A stretch of 64,000 bases of DNA from Mixta tenebrionis (GTDB lineage: Bacteria > Pseudomonadota > Gammaproteobacteria > Enterobacterales > Enterobacteriaceae), in assembly GCF_006517625.1 (NCBI RefSeq), contig NZ_VHQI01000004.1:328771-392770 (forward strand). The letters run 5' to 3'. Both the position numbers and the translations under genes were made by a program. Shown here piece by piece: positions 1 to 64,000 of this stretch. A model generated the notes under the pieces. The model saw only the letters and a program-made list of their open reading frames with translations. It was not told the origin of the DNA and ran no database searches. How positions within the stretch are numbered: the first letter of the stretch is position 1; every line of letters starts with the position of its first letter.

Positions 1-3000
1 AAATGCCCGCTCCGCCGCGTTAGTCATCGGTTCCTCAACGCGCTGCACATGGCACTGCGCCTGAAAATGGCCCTCGCCGTCAATTAGCAGATCGGCGCCG
101 CTCAGCCGCGCCCTCAGCGCCGGGTGCGCCTGGGTTAAGGCCGCCATTATCGAGTTCAGCCGCCTCAGGGTGAGCGTTGCTGGCGTATTAAGCCAGACGC
201 CATGCGCAAAGAGATGCTGCCCCTGCGCATGATACCAGCGCAGAATCGGCAGGCTGTCCACCACGCCGCTGCGCTGCGCGACCGGTGTCGGCACCGCATC
301 AAGCGACGCCATCAGTCGCGCCATCGCCGCCGGCGTTCTGCCGGCGAAAATCTCTTTTGGCCGCAGCTGCCAGCCCGCATGCCGCAGGCGATTGCCCAGC
401 GACATCGCGGAGATACTGTCGCCGCCGAGCACAAAGAAATCATCATCCGCGCCCACCGCCGCCAGCCCCAGCACCTGCGCCATCGCCTGACAAATCAGGC
501 GCTCCTGCGGCGTGCTCGCCTGACGGCCTGGCGGACGCGCTATTTCGCCCGGATCGGGCAGCGCCCGGCGGTCAACCTTACCGTTGACGGTAAGCGGCAG
601 CGCCTCCAGCACCATCAGCACCGTGGGCACCATATAGTCCGGCAGCCGCTGCGCCAGCGCGCTTTGCAGCTCGCTCGCCAGATTTGCGCGCCGGCGTAAC
701 TGCTCATCGGCCACCGCGCAGTAGCCCACCAGCCGCCAGCTGGCGCCCTGCGGCTGTGCAACCACCGCCGCGCCGCTGACCTGCGTCAGCGACGCCAGCG
801 CGCTCTCCACTTCGCCCAGCTCGACCCGGAAGCCGCGTATCTTGATCTGATCGTCCAGCCGGCCAATAAAGGCCAGCTGTCCATCTGCCCGCCAGCGCAG
901 CAGATCGCCGGTACGATACATTACCTCGCCGGTACGAAAGGGATTGGCGACAAAGCGGGCGGCGGTCAGTTCGGGCCGGCGCAGATAGCCGCGCGCGATA
1001 CCGGGGCCGGAGATATAAAGCTCTCCCGCCACGCCGATCGGCACCGGCTGTAGCCGCTCATCCAGCAGCCAGACATCGGTATTGGCGACCGGACGCCCGA
1101 TCGCCGGCTGGCTGACCTCGCTTACCGCCGCCCCCAGCGTATCGATAGCGTATTCAGAAGGGCCGTAATAGTTATGGAAAGCGATCTGCGGATGGGCGCG
1201 CATTATTTCCCACAGGCGCGGCGTGGCCGCCTCGCCGCCAATCATCAGCAGCTGCGGCGCCGGCTGTCCCGGCTCCAGCAGCCCGGCATCGATCATCTGC
1301 AACAGGAAAGAGGGCGTCACGTCCATAATATCCACCGGCGTGTGGCGCATCTGCTGCACCACCGCCCAGGCGTCGCGCCGCGTCTCCTCATCGAAAATCA
1401 GCAGCTCGGCGCCCATCAGCATGCAGAACAGCGGCTCCCAGGAGGAGTCGAAAGAGAAGGAGGCGGTATGACCGGCGCAGATACGACGCGGCTGCATGGC
1501 GTTAAAGGCGACGATGGCCGGCCCGAACAGCTGCGCGGCGTGGGAAGTCAGCAAATTCAGCAGCCCTTGATGGCTATTCATCACCCCTTTGGGTTTGCCG
1601 GTAGAGCCGGAGGTGTAAATAATGTAGGCGAGGTGTTCGCCCTGCAACGGCTCGCGTCGCTCAGCATCGGTAATCCAGCCGCAGGCGTGACGCGCCAGCA
1701 GCGATTGCATATCGGGCGCATCCAGCTCGCAGAGCGGCAAATGCGTCGGCAGGCGCGCCACGGCGTCGCTTACCGTGAGGATCAGCGCCGGACGGGCATC
1801 ATCGCACATCAGCGCCAGCCGCTCCGGCGGATAATCGAGATCCAGCGGCAGACAGGCGGCGCCGCTGGCAAGCACGCCAAAGATCGCCACCACGCTAAGC
1901 TCGCTGCGCGGCAGCGCGATAGCCACCGCATCCTCCGCGCCGATACCGCGCGCTATCAGTTCGCGCGCCAGCCGCATGCTGTTATCGTGCAGCTGCCGCC
2001 AGCTCAGGCGCTGCTGACCGCTGATAACCGCAACCTGATGCGCATCTTGCGTCACGCGGCGCGCCAGCCAGTCAAGTAGCGAGGTCTGTTGCGCCTGCGG
2101 CGCAATACGCGCGCCTGTCGACCATACGGCGATCCGTTGCGCTTCCCCGGCCATCATCAACGTGCAGTCGCCCACCGCTTTTTGCGGCGCGGCAAACAGC
2201 TGTTGTAACAGATGCGTTATCCGCCCGGCATGCTGGCGCAGCGTTTCCGCGCTGTAGCGCCGCGGACTGGCGATCAATCGTAGCTGTAGCGCATCCTGAT
2301 GTTGCGCAATTTCAATTTCCAGATCGTCCACCGGCCCCATCGCCAGCGGGTGCGTAATCGCCGGCTGCCCATCGATGCAGAGTTCCTCATGATAGAGCTT
2401 ATAATTGAGCACCGGGCCATAAAGCGCGCCCTCGCCGCTGACCAGCTGCAAATCGCGTCGTAGCTGCTCCGCCTCATAGCGCTGATGGCGGCGCACCGTT
2501 TTCAGCTCCTGCGCCAGCGCCGCGGCGGCTTCGTTTAGCGAAGTGTGGGCGCTGACCTCCAGCTGTAGCGGCAGCACGTTCACTACCGGGCCCAGCGCGG
2601 TCAGCGCCTGCGATCCCATGCGACGCATAAACGGAAAGCCGATGCTCAGGCGCGGTTCGCCGCTCATGCGGCTAAAGTAGAGGCAGATGCCGGCCATCAG
2701 CAGCTCAACCGCCTCGCGTCCGACGGTACGCGCGGCCCCCGCCATATCGATGCCTGACAGCGAACAGCTTTGCTGCAGCGGCAGCGCGCTATCCGCCGCG
2801 TTCATCTCTTCAGCCAGCGCCAGGCTTAGCGGTGCAGGCAGCTGCGCGGCATGCGCGCGCCAAAACTCGCGGCTTTGCTGCCACGCGGGGCTGGTTTGCA
2901 GCGTCGCATATTCTGCCGCGACGGCCGCAAAGGAGGTAAAGGGCGACGGCGGCGGCGGTTCGCCACGGCGCAGCGCCTGATAAACGGTAACGATCCAGCG

Positions 3001-3504
3001 GGTTAGCGCGGTAAAGCTAAAGCCATCCAGCTGCAAATGATGAAAACGCTGATACCAGAACCAGCGCGCAGTCTTCCCCGCCGCTACGCGCATCAGCGCC
3101 TGACGCCACAGCGGCGCGCCGCCGCTAAGCGACGGCGGACGAACGATATCGGCGCGCATCCACGCCAGCGCGCGCGCTTCGCCATCCGCGTCATCGGTAA
3201 AATCAAGCAGCTGCGGGGCGGGCACGTCATCGACAGTAACGTGACGGCGCAGATACTGCTGCGGCTCGCCTGCGGCGTTTTCGCCAAAGCGCGCGTGAAC
3301 CATATCGGCAGCGGCCAGCCCGTGGCTGATCGCCTCGGCAAACAGCGCGCAGTCCGGCTCGCCGTAAAATTCCACATAGTGGGCGACGTTAAAGGCGCCG
3401 GCGCTCGCGGCCAGCTGCTCCGCCATCCAGATACCCGGCTGCGCCGCCACCAGCGGCAGCGTCAGCAGAGAAGAAGAATATGAATGTTGCTGGTTTTCGG
3501 TCAT
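1..3504 (-). CDS. Siderophore NRPS, N-terminal part (C-A-PCP-E...), CbsF/VabF-like
   Basis: Reading frame stays open for 1168 codons to the window edge, so the C-terminus is missing. Domains seen: condensation (about 10-440, HHxxxDG motif at 154-160), adenylation (about 465-975, YTSGSTGKPKG at 630-640, YRTGDL at 863-868, NGK with Lys976), carrier protein (about 985-1065, GGDSI at 1027-1031), then a domain starting near 1080 with LPILRWY, which resembles the epimerization-domain motif PIQxWF. The N-terminus (LPLVAAQPGIWMAEQLA) is strongly EntF-like. However, EntF ends C-A-PCP-TE with GGHSL, so this is a longer enzyme. Reading the pocket against GrsA gives D,S,E,D,M,G,Y,I,D,K; the acidic residues suggest a basic amino acid (inference). 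It probably condenses DHB with a D-configured residue. It lies 26 nt after mbtH in the same operon. The domain after PCP could instead be a second condensation domain. Confidence 0.85.
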   Translation of the reverse strand, partial: MTENQQHSYSSSLLTLPLVAAQPGIWMAEQLAASAGAFNVAHYVEFYGEPDCALFAEAISHGLAAADMVHARFGENAAGEPQQYLRRHVTVDDVPAPQLLDFTDDADGEARALAWMRADIVRPPSLSGGAPLWRQALMRVAAGKTARWFWYQRFHHLQLDGFSFTALTRWIVTVYQALRRGEPPPPSPFTSFAAVAAEYATLQTSPAWQQSREFWRAHAAQLPAPLSLALAEEMNAADSALPLQQSCSLSGIDMAGAARTVGREAVELLMAGICLYFSRMSGEPRLSIGFPFMRRMGSQALTALGPVVNVLPLQLEVSAHTSLNEAAAALAQELKTVRRHQRYEAEQLRRDLQLVSGEGALYGPVLNYKLYHEELCIDGQPAITHPLAMGPVDDLEIEIAQHQDALQLRLIASPRRYSAETLRQHAGRITHLLQQLFAAPQKAVGDCTLMMAGEAQRIAVWSTGARIAPQAQQTSLLDWLARRVTQDAHQVAVISGQQRLSWRQLHDNSMRLARELIARGIGAEDAVAIALPRSELSVVAIFGVLASGAACLPLDLDYPPERLALMCDDARPALILTVSDAVARLPTHLPLCELDAPDMQSLLARHACGWITDAERREPLQGEHLAYIIYTSGSTGKPKGVMNSHQGLLNLLTSHAAQLFGPAIVAFNAMQPRRICAGHTASFSFDSSWEPLFCMLMGAELLIFDEETRRDAWAVVQQMRHTPVDIMDVTPSFLLQMIDAGLLEPGQPAPQLLMIGGEAATPRLWEIMRAHPQIAFHNYYGPSEYAIDTLGAAVSEVSQPAIGRPVANTDVWLLDERLQPVPIGVAGELYISGPGIARGYLRRPELTAARFVANPFRTGEVMYRTGDLLRWRADGQLAFIGRLDDQIKIRGFRVELGEVESALASLTQVSGAAVVAQPQGASWRLVGYCAVADEQLRRRANLASELQSALAQRLPDYMVPTVLMVLEALPLTVNGKVDRRALPDPGEIARPPGRQASTPQERLICQAMAQVLGLAAVGADDDFFVLGGDSISAMSLGNRLRHAGWQLRPKEIFAGRTPAAMARLMASLDAVPTPVAQRSGVVDSLPILRWYHAQGQHLFAHGVWLNTPATLTLRRLNSIMAALTQAHPALRARLSGADLLIDGEGHFQAQCHVQRVEEPMTNAAERAF

Positions 3505-3530
3505 CAGTCGTTCCTTCGCGGGTGTTGCCG

Positions 3531-3749
3531 TTAATGTGTGCTGCGTTGCAGACTCGCCGGACGCATCTCCTGCCATTCGCGCTCCACGTAGGCAAGGCAG
3601 CTGGCGCGTTTTTCCGGGCCGAATTCAACCTGCCAGCCGGCCGGAATAGCGGCAAATTCAGGCCAGAGGCTGTATTGCCGCCGGGCGTTAATCAGGACAT
3701 AAAACGCGCTGGTTTCGTCATCGAAGGGATTGGTATGTTGCTGGCTCAT
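3531..3749 (-). CDS. ybdZ: MbtH-like NRPS accessory protein
   Basis: 72-residue protein with the family signature: NPFDDE near the N-terminus, then SLWPEF, IPAGW and a closing W-x-x-M-R-P. MbtH-like proteins bind NRPS adenylation domains and are needed for their solubility or activity. It lies between the Fes-like hydrolase (9 nt upstream) and the NRPS (26 nt downstream), as ybdZ lies between fes and entF in E. coli. It should be co-transcribed with both under iron control. Length and all hallmark residues are normal. Confidence 0.95.
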   Translation of the reverse strand: MSQQHTNPFDDETSAFYVLINARRQYSLWPEFAAIPAGWQVEFGPEKRASCLAYVEREWQEMRPASLQRSTH

Positions 3750-3758
3750 CGCTTTTCC

Positions 3759-5054
3759 TTATGGCAGTGGTGAAAGGGAGGGTTCAGCCGCGTCGGCGCC
3801 GAGCAGCCAGCGCACGCCGTCGATTAAGCCGCCGCGCCAGCAGATCGCATCGTGACCGCCCTGATAGACGCGATGGTTCACCTGATGGCCGGCGGCGGTC
3901 AGCGCCTGATACATTTGCTGGTTAACGAAGTGGATATCCGGTTCGCGCAGCCCGGCCTGCTGAAAAATCCGCAGCGGCCCGGCGCCGGAGCGCAGGGCGA
4001 CCTGCTGCGTCAGAAAGCCCGGTTCATGGCTCTCCCGTTCGGCGAAGTGGGTCATAAAACGCATATTCGGCCACCAGAACGAGCCGGACTGGGTCAGCAC
4101 GCAGCCGAAGCGCTGCGGCCAGAAAAGCGCGGCGTAGAGCGCGGCAAGGCCGCCGTAGCTCTGGCCGGCCACCAGCGTACGGGCCGGGTCTTCGGTGAAG
4201 GCGGCGCGCTGTCGCGCCAGCGGCAGCAGCTCCTCCTGCAGCGCCAGCCAGAAATCGGCGTTGCAGGTCAGTTCACGCGAGCGGACTTCGTTATCCACGG
4301 CGTCAATCATCAGCCACGCCGCCGCAGGCAGCGCGCCCAGCCGGGTTTGCGCCTCCAGCACCGGCAGCAGCGAGAGCGTTTCCACCCATTTTTGCCCGTC
4401 GAGCAGGACGATCAGCGGCATATCCTCGCCCCCGTCCGGCTGCCAGAGCCAGACGCGCCGCCGGTTATTCAGGCGCAGGCTGCGCCATTCGAAGGCGCTA
4501 ACCGCGGCGGGCGGAGAGGCGATACCCGCATCCACCTCACGCCAGGCCTGCTGATCGGGCGCCTGTGGCAGATGAACGGCGGAAAGCACTCCGTCAAGCG
4601 GCATATGGGGATTAAGCGGATCGGCAATAGCGCAGGGAAACAGCGAACACCACCACTCACGCTGCTGCTGACGCTGTTGCTCCGCATCGCCCTGCGGCGG
4701 CGGCGGCAGCTGCGCGGCGGTGACCGGGATCAGACTGTAGCTGCCGCGCCAGTCCGGCTCCACCTCTACCCTACCGCTCCAGATAGCGGTGCCGGGCAGG
4801 CGCTGCAGGCTCTGCGGCGTAAAGCTGTGATGATCCGTCACGCCGTTAATATCCAGATAAACCCGCTGAAAGGCGGAGGCGGCTTCATTGCCTGCGGGGT
4901 CGCGCCAGAAAAAGATCAATGTCAGCCGCTCACTATCCGGCTGCCGCTCCACCAGCGGCGTGCCTGCCGCGGCGATTTTTAGCCACCATGCGTCGCTGTC
5001 GGCATCCGCGGCCGCCAGCCAGCCGCCGGTTGTTCCGGCCGGTTGTATCTCCAT
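3759..5054 (-). CDS. fes: Fes/CbsH-like ferric siderophore esterase or peptidase
   Basis: 431 residues from the ATG at 5054, chosen because GGAGG lies 6 nt upstream; the frame stays open to 5111 without a comparable site. This is the alpha/beta-hydrolase family of enterobactin esterase, which releases iron in the cytoplasm by cleaving the imported ferric siderophore. GQSYGG carries the nucleophilic Ser, and GGHDAICW near the C-terminus carries the catalytic His. The N-terminal half is the usual Fes beta-sandwich region. First gene of the leftward arm, divergent from the receptor gene with a Fur-box candidate between. If the product is chrysobactin-like rather than a trilactone, the closest functional analogue would be CbsH of Dickeya. 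Confidence 0.88.
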   Translation of the reverse strand: MEIQPAGTTGGWLAAADADSDAWWLKIAAAGTPLVERQPDSERLTLIFFWRDPAGNEAASAFQRVYLDINGVTDHHSFTPQSLQRLPGTAIWSGRVEVEPDWRGSYSLIPVTAAQLPPPPQGDAEQQRQQQREWWCSLFPCAIADPLNPHMPLDGVLSAVHLPQAPDQQAWREVDAGIASPPAAVSAFEWRSLRLNNRRRVWLWQPDGGEDMPLIVLLDGQKWVETLSLLPVLEAQTRLGALPAAAWLMIDAVDNEVRSRELTCNADFWLALQEELLPLARQRAAFTEDPARTLVAGQSYGGLAALYAALFWPQRFGCVLTQSGSFWWPNMRFMTHFAERESHEPGFLTQQVALRSGAGPLRIFQQAGLREPDIHFVNQQMYQALTAAGHQVNHRVYQGGHDAICWRGGLIDGVRWLLGADAAEPSLSPLP

Positions 5055-5137
5055 CCTTTCCTCCCTTTTTCCGTTTCCCCCGCCCGCCATGCCCGCTGCG
5101 TGACGTGACACAAACTTACTAAAACTTAAATAAAAAT

Positions 5138-5156
5138 GATATTGATAACAATTTTC
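5138..5156. promoter_or_regulatory. Candidate Fur box between the divergent siderophore arms
   Basis: GATATTGATAACAATTTTC matches the 19-bp Fur consensus GATAATGATAATCATTATC at 15 of 19 positions. It lies in the 263-bp gap between the fes-like gene and the TonB receptor, where Fur sites control both directions in related siderophore loci. It would shut both arms down when iron is plentiful. Assignment is by eye. Confidence 0.6.
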
Positions 5157-5317
5157 GTTTGCAATACGCTTGTGGACGTTTTGTTCAGCTATGCCTTCTG
5201 GCGTCTGGTAAAACCTGCCGTTACACCATGCTGTGACGGGTCACCATCGCCCCGGCAATAGTTAATAACCTCTTATTCATTTTATTTTTTCATTAACGGA
5301 CAATTAGCCAGGGAGTC

Positions 5318-7507
5318 ATGATGAGAAACAACCACGAAAGCGCCTTTCCTCCTGCTCCGCCGCGCCCCGGCAACGCGCTGCTCGCCGCCTCGCTGAGCCT
5401 AACGCTGCCCGCCTTCGCCGCCGATGCGCCGCAAGAGACATTGGTGGTAACCGCGGGCGCCGTTGAACCTCCCGCCGCGCCGCTGCAGGGCATAGTGGCG
5501 AAAAGCAGCGCCGCCGGAACCAAAACCGCCGTGCCGCTGGTGAAAACGCCGCAAACTATCTCGGTGGTTACCCGCGATCAGATGGATGCCCAGGGCATTA
5601 CCTCCGTTGCCGATGCGCTTAATTACACCAGCGGCGCCTTCACCAACTATCGCGGCTCCTCTAACCGCAATGATGAGGTGGTGACGCGCGGTTTCCGCTA
5701 CGCGCCTAAATTTCTCGACGGTCTGAGCTACGGCCTCAGCGGCCAGGGCAACGCAACGGGACAAATCGATCCCTGGCTGCTGGAGCGCGTCGAACTGGTG
5801 CAGGGTCCGGCCTCGGTGCTCTATGGCCAGGTTAATCCGGGCGGGCTGATCGCCATGACCAGCAAGCGCCCCACCGCGCTGCCCATCCATAAGCTACAGA
5901 TACGCGGCGGCAATCAGCATCTGGGCGAGGCGGCCTTCGATTTCGGCGGCGTGCTGAACGATGACAGCAGCCTGCTTTATCGCCTGAACGGCATCGCCAG
6001 CACGCAGCATCAGTTCGTGAAGGATTACAAACAGCAGCGCGTGGCGATCGCCCCGGCGTTGACCTGGCTGCCGAACGGCGCGACCAGCTTTACCCTGCTG
6101 ACCAGCTATCAAAACGATCCTAAAGCGGGCTATCGCAACTTCCTGCCCCAGATCGGCACCGTCACGCCAACCGATAAAGGGCAATACATTCCTTACGATC
6201 TCAACGTCAGCGATCCGGGCTATAACCAGGCGAAGCGCGAGCAGGTTTCGGTAGGCTATCTGTTCGATCACAGCATCAACGACAGCCTGACGCTGGTACA
6301 AAACCTGCGCTACTCCACTATTGAGAGCAAAGACAAATATCTGGTTTACACCTGGAGCAACCCGGAAATTTCACAGACCAGCATCTCGCGGCGCGCCCAG
6401 CGTGAAAAAAGCCAAACCGATGAACTGGCGATCGATACCCGCCTCAACGCCGCTTTCGCAACCGCCGCGATTTCCCACACGCTGATCGGCGGGTTTGACT
6501 ATAAATGGAGCAAGCACGCCTCTGAGCTGTGGCGCGTGGGGGGAGATAGATACAACCTCGACTGGGCCAGCCCGGTTTACGGCGTGCCGGTTGATGAAAG
6601 CCAGATGCGGAAATCGATCGATACGCATAAAAAGCTCGATCAGGCAGGGGTTTATTTGCAGGATCAGCTGGCGTGGCGCAGCTGGAATCTGCTGCTTTCC
6701 GGGCGCCAGGACTGGAGCGAAGTGCGCACCAACGATCGCGCCGACGCTGCTACCGCGCAGCAAAACGACAGCCAGTTTACCGGGCGCGCCGCGCTGCTCT
6801 ACGCCTTTGATATCGGCCTGTCGCCCTATGTTAGCTACAGCACCTCATTCGAGCCGAACCTTGAGCGCGGCGCGCCGGGAACCGCGCCGTTCAGCCCTAC
6901 CACCGGCAGGCAAACCGAAGCAGGGCTGAAATTCCAGCCGCCGGGCAGCGATCTCATGCTGAGCCTAGCGCTGTTTGATATCACGCAGAAAAATATCACC
7001 TCCTACAACAGCGTTATCGGCTACAACGAGCAGATCGGCAGGGTGCGCTCAAAAGGGTTTGAAACCGAGCTGCACGCCCAGCCCACGCCCGCCATCAGCC
7101 TGATCGCCAGCTACACCTTTACCGATTCGTCCATCAAACAGAGCAACAACGCGGCGGAACAGGGCAAAACCCCGGCGGCGCTTCCCCAACATATGGCCGC
7201 GCTCTGGGGAAGCTATCGCTTTCTGCAGGGTCCGCTGTCCAGCCTGACGCTGGGCGCCGGCGTTCGTTATACCGGCGCCAGCTACGGCGATAACAGCGAC
7301 AGTTTCCGCGTTCCGGCCCGAACGCTGTATGACCTGATGGCGCGCTACGACCTTGCGGAAATCAGCGCGCCGCTGAAAGGGGCCGCTTTGCAGTTCAACG
7401 TCAGCAACCTGACGGATAAACATTATGTCGCCTCCTGTAGCGGCAGCGCAGCCTGCTTCTACGGCTCTGGCCGCAGCATGTTCGCTACGCTCAGCTACAG
7501 CTGGTAA
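5318..7507 (+). CDS. TonB-dependent ferric siderophore receptor (FhuA/FoxA/Fct family)
   Basis: 729 residues. A signal peptide ends near PAFAA; a TonB box (ETLVV) follows, then a plug domain with [13 protein letters not shown] and the [10 protein letters not shown] motif, then a long beta-barrel ending in an aromatic residue (SYSW) as outer-membrane barrels do. The C-terminal [10 protein letters not shown] cysteine pair is typical of the FhuA/FoxA/FpvA/Fct group and is not a FepA feature. Two adjacent ATGs (5318, 5321) share the AGGGAG ribosome site; the first is used here. Only 114 nt separate it from entC, and no terminator is evident, so receptor-entCEBA is probably one operon as fct-cbsCEBA is in Dickeya. 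Predicted role: uptake of the siderophore made by this locus. Confidence 0.9.
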
Positions 7508-7621
7508 TACCGGGCCGTCTGGCACCGCCTTTCCGGGCCGTTAACGGCAAGGCGGATTCGCTCTCCTGAAGAGGGAGGCGGGCAGCGGCGCGCCAATCAA
7601 ACCAACAAGAGGGATTTTATT

Positions 7622-8803
7622 TTGTCTGGTATCGCCAATGCGCCACGTATAACGCTGCGCCAACCCCTTCATCCTGAAGATACGCTGTTCCTTTCGCCCC
7701 ATAAAAGCCTGCTGGCCCGCGGGCGGATCGCCTCCCTGACCGAACCCGCCGGGGATGGTCACCTCGCCAGCAGCACGTTTCAGCTGCGCCTGCAGCAGCT
7801 CTTTGAGCAGGCCCGCCACGCCGGAGTAGAGAATCCCATCGTTGTCGGCGCGATTCCCTTCGATAAAAGCCAGCCCAGCGCGCTGTACGCCCCGGCGGAA
7901 TATCACTGGCTCGATCGCACGGCGATAGCCGCCGCGCCGGCGGCGGCGCAAACGCTGGCGCAGGGCGCCCGCCGCCTCCAGCCCGACCACGATGAGTTTT
8001 GCCGGATGGTCAGCGCCGCGCTGCGTCAGCTTAAGCGCGACGAACTGCAAAAAGTGGTGCTGTCGCGCCTGCTGCATATCGAACTGCCGCAGCCGCAGAG
8101 CGCCCTGCGCCTGTGGCAGCGGCTGAATCGCCAGAATCCGGCCAGCTACAACTTTCATCTGCCGCTGGCGGATGGCGTGTTAATCGGCGCCAGCCCGGAG
8201 CTGCTGCTGCGCAAACGGGGCGAGCGGATTGACTCCATGCCGCTGGCCGGCTCGGCACGCCGCTCCGCCGATGCGGCGCAGGATATGCGGCTGCGCGCGG
8301 CGCTGCTCGCTTCGCGTAAAGATCGGCATGAGCATCAGATTGTGGCCGACGCTATCCGGCGACAGCTGGCGGAACGCTGTCGCTCCCTGACGCTGCCGGA
8401 ACCGGAACTTATCAGCACGCCGACGCTCTGGCACCTGGCGACGCGGGTACAGGGTTGCGTGCGGCATCCGCAGGAAAACGCCCTGTCGCTGGCCTGCCTG
8501 CTGCATCCTACCCCGGCGCTGTGCGGCGCGCCCTGCCGGCACGCCCACGCGCTGATTCAGCGGCTGGAGCCGTTCCGGCGCGGCTGGTTTGGCGGCATTG
8601 TCGGCTGGTGCAATGCGCAGGGCGACGGCGAATGGGTGGTGACCATACGCTGCGGTCATATTCAGCCGCAGCGCATTACGCTGTTCGCCGGCGCCGGCAT
8701 CGTGCCCGATTCGCAGCCGGAAAACGAATGGTACGAAACCGGCGTTAAGCTCGGCACCATGCTGCAGGCGCTTGGCTGCGCGCAGCTCCAGGAGGCCTCA
8801 TGA
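7622..8803 (+). CDS. entC: Isochorismate synthase EntC (siderophore branch)
   Basis: 393 residues. Converts chorismate to isochorismate, the first step to 2,3-dihydroxybenzoate. Chorismate-binding family hallmarks are present: [50 protein letters not shown] and [10 protein letters not shown]. The only sensible start is the TTG at 7622, with AAGAGGGA 7 nt upstream; no in-frame ATG lies near the conserved N-terminus. Its last 4 nt overlap entE (ATGA), indicating translational coupling. It is distinct from the menaquinone enzyme MenF at 19332-20681. Confidence 0.95.
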
Positions 8804-10422
8804 TCGTCTTTAATCGCTGGCCGCCGGCGCTGGCCCGCCGCTATCGCGAAAAAGGCTACTGGATCGACCTGCCGCTGACCGATATTCTCACCCGCCATGC
8901 CGGACGGAGCGAAACAGCCATCCTCTGTAACGAACAAGCCTTAAGCTACCGACAGCTGAACGACGCCGCGCTGCGGCTGGCGGCGGCGCTGGCGCGGCGC
9001 GGCGTGCGGCGCGGCCAAACCGCGCTGGTGCAGCTGGGCAACGAGGCGGAATTTTACATCGTCTTTTTCGCCCTGCTGCATCTCGGCGTGGCGCCGGTCA
9101 ATGCGCTGTTCAGCCATCAGCGCAGCGAGCTGGTCGCCTACGCCGATCAGATCGCCCCTGCGCTGCTGATTGCCGATCGACGTCATCGCCTTTTCGCCGA
9201 CGACGGCTTTATCGAGGCGCTCAGGGCGCGCTGCCCCACGCTGCAAACCGTGCTGCTGCATCAGGCCGCCCCGGCGGATCGGCTGGATCTCAGTCAGCTG
9301 TTGCAGGAAGAGGCGGGCGATTTCACGCCGACGCCGACGCCCGCCGATGAGGTCGCGTTTTTCCAGCTCTCCGGCGGCAGCACCGGCACCCCCAAGCTGA
9401 TCCCGCGCACCCACAACGACTATTACTACAGCGTTCGCGCCAGTAATCCGCTGTGCGGCGTCAGCGCCCACACCCGCTCTCTCTGCGCGCTGCCCGCGGC
9501 GCACAACTATCCGCTGAGCTCTCCCGGCGCGCTGGGCGTTTTTTACGCCGGCGGCATGGTGGCGCTGGCGCCCGATCCCAGCCCGGACAGCTGCTTCCCG
9601 CTGATCTCGCGCCATCGGCTTAACCATGTCGCACTGGTGCCGCCCGCCGTCAGCGTCTGGCTGGAGGCGGTGCGGCTGGCGGGCAATGCCGAAGCGCTGA
9701 GCAGTCTGACGCTGCTGCAGGTCGGCGGCGCGCGCATTGAACCGTCGCTGGCGCGCCGCATTCCCGCCGAGCTGGGCTGCCAGCTGCAGCAGGTTTTCGG
9801 CATGGCGGAAGGGCTGGTGAACTACACCCGCCTGGACGATGACGATCTGCACCGCTTTACTACCCAGGGCAAACCGATCAGCGAGGATGACGAGGTGTGG
9901 GTCGCCGACGCCGACGGCAACCCGCTGCCCGCCGGCAAGCCGGGACTGCTGATGACGCGCGGCCCCTACACCTTTCGCGGCTACTACCGCAGCCCGCAGC
10001 ATAACCGCGCCGTGTTTAACAATGACGGCTTTTACTGCTCCGGCGACGTGGTGATCCAGCTCGCCGACGGCTATTTGCAGGTGGTGGGCCGGGAGAAGGA
10101 TCAGATCAATCGCGGCGGAGAAAAAGTGGCGGCGGAGGAAATTGAGCATCTGCTGCTGCGCCATCCGGCTGTGCTGCACGCCGCGCTGGTGGCGGCCCCT
10201 GACGCAATGATGGGCGAGAAAAGCTGCGCCTTTATCGTCAGCCGTGAGGCGGTGAAAGCGGTGACGCTGCGACGCTACCTGCGCGATCTGGGCATCGCCG
10301 ACTATAAGCTGCCGGATCGTTTCATTTTTCTCTCTACGCTGCCGCTGACGCCGGTGGGCAAAATCAATAAACAACGGCTGCGGGCGCTGGCCGCCGCTGC
10401 CGGTGAAGGAGGTTTATCATGA
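8800..10422 (+). CDS. entE: 2,3-dihydroxybenzoate-AMP ligase EntE
   Basis: 540 residues, the usual length. Stand-alone aryl-acid adenylation enzyme that activates DHB with ATP and loads it on the aryl carrier domain of EntB. The ATP-binding motif [13 protein letters not shown] lies near residue 195, YCSGD with the downstream [12 protein letters not shown] hinge is in the C-terminal part, and the catalytic Lys is in TPVGKINK near the end. Overlaps entC at the start and entB at the end by 4 nt each, the same coupling as in E. coli entCEBA. Confidence 0.95.
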
Positions 10423-11297
10423 CGATTCCCCAGCTAAAAGATTATCCGCTGCCTGCCGCGCTGCCGGAAAACAGAGTGCGCTGGCAGCTTGAGCCGCAGC
10501 GCTGCGCGCTGCTTATCCACGATATGCAGGACTATTTCCTGAATTTCTGGCATCGCGAAAGCGCGATGATCGGTCAGGTTATCGCAAATCTGGCCGCGCT
10601 GCGCCAGCGCTGCCATCAGCTGAATATTCCGGTGTTTTATACCGCCCAGCCCGGTAAACAGAGCGACAAAGAGCGGGCGCTGCTGAATGATATCTGGGGG
10701 CCTGGCCTTAACCGTTCGCCGGAACAGCAGCGGATCGTTTCGGCTCTCTCCCCCGCTCCGCAGGATTGCGTGCTGGTGAAGTGGCGCTACAGCGCCTTTC
10801 AGCGTAGCGACCTGGAAGCGCGGCTTCACGCCCTGCAACGCGACCAGCTGCTGATCGGCGGCATCTACGCCCATATCGGCTGCCTGACCACCGCTACCGA
10901 CGCCTTTATGCGTGATATCCAGCCGTTTATGGTGGCGGACGCGCTGGCGGATTTTAGCCGACAGGAGCATGAGATGGCGCTGCGCTATACCGCCGGACGT
11001 TCAGGTCGGGTGCTGACTACCGCCTGCGCGCTCGATGAGCTGCCCGCCCCGCAGCCGGGCTGGCATCGGGAAGCTTTGCTGGCGCTGCTGGCGCCGATGC
11101 TGGATGAGGATACGCAACAGCTGGCCGACGACGACAACCTGCTCGACTATGGTCTGGATTCGGTACGTATCATGTCGCTGGCTTCGCGCTGGCGTAAAGA
11201 GGGACATGAGCTGGACTTTGTGGCGCTGGTAAAACAGCCGACGCTGGCGGCCTGGCTGGCGCTGCTGAACGGCGGGAGGCAACATGATGCCGTTTAG
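10419..11297 (+). CDS. entB: Isochorismatase / aryl carrier protein EntB
   Basis: 292 residues in two domains. Residues 1-about 205 are isochorismatase ([32 protein letters not shown]), making 2,3-dihydro-DHB and pyruvate. Residues about 215-290 form an aryl carrier protein with DYGLDSVR, whose Ser takes the phosphopantetheine arm. The loaded DHB is delivered to the condensation domain of the NRPS at 1-3504. The arm must be attached by a phosphopantetheinyl transferase (EntD type), which is not in this window. Overlaps entA by 14 nt. Confidence 0.95.
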
Positions 11298-12033
11298 CGG
11301 GCAAACCGTCTGGGTAACCGGCGCCGGCAGCGGCATCGGCGAGCAGGTCGCGATGCGCTTTGTTGAGGCGGGCGCGAAGGTGATCGGTTTCGATCTCGCC
11401 TTTCCGCGCCGTAATCCGCCTTTTACTGCCGTAACGCTGGATCTCAGCGATCCCGCCGCCGTCAGGGAGGTGTGCGCGCCTCTGCTGGCGGCGGGCGATC
11501 TGGATGTGCTGGTGAACGGCGCAGGCATTCTGCGGCTGGGGGCGCTGGAAACCATTAGCTGGGACAGGTGGCAGCAGTCGCTGAACGTTAACGCCGGGGC
11601 GGCCTTTAATCTGTTTCAGCTGACCATTCCCCATTTTCAGCGGCGGCGCCGGGGAAATATCGTCTCGATTGTTTCGAACGCCGCCCACGCGCCGCGCGTC
11701 AATATGGCGGTTTACTGCGCCTCAAAAGCGGCGATGCGCAGTCTCTGCCTGAGCGCCGGACTGGAGTTAGCGCCCTGGGGCATTCGCTGCAATCTGGTTT
11801 CCCCCGGCTCCACGCTGACGCCGATGCTGGAGAAGATGCTGGGCGACGATCCCGCGGCGCGCCAGCGCCTGATTGAAGGGCTGCCGGCGCAGTTTAAGCT
11901 GGGCATTCCGCTGGGCAAAATCGCTCTGCCGGATGAGATCGCCAGCTGCGTGCTTTTTCTCGCCTCCGACGCGGCCAGCCATATTACGCTGCAGGATATA
12001 GTGATTGACGGCGGCGCCACGCTGGGCGCCTGA
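11284..12033 (+). CDS. entA: 2,3-dihydro-2,3-dihydroxybenzoate dehydrogenase EntA
   Basis: 249 residues, a classical short-chain dehydrogenase. TGAGSGIG near the N-terminus binds NAD, and the YCASKAA motif near residue 144 supplies the catalytic Tyr and Lys. It oxidises 2,3-dihydro-DHB to DHB. Last gene of the rightward arm; a bidirectional terminator follows within 20 nt, and the next gene (yfaY) points the other way. In E. coli a thioesterase gene (entH) follows entA; it is absent here. Confidence 0.94.
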   Translation: MMPFSGQTVWVTGAGSGIGEQVAMRFVEAGAKVIGFDLAFPRRNPPFTAVTLDLSDPAAVREVCAPLLAAGDLDVLVNGAGILRLGALETISWDRWQQSLNVNAGAAFNLFQLTIPHFQRRRRGNIVSIVSNAAHAPRVNMAVYCASKAAMRSLCLSAGLELAPWGIRCNLVSPGSTLTPMLEKMLGDDPAARQRLIEGLPAQFKLGIPLGKIALPDEIASCVLFLASDAASHITLQDIVIDGGATLGA

Positions 12034-12049
12034 CGGCGCAGCGCGGACG

Positions 12050-12083
12050 AAAAAAGACCGGGCCTGGTCCGCCCGCTCTTTTT
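12050..12083. terminator. Bidirectional terminator between entA and yfaY
   Basis: An A-run at 12050-12055, a stem AGACCGGGC / GCCCGCTCT with one mismatch, and a T-run at 12079-12083. Placed between two convergent genes, it can end transcripts from both sides. Confidence 0.75.
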
Positions 12084-12114
12084 CACTGCGACGGTTGCGC
12101 CAGGCAGACGCCGC

Positions 12115-13311
12115 TTACGCTTTCAGCGTTTCCACAATATCAACCCAGCCGTGACCGGTGCTGACTTCCATACCGTGCAGCCAGCGGCGCAGCATATTCA
12201 TCGCCATCATCGCTACCAGCTGCTGGCGCGTTTCCAGCGTGTGGCGCTGATTGTTGAACTTCACGCGCTGCGCAAACAGACCATCCGGCGTAGAGAGCGC
12301 AAAGCCGAGCTGCTCATCCTGTAGCGAACCGACGCAGAGCGCCAGCGGCGCCTGCTGCGCGGCGGCCCGCTGCTGCGCCTGCTGCGCCAGCGCCTGCAGC
12401 GTCTCTTTGCCGGCGGGCAGCACTTCGCCTGCCCGCATCGGCACCTGCGCCGAGGCCAGCTGCCACTGCAATAGCCCGGCGCTGAAACGTTCGCTGACGG
12501 TCAGGCTTAGCTGACGCTGGTTAAGCTGACGCGCCAGCTGCGCGGGCAGCCCTTCCGTGCCTTCAAACAGCGTACATTCCGCCAGCTGTAAGCGCACCTG
12601 CTGCCAGGCCTGTTCCATTGCCGTCCGCTGCGCGGCCGGACCGGTCAGCTTGATCTCAATAATCGGCATCGAGGAGCGGTAGCCCATCACCGCGCCTTCC
12701 GGCAGCGGCAGCGGCTCCAGCTCCGCCGCCAGATCGCTCTCGCCGCGCCCGAAGGTGGTTAAGCGCAGGCAGATCGGCGGCTCCGTCAGCGCATAGCGCG
12801 CCTTAAGGCGCGGCAGAATCTGCTGTTCCACCATTACCTTAAATTCCGACGGCACGCCGGGAGTGAAGAAAATCCAGCAGTCGTTAAGGGTGACGGCGAA
12901 GCCGCAGGCGGTGCCAACCGGATTATCAATCAGCTCGCTGCCCGCCGGGATTTCCGCCTGCTTACGGTTGCTGGGCGCCATGGGGCGCCCGCGGCTGGCG
13001 AAAAACGCTTCGATCTTTTCCAGCCACGCCGGCTGTAGTTCCAGTTCCACGCCACAGGCGGTAGCCGCCGCCAGCGCGCTGAGATCGTCGCTGGTCGGTC
13101 CCAGCCCGCCGTTAACAATCAGCACGTCGGCAATCTGGCTACGCTCGGTTAACGTCTCCACCAGCGAACTCAGGCTGTCGCCGACGGTGGCGCGGCTGCT
13201 CATCGGCAGCCCGTGCTGAAACAGCATATCCGCCAGCCAGGCCGCATTGGTATCGATAATCTGACCGTGCAGCACTTCATCGCCCGTCGAGAGCATTTCC
13301 ACTCTAATCAC
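12115..13311 (-). CDS. yfaY: CinA-like protein YfaY
   Basis: 398 residues from a GTG start at 13311, selected because GGAGGA lies just upstream and the protein then begins VIRVEMLSTGDEVLHGQ, matching E. coli YfaY; the open frame extends further back without support. MoCF/CinA-type N-terminal domain with NGGLGPTSDD and TPGVPSEF motifs. The C-terminal part corresponds to the CinA amidase region but, as in YfaY, is divergent, so the amidase activity of PncC should not be assumed. Biological role is not established. Sits beyond menE as in E. coli. Confidence 0.9.
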   Translation of the reverse strand: MIRVEMLSTGDEVLHGQIIDTNAAWLADMLFQHGLPMSSRATVGDSLSSLVETLTERSQIADVLIVNGGLGPTSDDLSALAAATACGVELELQPAWLEKIEAFFASRGRPMAPSNRKQAEIPAGSELIDNPVGTACGFAVTLNDCWIFFTPGVPSEFKVMVEQQILPRLKARYALTEPPICLRLTTFGRGESDLAAELEPLPLPEGAVMGYRSSMPIIEIKLTGPAAQRTAMEQAWQQVRLQLAECTLFEGTEGLPAQLARQLNQRQLSLTVSERFSAGLLQWQLASAQVPMRAGEVLPAGKETLQALAQQAQQRAAAQQAPLALCVGSLQDEQLGFALSTPDGLFAQRVKFNNQRHTLETRQQLVAMMAMNMLRRWLHGMEVSTGHGWVDIVETLKA

Positions 13312-13632
13312 TTCACATCCTCCTGTGGTTGATGCTTTTACTGTAGAAAGGCGCGCAGGCGAATACAACGTAAATCTCCCGGCGGCGCACAGTTTCAGAG
13401 ATAGCGGCCCTCTCCCGGCGCTGCGCTTCTCTCCCGTCGCCGCTGAGCGCGGCGGCGCCGATGCCGAACGCAATATTTGCGGCTTCGGCAGCCATAGCTA
13501 CAGTTTTATCTGCCACCGACAGGAGCGTTTCCGGGGAAAATGCCAGCGGCGTTGACAGCGGGGCGCCGCTAACCTGATGAATGATGAGGCGGCGCTGCTG
13601 CGGGCGGGGGCGCAGCGCCCCAGTAAGATTAA
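13312..13632. other. Intergenic region between menE and yfaY
   Basis: 321 bp with no convincing gene. It begins after the menE stop with a GC-rich inverted repeat (GGGGCGCTGCGCCCC on the minus strand, near 13607-13621) that lacks a T-run, and should contain the yfaY promoter. Nothing else was recognised. Confidence 0.4.
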
Positions 13633-14994
13633 TTAACCGGACTGCGCCCGCAGCCACTGCGCCAGCCGCTGACGCGACAGCTTAATGCCGCCTTCGTTGA
13701 GATGCTCCGGCAGCGGCAGCCAGCGTGCCGGCCGCTGAAAACTCGCCAGCCGCGACTGCGCCCAGTCGGCTACGTTTGTCAGCTGCCAGCCGGCCTCCAG
13801 CGCCAGCAGCGCTACCGGCCTGGCGCCCCACTCTTCATCCTGCTGCGGCAGCACAAAGGCCTGATTGACGGCAGGATGCTGTAGCAGCAGACTTTCGATG
13901 CTCTCCGGCTGTACCGCTTCGCCGCCGCTGAAAAACAGATTATCCACTCTGCCCAGCACCTGAAGTTCGCCCCGATGCCAGCGGCCACGATCGCGGGTAT
14001 GAAACCAGCCCTGCGCGTCGGTCAGCGGCTGAGGCCGCCCTTCCCGCCAGTAGCCGCAGGCGAGCGTCGCGCCGCGAATCCAGATCTCCTCATCGACGAT
14101 GCGTACCTCGCGCCCGGCCAGCGGTAAACCGACGCCGGGCTGACCATCGGCGCGTTTGGCGCACACCGTCGCCGCGCTCTCCGTCAGGCCGTAGCCGCAC
14201 CAGCAGCGAATGCCCGCCGCCTCGGCGCGCGCCACCAGCTCCGGCGGAATCGCCGCCCCGCCCAGCAGCACCGCCTTGAGCCCGACGGGCGGCTGCGGCA
14301 GCTGCAACAGCCGCCACAGCTGGGTCGGCACCAGCGAAGCAAAGCCACAGCCCGCCAGCGCCTGCGCCAGCGGCGTCTTTGCATCCGGGATCGCCAGGCC
14401 GCCGCCGGCCAGCAGCCAGCGCCAGACAATGCCCTGGCCGGAAACGTGACAGAGCGGCAGCGACAGCAGCCAGCGCTCGTCGGCGCTAAAATTCATTAGC
14501 TGATTGACGCCCGCCGCGCTGGCGAACAGCGCCCGGTAATCGTGCGCCGCCGCCTTCGGCAACCCGCTGGAGCCGGAGGTCAGCGTCAGCGTAGCGATAG
14601 CATCAGGCCGCCAGCGGCGGCGCGGCGGCAAAGCAGCGCTTCGCAGCGCCAGCTGAGCGGGGCTTTCCGCCAGCGCATCGGCCAGGTTAAGCATAAAATC
14701 GGGGCGCAGCGTTGACAGCAGCGGCTGCAGCGTGGCGGGCGGCAGCTGCGGATTGAGCGGCAATACCGCGGCGCCCGCCTGCATCAACGCCAGCCAGGCA
14801 AGCAGCAGAGAGAGGCTGTTTTTACCGCGCAGCGCCACCAGCATATCGGCCTGCACGCCCTGCTGCTGAAAGCCGGCGCAGAGGGCGTCCAGCCGCTGCG
14901 CCAGCGCGCGCCAGCTCAGCGTCTCCGCCGGGGTAAGGATCGCCACGGCGTCGGGCCTCATCTGCGCCAGCCGGCGCCACGGAAAATCGTGCAT
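13633..14994 (-). CDS. menE: o-succinylbenzoate-CoA ligase MenE
   Basis: 453 residues from the ATG at 14994, which overlaps the menC stop (TGATG) and gives MHDFPWRRL, aligning with the E. coli start MIFSDWPWRHW; an in-frame ATG 18 nt upstream lies inside menC and is less likely. ANL-family acyl-CoA ligase: LTSGSSGLPKAA near residue 140, GYGLTE, RDRG and the C-terminal GGIKLSRQ catalytic Lys region. Attaches CoA to o-succinylbenzoate in menaquinone synthesis. Last gene of the men operon. Confidence 0.95.
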   Translation of the reverse strand: MHDFPWRRLAQMRPDAVAILTPAETLSWRALAQRLDALCAGFQQQGVQADMLVALRGKNSLSLLLAWLALMQAGAAVLPLNPQLPPATLQPLLSTLRPDFMLNLADALAESPAQLALRSAALPPRRRWRPDAIATLTLTSGSSGLPKAAAHDYRALFASAAGVNQLMNFSADERWLLSLPLCHVSGQGIVWRWLLAGGGLAIPDAKTPLAQALAGCGFASLVPTQLWRLLQLPQPPVGLKAVLLGGAAIPPELVARAEAAGIRCWCGYGLTESAATVCAKRADGQPGVGLPLAGREVRIVDEEIWIRGATLACGYWREGRPQPLTDAQGWFHTRDRGRWHRGELQVLGRVDNLFFSGGEAVQPESIESLLLQHPAVNQAFVLPQQDEEWGARPVALLALEAGWQLTNVADWAQSRLASFQRPARWLPLPEHLNEGGIKLSRQRLAQWLRAQSG

Positions 14995-15956
14995 CAGCAA
15001 ATCCGCGTCCACTGCCCCTGCTCCTGTAACGGTAGTTCACAGCCGGGCCAGCGCCGCACCAGCTGCTGACGCATCAGCGACAGCGTATCCAGCCCCGGCG
15101 TAGCGTGCGGCGTCAGCCAGCGGGCAAGGCGCGCCAGCTGCGTCAGGCCGAGGCTCGATTCCAGCGCCGAGCTGATCACCACCTGCAATCCCAGCCGCTG
15201 CGCGCCGGCAACGATGTGCCGCAGCCGCGCAATGCCGCCGCTCAGCGTCGGCTTAATCACCACCGCCACGACGCCCGGCTGGGCGCTAAGCTGAAAATCG
15301 GGCTGACGCAGGCTTTCATCCCAGGCGATGGCGATGCCGCTTTCGGCGGCGAAACGCAGGCTCTCTTCCGGCGTGCGGCAGGGTTCTTCAATGAAAGCGA
15401 TGCGCGCGCGCTGCGCCGGCGTCAGGCGATCGGCAAAACGCCGCGCTTTTTCTAACGTCCAGCTGCGGTTGGCGTCCAGCCGCAGCGGCAGCGTCGGCAA
15501 CGCCTCCAGCAACAGCGCTACCTGAATGGCGTCGCGCGCCGTTTCATACAGCCCAACCTTCATTTTGGCGCACGGCGGCCTCTGCGCCGCCAGCTGCAGC
15601 AGCAGTTCGTCCGGATCGCCCTGACAGAGCTGCGCGCTCTGCCAGCTCGCCGCCTCCGGCAATTCGCCGCGCAGTTCGGCGCAGGCGCAGCTCAGGCCAA
15701 AAGCCACCGACGGCAGATGGCTCTCCGCAACCGGTCTGGCAGCGCGCCAGTCGGCCAGCCAGGCGACTCCGGCCTGCTGCGCCTGCGTCAGGGTTTCGTG
15801 ACTAAAGCCCGGCAGCGGCGCGATTTCGCCCCAGCCCTGTCGTTCGCCTTCCTGCAGCTGCACCAGCAGGCCTTCTCGCTGCGTCAGGCGCCTGTCGCGC
15901 AGCACCACGCCGCTTTCCATCGGGACGGCATAGCGCCACAGCTTCGCCTGACGCAT
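14994..15956 (-). CDS. menC: o-succinylbenzoate synthase MenC
   Basis: 320 residues of the enolase superfamily. Catalytic features visible: KMKVG (Lys pair), [13 protein letters not shown] and AWDES (metal ligands), and [10 protein letters not shown]. Dehydrates SHCHC to o-succinylbenzoate. Its ATG overlaps the menB stop by 1 nt, so the two are translationally coupled. Confidence 0.96.
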
Positions 15957-16813
15957 CAGGGATTACGCCGGAACGGGCGGAAATCGGGCTGGCGCTTCTG
16001 ATTAAAGGCGTTGCGCCCCTCCTGCCCCTCTTCCGTCATATAGAACAGCATGGTGGCGTTGCCGGCCAGCTCCTGTAAACCCGCCTGACCGTCGCAGTCA
16101 GCGTTCAGCGCCGCCTTCAGACAGCGCAGCGCCATCGGGCTGTTGCACAGCATTTCGCGGCACCAGCGCACCGTTTCGGTTTCCAGCTGCGCCAGCGGCA
16201 CCACGGTATTTACCAGCCCCATCTCCAGCGCCTGCTGCGCATCATACATGCGGCACAGGAACCAGATTTCGCGCGCCTTTTTCTGGCCGACGATGCGCGC
16301 CATATAGGAAGCGCCCCAGCCGCCGTCAAAGGAGCCGACTTTCGGCCCGGTCTGACCAAAGCGCGCGTTATCCGCCGCGATGGTTAAGTCGCACAGCATA
16401 TGCAGCACGTGGCCGCCGCCCACCGCGTAGCCCGCCACCATCGCCACCACCGGTTTCGGGCAGTTGCGGATCTGGCGCTGAAAATCGAGCACGTTAAGAT
16501 GATGTACGCCGCCTTCATCCTGGTAGCCGCCGTAGTCGCCGCGCACTTTCTGATCGCCGCCGGCGCAGAACGCTTTATCGCCTTCGCCGGTGAGAATAAT
16601 TACGCCGATGCCTTCGTCATAGCGCGCGTCCTGCAACGCCATCATCATCTCCTGCACGGTCAGCGGGCGAAACGCATTGCGCACCTGCGGACGGTTGATG
16701 GTGATTTTGGCGATGCCCTCCGGCGATTTGTGGTAGCGGATATCGGTAAAGTCGCCGCTGCAGTCGCGCCATTCAACGGGTGCGGTAAGCTGTTGGTCGT
16801 CAGGATAAAGCAT
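15956..16813 (-). CDS. menB: 1,4-dihydroxy-2-naphthoyl-CoA synthase MenB
   Basis: 285 residues, the exact family length. Crotonase fold with [27 protein letters not shown] and [11 protein letters not shown], the MenB-specific active-site segments. Closes the second ring of the naphthoquinone. Lies 17 nt after menH and couples to menC. Confidence 0.97.
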
Positions 16814-16830
16814 TCAGGGTCTCCATAAAG

Positions 16831-17601
16831 TCAGGTAGGCTGGCGCAGCAGCTGCGCCAGACGATCGCTAAAGGCGGCGGGCGCGGCGCGATGAACGTTA
16901 TGTCCGGCGCCGGGAAGCGTATGCAGCGGCAGCTGCGCCTCTACCGCCAGCTGTAAAAATTTGCTGTCCCATTCGCCGCACAGGTAGCTGAACGGCACGC
17001 GCAGCCGGCGCAGCTCCGGCAGCAGATTGGGCTGATGACTAAGCGAGGTGGCGCTCAGCATCGCCGCCAGCGAGGGGCCGTGGCCGGCGCTGCGCTGCCT
17101 TACCAGCTCGCTGCGCTGCTGTTCGGTCAAATCCATAAACAGCGGCTGCCGGTACCAGGCTTCCAGCGTGGTTGTCAGCGGCAGATCGCGAAAGCGCTGA
17201 ACCCACTGCCGATCGCGCGCCAGCCGCAGCTGACGCTGGCGATGGTCGCACAGGCCGGGGTGTCCCGCTTCGACTACCAGTCCGCACAGGCCCGGTAGCG
17301 CCGCGCGACAGGCGTAGTGCATCGCCACGCGCCCGCCGAGCGAATAGCCGATAAGCCAGTAATGATCAATCTGATGATGGCGCAGCGTGGCGCTCAGCTG
17401 CGCGTTAAGCGCGTCGAAGCCGCTGACGCGCTGGCTGCGCGAGCCGCCGTGACCGGGCAGATCGATGCTCAGCATCGGCCAGTCGGGAAAAGCCTGCTGC
17501 ACCGGCAGCCACTCCTCAGCCGAGCCGAGAAAGCCGTGCAGCCAGACCAGCGTCGGCTTGCAGCTGCGGCGATGTCCCTGCCAGCGGGCGTGCAGAATCA
17601 T
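16831..17601 (-). CDS. menH: SHCHC synthase MenH
   Basis: 256 residues, alpha/beta hydrolase. [12 protein letters not shown] forms the oxyanion region, GYSLGG holds the Ser, and GAGHNVHR near the C-terminus holds the His. Eliminates pyruvate from SEPHCHC to give SHCHC. Overlaps the end of menD by 4 nt. Confidence 0.95.
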
Positions 17602-19265
17602 AGCTGCGCCCCCATAGTTACCAGCCGCGCAAAGACCTCGGCGCCGCTCTCCGGCGGCACGCTAAACTCCACCAGCGTCGTCCCCGTCCGGCTAAAGCCG
17701 TGCTGAACCGCCTCCTGCAGCGCGGCCCAGCTGGAGGCCAGCCGATAATCAAGACCGAACATCTGCGCCGCCGGAGCAAAGTTAACCGCCTGCGGCATGG
17801 TAAAAAACGCTTCGCGCCTGTCGGGCGGCGTCGGCAGCAGCGAGAAGATGCGTCCGCCGTTATTATTGACCACCACCAGCACCAGCGGCGCGGTAGTCTG
17901 TCGCAGCAGCGCCAGACTGTTGAGATCGTAAAGCGTCGAGATATCGCCCAGCAGCGCCAGCAGCGGCTGCGGACAGGCGCGCTGGATGCCGGCCAGCGTC
18001 GCAATCAACCCATCGATGCCGCTGGCGCCGCGGTTGCTGTAGACCGGATAGCCCGCCGGCAGCTGCGCCAGCGCATCCACCAGCCGCACCAGCAGGCTGT
18101 TGCCGAGAAACAGCTGCCCATGCGGCGGCAGCAGTTCCGCCAGCCGGTGCGCCATCTGCGCCTCGTCAACTTCAACCACCGCCGCGCCCGCCTGACGCTG
18201 CATACGAACGGCCAGCGTCTCCAGCTGCGGCGCCCAGGGCTGCTGCTTCAGCGCCGGATGCGCCCGCAGCCAGGCGCTGACGTCGCAGATAAATCGTCGT
18301 CCGGGCTGGTTCGCCGGATCGCGCCGTCCCGGCAGCGGATCGATGAGCCACCACTGCTGCGGACGCGCCCGCTGCTGCCACTGCAGCAGGCGTTTGCCGA
18401 TCGGGTTAGCGCCAAACTGCACGACCAGCTCCGCCTGGCCCAGCAGCTGCTGCGCCTGCGGGCTGTTCAGCCAGAGATCGGCGCAGGGCAGCGGCTGTCC
18501 GGTTTGCGCCTGCACATCCGCCAGCAGCGGCCATCCCTGCTCTGCCGCCCAGCGCGCCACTAATAGGCCCTGTCCGGCCGGCAAACGCCCGGCGACCGCC
18601 ACGCCGCGCTTTTTGCGCCATTCGGCCCAGTCAGGCTGCGGCGTCGCCGCGCTCGAAGCATGATGGCTGAGCCATGGACGCTGCTGCTGTTGCCATTCAT
18701 CCAGCGGCGCCAGCCAGTCGCGCCAGGCGTCATCTTCCGGGCCATAGAGCGGCTCGGCAAAAGGACAGTTAATATGCAGCGCGCCCGTCTGGGCGGCGGC
18801 GATCGCTTCGTCCAGCGTGGCGGCCAGCCAGCGCGCGTCGATTTCCGGCGTCGGACGCGGCAAATCGCAGCGGCGGGCGAAATGGGAAAATATTCCCGGC
18901 TGGATAATCGCCTGGTTGGCGCCGCAGTTAATCAGCTCCGGCGGACGATCGGCGCTCAGCACAATCAGCCGCTCGCCGGTAAGCTGCGCTTCAATCACCG
19001 CCGGCAGCAGGTTGGCGACCGCGGTGCCGGAGGTGACAATCAGCGCCACCGGCGCGTTTAACCCTTTCGCCATGCCGAGCGCAAAAAACCCCAGGCCGCG
19101 TTCGTCAAAATGGGTGTGACAGGTCAGAGCGGGCTGCCCGGCGGCGGCCAGCGTTAACGGCGCGGAGCGAGAGCCTGGCGCGATGCAAATATGGCGCACC
19201 TGGTGGCGCGTCAGCACGGTGATAATCAGCTCCGCCCAGCGGCGGTTGAAGCTACTGACGGACAT
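17598..19265 (-). CDS. menD: SEPHCHC synthase MenD
   Basis: 555 residues, thiamine-diphosphate enzyme (E. coli MenD 556). N-terminal APGSRSAPL, the TPP/Mg motif [12 protein letters not shown] and [12 protein letters not shown] near residue 440-460 are intact. Joins isochorismate with 2-oxoglutarate, the committed step that competes with EntB for isochorismate. A 66-nt gap separates it from menF. Confidence 0.96.
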
Positions 19266-19331
19266 AGTCCTCTCCCAATAGGTTAACGGCGTCTCGCATC
19301 GGATTGTCTCAGGCGCAAAGCGTCGGGGTAG

Positions 19332-20681
19332 TCAATCGGCCGGGGCGGCGGCGGCAGGCAGCGGCGTCTGGGCTTTTCTCTGGTCCGCCGGCGCCGGGGC
19401 GGCAACCGGCAGCAGCGCCGCCAGCGCCGCCATTTTGTTTTCCGTTTCCTGCCACTCCAGCAGCGGATCGGAGCCGGCGACGATGCCGGCGCCGCCATAC
19501 AGCCGCACCCGTTCGCCGCTTAGCCAGGCGCAGCGCAGCGTGACGCAAAATTCGCTTTTCTGGCGGGAAATAAAGCCCAGCGAACCGGCATACCAGTCGC
19601 GGCTTAGCCGTTCATGACGCTGCAGAAAGGCGCGCGCCGCCGCGCGCGGCAATCCCGCTACCGCCGCGGTGGGTTGTAAACGCTGCAGGCAGAGCGCGTC
19701 GCTGCGGCTGCGCAGCTCGCCGTGAATGCGCCGCCGCAGATGCTGCAAATTGCGCAGGCGCACCAGCTCGACCGGCATCACCTCCAGCCCGCTGACCATG
19801 CGCCGCAGCCGCTGGCAGATATCCTCCACCACCAGGCCGTTTTCCCGCAGATTTTTCCGATCCTGCAGCAGCCACTGCGCCTGCTGCTGCGCCACGGCGG
19901 GCTGACTATCGCAGCCGACGGTGCCCGCCAGCGCTTCGGTCAGCAGCTCGTTCTGCTGACGCAGCCAGAGCCGCTCCGGGCTGGCGCAAACCAGCGCGCT
20001 TTCGTTATCAGGGCGCAGCATAACCTGGTAACAGCGCGGGTTAACGCGGCGGCTGGCCGCCAGCAGCGCCTCCGGCGGCAGCGGACGATCCCAGAACAGA
20101 TCGGCGCTGCGCGCCAGCACCACTTTTTCCAGCACGCCGCTGGCGATGGTCGCCAGCGCGGTTTCCACCCGCTGATGCCACTCCGCCTGTTCCGGCTGGC
20201 AAACGCGCCGCTGTAAGTTTGCGGCAAGCGGCGGCAGCGGCTGCGGCGGCTGCAGCTGACGCAGAAAGCGCGCGGCAAGCTGGGCGTCTTCACGCAGGCT
20301 GCGCTCGCTGTAGAGAAACAGCGTCAGCCGGTCGCCGCGGCGATCGCGACGCCACATCAGGCGCGGCAGAAAGAAAAAGCTGTTGGCCGCCTCAAAGCGG
20401 TTGCCGCCCCAGATACGCCAGTTGGCCGGCAGACGGCGACAGGCCTGCTCAGCCTGATACAGCGTTTGATAACGTGCGATAGCGCCGCAGAGCGCCACCT
20501 GCTCATGACCTGAACGATGCTGCCACCAGAACTGCGGGCGCTGTGGCTGGGCGCTGAGCCAGGCAAGAGAATCGCCGGCGGCATCAAGGGGAACGGTAAG
20601 CGCGCGGCAGCCCGCTTCGTCGCTGTTAACGTCAGCCAGCTGGGCCAGCAATGCAGCGTAAGCGGCAGAGAGCGAATACAC
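19332..20681 (-). CDS. menF: Isochorismate synthase MenF (menaquinone branch)
   Basis: 449 residues starting at a GTG (20681) with AGGAGG 4 nt upstream. Chorismate-binding motifs: KVVLARSADL, LQPTAAVAGLPR, GSLGFISR and GGAGIVAGSDP. First gene of menFDHBCE. After the catalytic core ends at WQETENKMAALAALL there is an Ala/Pro-rich tail of about 20 residues, making it longer than the 431-residue E. coli MenF. The tail looks unstructured and its start lies in the menF-menD gap. Confidence 0.94.
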   Translation of the reverse strand: MYSLSAAYAALLAQLADVNSDEAGCRALTVPLDAAGDSLAWLSAQPQRPQFWWQHRSGHEQVALCGAIARYQTLYQAEQACRRLPANWRIWGGNRFEAANSFFFLPRLMWRRDRRGDRLTLFLYSERSLREDAQLAARFLRQLQPPQPLPPLAANLQRRVCQPEQAEWHQRVETALATIASGVLEKVVLARSADLFWDRPLPPEALLAASRRVNPRCYQVMLRPDNESALVCASPERLWLRQQNELLTEALAGTVGCDSQPAVAQQQAQWLLQDRKNLRENGLVVEDICQRLRRMVSGLEVMPVELVRLRNLQHLRRRIHGELRSRSDALCLQRLQPTAAVAGLPRAAARAFLQRHERLSRDWYAGSLGFISRQKSEFCVTLRCAWLSGERVRLYGGAGIVAGSDPLLEWQETENKMAALAALLPVAAPAPADQRKAQTPLPAAAAPAD

Positions 20682-20821
20682 AGAACCTCCTAAGTAAAAA
20701 GAGGTAATTAGTGTAAGAGGGTCGTCAGGGTGGAATGTTGATGCAGAACAGTTTGACTAATGTTTTGCCGCGCATTCAGCTGGATGTTTATCCAGCCTGC
20801 GCTAAAGATGCGCGCTTATCA

Positions 20822-20861
20822 CGCAGCCGGCCGGCGACGGGAGACGTGCCGCCCGGCTGCG
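20822..20861 (-). terminator. Large hairpin after elaB, possible terminator
   Basis: Perfect 9-bp arms CGCAGCCGG / CCGGCTGCG enclose 22 nt that can pair further (CGGC / GCCG). It begins 12 nt after the elaB stop. No strong T-run follows, so termination may be weak or factor-assisted. Confidence 0.4.
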
Positions 20862-20872
20862 CGCCGCAGGGA

Positions 20873-21238
20873 TTAACGTCGCGCCAGCAGCAGGCCGAGG
20901 ATCAGACCGGCGGTAGCGCCGATGCCGATACCCTGCCACGGCTTTTCATGCACGTAGTCATCCGCACGGCAGGCCGCCTGCTTCGCCCGATAATAGTAGG
21001 AGTCGGACGCCATGCTGACGCGCTGTTTAACGTCATGCAGCGCCTGCTCCGCTCTGGCCTTCAGCTCGATATATTTTTTATCGGCCGGATCGCCGGAGGA
21101 TTTCAGCACCTCTTCCAGCGTTTCGGTTAGCAGCGTCAGATCGTCATCCAGCCGCGTTTCCTGCGGTTCGCCGCTAAGCAGCGGATCTTCCGTCAGCAAC
21201 GGATCGCGTTTGTTTTGCGGGTCAGTGGTTTCAGCCAT
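20873..21238 (-). CDS. elaB: ElaB/YqjD/DUF883-family tail-anchored protein ElaB
   Basis: 121 residues. Residues from about 30 on match E. coli ElaB closely (DDDLTLLTETLEEVL, SSGDPADKKY, DDYVHEKPWQGIG). A single C-terminal membrane anchor ends GLLLARR. The family binds ribosomes near the inner membrane in stationary phase (known for YqjD/ElaB). The N-terminus is about 20 residues longer than in E. coli and carries a repeated DPLL motif. GGAGGAA precedes the ATG. Stands alone, divergent from opgD. Confidence 0.93.
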   Translation of the reverse strand: MAETTDPQNKRDPLLTEDPLLSGEPQETRLDDDLTLLTETLEEVLKSSGDPADKKYIELKARAEQALHDVKQRVSMASDSYYYRAKQAACRADDYVHEKPWQGIGIGATAGLILGLLLARR

Positions 21239-21274
21239 TTTCTTCCTCCGTGTAAAACATATGCATGTTCACTA

Positions 21275-21281
21275 ACTATAG
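21275..21281 (-). promoter_or_regulatory. Candidate RpoS-type -10 element for elaB
   Basis: On the minus strand CTATAGT, 6 of 7 to the sigma-S preferred CTATACT, lies 37 nt upstream of the elaB ATG, with no good -35 hexamer. This fits the known stationary-phase expression of elaB in E. coli; the match is short. Confidence 0.35.
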
Positions 21282-21494
21282 ACAGTTTTCCGCCGCGCGC
21301 GCGTTCGCATCGCCAGCAATTACCTGAAGGTAACGGAGTAAAATCCATAGTTTTATTTGATTAATCTGATAAGTTTTGCAGGTACTGAATTTTTACCGCT
21401 CCCGCCTGTCGTAGCTGACGGTAACCCCGGCCCCGCCGTGGTAAGCGGGCGCGACCACTACAAACTCGTTCAGCACAAGGGAATCGTTTCTGGC

Positions 21495-23153
21495 ATGAAC
21501 CGAAGAATGTTTATGAAAACGTCAATGGCATTCGCTGCGGTCAGCGGCATGTCCGGCGTATCCACGCTATTTGCGCCATCCGCCTGGGCAGAAGATGGCA
21601 TCGCCGACGGCGCTGCGACGCGCTTCGACTTTGAGGTGCTGAAGAAAAAAGCCGCCGACATGGCGCAGAAACCCTGGGGCGGCGCGCCCGGTCCGCTGCC
21701 TGATACGCTGGCGACCATGACGCCGCAGGCCTATAACGCTATCCAGTACGACGCCGGCCATTCGCTGTGGAACGATATCGATAACCGCCAGCTGGACGTG
21801 CAGTTTTTCCACGTCGGCATGGGTTTTAAACGCCGCATCCGCATGTTCAGCGTCGATGCCGCCAGCCGCGAAGCGCGCGAAATTCACTTCCGCCCGGAGC
21901 TGTTTAACTACCATAACGCCAGCGTCGATACCCAACAGCTGGCAGGCAAAACCGATCTCGGCTTCGCCGGCTTCCGCGCGTTTAAACAGCCGGAGCTGGC
22001 GCGACGCGATATTGTCTCTTTCCTTGGCGCCAGCTATTTCCGCGCGGTGGATGAAACTTATCAGTATGGCCTGTCGGCGCGCGGCGTGGCGGTAAACACC
22101 TTCAGCAGCGGCCAGGAGGAGTTTCCTGATTTTGTCGCCTTCTGGTTTGAGACGCCCAGGGCGGATGACACCACCTTCACCGTTTATGCCCTGCTTGACG
22201 GCAGCAGCCTGTCGGGCGCCTATAAATTTGTGATTCACTGTGAGCCGAAGCGGGTAGTGATGGAGGTGGAAAACCATCTTTATGCGCGTAAAGCTATTCG
22301 CCAGCTCGGCATCGCGCCCATGACCAGCATGTTCAGCTGCGGCAACAGCGAGCGGCGGATGTGCAATACCTATCATCCGCAGATTCATGACTCTGACCGG
22401 CTGGCGATGTGGACCGGCAAGGGCGAATGGATTGCGCGCCCGCTGAATAACCCGCGCAAGCTGCAGTTTAACGCCTATGAGGATGAGAACCCGCGCGGCT
22501 TTGGTCTGCTGCAGCTCAATCATAATTTTGAAGACTATCAGGATGTTATCGGCTGGTATGACAAAAGGCCCAGCCTGTGGGTCGAGCCGGTGGGCGACTG
22601 GGGCAAAGGCGCCATCAACCTGATGGAGATCCCTACCACCGGCGAAACGCTGGATAACGTGGTCTGCTTCTGGCAGCCGCAGCAGCCGATGCGCGCGGGC
22701 GATGCGCGCGCTTTTCAGTACAAACTCTACTGGAGCGGCCTGCCGCCGGTACGCAGCGAGCTGGCGCGCGTTGAGGCTACCCGCTCCGGCATCGGCGGTT
22801 TTCCGGAGGGCTGGGCGCCGGGCGAACATTTCCCGGAAGTCTGGTGCCGCCGCTTCGCCGTGGACTTTGTCGGCGGCGATCTGAAAGCCGCCGCGTCAAA
22901 GGGCATCGAGCCGGTTATTACCGTCTCTGCCGGCACCATTAAGCAGGTGGAGATTCTGTATGTGGAGCCGCTGAACGGCTATCGCATTCTGTTTGACTGG
23001 TATCCCACTAGCGACGCCGTCGATCCGGTGGAGATGCGCATGTTCCTGCGCACCAGTGAGGAGACGCTGAGCGAAACCTGGCTTTATCAGTATTTCCCGC
23101 CGCCGCCGGATCAGCGCAAATATGTGGATGATCGCCAGATGACGGCAGGCTAA
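21495..23153 (+). CDS. opgD: Periplasmic glucan biosynthesis protein OpgD (MdoD)
   Basis: 552 residues from the ATG at 21495, where [15 protein letters not shown] forms a twin-arginine signal (RRxFxK) like E. coli OpgD; the frame is open 46 codons upstream but those residues are not signal-like. Exported by Tat and acts in the periplasm on osmoregulated periplasmic glucans, influencing backbone structure. Conserved blocks include [31 protein letters not shown] and [11 protein letters not shown]. The ribosome site (AAGGG) is about 13 nt away, longer than ideal. Confidence 0.95.
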
Positions 23154-23159
23154 TCACAG

Positions 23160-23184
23160 CGGCGAGATAATCTCGCCGTTTTTA
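23160..23184 (+). terminator. Terminator after opgD
   Basis: Perfect stem CGGCGAGA / TCTCGCCG with loop TAA, followed by TTTTTA. Begins 6 nt after the opgD stop. Confidence 0.85.
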
Positions 23185-23278
23185 TTGCGCGCCCGACGGC
23201 GTTATCGGGCGCAGGCGCGTAATGACTTTTATACTGAACTCCGGATACGTTTCATAACATAGCAAAAGGAAAGGATAA

Positions 23279-23836
23279 ATGAGCGATAACAAGCAGTTCG
23301 TCACGCTGGTCGGCAGCCTGCGTAAGGGATCGTTTAACGCAGCGGTGGCGCATACGCTGCCGGAGCTGGCGCCGGCAAACGTCACCATTACTCACCTTGG
23401 CTCGCCCGGCGATTTTCCGCATTACAACGCTGACGTGCAGGAACAGGGCTTTCCGGCTCCGGTGCTGGCGATGGCTGAAGCGATTGCGCAGGCGGACGGC
23501 GTCATTATCGTTACGCCGGAATATAACTATTCGGTGCCGGGAGTGCTGAAAAACGCGCTCGACTGGCTGTCGCGCGTCTCTCCGAACCCGCTTGCCGCTA
23601 AGCCGGTGCTGATTCAGAGCGCCTCGCCGGGCAATATCGGCGGCGCTCGCGCCCAGTATCATCTGCGTCAGATTCTGGTGTTTTTCGACGCGCGCGTGAT
23701 GAATAAACCGGAAGCGATGATTGGACAGGTCAGCGACAAAGTGCAGGAAAATAGCCTGGTAGATGAAGCCACCCGCACTTTTCTCAGCAAACAGCTGCAG
23801 GCGTTTGCCGATTTTAGCCGCCAGGCCAAAGGCTGA
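23279..23836 (+). CDS. chrR: NADPH-dependent FMN reductase, ChrR/YieF family
   Basis: 185 residues, flavodoxin-like. LVGSLRKGSFN binds the FMN phosphate and PEYNYSVPGVLKNALDW is the family signature. Close to E. coli ChrR (YieF, 188 residues), a quinone and chromate reductase that limits redox cycling. In E. coli this gene lies elsewhere, so its position between opgD and elaA is lineage-specific. Preceded by AAAGGA; monocistronic, convergent with elaA. Confidence 0.85.
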   Translation: MSDNKQFVTLVGSLRKGSFNAAVAHTLPELAPANVTITHLGSPGDFPHYNADVQEQGFPAPVLAMAEAIAQADGVIIVTPEYNYSVPGVLKNALDWLSRVSPNPLAAKPVLIQSASPGNIGGARAQYHLRQILVFFDARVMNKPEAMIGQVSDKVQENSLVDEATRTFLSKQLQAFADFSRQAKG

Positions 23837-23871
23837 GCAGCAGGCTCCGCCCGCGCCGCCGTTATCGCCGG

Positions 23872-24321
23872 CTATTTCACCATCGCGATATGCGGAATAT
23901 TGTCCTCAAGATAGATATCGCCGACCGGCTTAAAACCGAGGCGCATATAAAAAGCCTGCAAATGTGCCTGCGCGGAGAGCGCCTGCTGACGATCGGGCCA
24001 GTTTTGCTGGCAGCTTACCATCACCTGCTCCATCAGCCGGTAGCCGAGGCGCAGGCCGCGCGCCTCGCTGGTAACGATCACCCGACCGATAGTCACCGGG
24101 CCGTTATCATCTACCGGCGCCAGCAGCCGCGCGCAGGTCAGCAGCCGCCCTTCGCCAAGCGCAAAGATATGCCGGTTATCACGCGCTAAATCCTGGCCGT
24201 CGATATCCTCATAGGCGCACTGCTGTTCAACGATAAAAACGCGGTTGCGCAGCGCCAGAATGTCATACAGCTGATGCACGCTCAGCTCGCTGTGATGCAG
24301 ATCATACCAGGTTAATTCCAC
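23872..24321 (-). CDS. elaA: GNAT family N-acetyltransferase ElaA
   Basis: 149 residues from the GTG at 24321, which is 6 nt after GGAGGG; an ATG at 24327 directly abuts that site and is less suitable. ElaA hallmarks: LHHSELS, FIVEQQCAYEDIDGQD, GRVIVTSEARGLRLG (acetyl-CoA loop) and FYMRLGFKPVGD. Acetyl acceptor is unknown. It converges with the reductase gene. Confidence 0.92.
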   Translation of the reverse strand: MELTWYDLHHSELSVHQLYDILALRNRVFIVEQQCAYEDIDGQDLARDNRHIFALGEGRLLTCARLLAPVDDNGPVTIGRVIVTSEARGLRLGYRLMEQVMVSCQQNWPDRQQALSAQAHLQAFYMRLGFKPVGDIYLEDNIPHIAMVK

Positions 24322-24327
24322 TCTCAT

Positions 24328-25076
24328 CCCTCCGCAAACTATGTCTCCGCCTCAGGCGCGCCGCCGTTTCTGTTGATTAGGTCGGGCAGCGTCAGCTTAT
24401 ATCAGCGCAAGCTAAACGGCGCGCCAGAACTCAGCTGCGCCAGAGCGGAAACGGACTACGCTCGCCGCAGCTGTATTATTAAATCACGACTCACGGCGCG
24501 GCGTAAGCACGGACGCGCAAAGGCGTCCTGCGTTTAGTGCGTTTATTTGCGCGATGGCCGGCAGAGCGCGGCGTCAGGCCAGGAAAATATTTATCCGTCA
24601 GAAACTGTTGTTTTATCCGCCGCCTTTCTCCCCCTGACACCCAAACCGGCCAGTCAAACTTAAGCTGCTGTTATTACGCAGATTTATAAAGTATGACTGA
24701 TTAAGATTATCTTTATCGGCAGGCCGCCAGGCTAATTTAGCTGCCGTTATCAATATCAGATCAATATCCCAGAACATCTTTTCAAAATAAATAAAAATCA
24801 GGTTTATAAATTTAATTAAGCAATAAACGGCGTCACCCGCCCGATATTAATGCGCTTTCGTTTAGCGCGCCGACATAATTCCGGGAATATCAGCACCACG
24901 GCGAAACGCACGCCTCTTTTAAAGCGGTAGCATAGCGAAAAGCGGGCCGGCAATATTTTCTCACTTTTTAACGCTCAAACGCGTGGGGGCGCTATTTACG
25001 GCCTGCGCCGTCATCGTCGGGCTGCTCGCCCAGACCACGACGCAGGCCGCCTGATGACTACCATAAGGAGAAACTA
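24328..25076. other. 749-bp non-coding region upstream of the pectinesterase
   Basis: No supported gene. It should contain the elaA promoter and the pectinesterase promoter. A hairpin GGACGC/GCGTCC lies at 24511-24528. The stretch about 24640-24860 is visibly richer in A+T than the flanks. The orthologous E. coli interval carries elaC/rbn and yfbK-type genes; none is seen here. A plain ribosome site (AAGGAGAAAC) precedes the pectinesterase ATG. Confidence 0.5.
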
Positions 25077-26159
25077 ATGAAACCATTATTTTGCGCCGCA
25101 GCGCTGCTGGCGGGCGTTACTCTCAGCGCCCACGCTCAGGCGACGATATGGAACGCGGTGGTTTCCCCGACGCCGCAGCCAGGGGAGTATGCCACTATCG
25201 CTCAGGCGCTGGCGGCGGCGCCGACAAGCGGTACGCCGTGGCGCATCCTGATAAAATCCGGGCGCTGGCAGGAACGGCTGGTGGTTGACAGGCCGGTAAC
25301 GCTGGTCGGACAGTCGCGTGAGGAGACGCAGATTGAAGCCAGTACGCCCGCCGGAGCGCTGGACAGCAGCGGCGCGAAGCTGGGCACTTCGCGCACCAGC
25401 ACCGTTGAGATACGCGCCAGCGGCGTGACGCTGGAAAACCTGACCATCCGCAACAGCTTCGATTTTCCGGCCAATGCGGCCCTGCCCGCAGACCATCCGC
25501 ATAAGCTGAAGGATACCCAGGCGGTGGCGCTGATGGTGGCGGAAAACACCGACAGGGCCCGCTTTCGTCAGGTGACGCTGGAAGGCTTTCAGGATACTTT
25601 TTACAGCAAAAGCGGCAGCCGCAGCTACTTTACCGACTGCCGGATAAGCGGCCACGTCGACTTTATCTTCGGCGCCGGCATCGCCGTATTCGATCGCTGC
25701 GACATCGTAGCGCGCGGACGCAGCGATATCACGCCGCCGCTTGGCTATATCACCGCGCCCTCCACCCCCTCGACGCAACGGTACGGGCTGATCTTCTTTA
25801 ACAGCAGGCTGAGCAAAGAGGCTGGCGTGCCGGCGAAGAGTTTTGCGCTGGGGCGTCCCTGGCATCCTACAACCCAGTTTGACGACGGACGCTACGCCGA
25901 TCCGAACGCTATTGGTCTGGCGGCCTTTATCAACTGCGAAATCGACGACCATATCTACGGCTGGGACAAGATGTCCGGCAAGAACCGGGCTGGAGAAAAG
26001 CAGTGGTTTTATCCTGAAGAGAGCCGTTTTTGGGAGTTCGCCAACCGCGGGCCGGGCGCCGGACAAGGCGGCGAACGCTATCAGCTTACTGAAGCGGCAG
26101 CGCAGCAGTACAACCTACAGGCCATTTTCGCCGGCTGGGAACCGCAGCGGTTAAAATAA
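25077..26159 (+). CDS. Secreted pectin methylesterase (carbohydrate esterase family 8)
   Basis: 360 residues with a clear Sec signal peptide (cut after SAHA). Right-handed beta-helix pectinesterase. All active-site blocks are present: QAVAL near 149, GFQDTFY near 170, HVDFIFG near 193 and LGRPWHP near 258, with the two catalytic Asp and the Arg intact. The enzyme removes methyl groups from pectin, preparing it for pectate lyases or polygalacturonases. Only a pectinesterase is here; no other pectinase or uptake gene is adjacent. The intact catalytic set argues against the inactive YbhC-like branch. Probable accessory gene at a variable locus between elaA and nuoN. Confidence 0.92.
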   Translation: MKPLFCAAALLAGVTLSAHAQATIWNAVVSPTPQPGEYATIAQALAAAPTSGTPWRILIKSGRWQERLVVDRPVTLVGQSREETQIEASTPAGALDSSGAKLGTSRTSTVEIRASGVTLENLTIRNSFDFPANAALPADHPHKLKDTQAVALMVAENTDRARFRQVTLEGFQDTFYSKSGSRSYFTDCRISGHVDFIFGAGIAVFDRCDIVARGRSDITPPLGYITAPSTPSTQRYGLIFFNSRLSKEAGVPAKSFALGRPWHPTTQFDDGRYADPNAIGLAAFINCEIDDHIYGWDKMSGKNRAGEKQWFYPEESRFWEFANRGPGAGQGGERYQLTEAAAQQYNLQAIFAGWEPQRLK

Positions 26160-26232
26160 GGCGCGCTTTTGCTTTTAGCGCTCGCGGCACGCTGCGGGCG
26201 CCTGCTGACGGCCAAATGAAAACACCGCGGAC

Positions 26233-26260
26233 AAAAAAAAGCCCCGTATCGCTACGGGGC
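26233..26260 (-). terminator. Terminator of the nuo operon
   Basis: Stem GCCCCGTA / TACGGGGC with loop TCGC, and eight T on the minus strand. Begins 18 nt after the nuoN stop; a strong intrinsic terminator. Confidence 0.93.
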
Positions 26261-26278
26261 CTGCATGCTGTTTCTGCG

Positions 26279-27736
26279 TTACATCAGCGGCTGCGCCAGC
26301 TGAACCAGGCTAATCAGCGGCTGCGGATAGATACCCAACAGCAGTACCAGAATCGCCGAAATCAGCACCACCACGCCGCCGGCGGTAAAGCCCCAGTTAG
26401 CGGGCGTATCGCGGTTGTGCAGCTCAGGCGGGCTGAGGTAGAGGCTGACGGTAACGCGCAGATAGTAGTAGAGGCCGATGGCGCTGCCTAATACTACCGC
26501 GCCGGTCAGCCACCACAGCGAGGCGTTAACGCCCAGCGCGATAACGTAGAACTTACCGATAAAGCCCAGCGTCAGCGGAATACCCGCCAGCGACAGCATC
26601 ATCACCGTCATCACCGCCGACAGCACCGGACGATGCCAGAACAGGCCGCGATAGGAATAGAGCGAATCGGCATCCGGGCCGCGGTACGGGCTGGACATCA
26701 GGCTGACCACGCCGAATGCGCCGATGCTGCTGAACAGGTAGCCCGCCAGATAGACGCCTGCGGTTTCCAGCGACATCTGATGTGACTGCACCGCAATCAG
26801 CGCCACCAGCAGATAGCCGAGGTGGGAGATAGAGGAGTAGCCCAACAGACGCTTGATATTGCTCTGGCTAATCGCCAGCAGGTTGCCAAACAGAATGGAA
26901 ACCACGGCGATAATCGACAATACGCTGCGCACCGCTTCGCTGTCGGTAGCCGGCGCATACATAAACAGACGCATCAGCGCACCGAAGATAGCGATTTTAC
27001 TGGCGGTGGCGAGGAAGGTGGAAACCGGCGCGGGCGCGCCCTGATAAACATCCGGCGTCCAGAGATGGAACGGCACCAGCGACAGTTTGAAGCCGAGGCC
27101 GATAATCATCATTCCCAGCCCTACCAGCAGCATCGGCTGATGCAGCATATTGTCGGTCAGGCTTTTCCCGAAGCCGACAAAGCTCAGACTGCCGGAATCG
27201 GCGTAGACCAGCGCAATGCCAAACAGCAGGAACGACGAAGCCGCCGCCGACAGAATGGTATATTTCAGCGCCGCTTCCAGCGAGCGTTTCTGCCGGAAAG
27301 CGTAGCCGATCAGACCAAACAGCGGCAGCGACAGCAGCTCAACGCCGATAAACAGCGAGGCCATATGGTTGGCGCTCGCCAGCACTATGCCGCCCAGCGC
27401 GGCGATCAGCACCAGCAGATAGAACTCATCGCAGTTGTCGCTGAAGCCCTGCAGCCAGGGATAAGCGAAGGTGCAGGTCGCCAGGCTCGCCAGCATCACC
27501 AGGCCGGTATAGAACATTGAGAAACCATCGACGCGCAGCAGCGGCGTGACGTCCATCGGCCCGGCCTGACCAACAAACCAGAGCGAGAGCAGCGCGAGGT
27601 TAAGGCCAATTACGGTCAGCGTCGCATTGACAAAATGGTTGCGTCGCCACGCAATGGACAGCATCACAACCACCACCGTCAATCCGACGATCAACAGCGG
27701 CAGCAGCGCGATCAGTTGTTGAGGAGTTATTGTCAT
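26279..27736 (-). CDS. nuoN: NADH-quinone oxidoreductase subunit N
   Basis: 485 residues, the same as E. coli NuoN. Antiporter-like membrane subunit with about 14 hydrophobic segments; [17 protein letters not shown] and [12 protein letters not shown] carry conserved proton-channel lysine and histidine positions. Last gene of the operon, 6 nt after nuoM. Confidence 0.98.
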
Positions 27737-27742
27737 GGCGAA

Positions 27743-29263
27743 TTACGGCCTTGTAGTTGAAATTGAAGCGGTAAACCACTGCTGGATGTTGCTCATCGCA
27801 GCATGTGAGGTGTCCAGAATCGGCTGCGGATAGATCCCCAGCAGCACCAGCAGAACCACCAGCACCATAATCATAATGAACTCACGCGGCGACATGCCGC
27901 GCAGCGGCGTCTCCGACTTCGGCGCGCCGTAGTAGGCGCGCTGCATCATGATCAGCGAATAAACAGAGGCGAATACCAGACCGAAGGTAGCGATAACGAT
28001 AATGGTCGGCACCTCTTTGAAGCTGCCGGTCAGGATCATAAACTCCCCGACGAAGTTACCGGTGCCCGGCATACCAAGGTTCGCCACCGCAAAGAACAGC
28101 GACAGGCCCGGAATCCATTTAATGCGCGCCCACAGGCCGCCCATTTGTCGCATATCACGCGTGTGCAGACGCTCGTAAAGCTGGCCGCAGAGAATAAACA
28201 GCGCCGCCGCGGAGAGACCGTGCGCGATCATCTGCACTACCGCCCCCTGGAAGGCCAGCTGGCTGCCGGTATAGATGGCGATCAGCACAAAGCCCATATG
28301 GGAAATCGAGGTGTAGGCGATCAGACGTTTGATATCGGTCTGCGAGAAAGCCATCCAGGCGCCGTAGAAGATGCCGATAATCCCCAGCCACATGGCGATG
28401 GGAGCAAACTCCGCCGAGGCGTTGGGGAACAGCGGCAGGCTGAAGCGCAGCAGACCGTAGGCGGCGGTTTTCAACAGTATGCCCGCAAGGTCGACGGAAC
28501 CGGCGGTCGGCGCCTGACTGTGCGCGTCCGGCAGCCAGCCGTGCAGCGGCACCACCGGCATTTTTACCGCGAAGGCGATAAAGAAGCCCAGCATCAGCAG
28601 ATATTCCACCGTATGCGACATCGGCGTGTGCAGCAGCACTTCATAGTTGAAGCTCCAGACGCCGGTTGCGTGATAGTGCACGAATACCAGCCCCAGAATG
28701 GCAATCAGCATCACCAGGCCGCTCGCCTGGGTGTAGATGAAGAATTTGGTAGCGGCGGTGATACGCGTTTTACCGTCCGATGCCTTGTGACCCCAGAGCG
28801 CGATGAGGAAATACATCGGCACCAGCATCATCTCCCAGAAGAAGAAGAACAGGAACAGGTCGATCGCCAGGAACACGCCGATCACGCCGCCCAGAATCCA
28901 CATCAGGTTAAGGTGAAAGAAGCCCTGATATTTCTCGATCTCATTCCACGAGCAGAGTACCGCCATCAGCCCCAGCAGGCCGGTCAGCACCACCATCAGC
29001 AGCGACAGGCCGTCCAGCGCCAGGTGAAAATCGATGCCGAAGCGCGGGATCCAGGGAACGGAAAACTCAGACTGCCACTGCGGAATGCCTGCGGCCTGGG
29101 TCAGTGTATAGCCTCCCTGCAGCCAGAGCTGCAATGAAAGCGCCAGCGTCAGACCCATTGTAATCAGCGCGATCCAGCGCGGCGTTCTGGCACCGAAGCG
29201 CTCAGCCAGCCAGCAGAGGAAGCCACCGACAAACGGGATAACAATTAGCCAAGGTAATAACAT
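27743..29263 (-). CDS. nuoM: NADH-quinone oxidoreductase subunit M
   Basis: 506 residues from the ATG at 29263 (MLLPWLIVIPFVGGFL), matching E. coli; the frame runs 21 codons further upstream but those residues are hydrophilic and not conserved. Mrp-type antiporter subunit; WEMMLVPMYF, LHGWLPDAHSQAPTAGSV and KRLIAYTSISHMGF are intact. 128 nt separate it from nuoL. Confidence 0.97.
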   Translation of the reverse strand: MLLPWLIVIPFVGGFLCWLAERFGARTPRWIALITMGLTLALSLQLWLQGGYTLTQAAGIPQWQSEFSVPWIPRFGIDFHLALDGLSLLMVVLTGLLGLMAVLCSWNEIEKYQGFFHLNLMWILGGVIGVFLAIDLFLFFFFWEMMLVPMYFLIALWGHKASDGKTRITAATKFFIYTQASGLVMLIAILGLVFVHYHATGVWSFNYEVLLHTPMSHTVEYLLMLGFFIAFAVKMPVVPLHGWLPDAHSQAPTAGSVDLAGILLKTAAYGLLRFSLPLFPNASAEFAPIAMWLGIIGIFYGAWMAFSQTDIKRLIAYTSISHMGFVLIAIYTGSQLAFQGAVVQMIAHGLSAAALFILCGQLYERLHTRDMRQMGGLWARIKWIPGLSLFFAVANLGMPGTGNFVGEFMILTGSFKEVPTIIVIATFGLVFASVYSLIMMQRAYYGAPKSETPLRGMSPREFIMIMVLVVLLVLLGIYPQPILDTSHAAMSNIQQWFTASISTTRP

Positions 29264-29391
29264 GGCGGTTACGGTCCCTTTTCTAGTCCTGCATGAGCCG
29301 CGGTAGTAGCTACCGATCGCGCCCAACCTCAGGTTTTTTCACAAGCTTATCGGGTGGGAGACGGCAGCACGCCGCCTCCCGCTCACTAACC

Positions 29392-31227
29392 TTACAGCGT
29401 CAGCATCAGCGCCAGCACTACTACCGCGCCGACGCCCATTGAGGCGACATACCAGCGCAGATAGCCGTTTTCGCTGACCACCAGGCCTTTATTCGCCAGC
29501 TTTGAGACCAGCGCCGGGATATTCAGCAGCGCATTCAGCGGATCGCGTTTCAGCAGCCAGGCGACGCCGAGATAGGGCTGAACGAAGATCTTGTCATACA
29601 GCCAGTCGAAGCCCCAGGCGGCAAACCACCAGGTTGCGAAGAAGCGGCCCGGCGCGCTGCGCGCCACGCTGGTAACCAGGGCGCGTTTGCCCAGCCACAG
29701 CCATGCCGCGATCAGGATACCGACGACAGCCACCGCGCCTGAGGCGATCTCCAGCGCCGTTTTGCCCGCTTCGCCATGCTCGCTTTGCGGCAGCACGCCC
29801 GCCAGCGGCGGCGTAATCAGCGCGCCAACGAAGGTAGAGAACAGCAGCAGCACGATCAGCGGCAGATGATGCGTAATGCCTTTGCCCGCGTGCGCATGAA
29901 TTTTCTCCTCGCCGTGGAAGACGATAAAGATCATGCGGAAGGTGTAGAGCGAGGTCAGGAAGGCGCCGACCAGACCGGCCATCATCAGGTTAACGTGGCC
30001 GTTAACCAGCGCGCCGAACAGAATTTCATCCTTACTGTAGAAGCCCGCGGTTACCAGCGGCAGCGCCGCCAGCGCCGCGCCGCCCACCAGGAAGCAGACA
30101 TAGACCAGCGGGATGCTCTTACGCAGGCCGCCCATTTTGAAAATGTTCTGCTCGTGATGGCAGGCGAGGATCACCGAACCAGAGGAGAGGAACAGCAGCG
30201 CCTTGAAGAACGCATGGGTCATCAGATGGAAGATCGCCGCATCCCACGCCTGTACGCCCAGCGCCAGAAACATATAGCCGATCTGGCTCATAGTTGAGTA
30301 GGCCAGCACGCGCTTGATATCGGTCTGCACCAGCGCGGCAAAGCCAGCCAGCACCAGCGTCGCCGCCCCGATAATTCCAACCAGATGCAGTACATCCGGC
30401 GTCATCAGGAACAGGCCGTGAGTACGGGCGATCAGGTAGACGCCAGCGGTCACCATGGTGGCGGCGTGGATCAACGCCGAAACCGGCGTCGGACCGGCCA
30501 TCGCATCGGCCAGCCAGGTCTGCAGCGGCAGCTGCGCGGACTTACCTACTGCGCCGCCCAGCAGCATCAGCGTCGCCCATTGCAGCATAGAGTTATCCGC
30601 CGCAAAGTGCGCCGGCGCCAGCTCAACCATTTCACGGAAGTTCAGCGTGCCCAGCTCGTTGTAAAGAATGAACAGCGCGAACGCGAGAAACACGTCGCCG
30701 ACGCGGGTGATGATAAAGGCCTTCATCGCCGCCTTGCCGTTATTCGGATTGGTGTAATAGAAGCCAATCAGCAGATAAGAGCAGAGGCCCACCCCTTCCC
30801 AGCCGAGATACATCAGCATCAGGTTGTCCGCCAGCACCAGCACCACCATGCTGGCGATAAACAGGTTGGTATAGGCGAAGAAGCGCGAATAGCCCTCTTC
30901 CCCGCGCATATACCAGGAGGCGAACATATGAATCAGGAAGCCGACGCCGGTCACCACCGACAGCATGGTAAGCGAAAGGCCGTCCAGCGACAGCGTAACG
31001 CCGATATTGAAGTTGCCAACCTGCATCCAGGTCCAGAGCGCCTGGGTAAACAGCGCCTGACCGTTAGCAAAGAAATCGATGCCGACGTAGAGCGTGACCA
31101 GCGCCGCCAGTCCTACCGAACCGACGCCCACGGTCGCCGCCAGGTTCTCCGACCAGCGGCCGCGAGAAAACGCCAGCAGCATAAAGCCGATTAGCGGCAG
31201 CAGTATGGTTAAGTAGAGAAGATTCAT
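29392..31227 (-). CDS. nuoL: NADH-quinone oxidoreductase subunit L
   Basis: 611 residues. Distal antiporter-like subunit with the long C-terminal lateral helix. [35 protein letters not shown] (conserved Lys/His channel) and [15 protein letters not shown] are present. Overlaps nuoK by 4 nt. Confidence 0.98.
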
Positions 31228-31526
31228 CCGCGCATCTCGCTTACTGTGTCAATATTCAGGGTCTGACGGCGGCGGTAAAGCTGCAGCAGCAGCGCCAGGC
31301 CGATACTGGCTTCCGCCGCGGCGAGGCTGATCGCCAGGATATACATCACCTGGCCATCCGCCTGCCCCCAGTAGCTTCCCGCCACCACTAACGCCAGGGC
31401 TGCGGCATTAATCATGATTTCCAGGCTGATCAGCATAAACAGCAGGTTACGGCGCAGCACCAGCGAGGTGAAGCCGAGAACAAACAGCACGGCTGCCAGA
31501 ATCAATCCATGTTGCAGAGGGATCAT
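31224..31526 (-). CDS. nuoK: NADH-quinone oxidoreductase subunit K
   Basis: 100 residues and three membrane helices. The conserved Glu positions lie in [11 protein letters not shown] and [12 protein letters not shown]. Overlaps nuoJ and nuoL by 4 nt each. Confidence 0.97.
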
Positions 31527-32080
31527 GCGCGCTCCTCCTTACTTTTCGCCGTCGCCGCGTCGCTGACGCGGTTACTTAAGATTTCGCCGTGACGATCTTC
31601 ACGTCCGATATGGAAGGCGACCACCAGGCCCGCCAGCAGCAGCATTGAAGCCAGCTCCACCGCCAGCACATAGGGGCCGAACAGGCTGATGCCCACCGCT
31701 TTCGCATCGATCATCGTGCCGTCAATGCCCTGATCGTTGACGGACATTATGGCGTACACCATTACCAGCAGCAGCAGCAGCGATATCAGGCCCGGCCCGA
31801 TCCACAGCGAAGGCTGCAGCCAGCGGCTTTCCTGATCCTGCACCGATTTACCGAGGTTAAGCATCATCACCACGAAGACGAACAGCACCATAATGGCGCC
31901 CGCATAAACGATAATCTCCAGCGCGCCGGCGAAATAGGCGCCAAGCGAAAAGAAGACGCCAGCGATCGCCAACAGCGAGATAATCAGGTACAGCAACGCA
32001 TGTACCGGGTTGGTGTGGGTAATCACGCGCAGCGTGGTTAACACCGCCACCAGACCACAAAGATAAAACGCAAGTTCCAT
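31523..32080 (-). CDS. nuoJ: NADH-quinone oxidoreductase subunit J
   Basis: 185 residues, five membrane helices; the conserved [17 protein letters not shown] helix with its pi-bulge region is present. Start lies 10 nt after nuoI. Confidence 0.97.
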
Positions 32081-32090
32081 GCCGGGCTCC

Positions 32091-32633
32091 TTAAGGCAAC
32101 AGGCCTTTGACGTCGATGGGTTTGGCTTCGTTTTCCGCTTCGCCCTTGTCTTTCCCTTCGATCGCCATGCCTGCCATACGGTAGAAGTTATATTCCGGGT
32201 ATTTGCCCGGCCCTGAAATCAGCAGGTCTTCTTTCTCGTATACCAGATCCTGACGCTTAAATTCGCCCAGCTCGAAATCGGGCGTTAGCTGAATCGCCGT
32301 GGTCGGGCAGGCTTCTTCGCACATGCCGCAGAAGATGCAGCGGGAGAAGTTGATGCGGAAAAACTCCGGATACCAGCGGCCATCTTTGGTTTCCGCCTTT
32401 TGCAGCGAAATACAGCTGACCGGGCAGGCTACCGCGCAGAGGTTACAGGCCACGCAGCGCTCCGCGCCGTCCGGATCGCGCGTCAGCACGATACGGCCGC
32501 GATAGCGCGGCGGCAGGTAAACCGGCTCTTCCGGATACATGCGGGTTTCGCGCTTAGCAAAGGCGTGCAGGCCTATCATCCAGATACTGCGTACCTGGGT
32601 GCCGAAACCGACAAGAATGTCTTTTAATCTCAT
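32091..32633 (-). CDS. nuoI: NADH-quinone oxidoreductase subunit I
   Basis: 180 residues. Two ferredoxin motifs, [15 protein letters not shown] and [15 protein letters not shown], bind clusters N6a and N6b that pass electrons toward NuoB. Between nuoH and nuoJ with gaps of 13 and 10 nt. Confidence 0.98.
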
Positions 32634-32646
32634 GGTTACAACCCCT

Positions 32647-33624
32647 TTACTGCGCGTTGTACAGAATCACTGCGGCAGTCGCCAGCAGGTTCAACAGCGT
32701 CAACGGCAGACAAACTTTCCAGCCGAAGGACATTACCTGGTCATAGCGCGGACGCGGCAGCGAGGCACGAATCAGAATAAACATCATCATGAAGAATGCC
32801 GTTTTAAGCGCGAACCAGATAAAGGGCGGCAGCCATGGTCCGTGCCAGCCGCCGAAGAACAGCGTCACGATCAGCGCGGAAACCGTGGTAATCGCCACGT
32901 ATTCGCCGACAAAGAACAGGCCGAACTTCATACCGGAATATTCAATATGGTAGCCGTCGGCCAGCTCCTGCTCCGCTTCCGGCTGGTCGAACGGATGGCG
33001 GTGACAGACCGCGACGCCGGCGATACAGAAGGTGAGGAAGCCGAAGAACTGCGGGATGATGTTCCACAGATGCGCCTGGCTGTTAACGATATCGCTCATA
33101 TTGAACGATCCCGCCTGCGCCACCACGCCCATCAGCGACAGGCCAAGAAACACCTCGTAGCTCAGCGTCTGGGCGGAAGCGCGCATCGCCCCCAGCAGCG
33201 AGTATTTGTTGTTGCTTGACCAGCCGGCAAACAGCACCGCATAGACCGCCAGACCCGCCATCATCAGGAAAAACAGCAGCCCGATATTCAGGTCGGTGAC
33301 CATCCAGGTGGGGCTGACCGGCACGATGACGAAGGCCAGCAGCAGCGATACAAAGGCGATAACCGGCGCCAGGGTAAAGATAAAGCGATCGGTAAACGGC
33401 GGGATCCAGTCCTCTTTAAAGAACATTTTGATCATATCCGCCGCCAGCTGCAGCGAGCCGCCCCAGCCGACGCGGTTAGGCCCGTAGCGGTTCTGGAACA
33501 GACCGAGCAGACGGCGTTCGCCAAAGCTCATAAAGGCGCCGCAAACCACCACCACCAGCAGAATGACGATAGCCTTGAGTATGCCCAGCAAAATATCGAT
33601 AACGTCCGGTGTTAACCAGCTCAT
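32647..33624 (-). CDS. nuoH: NADH-quinone oxidoreductase subunit H
   Basis: 325 residues, eight-helix membrane subunit forming the quinone chamber. [12 protein letters not shown] and [18 protein letters not shown] carry the conserved acidic residues. Overlaps nuoG by 4 nt. Confidence 0.98.
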
Positions 33625-36344
33625 TGTGCCGCCTCCCGCAGAGTGTCAATATCGGCGCCGGCCAGGAACGGCGGGATACCCGGCATTCCCAGCGGCAAGC
33701 CCACCTGCCCCGGCTGCAACGCCTCGGAGAAGCGTACCGGCAGGCGTAGCGTCTCGCCGGCGCAGCTCAGCTCCAGCGCGGCGCCGGGGTTAACGCCAAG
33801 CGCGGCGGCATCGGCCGGGTTGATAACCAGCGCCGGCTGCGGCATACGCTGCTGCATCACCGGCGCGCGCTGCGACATCTCTTCGCTGCCGAACAGATTG
33901 TAGTAAGGCGCGACGCGCCAGCCGCCGCTGCGGGTAAAGGCGCCCGGCACCTGGCTGAACCACGCCAGCTGGCCCGCCGCCGCCTCAAACAGACGCACGC
34001 CGGGATCGCCATGACGCAGCTTGCCGCCCACCTCGTCCTGGAATTTGTTCCACGCCTGCGGCGAGTTCCAGCCCGGCGCCCAGGCGAACGGGATATCAGA
34101 ACGCGGCGCGCCCGGCTGGTTGTTGCCTTCCATAGAGAAGTTGAACATGGTGTCCACATCGCGCGGCTGGCGCGGCTCGTGCACGCTGATATTGGCGCGC
34201 GCGGCGGTGCGTCCGCTGAAGCGGTGCGGCGAACGCGCCAGTTTCTGACCGTGTACGCGGAACGAAGCGTCCGGCGCGGCATCCTTGATGCCGCTAAGCT
34301 GCGGCAGCGCGCGCGCCACGGCGTCGATGACATGATCGAGCTGCGTCCAGTCGACGTGGCGACTTTCAATGGTGCTGTGCAGCGAATGCAGCCAGCGCCA
34401 GCTTTCCAGCATCACCACCGTATTATCGTACCAGGCGGGATCGTAAACCTGGAAGAAGCGCTGCGCGCGGCCTTCGTGGTTGATCAGCGTACCGTCGCTT
34501 TCGGCGAAGCTGGCGCCGGAAAGAATCAGCCCCGCTTTCTCCATCGTCGCGGTCCGCTGGTGATCGACGACGATGACGTTATCCGCATGACGCAGCGCCG
34601 CATCCACTTTCGCCTGCGGCGCGTGGCGGTAGAGATCGTTTTCCAGCACCACCACCGCATCGGCGCTGCCGCTTTCCAGCCGATCCAGCGCCTCGTCCAG
34701 CGTCATGCCGCCCATCAGCCCCAGGCCGACGCTGTTGGCGGCGGAGGCGATTAGCGTAATGCCGACGTCGGCGCCGCGCCCTTTCAATGCTTTCGCCACG
34801 TTGGCGGCGGCTTCAATTATCGCTTCGCTGCCGGAATGCGTACCGGAAACGATCAGCGGCTTTTTCGCCCCGGCCAGCGCCTGGACAATCACCTCGATTT
34901 TGCTGTTCAGGCTGCTGTCGAGATCGCTAACCGCCGGCGCGCCGTTATCCAGCGCATGGGCGATAGCAAAACCAAGACGCGCCTGATCTTCTACCGGCGC
35001 GCGGTAACTCCACGCGGCGATATCATCAAGGCGGGTTTCATCGACGTTAGTAACAAACAGCGGGTGTTTAGCGTGCTGACCGATATTGAGGATAGCGGCG
35101 ATTTGCCAGTCGGCGACTTTCTGCGCCGCGGCCATGTCACGCGCCTTGCCCTTAACCGCCTGACGTACCGCCAGCGCCACGCGCGCGCCGGTCTGGGTAA
35201 GATCTTCGCCCAGCACCAGCACCGCATCGTAGCTTTCAATTTCACGCAGCGCGGGCGTATGGATGCCGCCTTCGCGCAGCACTTTCAGCATCAGCGCCAG
35301 ACGCGCCTGCTCCCCTGCCGGCATGCCGGTAGAGAAATTCGCCGCGCCTACCAGTTCACGCAGCGCAAAGTTGCTTTCCACGCTGGCGCGCGGCGAACCG
35401 ATGCCGATAACGTTTTTCGCCTGACGCAGCACGTCCGCCGCGCCCTGCATCGCCTGTTCGGCGTTGAGCGCCACCCAGTCGTTGCCGCGGCGCTGCAGCG
35501 GCTGACGCGGGCGATCTTTGCGGTTTACGTAGCCGTAGCCGAAGCGTCCGCGATCGCAAAGGAAATAGTGGTTCACGCTGCCGTTGTAGCGGTTTTCGAT
35601 GCGGCGCAGCTCGCCATAGCGCTCGCCCGGACTGGTGTTGCAGCCGACGCTGCACTGCTGGCAGATGCTCGGCGCGAACTGCATATCCCATTTGCGGTTA
35701 TAGCGTTCGGAGTGGGTTTTGTCGGTGAAGACGCCGGTCGGGCAGATTTCCACCAGGTTGCCGGAGAATTCGCTCTCCAGCGTGCCCTCTTCCGGGCGGC
35801 CAAAATAGACGTTGTCGTGCGCGCCGTAAACGCCGAGATCTTTGCCGTCGGCATAATCTTTGTAGTAGCGCACGCAGCGGTAGCAGGCGATGCAGCGGTT
35901 CATCTCATGAGAAATAAACGGCCCCAGATCCTGGTTGCGATGGGTGCGTTTGGTGAAGCGGTAGCGGCGGAAGCTGTGGCCGGTCATGACCGTCATATCC
36001 TGCAGGTGGCAGTTGCCCCCCTCTTCGCAAACCGGACAGTCGTGCGGGTGGTTGGTCATCAGCCACTCCACCACGCTTTCGCGAAACTCTTTCGCTTCGC
36101 TATCATCAATTGAGATGAAGGTGCCGTCAGCGGCAGGCGTCATGCAGGACATGACGAGGCGTCCGCGCGTATCCTCAGCGTTTTGATATTGCTTTACCGC
36201 GCACTGGCGGCAGGCGCCGACGCTCCCCAGCGCTGGGTGCCAGCAAAAGTAAGGAATATCCAGGCCGAGGGAGAGACACGCCTGCAGCAGGTTGTCCGCT
36301 CCATCCACCTCATATTCTTTACCGTCTACATGAATTGTAGCCAT
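33621..36344 (-). CDS. nuoG: NADH-quinone oxidoreductase subunit G
   Basis: 907 residues from the ATG at 36344 ([15 protein letters not shown]); an ATG 9 nt upstream is also possible. The N-terminal 2Fe-2S domain ([17 protein letters not shown]) is followed by the His-ligated 4Fe-4S site and [11 protein letters not shown]. The extra N7 cluster site CQQCSVGCN is present, as in E. coli-type NuoG. The remainder is a molybdopterin-oxidoreductase-like domain without cofactor. The 324-nt gap before it contains two ERIC-type repeats. Confidence 0.97.
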
Positions 36345-36397
36345 AGTGAACATGCTTCCGTAAGGCTCGTAGTACGAGCGTTAAACATAATTCTTCT

Positions 36398-36521
36398 TTA
36401 CCCTTCGCCTTTCAGGCCGCAGCGGTGTTGGCTGCCTTCATTCACCGCGCTCACTTACCAACGTAAGCTCGCGGGATTCATTCAGTTGCCGCCTTGCTGC
36501 AACCCGAAATGCTTTGGGTAA
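36398..36521. repeat. ERIC-type repeat, copy 1
   Basis: 124 bp bounded by TTACCC and GGGTAA. The centre ACGTAAGCTCGCGGGATTCA and the following TTGCCGCCTTGCTGCAACCCG match the enterobacterial repetitive intergenic consensus (known core ATGTAAGCTCCTGGGGATTC and TTGCCGCCTTCCTGCAACTC). Such elements are imperfect palindromes found in transcribed intergenic DNA. It lies between nuoF and nuoG and would be folded in the operon mRNA. Confidence 0.85.
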
Positions 36522-36642
36522 TCCCTTCGCCCTCAGGCCGCAGCGGTGTTGGCTGCCTTCATTCACCGCGCACACTTACCAACGTAAGCTCGCGGGATTC
36601 ATTCAGTTGCCGCCTTGCTGCAACCCGAAATGCTTTGGGTAA
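36522..36642. repeat. ERIC-type repeat, copy 2 (direct tandem)
   Basis: 121 bp, head-to-tail with copy 1 and nearly identical. Differences seen are TTTCAGG versus CTCAGG near the left end and GCTCAC versus GCACAC near the centre. The near identity suggests a recent duplication. Ends 26 nt before the nuoF stop. Confidence 0.85.
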
Positions 36643-36668
36643 GCGGCGCGTATCGCTAACCGTGACGT

Positions 36669-38015
36669 TTACCAGCGCGCTTTCAGCAGGTTGGGCTGAA
36701 TCCCGTCAATCGCACGGGTATTGCCAAACACCTGCGGCGCAATGCCAGCCTCAAACTCTTCACGGAAATATTTAATCGCGCTCTGTAAAGGTTCCACCGC
36801 GCCGGGCGCATGCGCACAGAAGGTTTTGCCGGGGCCGAGCTGACGGCAAAGCTGCAGCAGCGTTTCAATATCGCCCGGCTGCCCTTTGCCCTGCTCCAGC
36901 GCGCGCAAAATTTTTACGCTCCACGGCAGGCCGTCGCGGCACGGCGTACACCAGCCGCAGGATTCACGGGCGAAAAACTCTTCCAGGTTACGCACCAGCG
37001 ACACCATATTGATCTCGTGATCCACCGCCATCGCCAGCGCGGTGCCAAGACGGCTGCCCGCTTTGCCGATACTGGCGAACTCCATCGGCAGATCGAGATG
37101 CTGCTCGGTGAGGAAATCGGTGCCCGCGCCGCCCGGCTGCCAGGCTTTAAATTTCAGGCCGTCGCGCATCCCGCCGGCGTAATCCTCCAGGATTTCACGC
37201 GCGGTAATGCCGAACGGCAGCTCCCAGACGCCGGGATTTTTTACCCGCCCGGAGAAGCCCATCAGCTTGGTGCCCGCGTCCTCGCTCTTCGCCAGGCTTT
37301 TGTACCACTCCACGCCGTTGGCGAGGATAGCAGGCACGTTGGAAAGGGTTTCCACGTTGTTAACGCAGGTCGGCTTGCCCCAGGCGCCGGCCGAAGCCGG
37401 AAATGGCGGCTTGGAACGCGGGTTAGCGCGGCGTCCTTCCAGCGAGTTAATCAGCGCGGTTTCTTCACCGCAGATATAGCGGCCCGCGCCGGTATGCACG
37501 ATCAGCTCGAAATCAAAGCCGGTGCCGAGAATATTTTTGCCGAGGAAGCCCGCTTCGGTAGCCTCAGCGATGGCGCGTCGCAGATTTACCGCCGCCTCCA
37601 CATATTCGCCGCGCAGGAAGATATAGCCGCGATACGCTTTAAGCGCAAAGGCGCCGATCAGCATGCCCTCTACCAGCTGGTGCGGCATCTGCTCCATCAG
37701 CAGACGGTCTTTATAGGTGCCCGGCTCCATCTCATCGGCGTTGCACAGCAGATACCGGATGTTCATCGCTTCATCTTTCGGCATCAGGCTCCACTTCAAA
37801 CCGGTGGAAAAGCCTGCGCCGCCGCGCCCTTTCAGGCCGGAATCTTTTACCAGCGCCACGATCTCGTCTGGCGCCATGCCTTTCAGCGCTTTTTCCGCGC
37901 CGGCGTAGCCGTTTTTGCTGCGGTATTCTTCAAACCAGACCGGCTGTTTATCGTCGCGCATCCGCCAGGTCAGCGGGTGGGTTTCCGCAGTACGAACGAT
38001 CTCTTTCACTGTCAT
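36669..38015 (-). CDS. nuoF: NADH-quinone oxidoreductase subunit F
   Basis: 448 residues. NADH and FMN site: [13 protein letters not shown] near residue 65 and the downstream Gly-rich segments. The 4Fe-4S cluster N3 ligands are in [12 protein letters not shown]. Overlaps nuoE by 4 nt. Entry point for NADH electrons. Confidence 0.98.
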
Positions 38016-38527
38016 TGATACTGCTCCAGTAACGATGAAATGTTTTCCGGCGTCAGGTGAACGTGAGTATCCTCATCCACCATCATCGTCGGGCCTTTAT
38101 CACAGTTACCAAGGCAGCAGGTCGGCAGCAGCGTAAAGCGGCCGTCCGGCGTGGTCTGGCCCGGCTTAATATTCAGCTGCTGCTCCAGCGCCGCCTGAAT
38201 GCCCTGATAGCCGGTGATATGGCATACCACGCTGTCGCAGTAGCGAATCACGTGACGGCCAACCGGCTGACGGAAAATCTGGCTGTAGAACGTCGCCACG
38301 CCCTCTACGTCGCTGGCGGGAATGCCCAGCACCTCGGCAATGGCGCCGATCGCCCCATCCGGCACCCAGCCGCGCTGCTTCTGCACGATTTTCAGCGCTT
38401 CAATCGAGGCGGCGCGGGCATCTTCGTAATGGTGTTTTTCATGCTCAATCGCGTCGCGTTCTGCCGCACTCAGCTCAAAGACCTCTTTCGGGTCGATCGT
38501 TTCGATGGCAATTTTTTGATCGTGCAT
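38012..38527 (-). CDS. nuoE: NADH-quinone oxidoreductase subunit E
   Basis: 171 residues, thioredoxin-like 2Fe-2S protein. The four cluster cysteines lie in YCDSVVC and TCCLGNC. Lies 2 nt after nuoCD and overlaps nuoF. Confidence 0.97.
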
Positions 38528-38529
38528 AA

Positions 38530-40332
38530 TTAGCGGTCCACGTCTGACATAACAAAATCGATACTACCCAGGTATACGATCAGGTCGGATACCAGGCTGC
38601 CGCGGATCACCGAGGGGATCTGCTGCAGGTGCGGGAAACTTGGCGTACGAATACGCGTGCGATAACTTACGGTGCTGCCGTCGCTGGTCAGGTAGTAGCT
38701 GTTGATCCCCTTAGTCGCCTCAACCATCTGGAAAGATTCGTTGGCGGGCATCACCGGCCCCCAGGAAACCTGCAGGAAGTGGGTAATCAGGGTTTCGATA
38801 TGCTGCAGCGTGCGCTCTTTCGGCGGCGGCGTGGTCAGCGGGTGATCCGCCTTGAACGGCCCCGCCGGCATATTATTGAGACACTGCTCAAGAATACGCA
38901 GGCTCTGGCGCAGCTCTTCTACTTTCAGCATCACGCGGCTGTAGCAATCTGATACGCCGTCGCCTACCGGAACTTCAAAGTCAAAGTTTTCGTAGCCAGA
39001 ATAGGGCCGCCATTTACGCACGTCGAAGCTGATGCCGGTAGCGCGCAGGCCGGCGCCGGTGGTTCCCCACGCCAGCGCTTCTTTCGCACCGTAGGCGGCT
39101 ACGCCCTGAGCGCGACCTTTTAAAATCGAGTTACGCAACGCGGCCTTCTCATAAGAGGCCAGGCGCTGCGGCATCCAGTCGAGGAACTCACGCAGCAGGC
39201 GATCCCAGCCGCGCGGCAGATCGTGCGCGACGCCGCCGATGCGGAACCACGCCGGGTGCATACGGAAGCCGGTAATCGCTTCCACCAGATCGTAGATTTT
39301 CTGGCGATCGGTAAAGGCGAAGAACACCGGCGTCATTGCGCCGACGTCCTGAATAAAGGTGGAAATATAGAGCAGATGGCTGTTGATGCGGAACAGTTCG
39401 GAGAGCATTACGCGGATTACGTTAACGCGATCCGGCACCACGATGCCCGCCAGTTTTTCTACCGCCAGCACGTAGGGCATTTCATTAACGCAGCCGCCGA
39501 GGTACTCCACGCGATCGGTATAGGGAATATAGCTGTGCCAGGACTGGCGCTCGCCCATTTTCTCCGCGCCGCGGTGGTGATAGCCGATATCAGGCACGCA
39601 GTCGACGATCTCTTCGCCATCCAGCTGCAGCACGATGCGGAACGCACCGTGCGCTGACGGGTGGTTCGGCCCAAGGTTGAGGAACATGAAATCTTCGCTT
39701 TCAGTTCCACGCTTCATCCCCCACTCTTCCGGCTTGAAGAGCAGCGCTTCCATTTCCAGATCTTCTTTCTGTTTGGTCAGCTCAAAGGGATCGAACTCGG
39801 TAGCGCGCGCCGGATAATCTTTGCGCAGCGGATGCCCTTCCCAGGTGGGCGGCATCATAATACGACGCAGGTGCGGGTGGCCGTCGAAGGTTATGCCGAA
39901 CATCTCCCAGGTTTCACGCTCGTACCAGTTGGCGTTGGGGAAAAGTTTGGTAAAGGTCGGCAGATGCAGATCGTTTTCCGCCAGCGCCACCTTGAGCATG
40001 ATATCGCGATTGCGGTCGATGGAGATCAGATGGTAGAAAACGGAAAAGTCCGCGGCGGGCAAGCCCTGGCGATGAGTACGCAGGCGTTCGTCCATGCCGT
40101 GTAAATCAAACAGCATGACGTAAGGTTTCGGCAATCTCTTTAAAAAATCGCCCACTTCCAGTAATTGTTCACGCTTTACCCAGACAACGGGTATCCCGGT
40201 ACGGGTAGCCTGAACGGTAAAGGCATCCGGCCCAAAACGGTTGCGCAGTTCGCCAATAACCGGGTCATCAAGATGGTCCCTGGTCTGCCATGCGGCGTCT
40301 TGCGCGGTTAAGTCGGTCATATTGTTCACCAT
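38530..40332 (-). CDS. nuoC: NADH-quinone oxidoreductase fused subunit C/D
   Basis: 600 residues in one chain, the enterobacterial NuoC-NuoD fusion (also called nuoCD). Residues 1-about 190 correspond to the 30-kDa subunit ([22 protein letters not shown]). From about 210 on comes the 49-kDa subunit with [10 protein letters not shown] and the quinone-site GCVNEMPY and HLLYIST segments. No break at the junction. A 90-nt gap separates it from nuoB. Confidence 0.98.
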
Positions 40333-40422
40333 TGCAAATGGTCCGTGGTGACTGTCGGGCGTGGCTTCGCGCTATTTGATTATTGATATGCGAAGATCTT
40401 TTCCATCGCCCACAGGCGCAAA

Positions 40423-41097
40423 TTAAATCTCGTCTGGGGTACGCAGATTGGTAACAGCAATGCGTTCGCCGCGCTTACGCTCGCGTTCCGACTGCATATT
40501 GGCGCGATACACGCCCTGATCGCCAACCACCCAGGAGAGCGGACGACGCTCTTTGCCGATTGATTCCTGCAGCAGCATCAACGCCTGCATATAAGCCTCC
40601 GGGCGCGGCGGACAGCCGGGAATATAGACGTCAACCGGCAAAAATTTGTCCACGCCCTGCACGACCGAATAGATATCGTACATGCCGCCGGAGTTGGCGC
40701 AGGCACCCATGGAAATGACCCATTTCGGCTCCAGCATCTGATCGTACAGGCGCTGAATAACCGGCGCCATTTTAGTAAAGCAGGTGCCGGCTATCACCAT
40801 CAGATCGGCCTGACGCGGAGAGGCGCGCAGCACCTCGGCGCCAAAACGCGCAACGTCATGCACCGCAGTGAATGACGTCACCATCTCAACATAGCAGCAT
40901 GAAAGCCCGAAGTTATATGGCCAGATTGAGTTCTTACGCCCCCAGTTCACCATGTCGTGCAGCGCATGCTCCAGCTTGCCCATATACACGCTTTTATTAA
41001 CTTCTTGCTCCAGGGGGTCGGTTACGATCTCCTGTTTTTGCAGGGGGTAACGGTCGTTCTCACCGTTGGGGTCTATGCGGGTGAGCGTATAGTCCAT
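40423..41097 (-). CDS. nuoB: NADH-quinone oxidoreductase subunit B
   Basis: 224 residues. Binds cluster N2: adjacent cysteines in GLSCCYVEM, plus [10 protein letters not shown] and PGCPPRPEA. Follows nuoA with a 15-nt gap. Confidence 0.98.
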
Positions 41098-41112
41098 CTT
41101 AATGCCTCGCTG

Positions 41113-41550
41113 TTACTGCTTTTGAGGGTTGGTGTTAGTGACGTTGCTGGTATCAACATCCACGCGACGACGCGCAGGCGCCCAATCCAGCGCGCCAATC
41201 CGCACCAGATAAACCAGACCCGCCAACAGCACCAAAATGAAAATCGCGGCTTCAACAAAGCCGACCCAGCCGCTTTCGCGAATGGAGGCCGACCATGCAT
41301 ATAAAAAGAGGGCTTCGACGTCGAAGATAACGAAGAACATGGCCACCAGGTAAAACTTGGCAGAAAGGCGAAGATGCGTGCTACCAACCGGATCGATACC
41401 GGATTCAAAAGGCGTGTTTTTATGACGCGCGCGGGCGCGCCCGCCCAGCAGCCAGCCGCCCGCCAGCATAAACAGGCACAGACCAAAAGCGACAACGATA
41501 AAAACAGCGAATGCCCAGTGATGAGCGATAACTTCTGTGGTTGTTGACAT
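41113..41550 (-). CDS. nuoA: NADH-quinone oxidoreductase subunit A
   Basis: 145 residues, three membrane helices. The conserved [11 protein letters not shown] loop and [13 protein letters not shown] helix contact the quinone chamber. First gene of the operon; the promoter region lies at 41551-42000. Confidence 0.98.
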
Positions 41551-41689
41551 ACTCTCTGCTTACTCATTAAAAGTGGCGTTTAGCGTCCTGCGGAGCCAAT
41601 GGCGAGAACACACCACATTAATTCAAGGGAAGGATGAAAAACCTTATAAATTATGCTGCCATTAACATATAAGCAGCAATTTAATGGCG

Positions 41690-41729
41690 TTTTTACCCCT
41701 TTACATAACCTTTTGTCAACTTTGACAAA
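41690..41729 (-). promoter_or_regulatory. Candidate nuo promoter with overlapping palindrome
   Basis: On the minus strand a perfect -35 TTGACA (41719-41714) is followed after 18 nt by TAAAAA (41695-41690). The -35 lies in a perfect inverted repeat TTTGTCAA-CT-TTGACAAA (41712-41729), which could be an operator. The distance to nuoA implies a leader of about 130 nt. Confidence 0.35.
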
Positions 41730-41740
41730 GATATCCACAC

Positions 41741-41755
41741 GTTAATTTACACTTA
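41741..41755. promoter_or_regulatory. ArcA-box-like sequence upstream of nuo
   Basis: GTTAATTTACACTTA matches the ArcA consensus GTTAATTAAATGTTA at 11 of 15 positions. It sits just upstream of the candidate -35. E. coli nuo is repressed by ArcA, so the location is plausible, but the region is A+T rich. Confidence 0.35.
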
Positions 41756-41949
41756 TATCACCTTATTAACATAAGCTGCGCAGGCATCCGGCTAAATCGA
41801 GTCAGTCTGAAGATGTAAATTAAGTGTAGTGGGTATTGCACGTATGGATCGCACATTTAACAAACATATTTTGACAGGAAAACCGCAGATTTCCTTCCCC
41901 AAAGCAGGGTTATTTTTTTGATCCAGAACACAGTTTGACCCTTTTCGCT

Positions 41950-41980
41950 AAAAAAACAGCCAGCGCGCTGGCTGTTTTTT
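41950..41980. terminator. Second terminator hairpin downstream of lrhA
   Basis: Stem ACAGCCAGCG / CGCTGGCTGT with an A-run before and a T-run after, usable in both directions. Confidence 0.75.
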
Positions 41981-42107
41981 CCGCAAAAAGTGCGCCGGAC
42001 ACTATGCGAACAACATTTTTTCTGTACAGCGCAAAACGTTTTATTTTTATCGCGCAGACAAAAATAAAAACTTCAGCGAAGCGCTGGCTAACGCTAAAAA
42101 AGCCTGT

Positions 42108-42150
42108 AAAAAAAGCCTCTTAGCGCCTGATTGCGCCGGGAGGCTTTTTT
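42108..42150. terminator. lrhA terminator
   Basis: A-run, AAGCCTC ... GAGGCTT outer stem, GCGC/GCGC inner stem and T-run. It begins 58 nt after the lrhA stop and is symmetrical enough to work in both directions. Confidence 0.8.
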
Positions 42151-42208
42151 ATCGCGGTTTATTTTAACAATCACCGCTTCGAATGAAAAATCATCTCATT
42201 TACAGAAC

Positions 42209-43135
42209 TTATTCTTCATCATCCAGTAACATTGCATCGCCCTGAGCGGCCAGCGCAAGGTTATAGGGATCGTTGCTCGATTCCATGGCGTTGAAGATCG
42301 CCAGCGCCAGCTCGTTTTCGCTGTCCGGATTGCGGCACAGCAGGTATTGCGTATCCGGCAGCACCGGCAGACCTTCGGCAGCGCCCATTACGCGCAGTTC
42401 CGGACTCATCATTTCCACCGGACGCGCGGTAACGCCCAGGCCCGCTTTGACCGCCGCGCGCACCGCCGCCAGCGTCGAGGCGACATAGGAGATACGCCAC
42501 GGAATACCCGCTTCGTTCAGGTGATCGATCGCCATATCGCGGTATGGGCTTGGCTCATCCAGCAGCACCAGAGGAATCGCCTCTCCGCGCTGGAAAATAT
42601 AGTCCGCGGCGCAGTACCACAGCGTCGGAGAAGTACGCAGCACCTGATGAGTAAAGGAGCCGGGGCTGGAGGTGGTAACCACCAGATCCACTTCGCCCTG
42701 ATTCAGCATCTCCATCATAAACGGATTGCGCTTCACGCGTACGTCGATCGCCAGTTTCGGATACACGGAAGTAACGCGGTTCAGCAGGAACGGCAGAATG
42801 GTATCTGAAGTATCGTCGGAAGCCCCGATCGTCAGCACGCCCTGTACGTTGCTGTACATCAGGGAAGTACAGGCTTCGTCATTAAAGCGCAGGATTTTGC
42901 GGGCATAGCCCAGCAGCTGAATACCGTGCTCGGTGAGCAGTTTATTACGACCGTGACGGGCAAACAGCTCTTTACCTACCAGCTGTTCAAGACGTTGCAT
43001 CTGCTGGCTGACCGCTGACTGGGTTCTGCATACGGCCGCTGCGGCAGCAGCAAATGTATTAAGATCTGCTACTGCAACAAACGTTCTCAGCAGATCGAGA
43101 TCGAGATTAAGTATCGGACGATTTGCATTAGTCAT
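42209..43135 (-). CDS. lrhA: LysR-type regulator LrhA (HexA/PecT orthologue)
   Basis: 308 residues from the ATG at 43135; an in-frame GTG lies 12 nt upstream. The N-terminal helix-turn-helix segment ([41 protein letters not shown]) is almost identical to E. coli LrhA, and the effector domain follows to about residue 290. E. coli LrhA represses flagellar genes through flhDC. In soft-rot bacteria the orthologues HexA/PecT repress pectinases and other exoenzymes, which is notable with a pectinesterase 16 kb away. Position next to nuo is conserved. The C-terminal tail is acidic (MLLDDEE). Confidence 0.95.
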
Positions 43136-43227
43136 ATTTTTCTTCACTTATAAATTTTTAATAACAACTACCCTGGTGTGACTGCCGTCGTTCAAATGGC
43201 GGACGGAGTTTAAGATGGCAAAAATGA

Positions 43228-43248
43228 CGTTTCCGAACCGCGGAAACG
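43228..43248. promoter_or_regulatory. Perfect 8-bp inverted repeat upstream of lrhA
   Basis: CGTTTCCG-AACCG-CGGAAACG, 93 nt upstream of the lrhA start. It could be a hairpin in the lrhA leader RNA or an operator; no T-run follows. Confidence 0.4.
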
Positions 43249-43678
43249 ACAGCTTTCAACTGCTAAAGAAAAGCTGCTGTTCACTCATACTGCTGGAGGA
43301 GATGCAGGCAAAACCACCAGTGCCGTCAGTATTTAAGATTAACTATCATTTAGCGCCCAGACGCTAACGTTACGAACGCAAGTTGCGCTCCGCTTATTGA
43401 TGGAAACCGAGCCAACTTCAGGCAAGCTAACGTCGGGGCCGCTGGTTCATAACTTCGATATAAGGCGTCAGCAAAGTGGCTTAACGCAAAAATGTAATAA
43501 ATTATCGGACTTAAACTCTGGCCGCGTCGCTTTAAACTGCGCAGCAAACGATTGTACCGCTTTTTGGCACAAAGCCCGTTGATGGATATCCTGCCACATT
43601 GACGCCTACTTTTTAAGCCCCAATCGCATTTTTCTTATCAATAAAGCATCATTTTAGCATTAATACGCCTTTTTTTCG

Positions 43679-43716
43679 GGATTGCTTTTTCTTACCGGCT
43701 GGCGGAAAAGTAATCC
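43679..43716. other. Long hairpin in the lrhA-alaA gap
   Basis: Read on the plus strand, GGATTGCTTTTTC (43679-43691) and GGAAAAGTAATCC (43704-43716) pair over all 13 positions if two G-U pairs are allowed, around a 12-nt loop. On the minus strand the same positions become A-C mismatches, so the RNA structure is better on the plus strand, the alaA side. Confidence 0.5.
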
Positions 43717-44078
43717 AATGCGTAACAGGAGATAGGCTATTGACGAAGCGCCGGAAAACTCAGAACAAAGTTTCATTATTCTTTGGCCTTCTTAATCCTT
43801 CTTTAAGTAGTAAAATTTAACTGTTTCATTCTGTATCAATCTACTTTTTTTATCTTAATTTCATTCTTTTTCTGATCCACCTCGCAAAGCGTCATGTCAG
43901 ATTTACAGCCGCCCGCCAGTAAACAGTCATTAATGCTAACTTTAAGCTGAAAGGTAGTTTTTTATACCAGATAAATCTCACTGACCACTGCTGCATGGCT
44001 GTGAGATTCCCCTTGTCTGGCGGTTGCGCCCAAAGCCGGCCCTGCCCTTCAAAAGTGAACATCAGAGGAGTAAATTGG

Positions 44079-44132
44079 ATGGGTTTATTTCCACGGCAGG
44101 AACGCAGTTCTGTCAGTAAAGGCGCTAAGTAA
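44079..44132 (+). CDS. Putative 17-residue leader ORF coupled to alaA
   Basis: ATG at 44079 is preceded at 8 nt by AGAGGAG, a stronger ribosome site than that of alaA itself. It encodes MGLFPRQERSSVSKGAK, and its TAA overlaps the alaA ATG as TAATG, a classical coupling arrangement. The peptide has no run of Ala codons, so it is not an obvious attenuation leader. It may set alaA translation by re-initiation or encode a small basic protein. Conservation could not be checked here. Confidence 0.5.
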   Translation: MGLFPRQERSSVSKGAK

Positions 44133-45349
44133 TGAATACAATTATCGAAAAATCTTCCAAGCTGGATAATGTTTGCTATGACATTCGCGGCCCGGTGTTG
44201 AAAGAGGCCAAACGCCTGGAAGAAGAAGGCAACAAGGTTCTTAAGCTTAACATCGGCAATCCGGCCCCGTTTGGCTTTGAAGCGCCGGATGAAATTCTGG
44301 TAGACGTAATCCGCAACTTGCCGGGAGCGCAGGGTTACAGCGATTCCAAAGGGCTTTACTCCGCGCGTAAGGCCATTATGCAGCACTACCAGGCGCGCGA
44401 TATGCGCGATGTGACCGTTGAGGATATTTATATCGGCAACGGCGTTTCCGAGCTGATTGTGCAGTCGATGCAGGCGCTGCTGAACAGCGGCGACGAAATG
44501 CTGGTGCCGGCGCCCGACTATCCGCTCTGGACCGCCGCCGTTTCGCTTTCCAGCGGCAAGGCGGTGCACTATCTGTGTGACGAGTCCGCCGGATGGTTCC
44601 CCGATCTGGCCGATATTCGCAGCAAAATTACGCCGCGTACGCGCGGCATCGTGATTATCAACCCGAACAACCCCACCGGCGCCGTTTACAGCAAAGCATT
44701 GCTGATGGAGATCGTGGAGATTGCGCGGGAACATAATCTGATTATTTTTGCCGACGAGATTTACGATAAGATTCTTTATGATGCCGCGCAGCACCACTCT
44801 ATCGCCGCGCTGGCGCCCGATCTGCTTACCGTCACCTTTAACGGCCTCTCTAAAACCTACCGCGTCGCCGGCTTCCGTCAGGGCTGGATGGTGCTTAACG
44901 GCCCGAAAAAGCACGCGAAAGGATATATCGAAGGGCTGGAAATGCTTGCCTCCATGCGCCTGTGCGCCAACGTTCCGGCGCAGCACGCGATTCAAACCGC
45001 GCTTGGCGGCTATCAGAGTATTAATGAATTTATCATGCCCGGCGGACGCCTTTATGAACAGCGCCAGCGCGCCTGGGAGCTGATTAATCAAATTCCCGGC
45101 GTCAGCTGCGTGAAACCGCAGGGCGCGCTCTATATGTTCCCACGCATCGATGCGAAAAAATTCAATCTGCATGACGATCAGAAAATGGTGCTGGATTTTC
45201 TGCTGCAGGAAAAAGTGTTGCTGGTACAGGGCACCGCCTTTAACTGGCCGTGGCCGGACCATGTACGCATCGTTACCCTGCCGCGCGTTGACGATCTGGA
45301 ACTCGCTATCGGCAAATTCGGCCGTTTCCTTGAAGGCTATCATCAGTAG
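44132..45349 (+). CDS. alaA: Glutamate-pyruvate aminotransferase AlaA
   Basis: 405 residues, the E. coli AlaA (YfbQ) length. Fold-type I PLP aminotransferase: NPNNPTGAVYS near residue 175, FADEIYDKI, and NGLSKTYRVAGFRQGW, where the Lys binds PLP. Main enzyme of alanine synthesis from pyruvate and glutamate. The start overlaps the stop of the leader ORF. Confidence 0.97.
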   Translation: MNTIIEKSSKLDNVCYDIRGPVLKEAKRLEEEGNKVLKLNIGNPAPFGFEAPDEILVDVIRNLPGAQGYSDSKGLYSARKAIMQHYQARDMRDVTVEDIYIGNGVSELIVQSMQALLNSGDEMLVPAPDYPLWTAAVSLSSGKAVHYLCDESAGWFPDLADIRSKITPRTRGIVIINPNNPTGAVYSKALLMEIVEIAREHNLIIFADEIYDKILYDAAQHHSIAALAPDLLTVTFNGLSKTYRVAGFRQGWMVLNGPKKHAKGYIEGLEMLASMRLCANVPAQHAIQTALGGYQSINEFIMPGGRLYEQRQRAWELINQIPGVSCVKPQGALYMFPRIDAKKFNLHDDQKMVLDFLLQEKVLLVQGTAFNWPWPDHVRIVTLPRVDDLELAIGKFGRFLEGYHQ

Positions 45350-45457
45350 CGGCGCAGCGCCCGGCGGGCTGTAGCCGACAGCGTGAAAAGGCTATACTCT
45401 GGCGGCGGAGATCGGGTTTGCCGGTTTTCGTCGCCCGCAGGAGGAGAAGCCTTGTCG

Positions 45458-46057
45458 ATGAAGCAGAGTCACTTTTTTGCCCACCTTTCCCGTCTGAAAC
45501 TAATTAACCGCTGGCCGCTGATGCGCAACGTGCGTACGGAAAACGTTTCCGAGCACAGCCAGCAGGTGGCGACGGTGGCCCATGCGCTGGCCGTGATTAA
45601 AAATAAGCTGTTTAACGGCAAGCTGAATGCGGAACGCATCGCCCTGATTGCGCTCTATCATGACGCCAGCGAAGTACTGACCGGCGATTTACCGACGCCG
45701 GTAAAGTATTACAACGCGCAGATTGCCCATGAGTATAAAAAAATCGAGGAGATTGCGCGTCATAAGCTGGTTGAGATGCTGCCTGCCGAACTGCAGGAGG
45801 CATGGCGCCCGTTGCTGGACGAACAGCTGCAGGACGAGGAGGAAACGGCCATTCTGAAGCAGGCCGACGCGCTGTGCGCCTACCTGAAATGCCTTGAGGA
45901 GCTTTCCGCCGGCAACAACGAATTCCGCCGGGCGCTGGCGCGTCTTGAAAAAACGCTGCAGCGCCGCCGTAGCGAAGAGATGGACTACTTTATCTCAGTC
46001 TTCGTCCCCAGCTTCAGCCTGTCGCTGGACGAGATCTCGCAGGACACGCCGTTGTAA
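45458..46057 (+). CDS. yfbR: 5'-deoxynucleotidase YfbR
   Basis: 199 residues from the ATG at 45458, with GGAGGAG about 10 nt upstream; the frame is open 25 codons further back without conservation. HD-domain phosphohydrolase: [10 protein letters not shown] supplies His, [19 protein letters not shown] the HD pair, KQADALCAY the last Asp. Removes phosphate from deoxynucleoside 5'-monophosphates. A TATACT hexamer at 45393 may be its -10. Ends one base before the convergent yfbS stop. Confidence 0.95.
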
Positions 46058-46058
46058 A

Positions 46059-47897
46059 TCAGAACGGGAACAGCAGCGGCACCAGCAATACGCTAACCAC
46101 CATTACCACCAGCGTAAAGGGCACGCCGATTTTCACAAAATCGCTGAAGCGATAGCCGCCGGGGCCGAGCACCAGCGTATTAACCGGTGAAGAGACCGGC
46201 GTCATAAAGGCGGCGGAGGCGGCAATGGCGATAATCATGGTAAAAGGATAAGGCGATACGCCCATCTGATGCGCCGCCGCTATGCCGATCGGCGCCATCA
46301 GCACCGCCGTCGCCGTATTAGAGATAAACAGCCCGATCGTCGCGCAGAGCACAAACAGGCAGAGCAGCATCACATGCGGCCCTTTACCGCCGGCGACATC
46401 CATCAGCCCCTGCACCACCAGCGCCACGCCGCCGGTTTTTTGCAGCGCCAGCGCAAACGGCATCATACCGGCGATCAGAATCAGCCCCGGCCAGTGGATA
46501 GCCTTATAGGCGCTCTCCATATCGATACAGCGGAATTTGCCCATCAGCAAACAGGCGATAATCGCGGCGACGGGGCCTGGAATGGCATCGGTAATCATCA
46601 GCGCCACCATCAGCGCCAGGCTGAACAGCGCGTGCGGCGCCTGGCTGTGAGCAGGCACCGCGTCATCGATCTCGGCAGGCAGCGCCAGCAGCAGCAGATC
46701 GCGCTTTTGCTGCTGCAGCTGGCGAATGCAGCGCCAGTCGCCGATAACCAGCAGCGTATCGCCCAGCTCCAGCGGTTCATCGGTCAGCGCCCCTTCAACC
46801 AGGCTGTTGCGCCGCCGGATGCCGATAACGCTAATCCCGTAGCGGCTGCGAAAGCCGATTTCGCGCACGCTTTTGCCCGACAGTTCAGAATCAGGGATCA
46901 GCAGCACTTCCGCCATGCCGACGTCGCGGGCGCGATCCGAGAAGTAATCGCCGCGCAGAATCAGCGGCTCCAGCTGCTGCTCGCTGCAAAACTGGCGCAG
47001 ATCGATATCGGCGGCGGACATATCGATCAGCAGCACATCTCCGGCGCGAAAGGTGGTTTCGCCGGTGACCGCCACCATCACGCGCCGGAAGCGACGCCAG
47101 CGTTCCAGGCCCACCACGTTGGCGCCATATTTTTCGCGCAGCTGCAGGTCGTCCAGCCGGTGGCCGATTAGCGGCGAGCCCGCGCGGATAGAGAGGCGCC
47201 GCGCGCGTCCGCTAAGGCGATATTCACGAATCAGATCGCGGAAGTTGCGCCGCCGCAGCGGTGCGCTGCCGGCGGAGAGATCGGCGGAAGGCGAAGCCAG
47301 CCAGTAGCGCGCCACCAGCATATAGCCCACGCCCAGCACCAGCACCACCAGGCCGATGGGCGTGACGGCGAAAAAGCTAAAGCCTTCCAGCCCCTCGCGC
47401 TGCAGCTCGCTGTTGACCACCAGGTTAGGCGGCGTTGCCACCAGCGTCATCATGCCGCTGATCAGCGCCGCCACGCTGAGCGGCATCATTAGCCGCGCGG
47501 GCGAGGAGCCGATTTTCGCCGCCACGCTCAGCACGACCGGAATAAAAATCGCCACCACGCCGGTGGAGCTCATAAAGGCGCCCAGCCCGGCCACGGTCAG
47601 CATCAGCCAGAAAATCATTTTGCTTTCGCTGTTGCCGGCGATTTTTATCAACCATTCGCCGGTTTGAATCGCCACGCCGGTGCGCACCAGCCCCTCGCCG
47701 ATAACAAACAGGGCGGCAATCAAAATTACGTTGGGATCGCTAAAGCCGATAGTGGCTTCCTGCAACGTCAGCGTACCGCTAAGTACAAAAGCGACAATGA
47801 CCAGCAGCGCCACCACATCCATGCGCAGCCGTCCTGAGACAAACAGCCAAACGGTTACCGCCAGTAACGCCAGTACCCAAAGAAGTTGATTATTCAC
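46059..47897 (-). CDS. yfbS: SLC13/DASS-family anion transporter YfbS with two RCK-C domains
   Basis: 612 residues from a GTG at 47897 with GGAAAGGG just upstream, matching the E. coli N-terminus; an ATG at 47936 has no ribosome site. Membrane block of about five helices ([14 protein letters not shown]), then two TrkA-C/RCK-C domains (about 205-375), then a second membrane block with the signatures [11 protein letters not shown] and [15 protein letters not shown]. Substrate unknown; members transport dicarboxylates or sulfate. Stop is tail-to-tail with yfbR. Confidence 0.9.
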
Positions 47898-47944
47898 AGC
47901 CCTTTCCGCGTCAGAGAATTCCTTTACGCGCAGCATGCCATAAA

Positions 47945-47969
47945 TTAACCCCGCTTATAGCGGGGTTAA
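47945..47969 (-). terminator. 10-bp stem between hxpA and yfbS
   Basis: Perfect TTAACCCCGC / GCGGGGTTAA with loop TTATA, 5 nt after the hxpA stop, followed on the minus strand by an A/T stretch rather than a pure T-run. Probable weak terminator or mRNA 3' end upstream of yfbS. Confidence 0.55.
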
Positions 47970-47974
47970 ATCAA

Positions 47975-48634
47975 TCACGCCTGGTTTATTATCCTGACCG
48001 TGCCATCTTCTTCTTTGCTGATGCGCAGCGAGGCGAGCGAAGTGAGCTGCATGGCGGTTTCGTCAAGACGCGGCGTATCGCCAGAGGCGTTGACGGCGAT
48101 CACCGCGCAGCCGGCGGCGAGACCGGAGAGAATGCCCGCCGGCGCGTCCTCCACTACCACGCACTCGGCGGGCGGCAGGCCCAGCAGCTCAGCGCCGATA
48201 AGATAGGCGTCCGGCTCCGGCTTGCCGTTGGTTACCCGTTCAGCGGTGACGAAATGTCGCGGCAGCGGCAGCCCCGCCGCTTTGCGGCGCGCCGAGGCTA
48301 CCGGCATGGAGCCTGAGGTGACGATGGCCCAGGGAATATCTAACGCGTCCAGCCGTTCCAGCAGCGCGAGCGCGCCGGGCAGCGCGGTAATACCGTCGGT
48401 ATCCTCCGCCTCGATTTTTTCCAGCTGGCGAAACTCCTGCTGGATCGCCTCATCGCTGCTGTCGGGCATAAAGTGACGCAGCGCAGTGATGGCCTGTTTG
48501 CCGTGGATAAAACTCAGGACCTCGTCAGCGGCGATGCCGTGACGTTTCCCCCAGTGACTCCATGCGCGCTCCACTACCGGTAATGAATCAACCAGCGTGC
48601 CGTCCAGATCAAACAAAAAGCCTCTGCACTTCAC
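47975..48634 (-). CDS. hxpA: Hexitol phosphatase A (HAD family)
   Basis: 219 residues. HAD motifs in order: FDLDGTLVDS (nucleophile Asp), VTSGSMPVA, KPEPDAY (Lys) and VVEDAPAGI (acidic pair). Matches E. coli HxpA (YfbT), which dephosphorylates sugar and polyol phosphates. The helical cap between motifs I and II is present. Lies 12 nt after yfbU, so the two are probably co-transcribed. Confidence 0.94.
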   Translation of the reverse strand: MKCRGFLFDLDGTLVDSLPVVERAWSHWGKRHGIAADEVLSFIHGKQAITALRHFMPDSSDEAIQQEFRQLEKIEAEDTDGITALPGALALLERLDALDIPWAIVTSGSMPVASARRKAAGLPLPRHFVTAERVTNGKPEPDAYLIGAELLGLPPAECVVVEDAPAGILSGLAAGCAVIAVNASGDTPRLDETAMQLTSLASLRISKEEDGTVRIINQA

Positions 48635-48646
48635 TTGCGTCCCCTC

Positions 48647-49141
48647 TCAGGCGTTAATGATTTGCGCGAGCTCGGTCGCGCACAGGTGGTACTGACGCGG
48701 ACAGGTTTGCCAGACGGCCAGCATGCGTTGATATTTTTCCCACATCGGCGTCTGGGCGTTAAAGCCGTGCGTTCCGGCGTCGAAATGGGTGTAGCGCCCT
48801 TCAACGCTAACCATAAAGCGCACGTAGCCCAGGTAGCGCGCCTCGGTCGCCGCATCGAAGCCGAGGAACTGCAGCCGACGCCGATCGATGCTGGCCTTTT
48901 CCTTCAGGTTTTCCCATGAAACCGCCAGCGCATGATGCATTTCCATTATGTTAATAATGGTGCGGCACACTTCTTCGCTCAGTTCGCCGAAATCGCGATC
49001 CAGCTCACGCATTTGTAAGCTGTAACCGCGTTCAATGATGGTCTGCAGGCGACGATAGCGCTCGGCGTTATCCGGGTCGAGCAGCGTCATCATTTTGTAC
49101 TGGTTAGAAAGAATCAGGCGCTGAGCGTGCGTCATCTCCAT
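48647..49141 (-). CDS. yfbU: UPF0304 family protein YfbU
   Basis: 164 residues, the E. coli length, very highly conserved ([45 protein letters not shown]). Function not established. Followed closely by hxpA. Confidence 0.95.
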
Positions 49142-49285
49142 CGTAAACTCCTGTGTCTCGACATCATAAAAGGGGGACGTTCAAGAATCGCACAGCGAAT
49201 AAAAAGGAGGTATCACAAGCCTGACTTTCTTTGATTTAAGCCGGGTTGACGCCAAATAATTTTTCGCGCGCCCGACAGTTAACAC

Positions 49286-49735
49286 TTAAAGATCGTCGAG
49301 GAAGGTTTTATCCAGCTGACGGAAAGCGCGTTTTAACAAATCCGCCAGCGTCTGGTAGGTAGGCTTGCCTTCAAGCGGCGCGATCGCCTGACCGGCCTGC
49401 TGCAGCTTTTCGCGCACCTCATGAAACCAGCGCAGCAGCGCAGGCGGCAGCGGCGTAACGGAACGGCGTCCCAGCCACCACAATCCCTGCATCGGCAGGC
49501 TGCAGGCGAAAAGCGCGGTAGCGACCGCCGGCCCCAGCTGGCCGCCCAGCGCAATCTGCCAGGTGAGCGTAAACACCGCCAGCGGCGGCATAAAGCGGAT
49601 CGCAAAGCGGGTGGCGGTTGTGATGCGGTTTTCCGGGAAAACCGGCGCGAGGCGTTTGTCGTTCGGCCATGTTTTCATGTAGCGCTGTCCAAGCTGGAAC
49701 GTTTTAAACCAGCCCACGCTGGATTCATTTGCCAT
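49286..49735 (-). CDS. yfbV: UPF0208 membrane protein YfbV
   Basis: 149 residues. Two hydrophobic segments ([19 protein letters not shown] and [21 protein letters not shown]) and a conserved cytoplasmic tail ending [16 protein letters not shown]. In E. coli it limits the chromosome structuring effect of MatP near Ter (known role). Always next to ackA and divergent from it. Confidence 0.94.
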
Positions 49736-50070
49736 GGCTTACCTCAACTTCTTTTGGAAGATTTAAAAAAAATAGACAACGACACAACTTTATATAACAT
49801 CCTTCAAAAAATTTTGTTTTTACGCGGCGCTGCCGTTATTCTGAGCGCGTTATCAACGCCCCGAAAACGGATTTTCCTCATTATCCTGAGGCGCAACCGC
49901 TGAAAGCCACTGCGCTTTCAAATTTTTACGTAAAATTACCGTTTTTTTTTGCTGTCGGATAATTTTTTTGCCGGCAGCATGATGATAATCATTACTGTAC
50001 CAGCTTTCATGCCTTAGGATGATAGACTGACTGCGTTTTTTTTAGCCACTTTTGACAAATAGGTACTTCC
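49736..50070. other. ackA-yfbV divergent promoter region
   Basis: 335 bp, A+T rich, no gene. Contains the palindrome described separately at 49979-49992 and T-rich runs near 49944-49970. No other structure was recognised. Confidence 0.5.
49979..49992. promoter_or_regulatory. FNR-like palindrome upstream of ackA (also Fur-like)
   Basis: ATGATGATAATCAT contains TGAT-N4-ATCA, the core of the FNR site TTGAT-N4-ATCAA, 79 nt upstream of the ackA ATG. The surrounding 49978-49996 also matches 15 of 19 positions of the Fur consensus. For a fermentation gene FNR is the more natural reading. Confidence 0.45.
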
Positions 50071-51273
50071 ATGTCGAGTAAGTTAGTACTGGTTCTGAAC
50101 TGCGGTAGCTCTTCCCTGAAATTTGCCATCATCAACCCGGCCGATGGCGAAGAATACCTGTCAGGTCTGGCCGAATGCTTCCATTTGCCTGAAGCGCGCA
50201 TTAAATGGAAACTGGACGGCGCTAAACAGGAAGCGGCGCTGGGCGCGGGCGCGGCCCACAGCGAAGCCCTGAACTTCATTGTTAAAAACATTCTGGCACA
50301 AAAACCAGAACTGTCGGCACAAATCGCTGCAATCGGTCATCGCATCGTTCACGGCGGCGAAAAGCTGACGCACTCCGTAGTGATCACCGACGAGACGGTG
50401 CAGGATATCAAAGCGGCGTCGCCGTTTGCTCCGCTGCACAACCCGGCGCATCTGATCGGTATCGACGAAGCGCTGAAAAACTTCCCGCACCTTGCTGATA
50501 AAAACGTAGCGGTTTTCGATACGGCTTTCCATCAGACGATGCCTGAAGAATCTTATCTCTACGCCCTGCCCTACCATCTGTATAAAGAGCACGGCATCCG
50601 CCGCTACGGCTTCCACGGCACCAGCCACTACTACGTTTCCCGCGAAGCGGCGCGTATGCTGAACAAGCCGGTAGAAGAGCTGAACGTCATCACCTGTCAC
50701 CTCGGCAACGGCGCATCCGTCTCCGCGATCCGCAACGGCGAATGCGTGGATACTTCTATGGGTCTTACCCCGCTGGAAGGCCTGGTAATGGGCACCCGCA
50801 GCGGCGATATCGATCCGGCGATCGTCTTCTTCCTGCACGATACGCTGGGCATGAGCGTTGACGCCATCAACAAAATGCTGACGAAAGAGTCCGGCCTGCT
50901 GGGCCTGACTGGCGTAACCAGCGACTGCCGCTACGTGGAAGAAAACTACACCACCAAAGACGATGCGAAACGCGCGATGAACGTCTTCTGCCATCGCCTG
51001 GCGAAATATATCGGTTCTTATACCGCGATGATGGACGGCCGTCTGGACGCTATCGTCTTTACCGGCGGCATCGGCGAAAACGCGGCGATGGTGCGTGAGC
51101 TGTCGCTGGCGAAACTGTCGCTGCTGGGCTTTGAAGTCGATCACGAGCGCAACCTGGCGGCGCGTTTCGGTCAGGAAGGCTTCATCAACAAAGAAGGCAC
51201 CCGTCCGGCGCTGGTGATCCCAACCAACGAAGAGCTGGTTATCGCCCGCGACGCCGCGCGTCTCACCGCCTGA
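50071..51273 (+). CDS. ackA: Acetate kinase
   Basis: 400 residues, the E. coli length. ASKHA-fold kinase with NCGSSSLKF at the N-terminus, [19 protein letters not shown] and [10 protein letters not shown]. Converts acetyl phosphate and ADP to acetate and ATP. Paired with pta; a hairpin lies between the two. Confidence 0.98.
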
Positions 51274-51279
51274 GTTTTT

Positions 51280-51311
51280 CTCCGTCAGCTCCGGCTGACG
51301 GAGTTGTTTTT
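51280..51311 (+). terminator. Hairpin between ackA and pta (attenuating terminator)
   Basis: Stem CTCCGTCAGC / GCTGACGGAG, loop TCCG, followed by TTGTTTTT. It begins 6 nt after the ackA stop and would reduce read-through into pta or set transcript ends between them. Confidence 0.75.
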
Positions 51312-51340
51312 GACACCCTGAAATACCTGAGAGGTTTACT

Positions 51341-53491
51341 GTGTCACGTACCATTATGCTTATTCCTACCGGCACCAGCGTCGGGTTGACCAGCGTCAGC
51401 CTGGGCGTTATCCGCGCGATGGAGCGCAAAGGGGTTCGCCTCAGCGTCTTCAAGCCCATCGCTCAACCGCGTGCCGGCGACAATGCGCCTGACCAGACTA
51501 CCACCATCATTCGTAAAAGCTCCTCTATCCCCGCCGCTGAGCCGCTGCATATGTCACGCGTTGAATCGCTGCTGGGCTCCAATCAGCAAGATGTGCTGAT
51601 GGAGGAGATCATCGCCCGCTATCACGCCAACGCTCAGGATGCGGAAGTCGTGCTGGTAGAAGGCCTGGTACCGACGCGTAAACACCAGTTCGCTACCGCG
51701 CTCAACTACGAAATCGCGAAAACGCTGAACGCGGAAATCGTCTTCGTTATGGCGCTGGGCAACGACTCTCCGGCCCAGCTGAAAGAGCGTATCGAACTAA
51801 CGCAAAGCAGCTTCGGCGGCAGCAAGAACAAAAACATCACCGGCGTTATCATCAACAAGCTGAACGCGCCGGTAGATGAGCAGGGGCGTACCCGTCCCGA
51901 TCTGTCAGAAATTTTTGATGATTCCACCAAGGCCAGCGTCGCCAATATCGATCCGAGCCAGCTGTTCGCCAACAGCCCGCTGCCGGTGCTGGGCTGCATT
52001 CCGTGGAGCTTCGAGCTGATCGCTACCCGCGCCATTGATATGAGCCGCCACCTGAACGCGCGTATTATCAATGAAGGGGAAATCCAGACTCGCCGGGTGA
52101 AATCCGTTACCTTCTGCGCGCGCAGCCTGCCGCACATGCTGGAGCATTTCCGTCCCGGATCGCTGCTGGTAACCTCAGCGGATCGCCCTGACGTGCTGGT
52201 CGCCGCCTGCCTCGCCGCAATGAACGGCGTCGAGATCGGCGCCATCCTGCTGACCGGCGGTTATGAAATTGATGACCGTATTTACAAACTGTGCGAGCGC
52301 GCCTTCCAGACCGGCCTGCCGGTATTTATGGTGAACACCAACACCTGGCAGACCTCGCTCAACCTGCAAAGCTTTAACCTTGAAGTGCCCAGCGACGATA
52401 CGCAGCGCATCGAGAAAGTGCAGGAATATATCGCCAGCCATATCAACAGCGACTGGATTGAATCGCTGACCGCCGCCTCCGAGCGCAGCCGTCGTCTCTC
52501 TCCGCCTGCTTTCCGCTATCAGCTGACCGAGCTGGCGCGTAGCGCGCGTAAGCGCATCGTGCTGCCGGAAGGCGACGAACCGCGTACCGTGAAAGCGGCG
52601 GCCATCTGTGCTGAACGCGGCATCGCGCAGTGCGTACTGCTGGGCAACCCGGATGAAATTCAGCGCGTCGCGGCGGCGCAGGGCGTTGAGCTGGGCAAAG
52701 GCATCGAAATTGTCGATCCGGAAGCGGCGCGTAATAACTACGTGGCGCGCCTGGTGGAACTGCGCAAAAACAAAGGCATGACCGAAGTGGTTGCGCAGGA
52801 ACAGCTGGAAGATAACGTGGTGCTCGGCACCATGATGCTGGAGCGCGACGAAGTGGACGGCCTGGTTTCCGGCGCCGTACATACCACCGCCAACACCATT
52901 CGTCCGCCGCTGCAGCTGATCAAAACCGCGCCGAACAGCTCGCTGGTTTCTTCCGTGTTCTTTATGCTGCTGCCTGAGCAGGTGCTGGTATATGGCGACT
53001 GCGCCATTAACCCGGATCCTACCGCTGAGCAGCTGGCTGAAATCGCTATCCAGTCCGCCGATTCCGCCGCCGCCTTCGGCATCGAGCCGCGCGTGGCGAT
53101 GATCTCCTACTCTACCGGCAACTCCGGCGCCGGCAGCGATGTGGAGAAAGTGCGTGAAGCCACGCGCATCGCGCAGGAAAAACGCCCGGATCTGGTGATC
53201 GACGGCCCGCTGCAGTACGACGCGGCGATTATGGAAGACGTGGCGAAATCCAAAGCGCCGAACTCACAGGTTGCCGGACGCGCCACGGTGTTTATCTTCC
53301 CTGACCTGAACACCGGTAACACCACCTATAAAGCGGTACAGCGTTCTGCCGACCTGATCTCTATCGGGCCGATGCTGCAGGGTATGCGTAAGCCGGTTAA
53401 CGACCTGTCCCGCGGCGCGCTGGTGGACGATATCGTCTATACCATCGCCCTGACCGCTATTCAGGCGTCCCAGGCGGATCAACAGAAGTAA
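51341..53491 (+). CDS. pta: Phosphate acetyltransferase (long, three-domain form)
   Basis: 716 residues. The N-terminal P-loop-like domain ([14 protein letters not shown]), a central DRTGG domain (about 220-330) and the C-terminal catalytic domain from about 390 ([45 protein letters not shown]) are intact. Interconverts acetyl-CoA and acetyl phosphate; the N-terminal domains give allosteric control in the E. coli enzyme. Confidence 0.98.
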
Positions 53492-53508
53492 TTACTCCGC
53501 TGCAACAG

Positions 53509-53533
53509 AGGCGGCCTGCGGGCCGCCTTTTTT
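53509..53533 (+). terminator. Terminator after pta
   Basis: Stem AGGCGGCC / GGCCGCCT with loop TGCG, then a T-run. Begins 18 nt after the pta stop. Confidence 0.93.
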
Positions 53534-53832
53534 ATTGCCTTCGCTCGTTACCGCGCCTGCCCGGCTTATCGCCCGCCGCGCCGCAAAATAAGCGTTCCCC
53601 GTTTTTATCTCTTCAATAAAAGCCAGCGCCAAATAGTTTAATAAATGGTTAAAAATAAGCGCAGCGGTAAAAAAAACGTTTATTTTTCGCCGCATTTTGC
53701 GAAATTATTTTGGTCAAATCCTCATTCCCTAACTAGCCTTACATTACCTGAATAACAGGTTTCACTATTTTCATGGCGTCAGAAATTAATTCTGTGGCAA
53801 CGGCTTAAAGATAACGATAGGGAGTGAATATT
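53534..53832. other. Intergenic region after pta
   Basis: 299 bp, A+T rich, with no gene recognised. It ends with AGGGAG, the ribosome site of the next gene, and should contain that gene's promoter. Confidence 0.5.
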
Positions 53833-54879
53833 ATGAGTGAACATCCTGATCATCTGCGCACCCGGCACGATGCGGGCTGGGTAGAGACGGTACATGAAGC
53901 GCCGCTAAACGGTGTGCCGCTGAAGCGTATTTCATGGAGCGCTATCTTTGCGGGCGTTATTACTTCGGTAGTGATTCATCTGTTATTAACCCTGCTGGGC
54001 ACCGCCGTCGGCACCGCCAGCATCGATCCTTTACATGAACAGAATCCGCTGGACGGCATCGGCACCGGCGCCGCTATCTGGACCGGCATCAGCATGCTGA
54101 TCGCTATTGCCGTCGGCGCCTGGGTCAGCGGTCGTCTCGCTCAGCGCGAAGGGGCGCTACACGGTCTGCTGATGTTCGGCATCAATACGCTGTTCAGCGT
54201 CTGGCTGGCGGTAACCCTGGTAAACTACACCGTCAGCGGCGCCATGAACGTAATGGGCGCCGGGCTGAGCGCGATCGGCAATACCGTTTCCGCCGTAGCG
54301 CCGCACGCCGCGCGTATGGCGCAGGATAAGCTGCAGGAAAGCGGCATAAATCTTGACGATCTGCAAAACGAGCTGGAAACCACGCTGCGCCAGACCGGCA
54401 AGCCTGAACTTCAGCCGGAAAATCTGCAAAACGACGCGCAAAACGCGGTAAACAGCGCGCAGAATCAGGCGCAGAGCACCGCTAACAATCCGCAAAACGC
54501 CGATACCGATATCGCTAACTGGGTAAAAGGCTTAATCGCCCGCAACCAGGATACGCTGCAGGCCGCTGACCGCGACGCGCTGAAAAATATTATCAAAGCG
54601 CGCACCGGCAAAACCGATGCGGAAGCGGAGCAGATCGTCCAACAGACGGAGAAAAGCTATCAGCAGGCGCGTCAGAAATATAACGAGCTGAAACAGCAGG
54701 CGGAGCAGAAAGCGCGCGAAGCGGCCGACAAAGCTGCCGCCGCTACCTCTAAAGCCAGCTGGTTCGCTTTCTTTATGATGATCGTTGAAGCCGTTCTCGC
54801 CGGCGTGATGGGCATGGTGGGCCGCCGTACTCAGCCGCGTCAGGTTCTGAGCCATCAGCGTCCCGTCAAGCGCGATTAA
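53833..54879 (+). CDS. Multi-pass membrane protein of unknown function
   Basis: 348 residues from the ATG at 53833, 8 nt after GGAG (an in-frame GTG 9 nt earlier overlaps the ribosome site). Three hydrophobic segments at about 35-60, 75-97 and 105-132, then a hydrophilic region (about 150-300) rich in Gln, Asn, Ala and Lys with two extended helical stretches, then a fourth hydrophobic segment (SWFAFFMMIVEAVLAGVMGMV) near the C-terminus. The opening ISWSAIFAGVITS recalls membrane proteins annotated PhnA-like in other proteobacteria; that link is tentative. Monocistronic with its own terminator. Not present at this position in E. coli, where yfcC follows pta. Confidence 0.8.
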   Translation: MSEHPDHLRTRHDAGWVETVHEAPLNGVPLKRISWSAIFAGVITSVVIHLLLTLLGTAVGTASIDPLHEQNPLDGIGTGAAIWTGISMLIAIAVGAWVSGRLAQREGALHGLLMFGINTLFSVWLAVTLVNYTVSGAMNVMGAGLSAIGNTVSAVAPHAARMAQDKLQESGINLDDLQNELETTLRQTGKPELQPENLQNDAQNAVNSAQNQAQSTANNPQNADTDIANWVKGLIARNQDTLQAADRDALKNIIKARTGKTDAEAEQIVQQTEKSYQQARQKYNELKQQAEQKAREAADKAAAATSKASWFAFFMMIVEAVLAGVMGMVGRRTQPRQVLSHQRPVKRD

Positions 54880-54923
54880 CGCCTGCGGTAAACAGAGCCT
54901 TCCCAGGAGGGCATACGCTAAAT

Positions 54924-54951
54924 AAAGAGGCGGCTATCTGGCCGCCTCTTT
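54924..54951. terminator. Bidirectional terminator
   Basis: Perfect 11-bp stem AAAGAGGCGGC / GCCGCCTCTTT with loop TATCTG, between the membrane protein gene and the convergent transketolase operon. Confidence 0.85.
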
Positions 54952-54995
54952 CGTTGCAGGATGATATCCTGTCACCTCAGCTGACGCCTTCCCGG

Positions 54996-55949
54996 TTACA
55001 GCAGCTCGCGCGCCGCCGCGACGATATCATGCGCCGTCAGGCCATATTCCTTTTGCAGAAAATCCTGGGTGCCGACCTGGCCGTAACGCTCTTTGACGCC
55101 GACGCGACGCATCGCCACCGGACAGCTTTCCACCAGCACTTCCGCCACCGCCGAGCCCAGCCCGTTGTGGATACTGTGATTTTCACAGGTGACGATACGC
55201 CCGGTTTTTTCCGCATAGTTTTTTACTAACATGCGATCTATCGGCTTCAGGGTAAACATATCGATCACCGCCGCGCTGACGCCCTGCTGCTCCAGCTGAC
55301 GCGCCGCCTCCAGCGCTTCCGCCACCATAATACCGTTGGCGATAAGTGTAATATCGCTGCCCTCGCGCAGCACGTTGCCCTTGCCGATGGTAAAGGTGGA
55401 GCCGGGCGCATAGATAGTCGGCGCCTGCTTGCGAATGGTGCGTACCCAGTAAAAACCCTCAAGATCGATCAGCTGACGCAGCACGTCGGCGAACATTACC
55501 GCATCGGTTACCTCCAGCACTACCGAGTGCGCCAGCCCGCGCACGATGCCCATATCCTCAAATGACATATGGGTGCCGCCGTTATGGCAGGCGGTCACCC
55601 CGGCGTCAGAGGCGATCACCTTAACGTTATTGCGCTGGTAATCCAGCGACATAAACAGCTGATCGAAGCAGCGGCGGCTGGCAAAGGCGGTAAAGGTGTG
55701 CACAAACGGCTTGCGTCCGGTCAGCGCCAGCCCGGCGGCGGTGCCAATCACGTTAGCTTCCATAATGCCGCAGTTAATGACGTGCTGCGGGTAGCTACGC
55801 GCCACGCTATCCATCGCCATCGAACTCATCAGATCCGCCTCCAGCGCGATAATCGGGCTGTTCGCTTCAATCTGCTGCGCAACAAAGCTGGCGTAAACCT
55901 TACGCATTTCTGTCGCGTCTTTCTGTCCTGCGGGCGCAACGTTAATCAT
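54996..55949 (-). CDS. Transketolase, C-terminal half (split gene)
   Basis: 317 residues corresponding to the pyrimidine-binding and C-terminal domains of transketolase. NCGIMEANVIGTAAGLA holds the Glu that activates thiamine diphosphate. Conserved FTAFASRRCFDQL and the GVKERYGQVGT segment near the C-terminus are present. Overlaps the N-terminal-half gene by 8 nt, so both halves are made together and presumably assemble. Last gene of the PTS operon. Confidence 0.92.
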   Translation of the reverse strand: MINVAPAGQKDATEMRKVYASFVAQQIEANSPIIALEADLMSSMAMDSVARSYPQHVINCGIMEANVIGTAAGLALTGRKPFVHTFTAFASRRCFDQLFMSLDYQRNNVKVIASDAGVTACHNGGTHMSFEDMGIVRGLAHSVVLEVTDAVMFADVLRQLIDLEGFYWVRTIRKQAPTIYAPGSTFTIGKGNVLREGSDITLIANGIMVAEALEAARQLEQQGVSAAVIDMFTLKPIDRMLVKNYAEKTGRIVTCENHSIHNGLGSAVAEVLVESCPVAMRRVGVKERYGQVGTQDFLQKEYGLTAHDIVAAARELL

Positions 55950-56772
55950 GAACGGCCTCCAGCTGGCGAATGGTATCGTTAAGCGCCTGTTTCATCTCAT
56001 CGTTCAGGCGCAGATGGTGGGAGTTGCTTAACTGTTCCAGACAGGGCACGCCCTGCCCTTTAATGCTGTCGAGGATTACCACGCGCGGGCGGGCATCCGC
56101 CGGCGGCGGCGACTGTACCGCCTCCAGCAGCCCGGCAACGTCATCGCCTTTTACCGTAACGGCATCAAACCCAAAGGCGCGGAATTTTTCCGGCAAATCG
56201 AAGGCGCAGATAATTTCATCCAGCTCGCCGTCCAGCTGCTGCTTATTCCAGTCCACGAAGATGGTCAGATTGTTGAGGCGGTGATGGGCGATAAACTGAA
56301 ACGCCTCCCAACACTGCCCCTCGTTCAGCTCGCCGTCGCCGACAATGCAGAACACGCGGTTCGGACGCCCCGCCAGCTTATGCGACAGCGCCATGCCGCC
56401 GGCGATGGAAATGCCCTGGCCCAGCGAGCCGGTAGTGGCGTCCACGCCGCGGGTTTTCAGCCGATCGGGATGGCTGGGCAGCCGCGTTCCGTTCTGGTTC
56501 AGCGTAAACAGCTCCTCCTGCGGAAAATAGCCTTTAATCGCCAGCGTGCTGTAGAGCGCCGGCCCCGCGTGCCCTTTCGACAGTACGAAGTAATCACGCT
56601 CCGGCCAGTCGGGATTCGCCGGATCGATCTTCATCACCGCGCCATACAGCACCGCCAGGGTTTCCACCACCGACATACTGCCGCCGTAGTGGCCGAAGCC
56701 GAGCTGCGTCAGCGATTTAAGCGTAGCGAGGCGAATTTCCCGCGCCAGCCGGGTAACTTCTTTTACTTTCAT
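55942..56772 (-). CDS. Transketolase, N-terminal half (split gene)
   Basis: 276 residues, the TPP-diphosphate-binding half. LSKGHAGPALYSTL, GSLGQGISIAGGMAL and GDGELNEGQCWEA with the following Asn (VDWNKQQLDG) form the Mg/TPP site. Classical one-piece transketolases are about 660 residues; the two genes here total 593. Overlaps the EIIC gene by 4 nt. Inferred role: moves a ketol group from the sugar phosphate delivered by the adjacent PTS. Confidence 0.92.
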   Translation of the reverse strand: MKVKEVTRLAREIRLATLKSLTQLGFGHYGGSMSVVETLAVLYGAVMKIDPANPDWPERDYFVLSKGHAGPALYSTLAIKGYFPQEELFTLNQNGTRLPSHPDRLKTRGVDATTGSLGQGISIAGGMALSHKLAGRPNRVFCIVGDGELNEGQCWEAFQFIAHHRLNNLTIFVDWNKQQLDGELDEIICAFDLPEKFRAFGFDAVTVKGDDVAGLLEAVQSPPPADARPRVVILDSIKGQGVPCLEQLSNSHHLRLNDEMKQALNDTIRQLEAVHD

Positions 56773-58166
56773 GATTTGGCTCCGGTGTTTTCCTGCGCAT
56801 TACCGCCCGCAGGTTTGTTTTTCACGAATACGTTGTACGCCACCAGCAGCACGAACAACGCAACAACCAGTCCCGTAATCGCCAGCGGCGACAGGTAGCG
56901 CGCCAGGTTGCCCAGCACGATGCCGATCGCGCCGAAGTCGGCGTCGGAGAAAGTGGTATTGGCAAAGCCGATAGCGCCCAGCACCGGCAGCAGCAGTACC
57001 GGCAGGAAGGTGATCAACAGCCCGTTGGCGAAGGCGCCGATCATCGCCCCGCGCCGCCCGCCGGTCGCGTTGCCGAATACGCCGGCGGTAGCGCCGGTAA
57101 AGAAGTGCGGCACTACGCCGGGCAGAATCAGTACCAGCTTCATCTGTCCCAGCAGAAACAGCCCCACCAGCCCGCCAAGGAAGCTGAACAGAAAGCCGAT
57201 CAGCACCGCGTTCGGCGCGTAGGGATAGACCACCGGGCAATCCAGCGCCGGGCGCGCGTTCGGCACCAGTTTTTCGGAAAAGCCGGTAAAGGCCGGGACG
57301 ATTTCCGCCAGAATCAGGCGTACGCCCTGCAGAATAATAAACACCCCTGCCGCGAAGGTAATCGCCATGATAATGGCGTAGACCAGGTAGTTCTGGCCGC
57401 CGCTGTAGGTGCTTTCGACATAGTCGCCGCCGGCGCTGACCGCCATGATCAGATAGATAATCATCATCGTCAGCGAGATAGAGATGGAGCTGTCGCGCAG
57501 GAAGCTCAGGTTTTTCGGCAGGTTCATCTCTTCAGTGGAGCGCGAGCCTTTGCCGCACAGGCTGCCGATCCAGCCGGCAAGTACATAGCCCAGGGTGCCG
57601 AAGTGGCCGAAGGCGATATCATCCGTGCCGGTAATGCGCTTCATATAGCGCTGCGCCAACGCCGGGAAAAAGGCCATCACCAGGCCGAGAATTAACGAAC
57701 CGGTAAATACCAGCCCCACGCCTTCGAAGCCCGCCACCGTCAGGATCACGCCGATCATACAGGCCATATAAAAGGTGTGATGCCCGGTAAGGAAGATATA
57801 TTTCAGGCGCGTAAAACGGGCCACGATAATATTCGCCACCATACCGAAGGCCATAATTAACGCGGTAGCCGCGCCATATTTTTCCAGCGCAATAGAAACA
57901 ATCGCTTCGTTATTAGGGATAATTCCCTGGATAGTAAAGGCGTGCTCAAACATGCCGCCCAGCGGATTTAACGAGCCAACCAGCACCGTGGCGCCGCCGC
58001 CTAACACAATAAAGCCAAGAATGGTTTTAATGGTGCCTTTCACCACATCAGAAAAAGCTTTTTTCTGCGCCACCAAACCAATCAGGGCGATTAATCCCAC
58101 CAGTACCGACGGCACCTTAAGAATATCAACAACAAAATTCAGCGTTTCAAGGATAAACATATCCAC
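56769..58166 (-). CDS. PTS EIIC permease, ascorbate (UlaA/SgaT) family
   Basis: 465 residues, about eleven hydrophobic segments. VLVGLIALIGLVAQKKAFSDVVKGTIKTILGFIVL and TGHHTFYMACMIGV are UlaA-family landmarks. It would bring in an unknown carbohydrate and present it for phosphorylation. Lacks the ulaD/E/F/G enzymes nearby, so ascorbate is unlikely to be the natural substrate through the Ula route. 126 nt separate it from the EIIB gene. Confidence 0.92.
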   Translation of the reverse strand: MDMFILETLNFVVDILKVPSVLVGLIALIGLVAQKKAFSDVVKGTIKTILGFIVLGGGATVLVGSLNPLGGMFEHAFTIQGIIPNNEAIVSIALEKYGAATALIMAFGMVANIIVARFTRLKYIFLTGHHTFYMACMIGVILTVAGFEGVGLVFTGSLILGLVMAFFPALAQRYMKRITGTDDIAFGHFGTLGYVLAGWIGSLCGKGSRSTEEMNLPKNLSFLRDSSISISLTMMIIYLIMAVSAGGDYVESTYSGGQNYLVYAIIMAITFAAGVFIILQGVRLILAEIVPAFTGFSEKLVPNARPALDCPVVYPYAPNAVLIGFLFSFLGGLVGLFLLGQMKLVLILPGVVPHFFTGATAGVFGNATGGRRGAMIGAFANGLLITFLPVLLLPVLGAIGFANTTFSDADFGAIGIVLGNLARYLSPLAITGLVVALFVLLVAYNVFVKNKPAGGNAQENTGAKS

Positions 58167-58292
58167 CTCGCCTTATACATTTTCACCTTCAGGCCGCGTC
58201 GCGGCGGGCCGCTTTTCTATCGCGCTACCTGTTTTGCCAGGCTGACGAAATATGCCGGGCCGTCGCTGGCCGAAGGAGATGATGTAATTTGA

Positions 58293-58565
58293 TTATTGTT
58301 TATCGAACCAGGCGCGCAGCTGCGCTTCCAGCTCATTAATATCGATGATGTTATTGATCACCACCAGCTGACTCTGCGGCACGCTGGCGCTGGCGGCGAT
58401 ATCCTTCGCCATTACAAACAGATCCGCCGCGCCGGGCGTGGCGGAAGAGAGATCGGAATGTTCCACCTCCGCCTCAATAGCGAGTTTTTTCAGCACCTTT
58501 TTAATGTTCATTTCCACCATAAAGCTGCTGCCCAGGCCTGAACCGCAAATTGCCATAATTTTCAT
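58293..58565 (-). CDS. PTS EIIB, ascorbate/lactose-type
   Basis: 90 residues. AICGSGLGSSFMVEMN near the N-terminus contains the phosphorylated Cys in the P-loop typical of UlaB-like EIIB. It passes phosphate from EIIA to the sugar bound by EIIC. Stand-alone domain between EIIA and EIIC. Confidence 0.93.
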   Translation of the reverse strand: MKIMAICGSGLGSSFMVEMNIKKVLKKLAIEAEVEHSDLSSATPGAADLFVMAKDIAASASVPQSQLVVINNIIDINELEAQLRAWFDKQ

Positions 58566-58646
58566 TGCCGTTACCTTTTTTTAAACAGAGTGGGTCCGCA
58601 TCACGCTGGCGCGTAATGGGTCGGAAAACAGGTTTAGGTAATTAAT

Positions 58647-59090
58647 TCAGAAGCGTTCGATAATTTTTTTAATCTCCTCCAGCGTCTGCGCCTGATGTAA
58701 TTGCTTCATATCTTCATCGCTGGAAAATAATTCCGCCAGCGCGGAGAGGGTCGCAATATGGCTATGATTATCGGGCGCGGCGAGCATCACGATAATATCT
58801 ACCGGATCGAATTCTCCGGCAGTAAAGGATACGCCCTGCTCCAGCTTCAGCAGCGACAGCCCTACGCCTTTGGTGCCCTCTTCCGGGCGCGCATGCGGCA
58901 TCGCCAGCCCCGGCGCCAGCACGTAATAAGGCCCCAGCCGGCGATGCTGTTCCATAATCGCCGTGACATACTCAGGCGCGATAATTCCCGCCTCCAGCAG
59001 CGGCCTGGCGCAGATTTCCAGCGCCTGCGGCCAATTCTCTACTTTTTTCTCCAGCACGATTGTTGCGTCATGCAGCCATTGTTTGAGCAC
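58647..59090 (-). CDS. PTS EIIA, mannitol/fructose-type (UlaC-like)
   Basis: 147 residues from the GTG at 59090, 5 nt after GGAGGG; a TTG 33 nt upstream has no ribosome site. GPYYVLAPGLAMPHARPEEG contains the phosphorylated His (PHARP). First gene of the operon; operator palindromes lie about 80-125 nt upstream. Confidence 0.93.
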   Translation of the reverse strand: MLKQWLHDATIVLEKKVENWPQALEICARPLLEAGIIAPEYVTAIMEQHRRLGPYYVLAPGLAMPHARPEEGTKGVGLSLLKLEQGVSFTAGEFDPVDIIVMLAAPDNHSHIATLSALAELFSSDEDMKQLHQAQTLEEIKKIIERF

Positions 59091-59150
59091 TTCTCCCTCC
59101 GCCTGATTGCCTGAGTTGACCAAACTCTATGCAAGGCGCAGCGCTTTAAC

Positions 59151-59166
59151 TGTGATCGAAATCTCA
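59151..59166. promoter_or_regulatory. CRP-site-like sequence in the PTS promoter region
   Basis: TGTGA-TCGAAA-TCTCA, 9 of 10 defined positions of the CRP consensus TGTGA-N6-TCACA. Catabolite control would be expected for a PTS operon. Confidence 0.45.
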
Positions 59167-59167
59167 A

Positions 59168-59181
59168 AGATAGCGCTACCA
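59168..59181. promoter_or_regulatory. LacI-family operator, copy 1 (imperfect)
   Basis: AGATAGCGCTACCA matches the perfect copy at 59202 at 12 of 14 positions. Their centres are 34 bp apart, about three helical turns, suited to cooperative binding by the adjacent repressor. Confidence 0.65.
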
Positions 59182-59201
59182 ATAACTATCATGCAGATTT
59201 G

Positions 59202-59215
59202 TGATAGCGCTATCA
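59202..59215. promoter_or_regulatory. LacI-family operator, copy 2 (perfect palindrome)
   Basis: TGATAGCGCTATCA, a perfect 14-bp palindrome with a central CG, the form expected for LacI/GntR-type regulators. On the minus strand it overlaps a possible -35 TTGATA for the PTS operon, so binding would block initiation. Confidence 0.7.
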
Positions 59216-59323
59216 AATTACAATCTTCGGCTGAATTTGCAGCAATAACAGGGCCTGAGAGCGTATACTCCCAGACACGTGAAGCGAAGGAAGACAATTA
59301 GCGTCTGGTCAGCAGGAATTTGT

Positions 59324-60343
59324 ATGTCTCTAACCCGTAAACGGCGCAGCACCGGTAAGGTGACGCTCGCCGATGTGGCTCAGCTTGCCGGTGTCGGTAC
59401 GATGACGGTATCCCGTGCGCTACGCACGCCTGAGCAGGTTTCCGATAAACTCCGTGAAAAGATCGAAGCGGCGGTGCAGCAACTGGGCTATATGCCGAAT
59501 CTCGCCGCCAGCGCGCTGGCGTCCGCCTCCTCCTGGACCATCGCGATGGTGGTGCCCAACCTGGCCGAGGCGGGCTGTTCCGAAATGTTCGCCGGGCTGC
59601 AGCAGGTGCTGCAGCCTGCCGGCTATCAAATCATGCTGGCGGAATCGCAGCATCGTCTGGAGCAGGAGGAAAAGCTGCTGGAAACGCTGCTGGCCTCTAA
59701 TATCGCCGCGGCGATTCTGCTTAGCGTCGAGCACAGCGATACCGTGCGCCACTGGCTGCAAAACGCCTCTATTCCGGTAATGGAAATCGGCGCGGTGCGC
59801 GCCGATCCAATCGATATGAACATCGGTATCGATAACGTGGCCGCGATGTATGAACTTACCGAGATGCTTATCCGGCGCGGCTATGAACATATCGGCCTGC
59901 TGTGCGCTAACCAGGAGCAGTGGATTTTTCAGCAGCATCTGCAGGGCTGGTACAAGGCGATGCTGCGACATCATCTGTCGCCAGCGAGAGTGATTAACGC
60001 CGCCCTGCCGCCCAGCTTTTCTACCGGCGCCTCGCAGCTGCCGGAGTTTTTGCTGGCCTGGCCGGAGCTGGACGCGCTGGTTTGCGTATCCGACGAGCTG
60101 GCCTGCGGCGTGCTGTATGAGTGCCAGCGTCGACGCATTAAGGTGCCGGATGAGCTGGCGGTGGTGGGGTTTGGCGACAGCGACGTCAGTCGGGTTTGTC
60201 AGCCGCCGTTAACTACCATGGCGGTGCCGCACCGTAAGATAGGCGTTGAAGCGGGGCGCGCGCTGCTGGCGCGGCTGGGCGGAGAGAGCTGGAGCGATGG
60301 TAAACCCATCGCCTCCAGCCTGTGCCTGCGGGATAGCTGCTGA
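59324..60343 (+). CDS. LacI-family (GntR-like) transcriptional regulator
   Basis: 339 residues from the ATG at 59324 (AGGA 6 nt upstream); an upstream GTG at 59279 has no support. Helix-turn-helix VTLADVAQLAGVGTMTVSRAL plus the hinge LGYMPNLAASALA near residue 60, then a periplasmic-binding-like effector domain. Best overall resemblance by eye is to gluconate repressor GntR. Divergent from the PTS-transketolase operon and probably controls it through the paired operators. Ligand unknown. Confidence 0.92.
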   Translation: MSLTRKRRSTGKVTLADVAQLAGVGTMTVSRALRTPEQVSDKLREKIEAAVQQLGYMPNLAASALASASSWTIAMVVPNLAEAGCSEMFAGLQQVLQPAGYQIMLAESQHRLEQEEKLLETLLASNIAAAILLSVEHSDTVRHWLQNASIPVMEIGAVRADPIDMNIGIDNVAAMYELTEMLIRRGYEHIGLLCANQEQWIFQQHLQGWYKAMLRHHLSPARVINAALPPSFSTGASQLPEFLLAWPELDALVCVSDELACGVLYECQRRRIKVPDELAVVGFGDSDVSRVCQPPLTTMAVPHRKIGVEAGRALLARLGGESWSDGKPIASSLCLRDSC

Positions 60344-60347
60344 GGCG

Positions 60348-60902
60348 TTACTTCGCCTCTTCCGCTTTTTTCTGCCGGGGCGGTTCGTTATTGGCGTTGC
60401 GGCTCAGCCAGAGCGACAGCGCCTTCAGCGAATCCTGGGTAAACTCATCGCAGCGGGCGGTAATCTCTTCCGGCGTCAGCCAGAAAACCTCATCCACCTC
60501 TTCCGGCTGCATGGCGAACGGACCGTGTGAGACGCAGCTGAATAAGCCGCCCCACACCCGGCAGTGTTCATCTTCAAAATAGAACTGCCCATGCTCGGCA
60601 AAAGGCACCGCGGCAATGCCCAGCTCCTCTTCCGCCTCGCGGCGGGCGGAATCAAGAATCGCCTCGCCGCTTTGCACCACGCCGCCGGCGGTAGCATCCA
60701 GCATACCCGGCATAAAATCTTTACTCTCGGTACGGCGCTGCACCAGAATCTTACCCATGCCGTCGTGCACTACGATATACGTAGCGCGATGACGCAAATG
60801 TTGTGCCCGCATTTGAGCCCGGCTGGCCTGAGCGATGACTTCGTTATCTTCATTAACGATATCCACCCATTCCGTACCGGCATCCTGATTTTGCTCCACC
60901 AT
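60348..60902 (-). CDS. yfcD: Nudix hydrolase YfcD
   Basis: 184 residues. The Nudix box is complete: [24 protein letters not shown] (G-x5-E-x7-REx-EExG) near residues 73-96. Family related to isopentenyl-diphosphate isomerase; substrate not established. The C-terminus is Lys/Glu rich. Convergent with the regulator gene, 4 nt apart. Confidence 0.94.
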
Positions 60903-61025
60903 CAGTAACCCTTTTCGTTCTGGCGCCCATTGCGCGCTGATATGCCACAGGTTTCACGTTACGTTGACGCAAACCGCCCTAAATTAAAGGCTTCGCGGGC
61001 CGGACGCAATACACAACTCGTGCGG

Positions 61026-61667
61026 TCAGCCGTTTTTGCCCGCTTCAGCCAGCCAGAGCTGAACGGACGCGCGTTGCCACTGGAACCAGGCGTAGTACGC
61101 CAGGTTGTCCGGCAGCTCATCGCCGTGCAGCGCCAGACGGTTAAGCATCACCGCTAAATCGGTATCGGCAATCGACCATTCGCCAAACAGATTTTGCTGG
61201 CCTGCGCCAAGCAGGCGCTGCGCGCCCTCAATCAGTGTAGCGGCGCTCTGTCGCGCGTCTTCTGTTAGCGGTGAATATTTTTTTCCGGCAAACAGCACTT
61301 CGCCAGGACGCTGCTGCCTGAGCGGCATAAAATCGCTGCGCAGCCATGCCTGTAGCTCACGGGCGCGGGCGCGCTTTTCCCGATCGCGCGGATAAAGACG
61401 CTTATAATCGGGCGCCGGGAAGCACTCTTCCAGATACTCGACAATCGCCGAGGATTCGCTAAGCCGCATCTCATCCAGCGCCAGCATCGGCACGCGGCGG
61501 GTCAGCGACAGCGCCGCATACTCCGGCGCGCGCTGCTGCTGCTGCGCCAGATCGACCGGCTGGAGCGTAAACGACAACCCTTTCTCACGCAGGGCGACGT
61601 AGACGGACATGGCGTAGGGGCTGTAGAAGCTGGCGTCTGTCCATAGCTTAATCAGGGGCCGGTTCAT
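61026..61667 (-). CDS. yfcF: Glutathione S-transferase YfcF
   Basis: 213 residues, E. coli length 214. Thioredoxin-like N-terminal domain (LWTDASFYSPYAMSVYVALREKG, ending in SSAIVEYLEE) and a helical C-terminal domain. E. coli YfcF has disulfide-bond reductase and peroxidase activity with glutathione. Divergent from yfcH; shares the inverted repeat in the gap. Confidence 0.93.
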   Translation of the reverse strand: MNRPLIKLWTDASFYSPYAMSVYVALREKGLSFTLQPVDLAQQQQRAPEYAALSLTRRVPMLALDEMRLSESSAIVEYLEECFPAPDYKRLYPRDREKRARARELQAWLRSDFMPLRQQRPGEVLFAGKKYSPLTEDARQSAATLIEGAQRLLGAGQQNLFGEWSIADTDLAVMLNRLALHGDELPDNLAYYAWFQWQRASVQLWLAEAGKNG

Positions 61668-61729
61668 ACTGTCGTTTCTCCTGCGGGCGGAATAAAGGAA
61701 GATATCGGCGGCCGGAGTTTATCGCCGCA

Positions 61730-61822
61730 GCTCTCTGTTTAGCTGACGGCGGCCAGCCAGGCAATAGCGCAGCCCGATATTACCACTGTTCCGGAGGTTC
61801 TCTTCTATGCTAAACAGAGAGC
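61730..61822. repeat. Perfect 14-bp inverted repeat between yfcF and yfcH
   Basis: GCTCTCTGTTTAGC at 61730-61743 and its exact complement GCTAAACAGAGAGC at 61809-61822, 65 bp apart. Each arm lies upstream of one of the two divergent genes in the same relative orientation. No flanking target-site duplication is visible. Confidence 0.85.
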
Positions 61823-61827
61823 AATAA
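61807..61827 (+). CDS. Possible six-codon leader upstream of yfcH
   Basis: ATG CTA AAC AGA GAG CAA TAA (MLNREQ), with GGAGG 10 nt upstream, lies 18 nt before the yfcH ATG and inside the right arm of the inverted repeat. May influence yfcH initiation, or be accidental. Confidence 0.3.
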   Translation: MLNREQ

Positions 61828-61845
61828 CCGGCACACAGGGCGCTT

Positions 61846-62736
61846 ATGCAAATCTTAATTACCGGCGGCACCGGCCTGATTGGCCGGCAGCTGACTGCGC
61901 GGCTGCTGGCGCGTGGCGATCGGGTCAGCGTGGTGACGCGCAATGTCGAGGCGGCGCGCCACCTGCTGGGCCCGCAGGTCACCCTCTGGGCGGGGCTGAC
62001 GCAGCAGCGTGATTTAAACGGCATTGACGCGGTAATTAACCTGGCGGGCGAGCCGATCGCCGCCAGGCGCTGGACGCCGCAGCAAAAGCAGCGGCTGTGT
62101 GAGAGCCGCTGGCAAATTACCGAACGGCTGGCCGCGCTGATTAACGCCAGCAGCGAACCGCCTGCGGTGCTGATCTCCGGTTCGGCGACCGGCTACTACG
62201 GCAACAGCGGCGAAGCGGTGCTGACCGAAGAGGATTGCGGCCACGATGAGTTCACCCACCGGCTCTGTCAGCGCTGGGAAAGCCTGGCGCTGAGCGCCGC
62301 CAGCCATCGCACCCGCGTCTGCCTGCTGCGCACCGGCGTGGTGCTGGCGAAAGAGGGCGGCGCGCTGGCGCAGATGAAAAAGCCGTTCGCGCTGGGGCTT
62401 GGCGGCCCGCTCGGCAGCGGACGGCAATATATGCCGTGGATCCATATTGACGATATGCTCAACGGCATTCTCTGGCTGCTGGATCACCCATTGCACGGGC
62501 CGTTTAATCTGGTTTCGCCCTATGCGGTGCGCAATGAGCAGTTCGCCGCCACGCTGGGTAAAGCGATGCGGCGGCCGGCGCTGCTGCGTACGCCCGCCGC
62601 TGCCATCAGACTGCTGATGGGCGAATCATCGGTGCTGGTGCTGGGCGGGCAACATGTGCTGCCCCGCCGCCTGGAAGAATCAGGCTTTCACTTTCGCTGG
62701 TACGATCTTTCAGCCGCGCTGGCGGATGTGCTGTAG
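61846..62736 (+). CDS. yfcH: SDR39U1-type epimerase family protein YfcH
   Basis: 296 residues. N-terminal NAD(P) loop [21 protein letters not shown] and the [13 protein letters not shown] segment are typical of the YfcH/SulA-like extended SDR group. Substrate unknown. In E. coli it is preceded by folX and yfcG; here it directly follows yfcF. Confidence 0.93.
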
Positions 62737-62761
62737 GCGCCCGCCGTCACTCAGCAATCCG

Positions 62762-63535
62762 CTATTTCAGCGCGCCGGAGAGAAACTGCTGCAGCCGGGC
62801 GCTTTTCGGCTGCTGGAACAGCGTTTGCGGCGGCCCCTGCTCTTCAATTTTCCCCTGATGCAGGAAAATCACATGGCTGGAGACATGGCGCGCAAACTCC
62901 ATCTCATGCGTCACCACTACCATGGTTTTCCCCTCTTCCGCCAGCTTTTGCATAATGCGCAGCACCTCGCCCACCAGCTCCGGATCGAGCGCCGAAGTCG
63001 GCTCATCAAACAGCAGCACATCAGGCTCCATCGCCAGCGCACGGGCAATAGAGACGCGCTGCTGCTGACCGCCGGAAAGATGCACCGGATATTTGGCGCA
63101 GGCGCGTTCATCAATGCCGACCTTATTGAGATAGCGCAGCGCCCGCTCGCGCGCGGCGGCTTTGCTGAGCCCCAGCACCCGAATCGGCGCCTCCATCACA
63201 TTCTCCAGCACCGTCATATGGCTCCAGAGGTTGAAGTGCTGAAATACCATGGTCAGCCGCGTGCGCAGCAGGCGCAGCTGCTCCTTATTCGCTACCTTTA
63301 GCTGTCCATCCTTATCGCGTACCAGATTTACCGGCTGGTTATTTACCGTGATGCTGCCTTCACTGGGCTTTTCAAGGAAGTTGATGCAGCGCAGAAAGGT
63401 GCTTTTCCCGGAGCCGGACGAGCCGATAATGGTAATTACATCGCCCGCGTTAGCCTGAAGCGATACCCCCTTCAGCACCTCATGTTCGCCGTAGCGCTTA
63501 TGGAGTTCAGTTACGTTGAGTTTATTTTCAGCCAT
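62762..63535 (-). CDS. hisP: Histidine ABC transporter ATPase HisP
   Basis: 257 residues. Walker [11 protein letters not shown]-loop FQHFNLW, signature LSGGQQQR, Walker [13 protein letters not shown] and switch His VVTHEM are intact. Energises histidine (and lysine/arginine/ornithine) uptake with HisQM. Starts 8 nt after hisM. Confidence 0.97.
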
Positions 63536-63543
63536 AGTGGTAC

Positions 63544-64000
63544 TCAGTGAGACGATGAAGGTTTGATATGCGCCAGCAGGCGATGCTCCGCCCGGCGGAA
63601 CAGGCTAATCAACAGGTAAGAGATGGCTAAATAGAGCGCCGCCGCGATACCGAAGGCGGTAAAAGGCTGATAGGTGGCAGCGTTAATATCACGTGCGATT
63701 TTCAGCAGATCCGGCACCGTAGCGGTGAACGCCAGCGCCGTCGAGTGCAGCATTAAAATCACCTCGTTACTGTAGGCGGGCAGCGCAATACGCAGCGCCG
63801 CGGGCAGAATAATGCAGCGGTAGAGCTTAAAGGTAGAGAAGCCGTAGGCGCGCGCCGCTTCAATTTCACCGTGCGGCACCGCGCGGATCGCCCCGGCGAA
63901 AATCTCCGTGGTGTAGGCGCAGGTATTGAGCGTAAAGGCCAGCAGCGTACAGTTCAGGCCGCTGCGGAAAAAGGCGCTGAGCAGCTCCGAACCTTTCACC
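63544..64000 (-). CDS. hisM: Histidine ABC transporter permease HisM, C-terminal part
   Basis: The last 152 or so residues of about 238; the rest lies beyond the window edge. The EAA loop [17 protein letters not shown] that docks on HisP and the last membrane helices are present. The frame is open to the edge, so truncation is due to the window only. Confidence 0.96.

Follow-up and report, generated by a model that had tools for sequence, protein, structure and literature searches.

A predicted chrysobactin-type siderophore synthetase with an epimerization domain in Mixta tenebrionis

At the left end of a 64,000-nucleotide stretch of the Mixta tenebrionis genome (the window; G000:C34:328771-392770), the reverse strand encodes the beginning of a non-ribosomal peptide synthetase (NRPS), close to genes that match enterobactin-named models. 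The question raised by this locus is whether the synthetase is EntF or an enzyme that makes a different siderophore. The original prediction, that it is not EntF and contains an epimerization (E) domain, is supported by the analysis, although the system is of a kind already described: judged from its sequence, the enzyme is very probably a chrysobactin/trichrysobactin synthetase of the CbsF type. Statements on published systems follow excerpts of the papers cited.

Reading frame and domain order of the synthetase

The open reading frame (ORF) of the NRPS occupies positions 1-3576 of the window on the reverse strand and is open at the left edge. Flanking stretches of the contig were read to extend the frame, and no stop was encountered until G000:C34:323716, which gives a single ORF of 2876 codons. 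An ATG at position 3504, preceded by an AAGGA site, is a likelier start than the opening of the ORF at 3576, because the longer start overlaps the gene for an MbtH-like protein (3531-3749), the stop of which precedes the ATG at 3504. Read from this ATG, the NRPS comprises 2852 aa. The possibility of another NRPS outside this locus was considered and rejected, as the Condensation model matches at three places, all of them inside the NRPS gene.

The single protein has the domain order C-A-T-E-C-A-T-TE, in which the first carrier (T) domain has the motif GGDSI and the second GGHSL. Pfam recognizes three Condensation-type stretches, two AMP-binding domains, two PP-binding domains and one Thioesterase. 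The features are listed below, with residues numbered in the 2876-codon ORF and placed by motif position where no other evidence is given.

1..3504, reverse strand: first 1168 residues of the two-module NRPS, covering C-A-T and the beginning of E, from the ORF, the full frame and AAGGA before the ATG at 3504
Residue 179: first C motif, HHLQLDGFS
Residue 654: first A motif
412..426, reverse strand (residues 1051-1055): GGDSI carrier motif; its T domain is Pfam PP-binding 1027-1088
1..252, reverse strand: start of the E domain, from LPILRWY onward (LPILRWY at residues 1109-1115, window 232-252), from the motif, structure matches and tree
Residue 1226: start of the E motif HHLVTDGVSW, which falls some 100 bases beyond the left edge of the window
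Residue 1703: second C motif, HHLVVDGWS
Residue 2153: second A motif
Residue 2552: second T motif, LGGHSLL
Residue 2685: TE motif GYSLGG, in the sole TE domain (Pfam Thioesterase, residues 2616-2829)

A further GGHSL string at residue 1254, inside the E domain, occurs by chance. The GGDSI motif and the LPILRWY segment behind it lie where they had been described; counted from LPILRWY, 84 residues fall inside the window, where about 100 had been stated. At least a second module had been expected to the left of the window, and the continued frame does supply E, C, A, PCP and TE there, as identified by Pfam and motifs. Neither of the two outcomes that had been set beforehand as contradictory was found: no thioesterase comes after the first carrier domain, and an epimerization motif is present in the continued frame.

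Adenylation pockets and the predicted product

Relatives were collected as 36 loci, namely the congener L085 and 35 of at least 77 distinct loci (those with at least 43% identity; 42 at 31-36% were left out). The alignment contains the query and the 18 relatives among them that have GGDSI and more than 2000 aa. The other 18 loci comprise 16 EntF-sized proteins and two partial frames with GGHSL (L018 and L032), which were dropped from the EntF-sized count. Pocket residues were deduced at the ten usual positions, with the numbering checked against the 60% likeness stated for CbsF and TnbF in the excerpt of PMC3795760.

The deduced pocket of the first adenylation domain (A1), DSEDMGYIDK, recurs unchanged in 14 of the 16 aligned relatives that have an E domain, including Dickeya undicola (L008; 10/10 positions). 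It agrees at 9/10 positions with the Serratia bockelmannii relative (L011), in which I is replaced by V, and differs at three positions from that of Phyllobacterium (L012). Over the whole A1 domain, identity is 64.6% to the D. undicola relative and 63.5% to that of S. bockelmannii. The pocket of the second adenylation domain (A2), DVWHFSLVD, is the same as the serine pocket of EntF when the two are aligned. A1 thus appears to have a lysine-type pocket, for which lysine would be the substrate.

Pocket residues do not cleanly separate lysine, arginine and ornithine enzymes in this group, and an enzyme of the same type could instead load arginine or ornithine in module 1 and give a product like trivanchrobactin or turnerbactin with a D residue. 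We regard this as improbable. The pockets of the three kinds of enzyme are similar, and the turnerbactin synthetase TnbF is equally like CbsF and VabF, at 60% to both the lysine and the arginine enzyme, according to the excerpt of PMC3795760. Against this stand the agreement of the A1 pocket with those of D. undicola and S. bockelmannii and the corresponding domain identities. The module 1 code of TnbF, DSDDGGLVDK, agrees with the CbsF code at 60% (PMC3795760) and, in a comparison made with this published code, shares 6/10 positions with the A1 pocket, as expected for a CbsF-like pocket. As described in the same excerpt, TnbF resembles the Mixta enzyme in having two modules, the second with the serine code DVWHFSLVDK, and differs in using L-Orn and in having no E domain.

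Lysine therefore remains the favoured prediction for the substrate of module 1, and the predicted product is DHB-D-Lys-L-Ser (DHB, 2,3-dihydroxybenzoate), which probably leaves the enzyme in trimeric form as cyclic trichrysobactin. The prediction draws on the domain order, the kept motifs, the pocket identity with the Dickeya relative and the gene order, which are read from the sequence; lysine as the substrate, the D configuration, and a trimer in preference to a monomer, are inferences. Cyclic and linear release cannot be told apart in this way, since turnerbactin (PMC3795760) and frederiksenibactin (PMC8480324) are, in the excerpts, reported only as linear trimers.

The closest parallel is CbsF of the Dickeya cbs locus, seen here through D. 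undicola L008, which would be that locus judging from its genus and gene order. The L008 protein has the same C-A-T-E-C-A-T-TE arrangement with GGDSI and then GGHSL carriers, and identical deduced A1 and A2 pockets, but the two NRPSs are only about 56% identical over the protein. The E domain of CbsF turns L-Lys to D-Lys, chrysobactin is DHB-D-Lys-L-Ser, and Dickeya chrysanthemi EC16 makes cyclic trichrysobactin (excerpt of PMC8480324). The viobactin cluster of Chromobacterium violaceum is, by description, likewise a DHB siderophore cluster with an E-domain NRPS; its product was measured as cyclic trichrysobactin with D-Lys, as had been predicted from the E domain (excerpt of PMC13251462). The chemistry is thus published for Dickeya and Chromobacterium, and the Mixta system would be a further member.

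The epimerization domain

The E domain of the NRPS carries the motifs HHLVTDGVSW, ESHGR and FNYLG. Searched alone, the E region matches ten distinct PDB sequences (E ≤ 0.001), all of them from NRPSs. PvdL is the top match (3e-37), followed by bacitracin synthase 3, the tyrocidine synthases and gramicidin S synthase 1; we take the matched stretches to be E domains. A tree was built from the 55 condensation-type domains of 19 proteins. Its 17 E domains group in a single clade, separate from each of the two sets of C domains; the tree shows the separation of the three sets and does not bear on D-residue acceptance by the second C domain. These results, with a match to the model TIGR01720 as a fourth, bear out the E domain that had been expected after GGDSI, and it is apparently intact in module 1.

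An E domain that is present but inactive would leave L-Lys in the product, as in frederiksenibactin. FreF, the synthetase of Yersinia frederiksenii, has lysine and serine modules used with DHB and differs by its lack of an E domain and by an L-Lys product, as described in the excerpt of PMC8480324. The E region does change faster than the A domains: its identity is 86.4% to the congener, 41.8-52.6% to 14 others and 37.0% to Phyllobacterium L012, and it is the least conserved of the three domains compared (E, A1 and A2). In addition, the E region reaches 71.5 bits with the model TIGR01720, presumably for a segment commonly found with E domains, and so falls slightly short of the cut-off of 74.2. 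However, HHxxxDGVSW, ESHGR and NYLG are all kept both here and in the congener L085, and the frame is open, so that loss of activity seems highly unlikely and an active E domain is the preferred reading.

The original prediction had taken GGDSI as the usual signature of a carrier that precedes an E domain. An E domain does follow it here and in 16 of the 18 aligned GGDSI relatives, but L021 and L023 carry GGDSI without one, so that the motif by itself is no proof of epimerization and was rejected as a sufficient sign. That this type of synthetase can occur without an E domain is also seen in turnerbactin (excerpt of PMC3795760). L021 and L023, from Duganella and Pseudoduganella, have two modules and the related but different A1 pocket DSLDLGLVDK; enzymes of this type are expected, from their domains, to give a product with an L-amino acid.

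The siderophore cluster and its distribution

Genes for DHB biosynthesis and a receptor adjoin the NRPS. The window contains the following.

3531..3749, reverse strand: MbtH-like protein, 72 aa (Pfam MbtH, 89.9 bits; the sole MbtH match in the genome)
3759..5111, reverse strand: enterochelin-esterase-like protein, Fes (NCBIfam PRK10439, 524.8 bits, cut-off 222)
5318..7507, forward strand: TonB-dependent siderophore receptor (67% identity with its positional counterpart in the D. undicola cluster)
7622..8803, forward strand: isochorismate synthase, EntC/DhbC-like (TIGR00543, 301 bits, cut-off 224.75)
8800..10422, forward strand: 2,3-dihydroxybenzoate-AMP ligase, EntE-like (PRK10946, 916.9 bits, cut-off 783)
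10419..11297, forward strand: isochorismatase with aryl carrier domain, EntB-like (Isochorismatase and PP-binding)
11284..12033, forward strand: 2,3-dihydro-2,3-DHB dehydrogenase, EntA-like (PRK08220, 357.5 bits, cut-off 312)

MbtH-like proteins are partners of NRPS adenylation domains. By its position, the receptor is presumably Fct. The product of 7622..8803 reaches 437 of the 624 bits of the EntC equivalog model. Left of the window follow an EntS-like exporter, a PPTase and a FepB-like gene, with the PPTase between entS and fepB.

In the proposed pathway, EntC, EntB and EntA would produce DHB, which EntE would load on the aryl carrier of EntB. The first C domain would join DHB to lysine on the GGDSI carrier, where the E domain would convert the lysine to its D form, and the second C domain would transfer DHB-D-Lys onto the L-serine bound to the GGHSL carrier. 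Release would be the task of the TE, most likely with three DHB-D-Lys-L-Ser units linked as a trilactone of the kind found in cyclic trichrysobactin. The EntS-like exporter, the Fct-like receptor, the FepB-like binding protein and the Fes-like esterase would serve to export the siderophore, take it up again and free its iron.

No gene for an ABC permease or ATPase was identified in the island, which has the FepB-like protein, the receptor and the esterase. Four of the seven FecCD matches in the genome were scanned (L101, L102 and both C72 permeases), and none reaches the cut-offs of PRK10441 or PRK10440, which we take to be FepD and FepG, in a scan that reported matches at E ≤ 1e-20; the model that L101 matches identifies it as BtuC. 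The other three FecCD matches are a pair on C12, in a single frame of 730 aa that is FhuB-like in size, and a weak one on C23. From these results there is some, rather small, chance that the ferric siderophore enters through a resident transporter of a different name, or without a dedicated inner-membrane importer.

The enterobactin-named neighbours (EntS, FepB and Fes) and the EntF-like module 2, which shares the serine pocket and the C-A-T-TE order of EntF and scores 608 bits against its A domain, are what an ordinary EntF with a diverged carrier motif could call upon, but the chance of this is negligible: EntF has one module and no E domain, the continued frame of 2876 codons encodes two modules and an E domain, the score with the NCBIfam EntF model is 1848 bits and thus below the curated cut-off of 2400, and all 16 EntF-sized relatives (1297-1383 aa) have GGHSL followed by the TE motif. 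The CbsF-type reading is therefore retained. Two earlier expectations are not borne out by these comparisons. The first 1070 residues had been called EntF-like, whereas the EntF model fits best on module 2 (residues 1567-2843), and the solved EntF gives 608 bits with the second A domain against 280 with the first. Automatic annotation had been expected to name the protein enterobactin synthase, but at this score NCBIfam would not call it EntF; a homologue encoded by a plasmid of Serratia grimesii bears only the annotation 'non-ribosomal peptide synthetase'. A possible mislabel is corrected, in that the synthetase lies near matches to enterobactin-named models yet its expected product is a cationic triscatecholate with D-lysine. 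Ferric enterobactin and the iron complex of cyclic trichrysobactin are opposite in handedness (excerpt of PMC8480324).

The gene order A, B, E, C, receptor, Fes, NRPS, EntS is found whole in five of the 12 relative loci compared: D. undicola L008, Enterobacteriaceae bacterium B14 (L015), Lonsdalea (L025), Prodigiosinella (L022) and Xenorhabdus (L007). It was not seen whole in the other seven within the available stretches: L009, L011 and L030 have the receptor, Fes and EntS without close DHB genes, L012 has another gene order, L021 and L023 give no receptor match, and the stretch of L085 is too short to tell. D. undicola L008 shares the order of the DHB genes, receptor, fes and entS with Mixta. 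Unlike the Mixta cluster, it has, by reading, two apparent ABC permeases and an ATPase between the NRPS and entS, and of these two clusters it is that of Mixta which has a PPTase gene between entS and fepB. The locus L015 (9854-16594) has the highest overall identity outside the genus among the matches listed (59%). Its NRPS frame breaks off within the second A domain, and the match continues past the break, which indicates a broken gene or a sequencing error.

Two of the eight genomes of the genus, G000 (the present one) and G005, contain the NRPS, the G005 copy being 89% identical. Between nrdB and a cinA-like gene lie about 20.5 kb in both of these genomes, 305-325 bases in five of the other six and 1.4 kb in the sixth, G002. 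The siderophore cluster thus forms an island of about 20 kb (G000:C34:320647-340887), the right part of which is window 1-12117. A ferredoxin-like gene (86 aa, ending at C34:320646, by reading), presumably yfaE, follows nrdB in G000 and also in the empty sites of G003 and G006, so that the island proper starts after it. Gain by transfer and repeated loss both fit the presence and absence at this site. The result adds a genus that varies in whether it has this siderophore cluster at one chromosomal site.

A search of 198 genomes drawn from the family, for which residues 1107-1347 from the start of the E domain served as the query, gave a match (E ≤ 0.001) in 19. Eleven of these, the present genome included, score above 120 bits and the rest at most 61 bits, so that most of the drawn genomes would be without this enzyme. 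A related NRPS is encoded at 10735-19236 of the S. grimesii plasmid (L108; NZ_MT039164.1), which is typed as conjugative, together with mbtH, fes, a receptor, fepB and entS; no DHB genes are among the genes listed for a stretch of 25.9 kb, in a gene table that is incomplete. In a plasmid search with residues 450-1105, the best of the matches listed is 62% identical.
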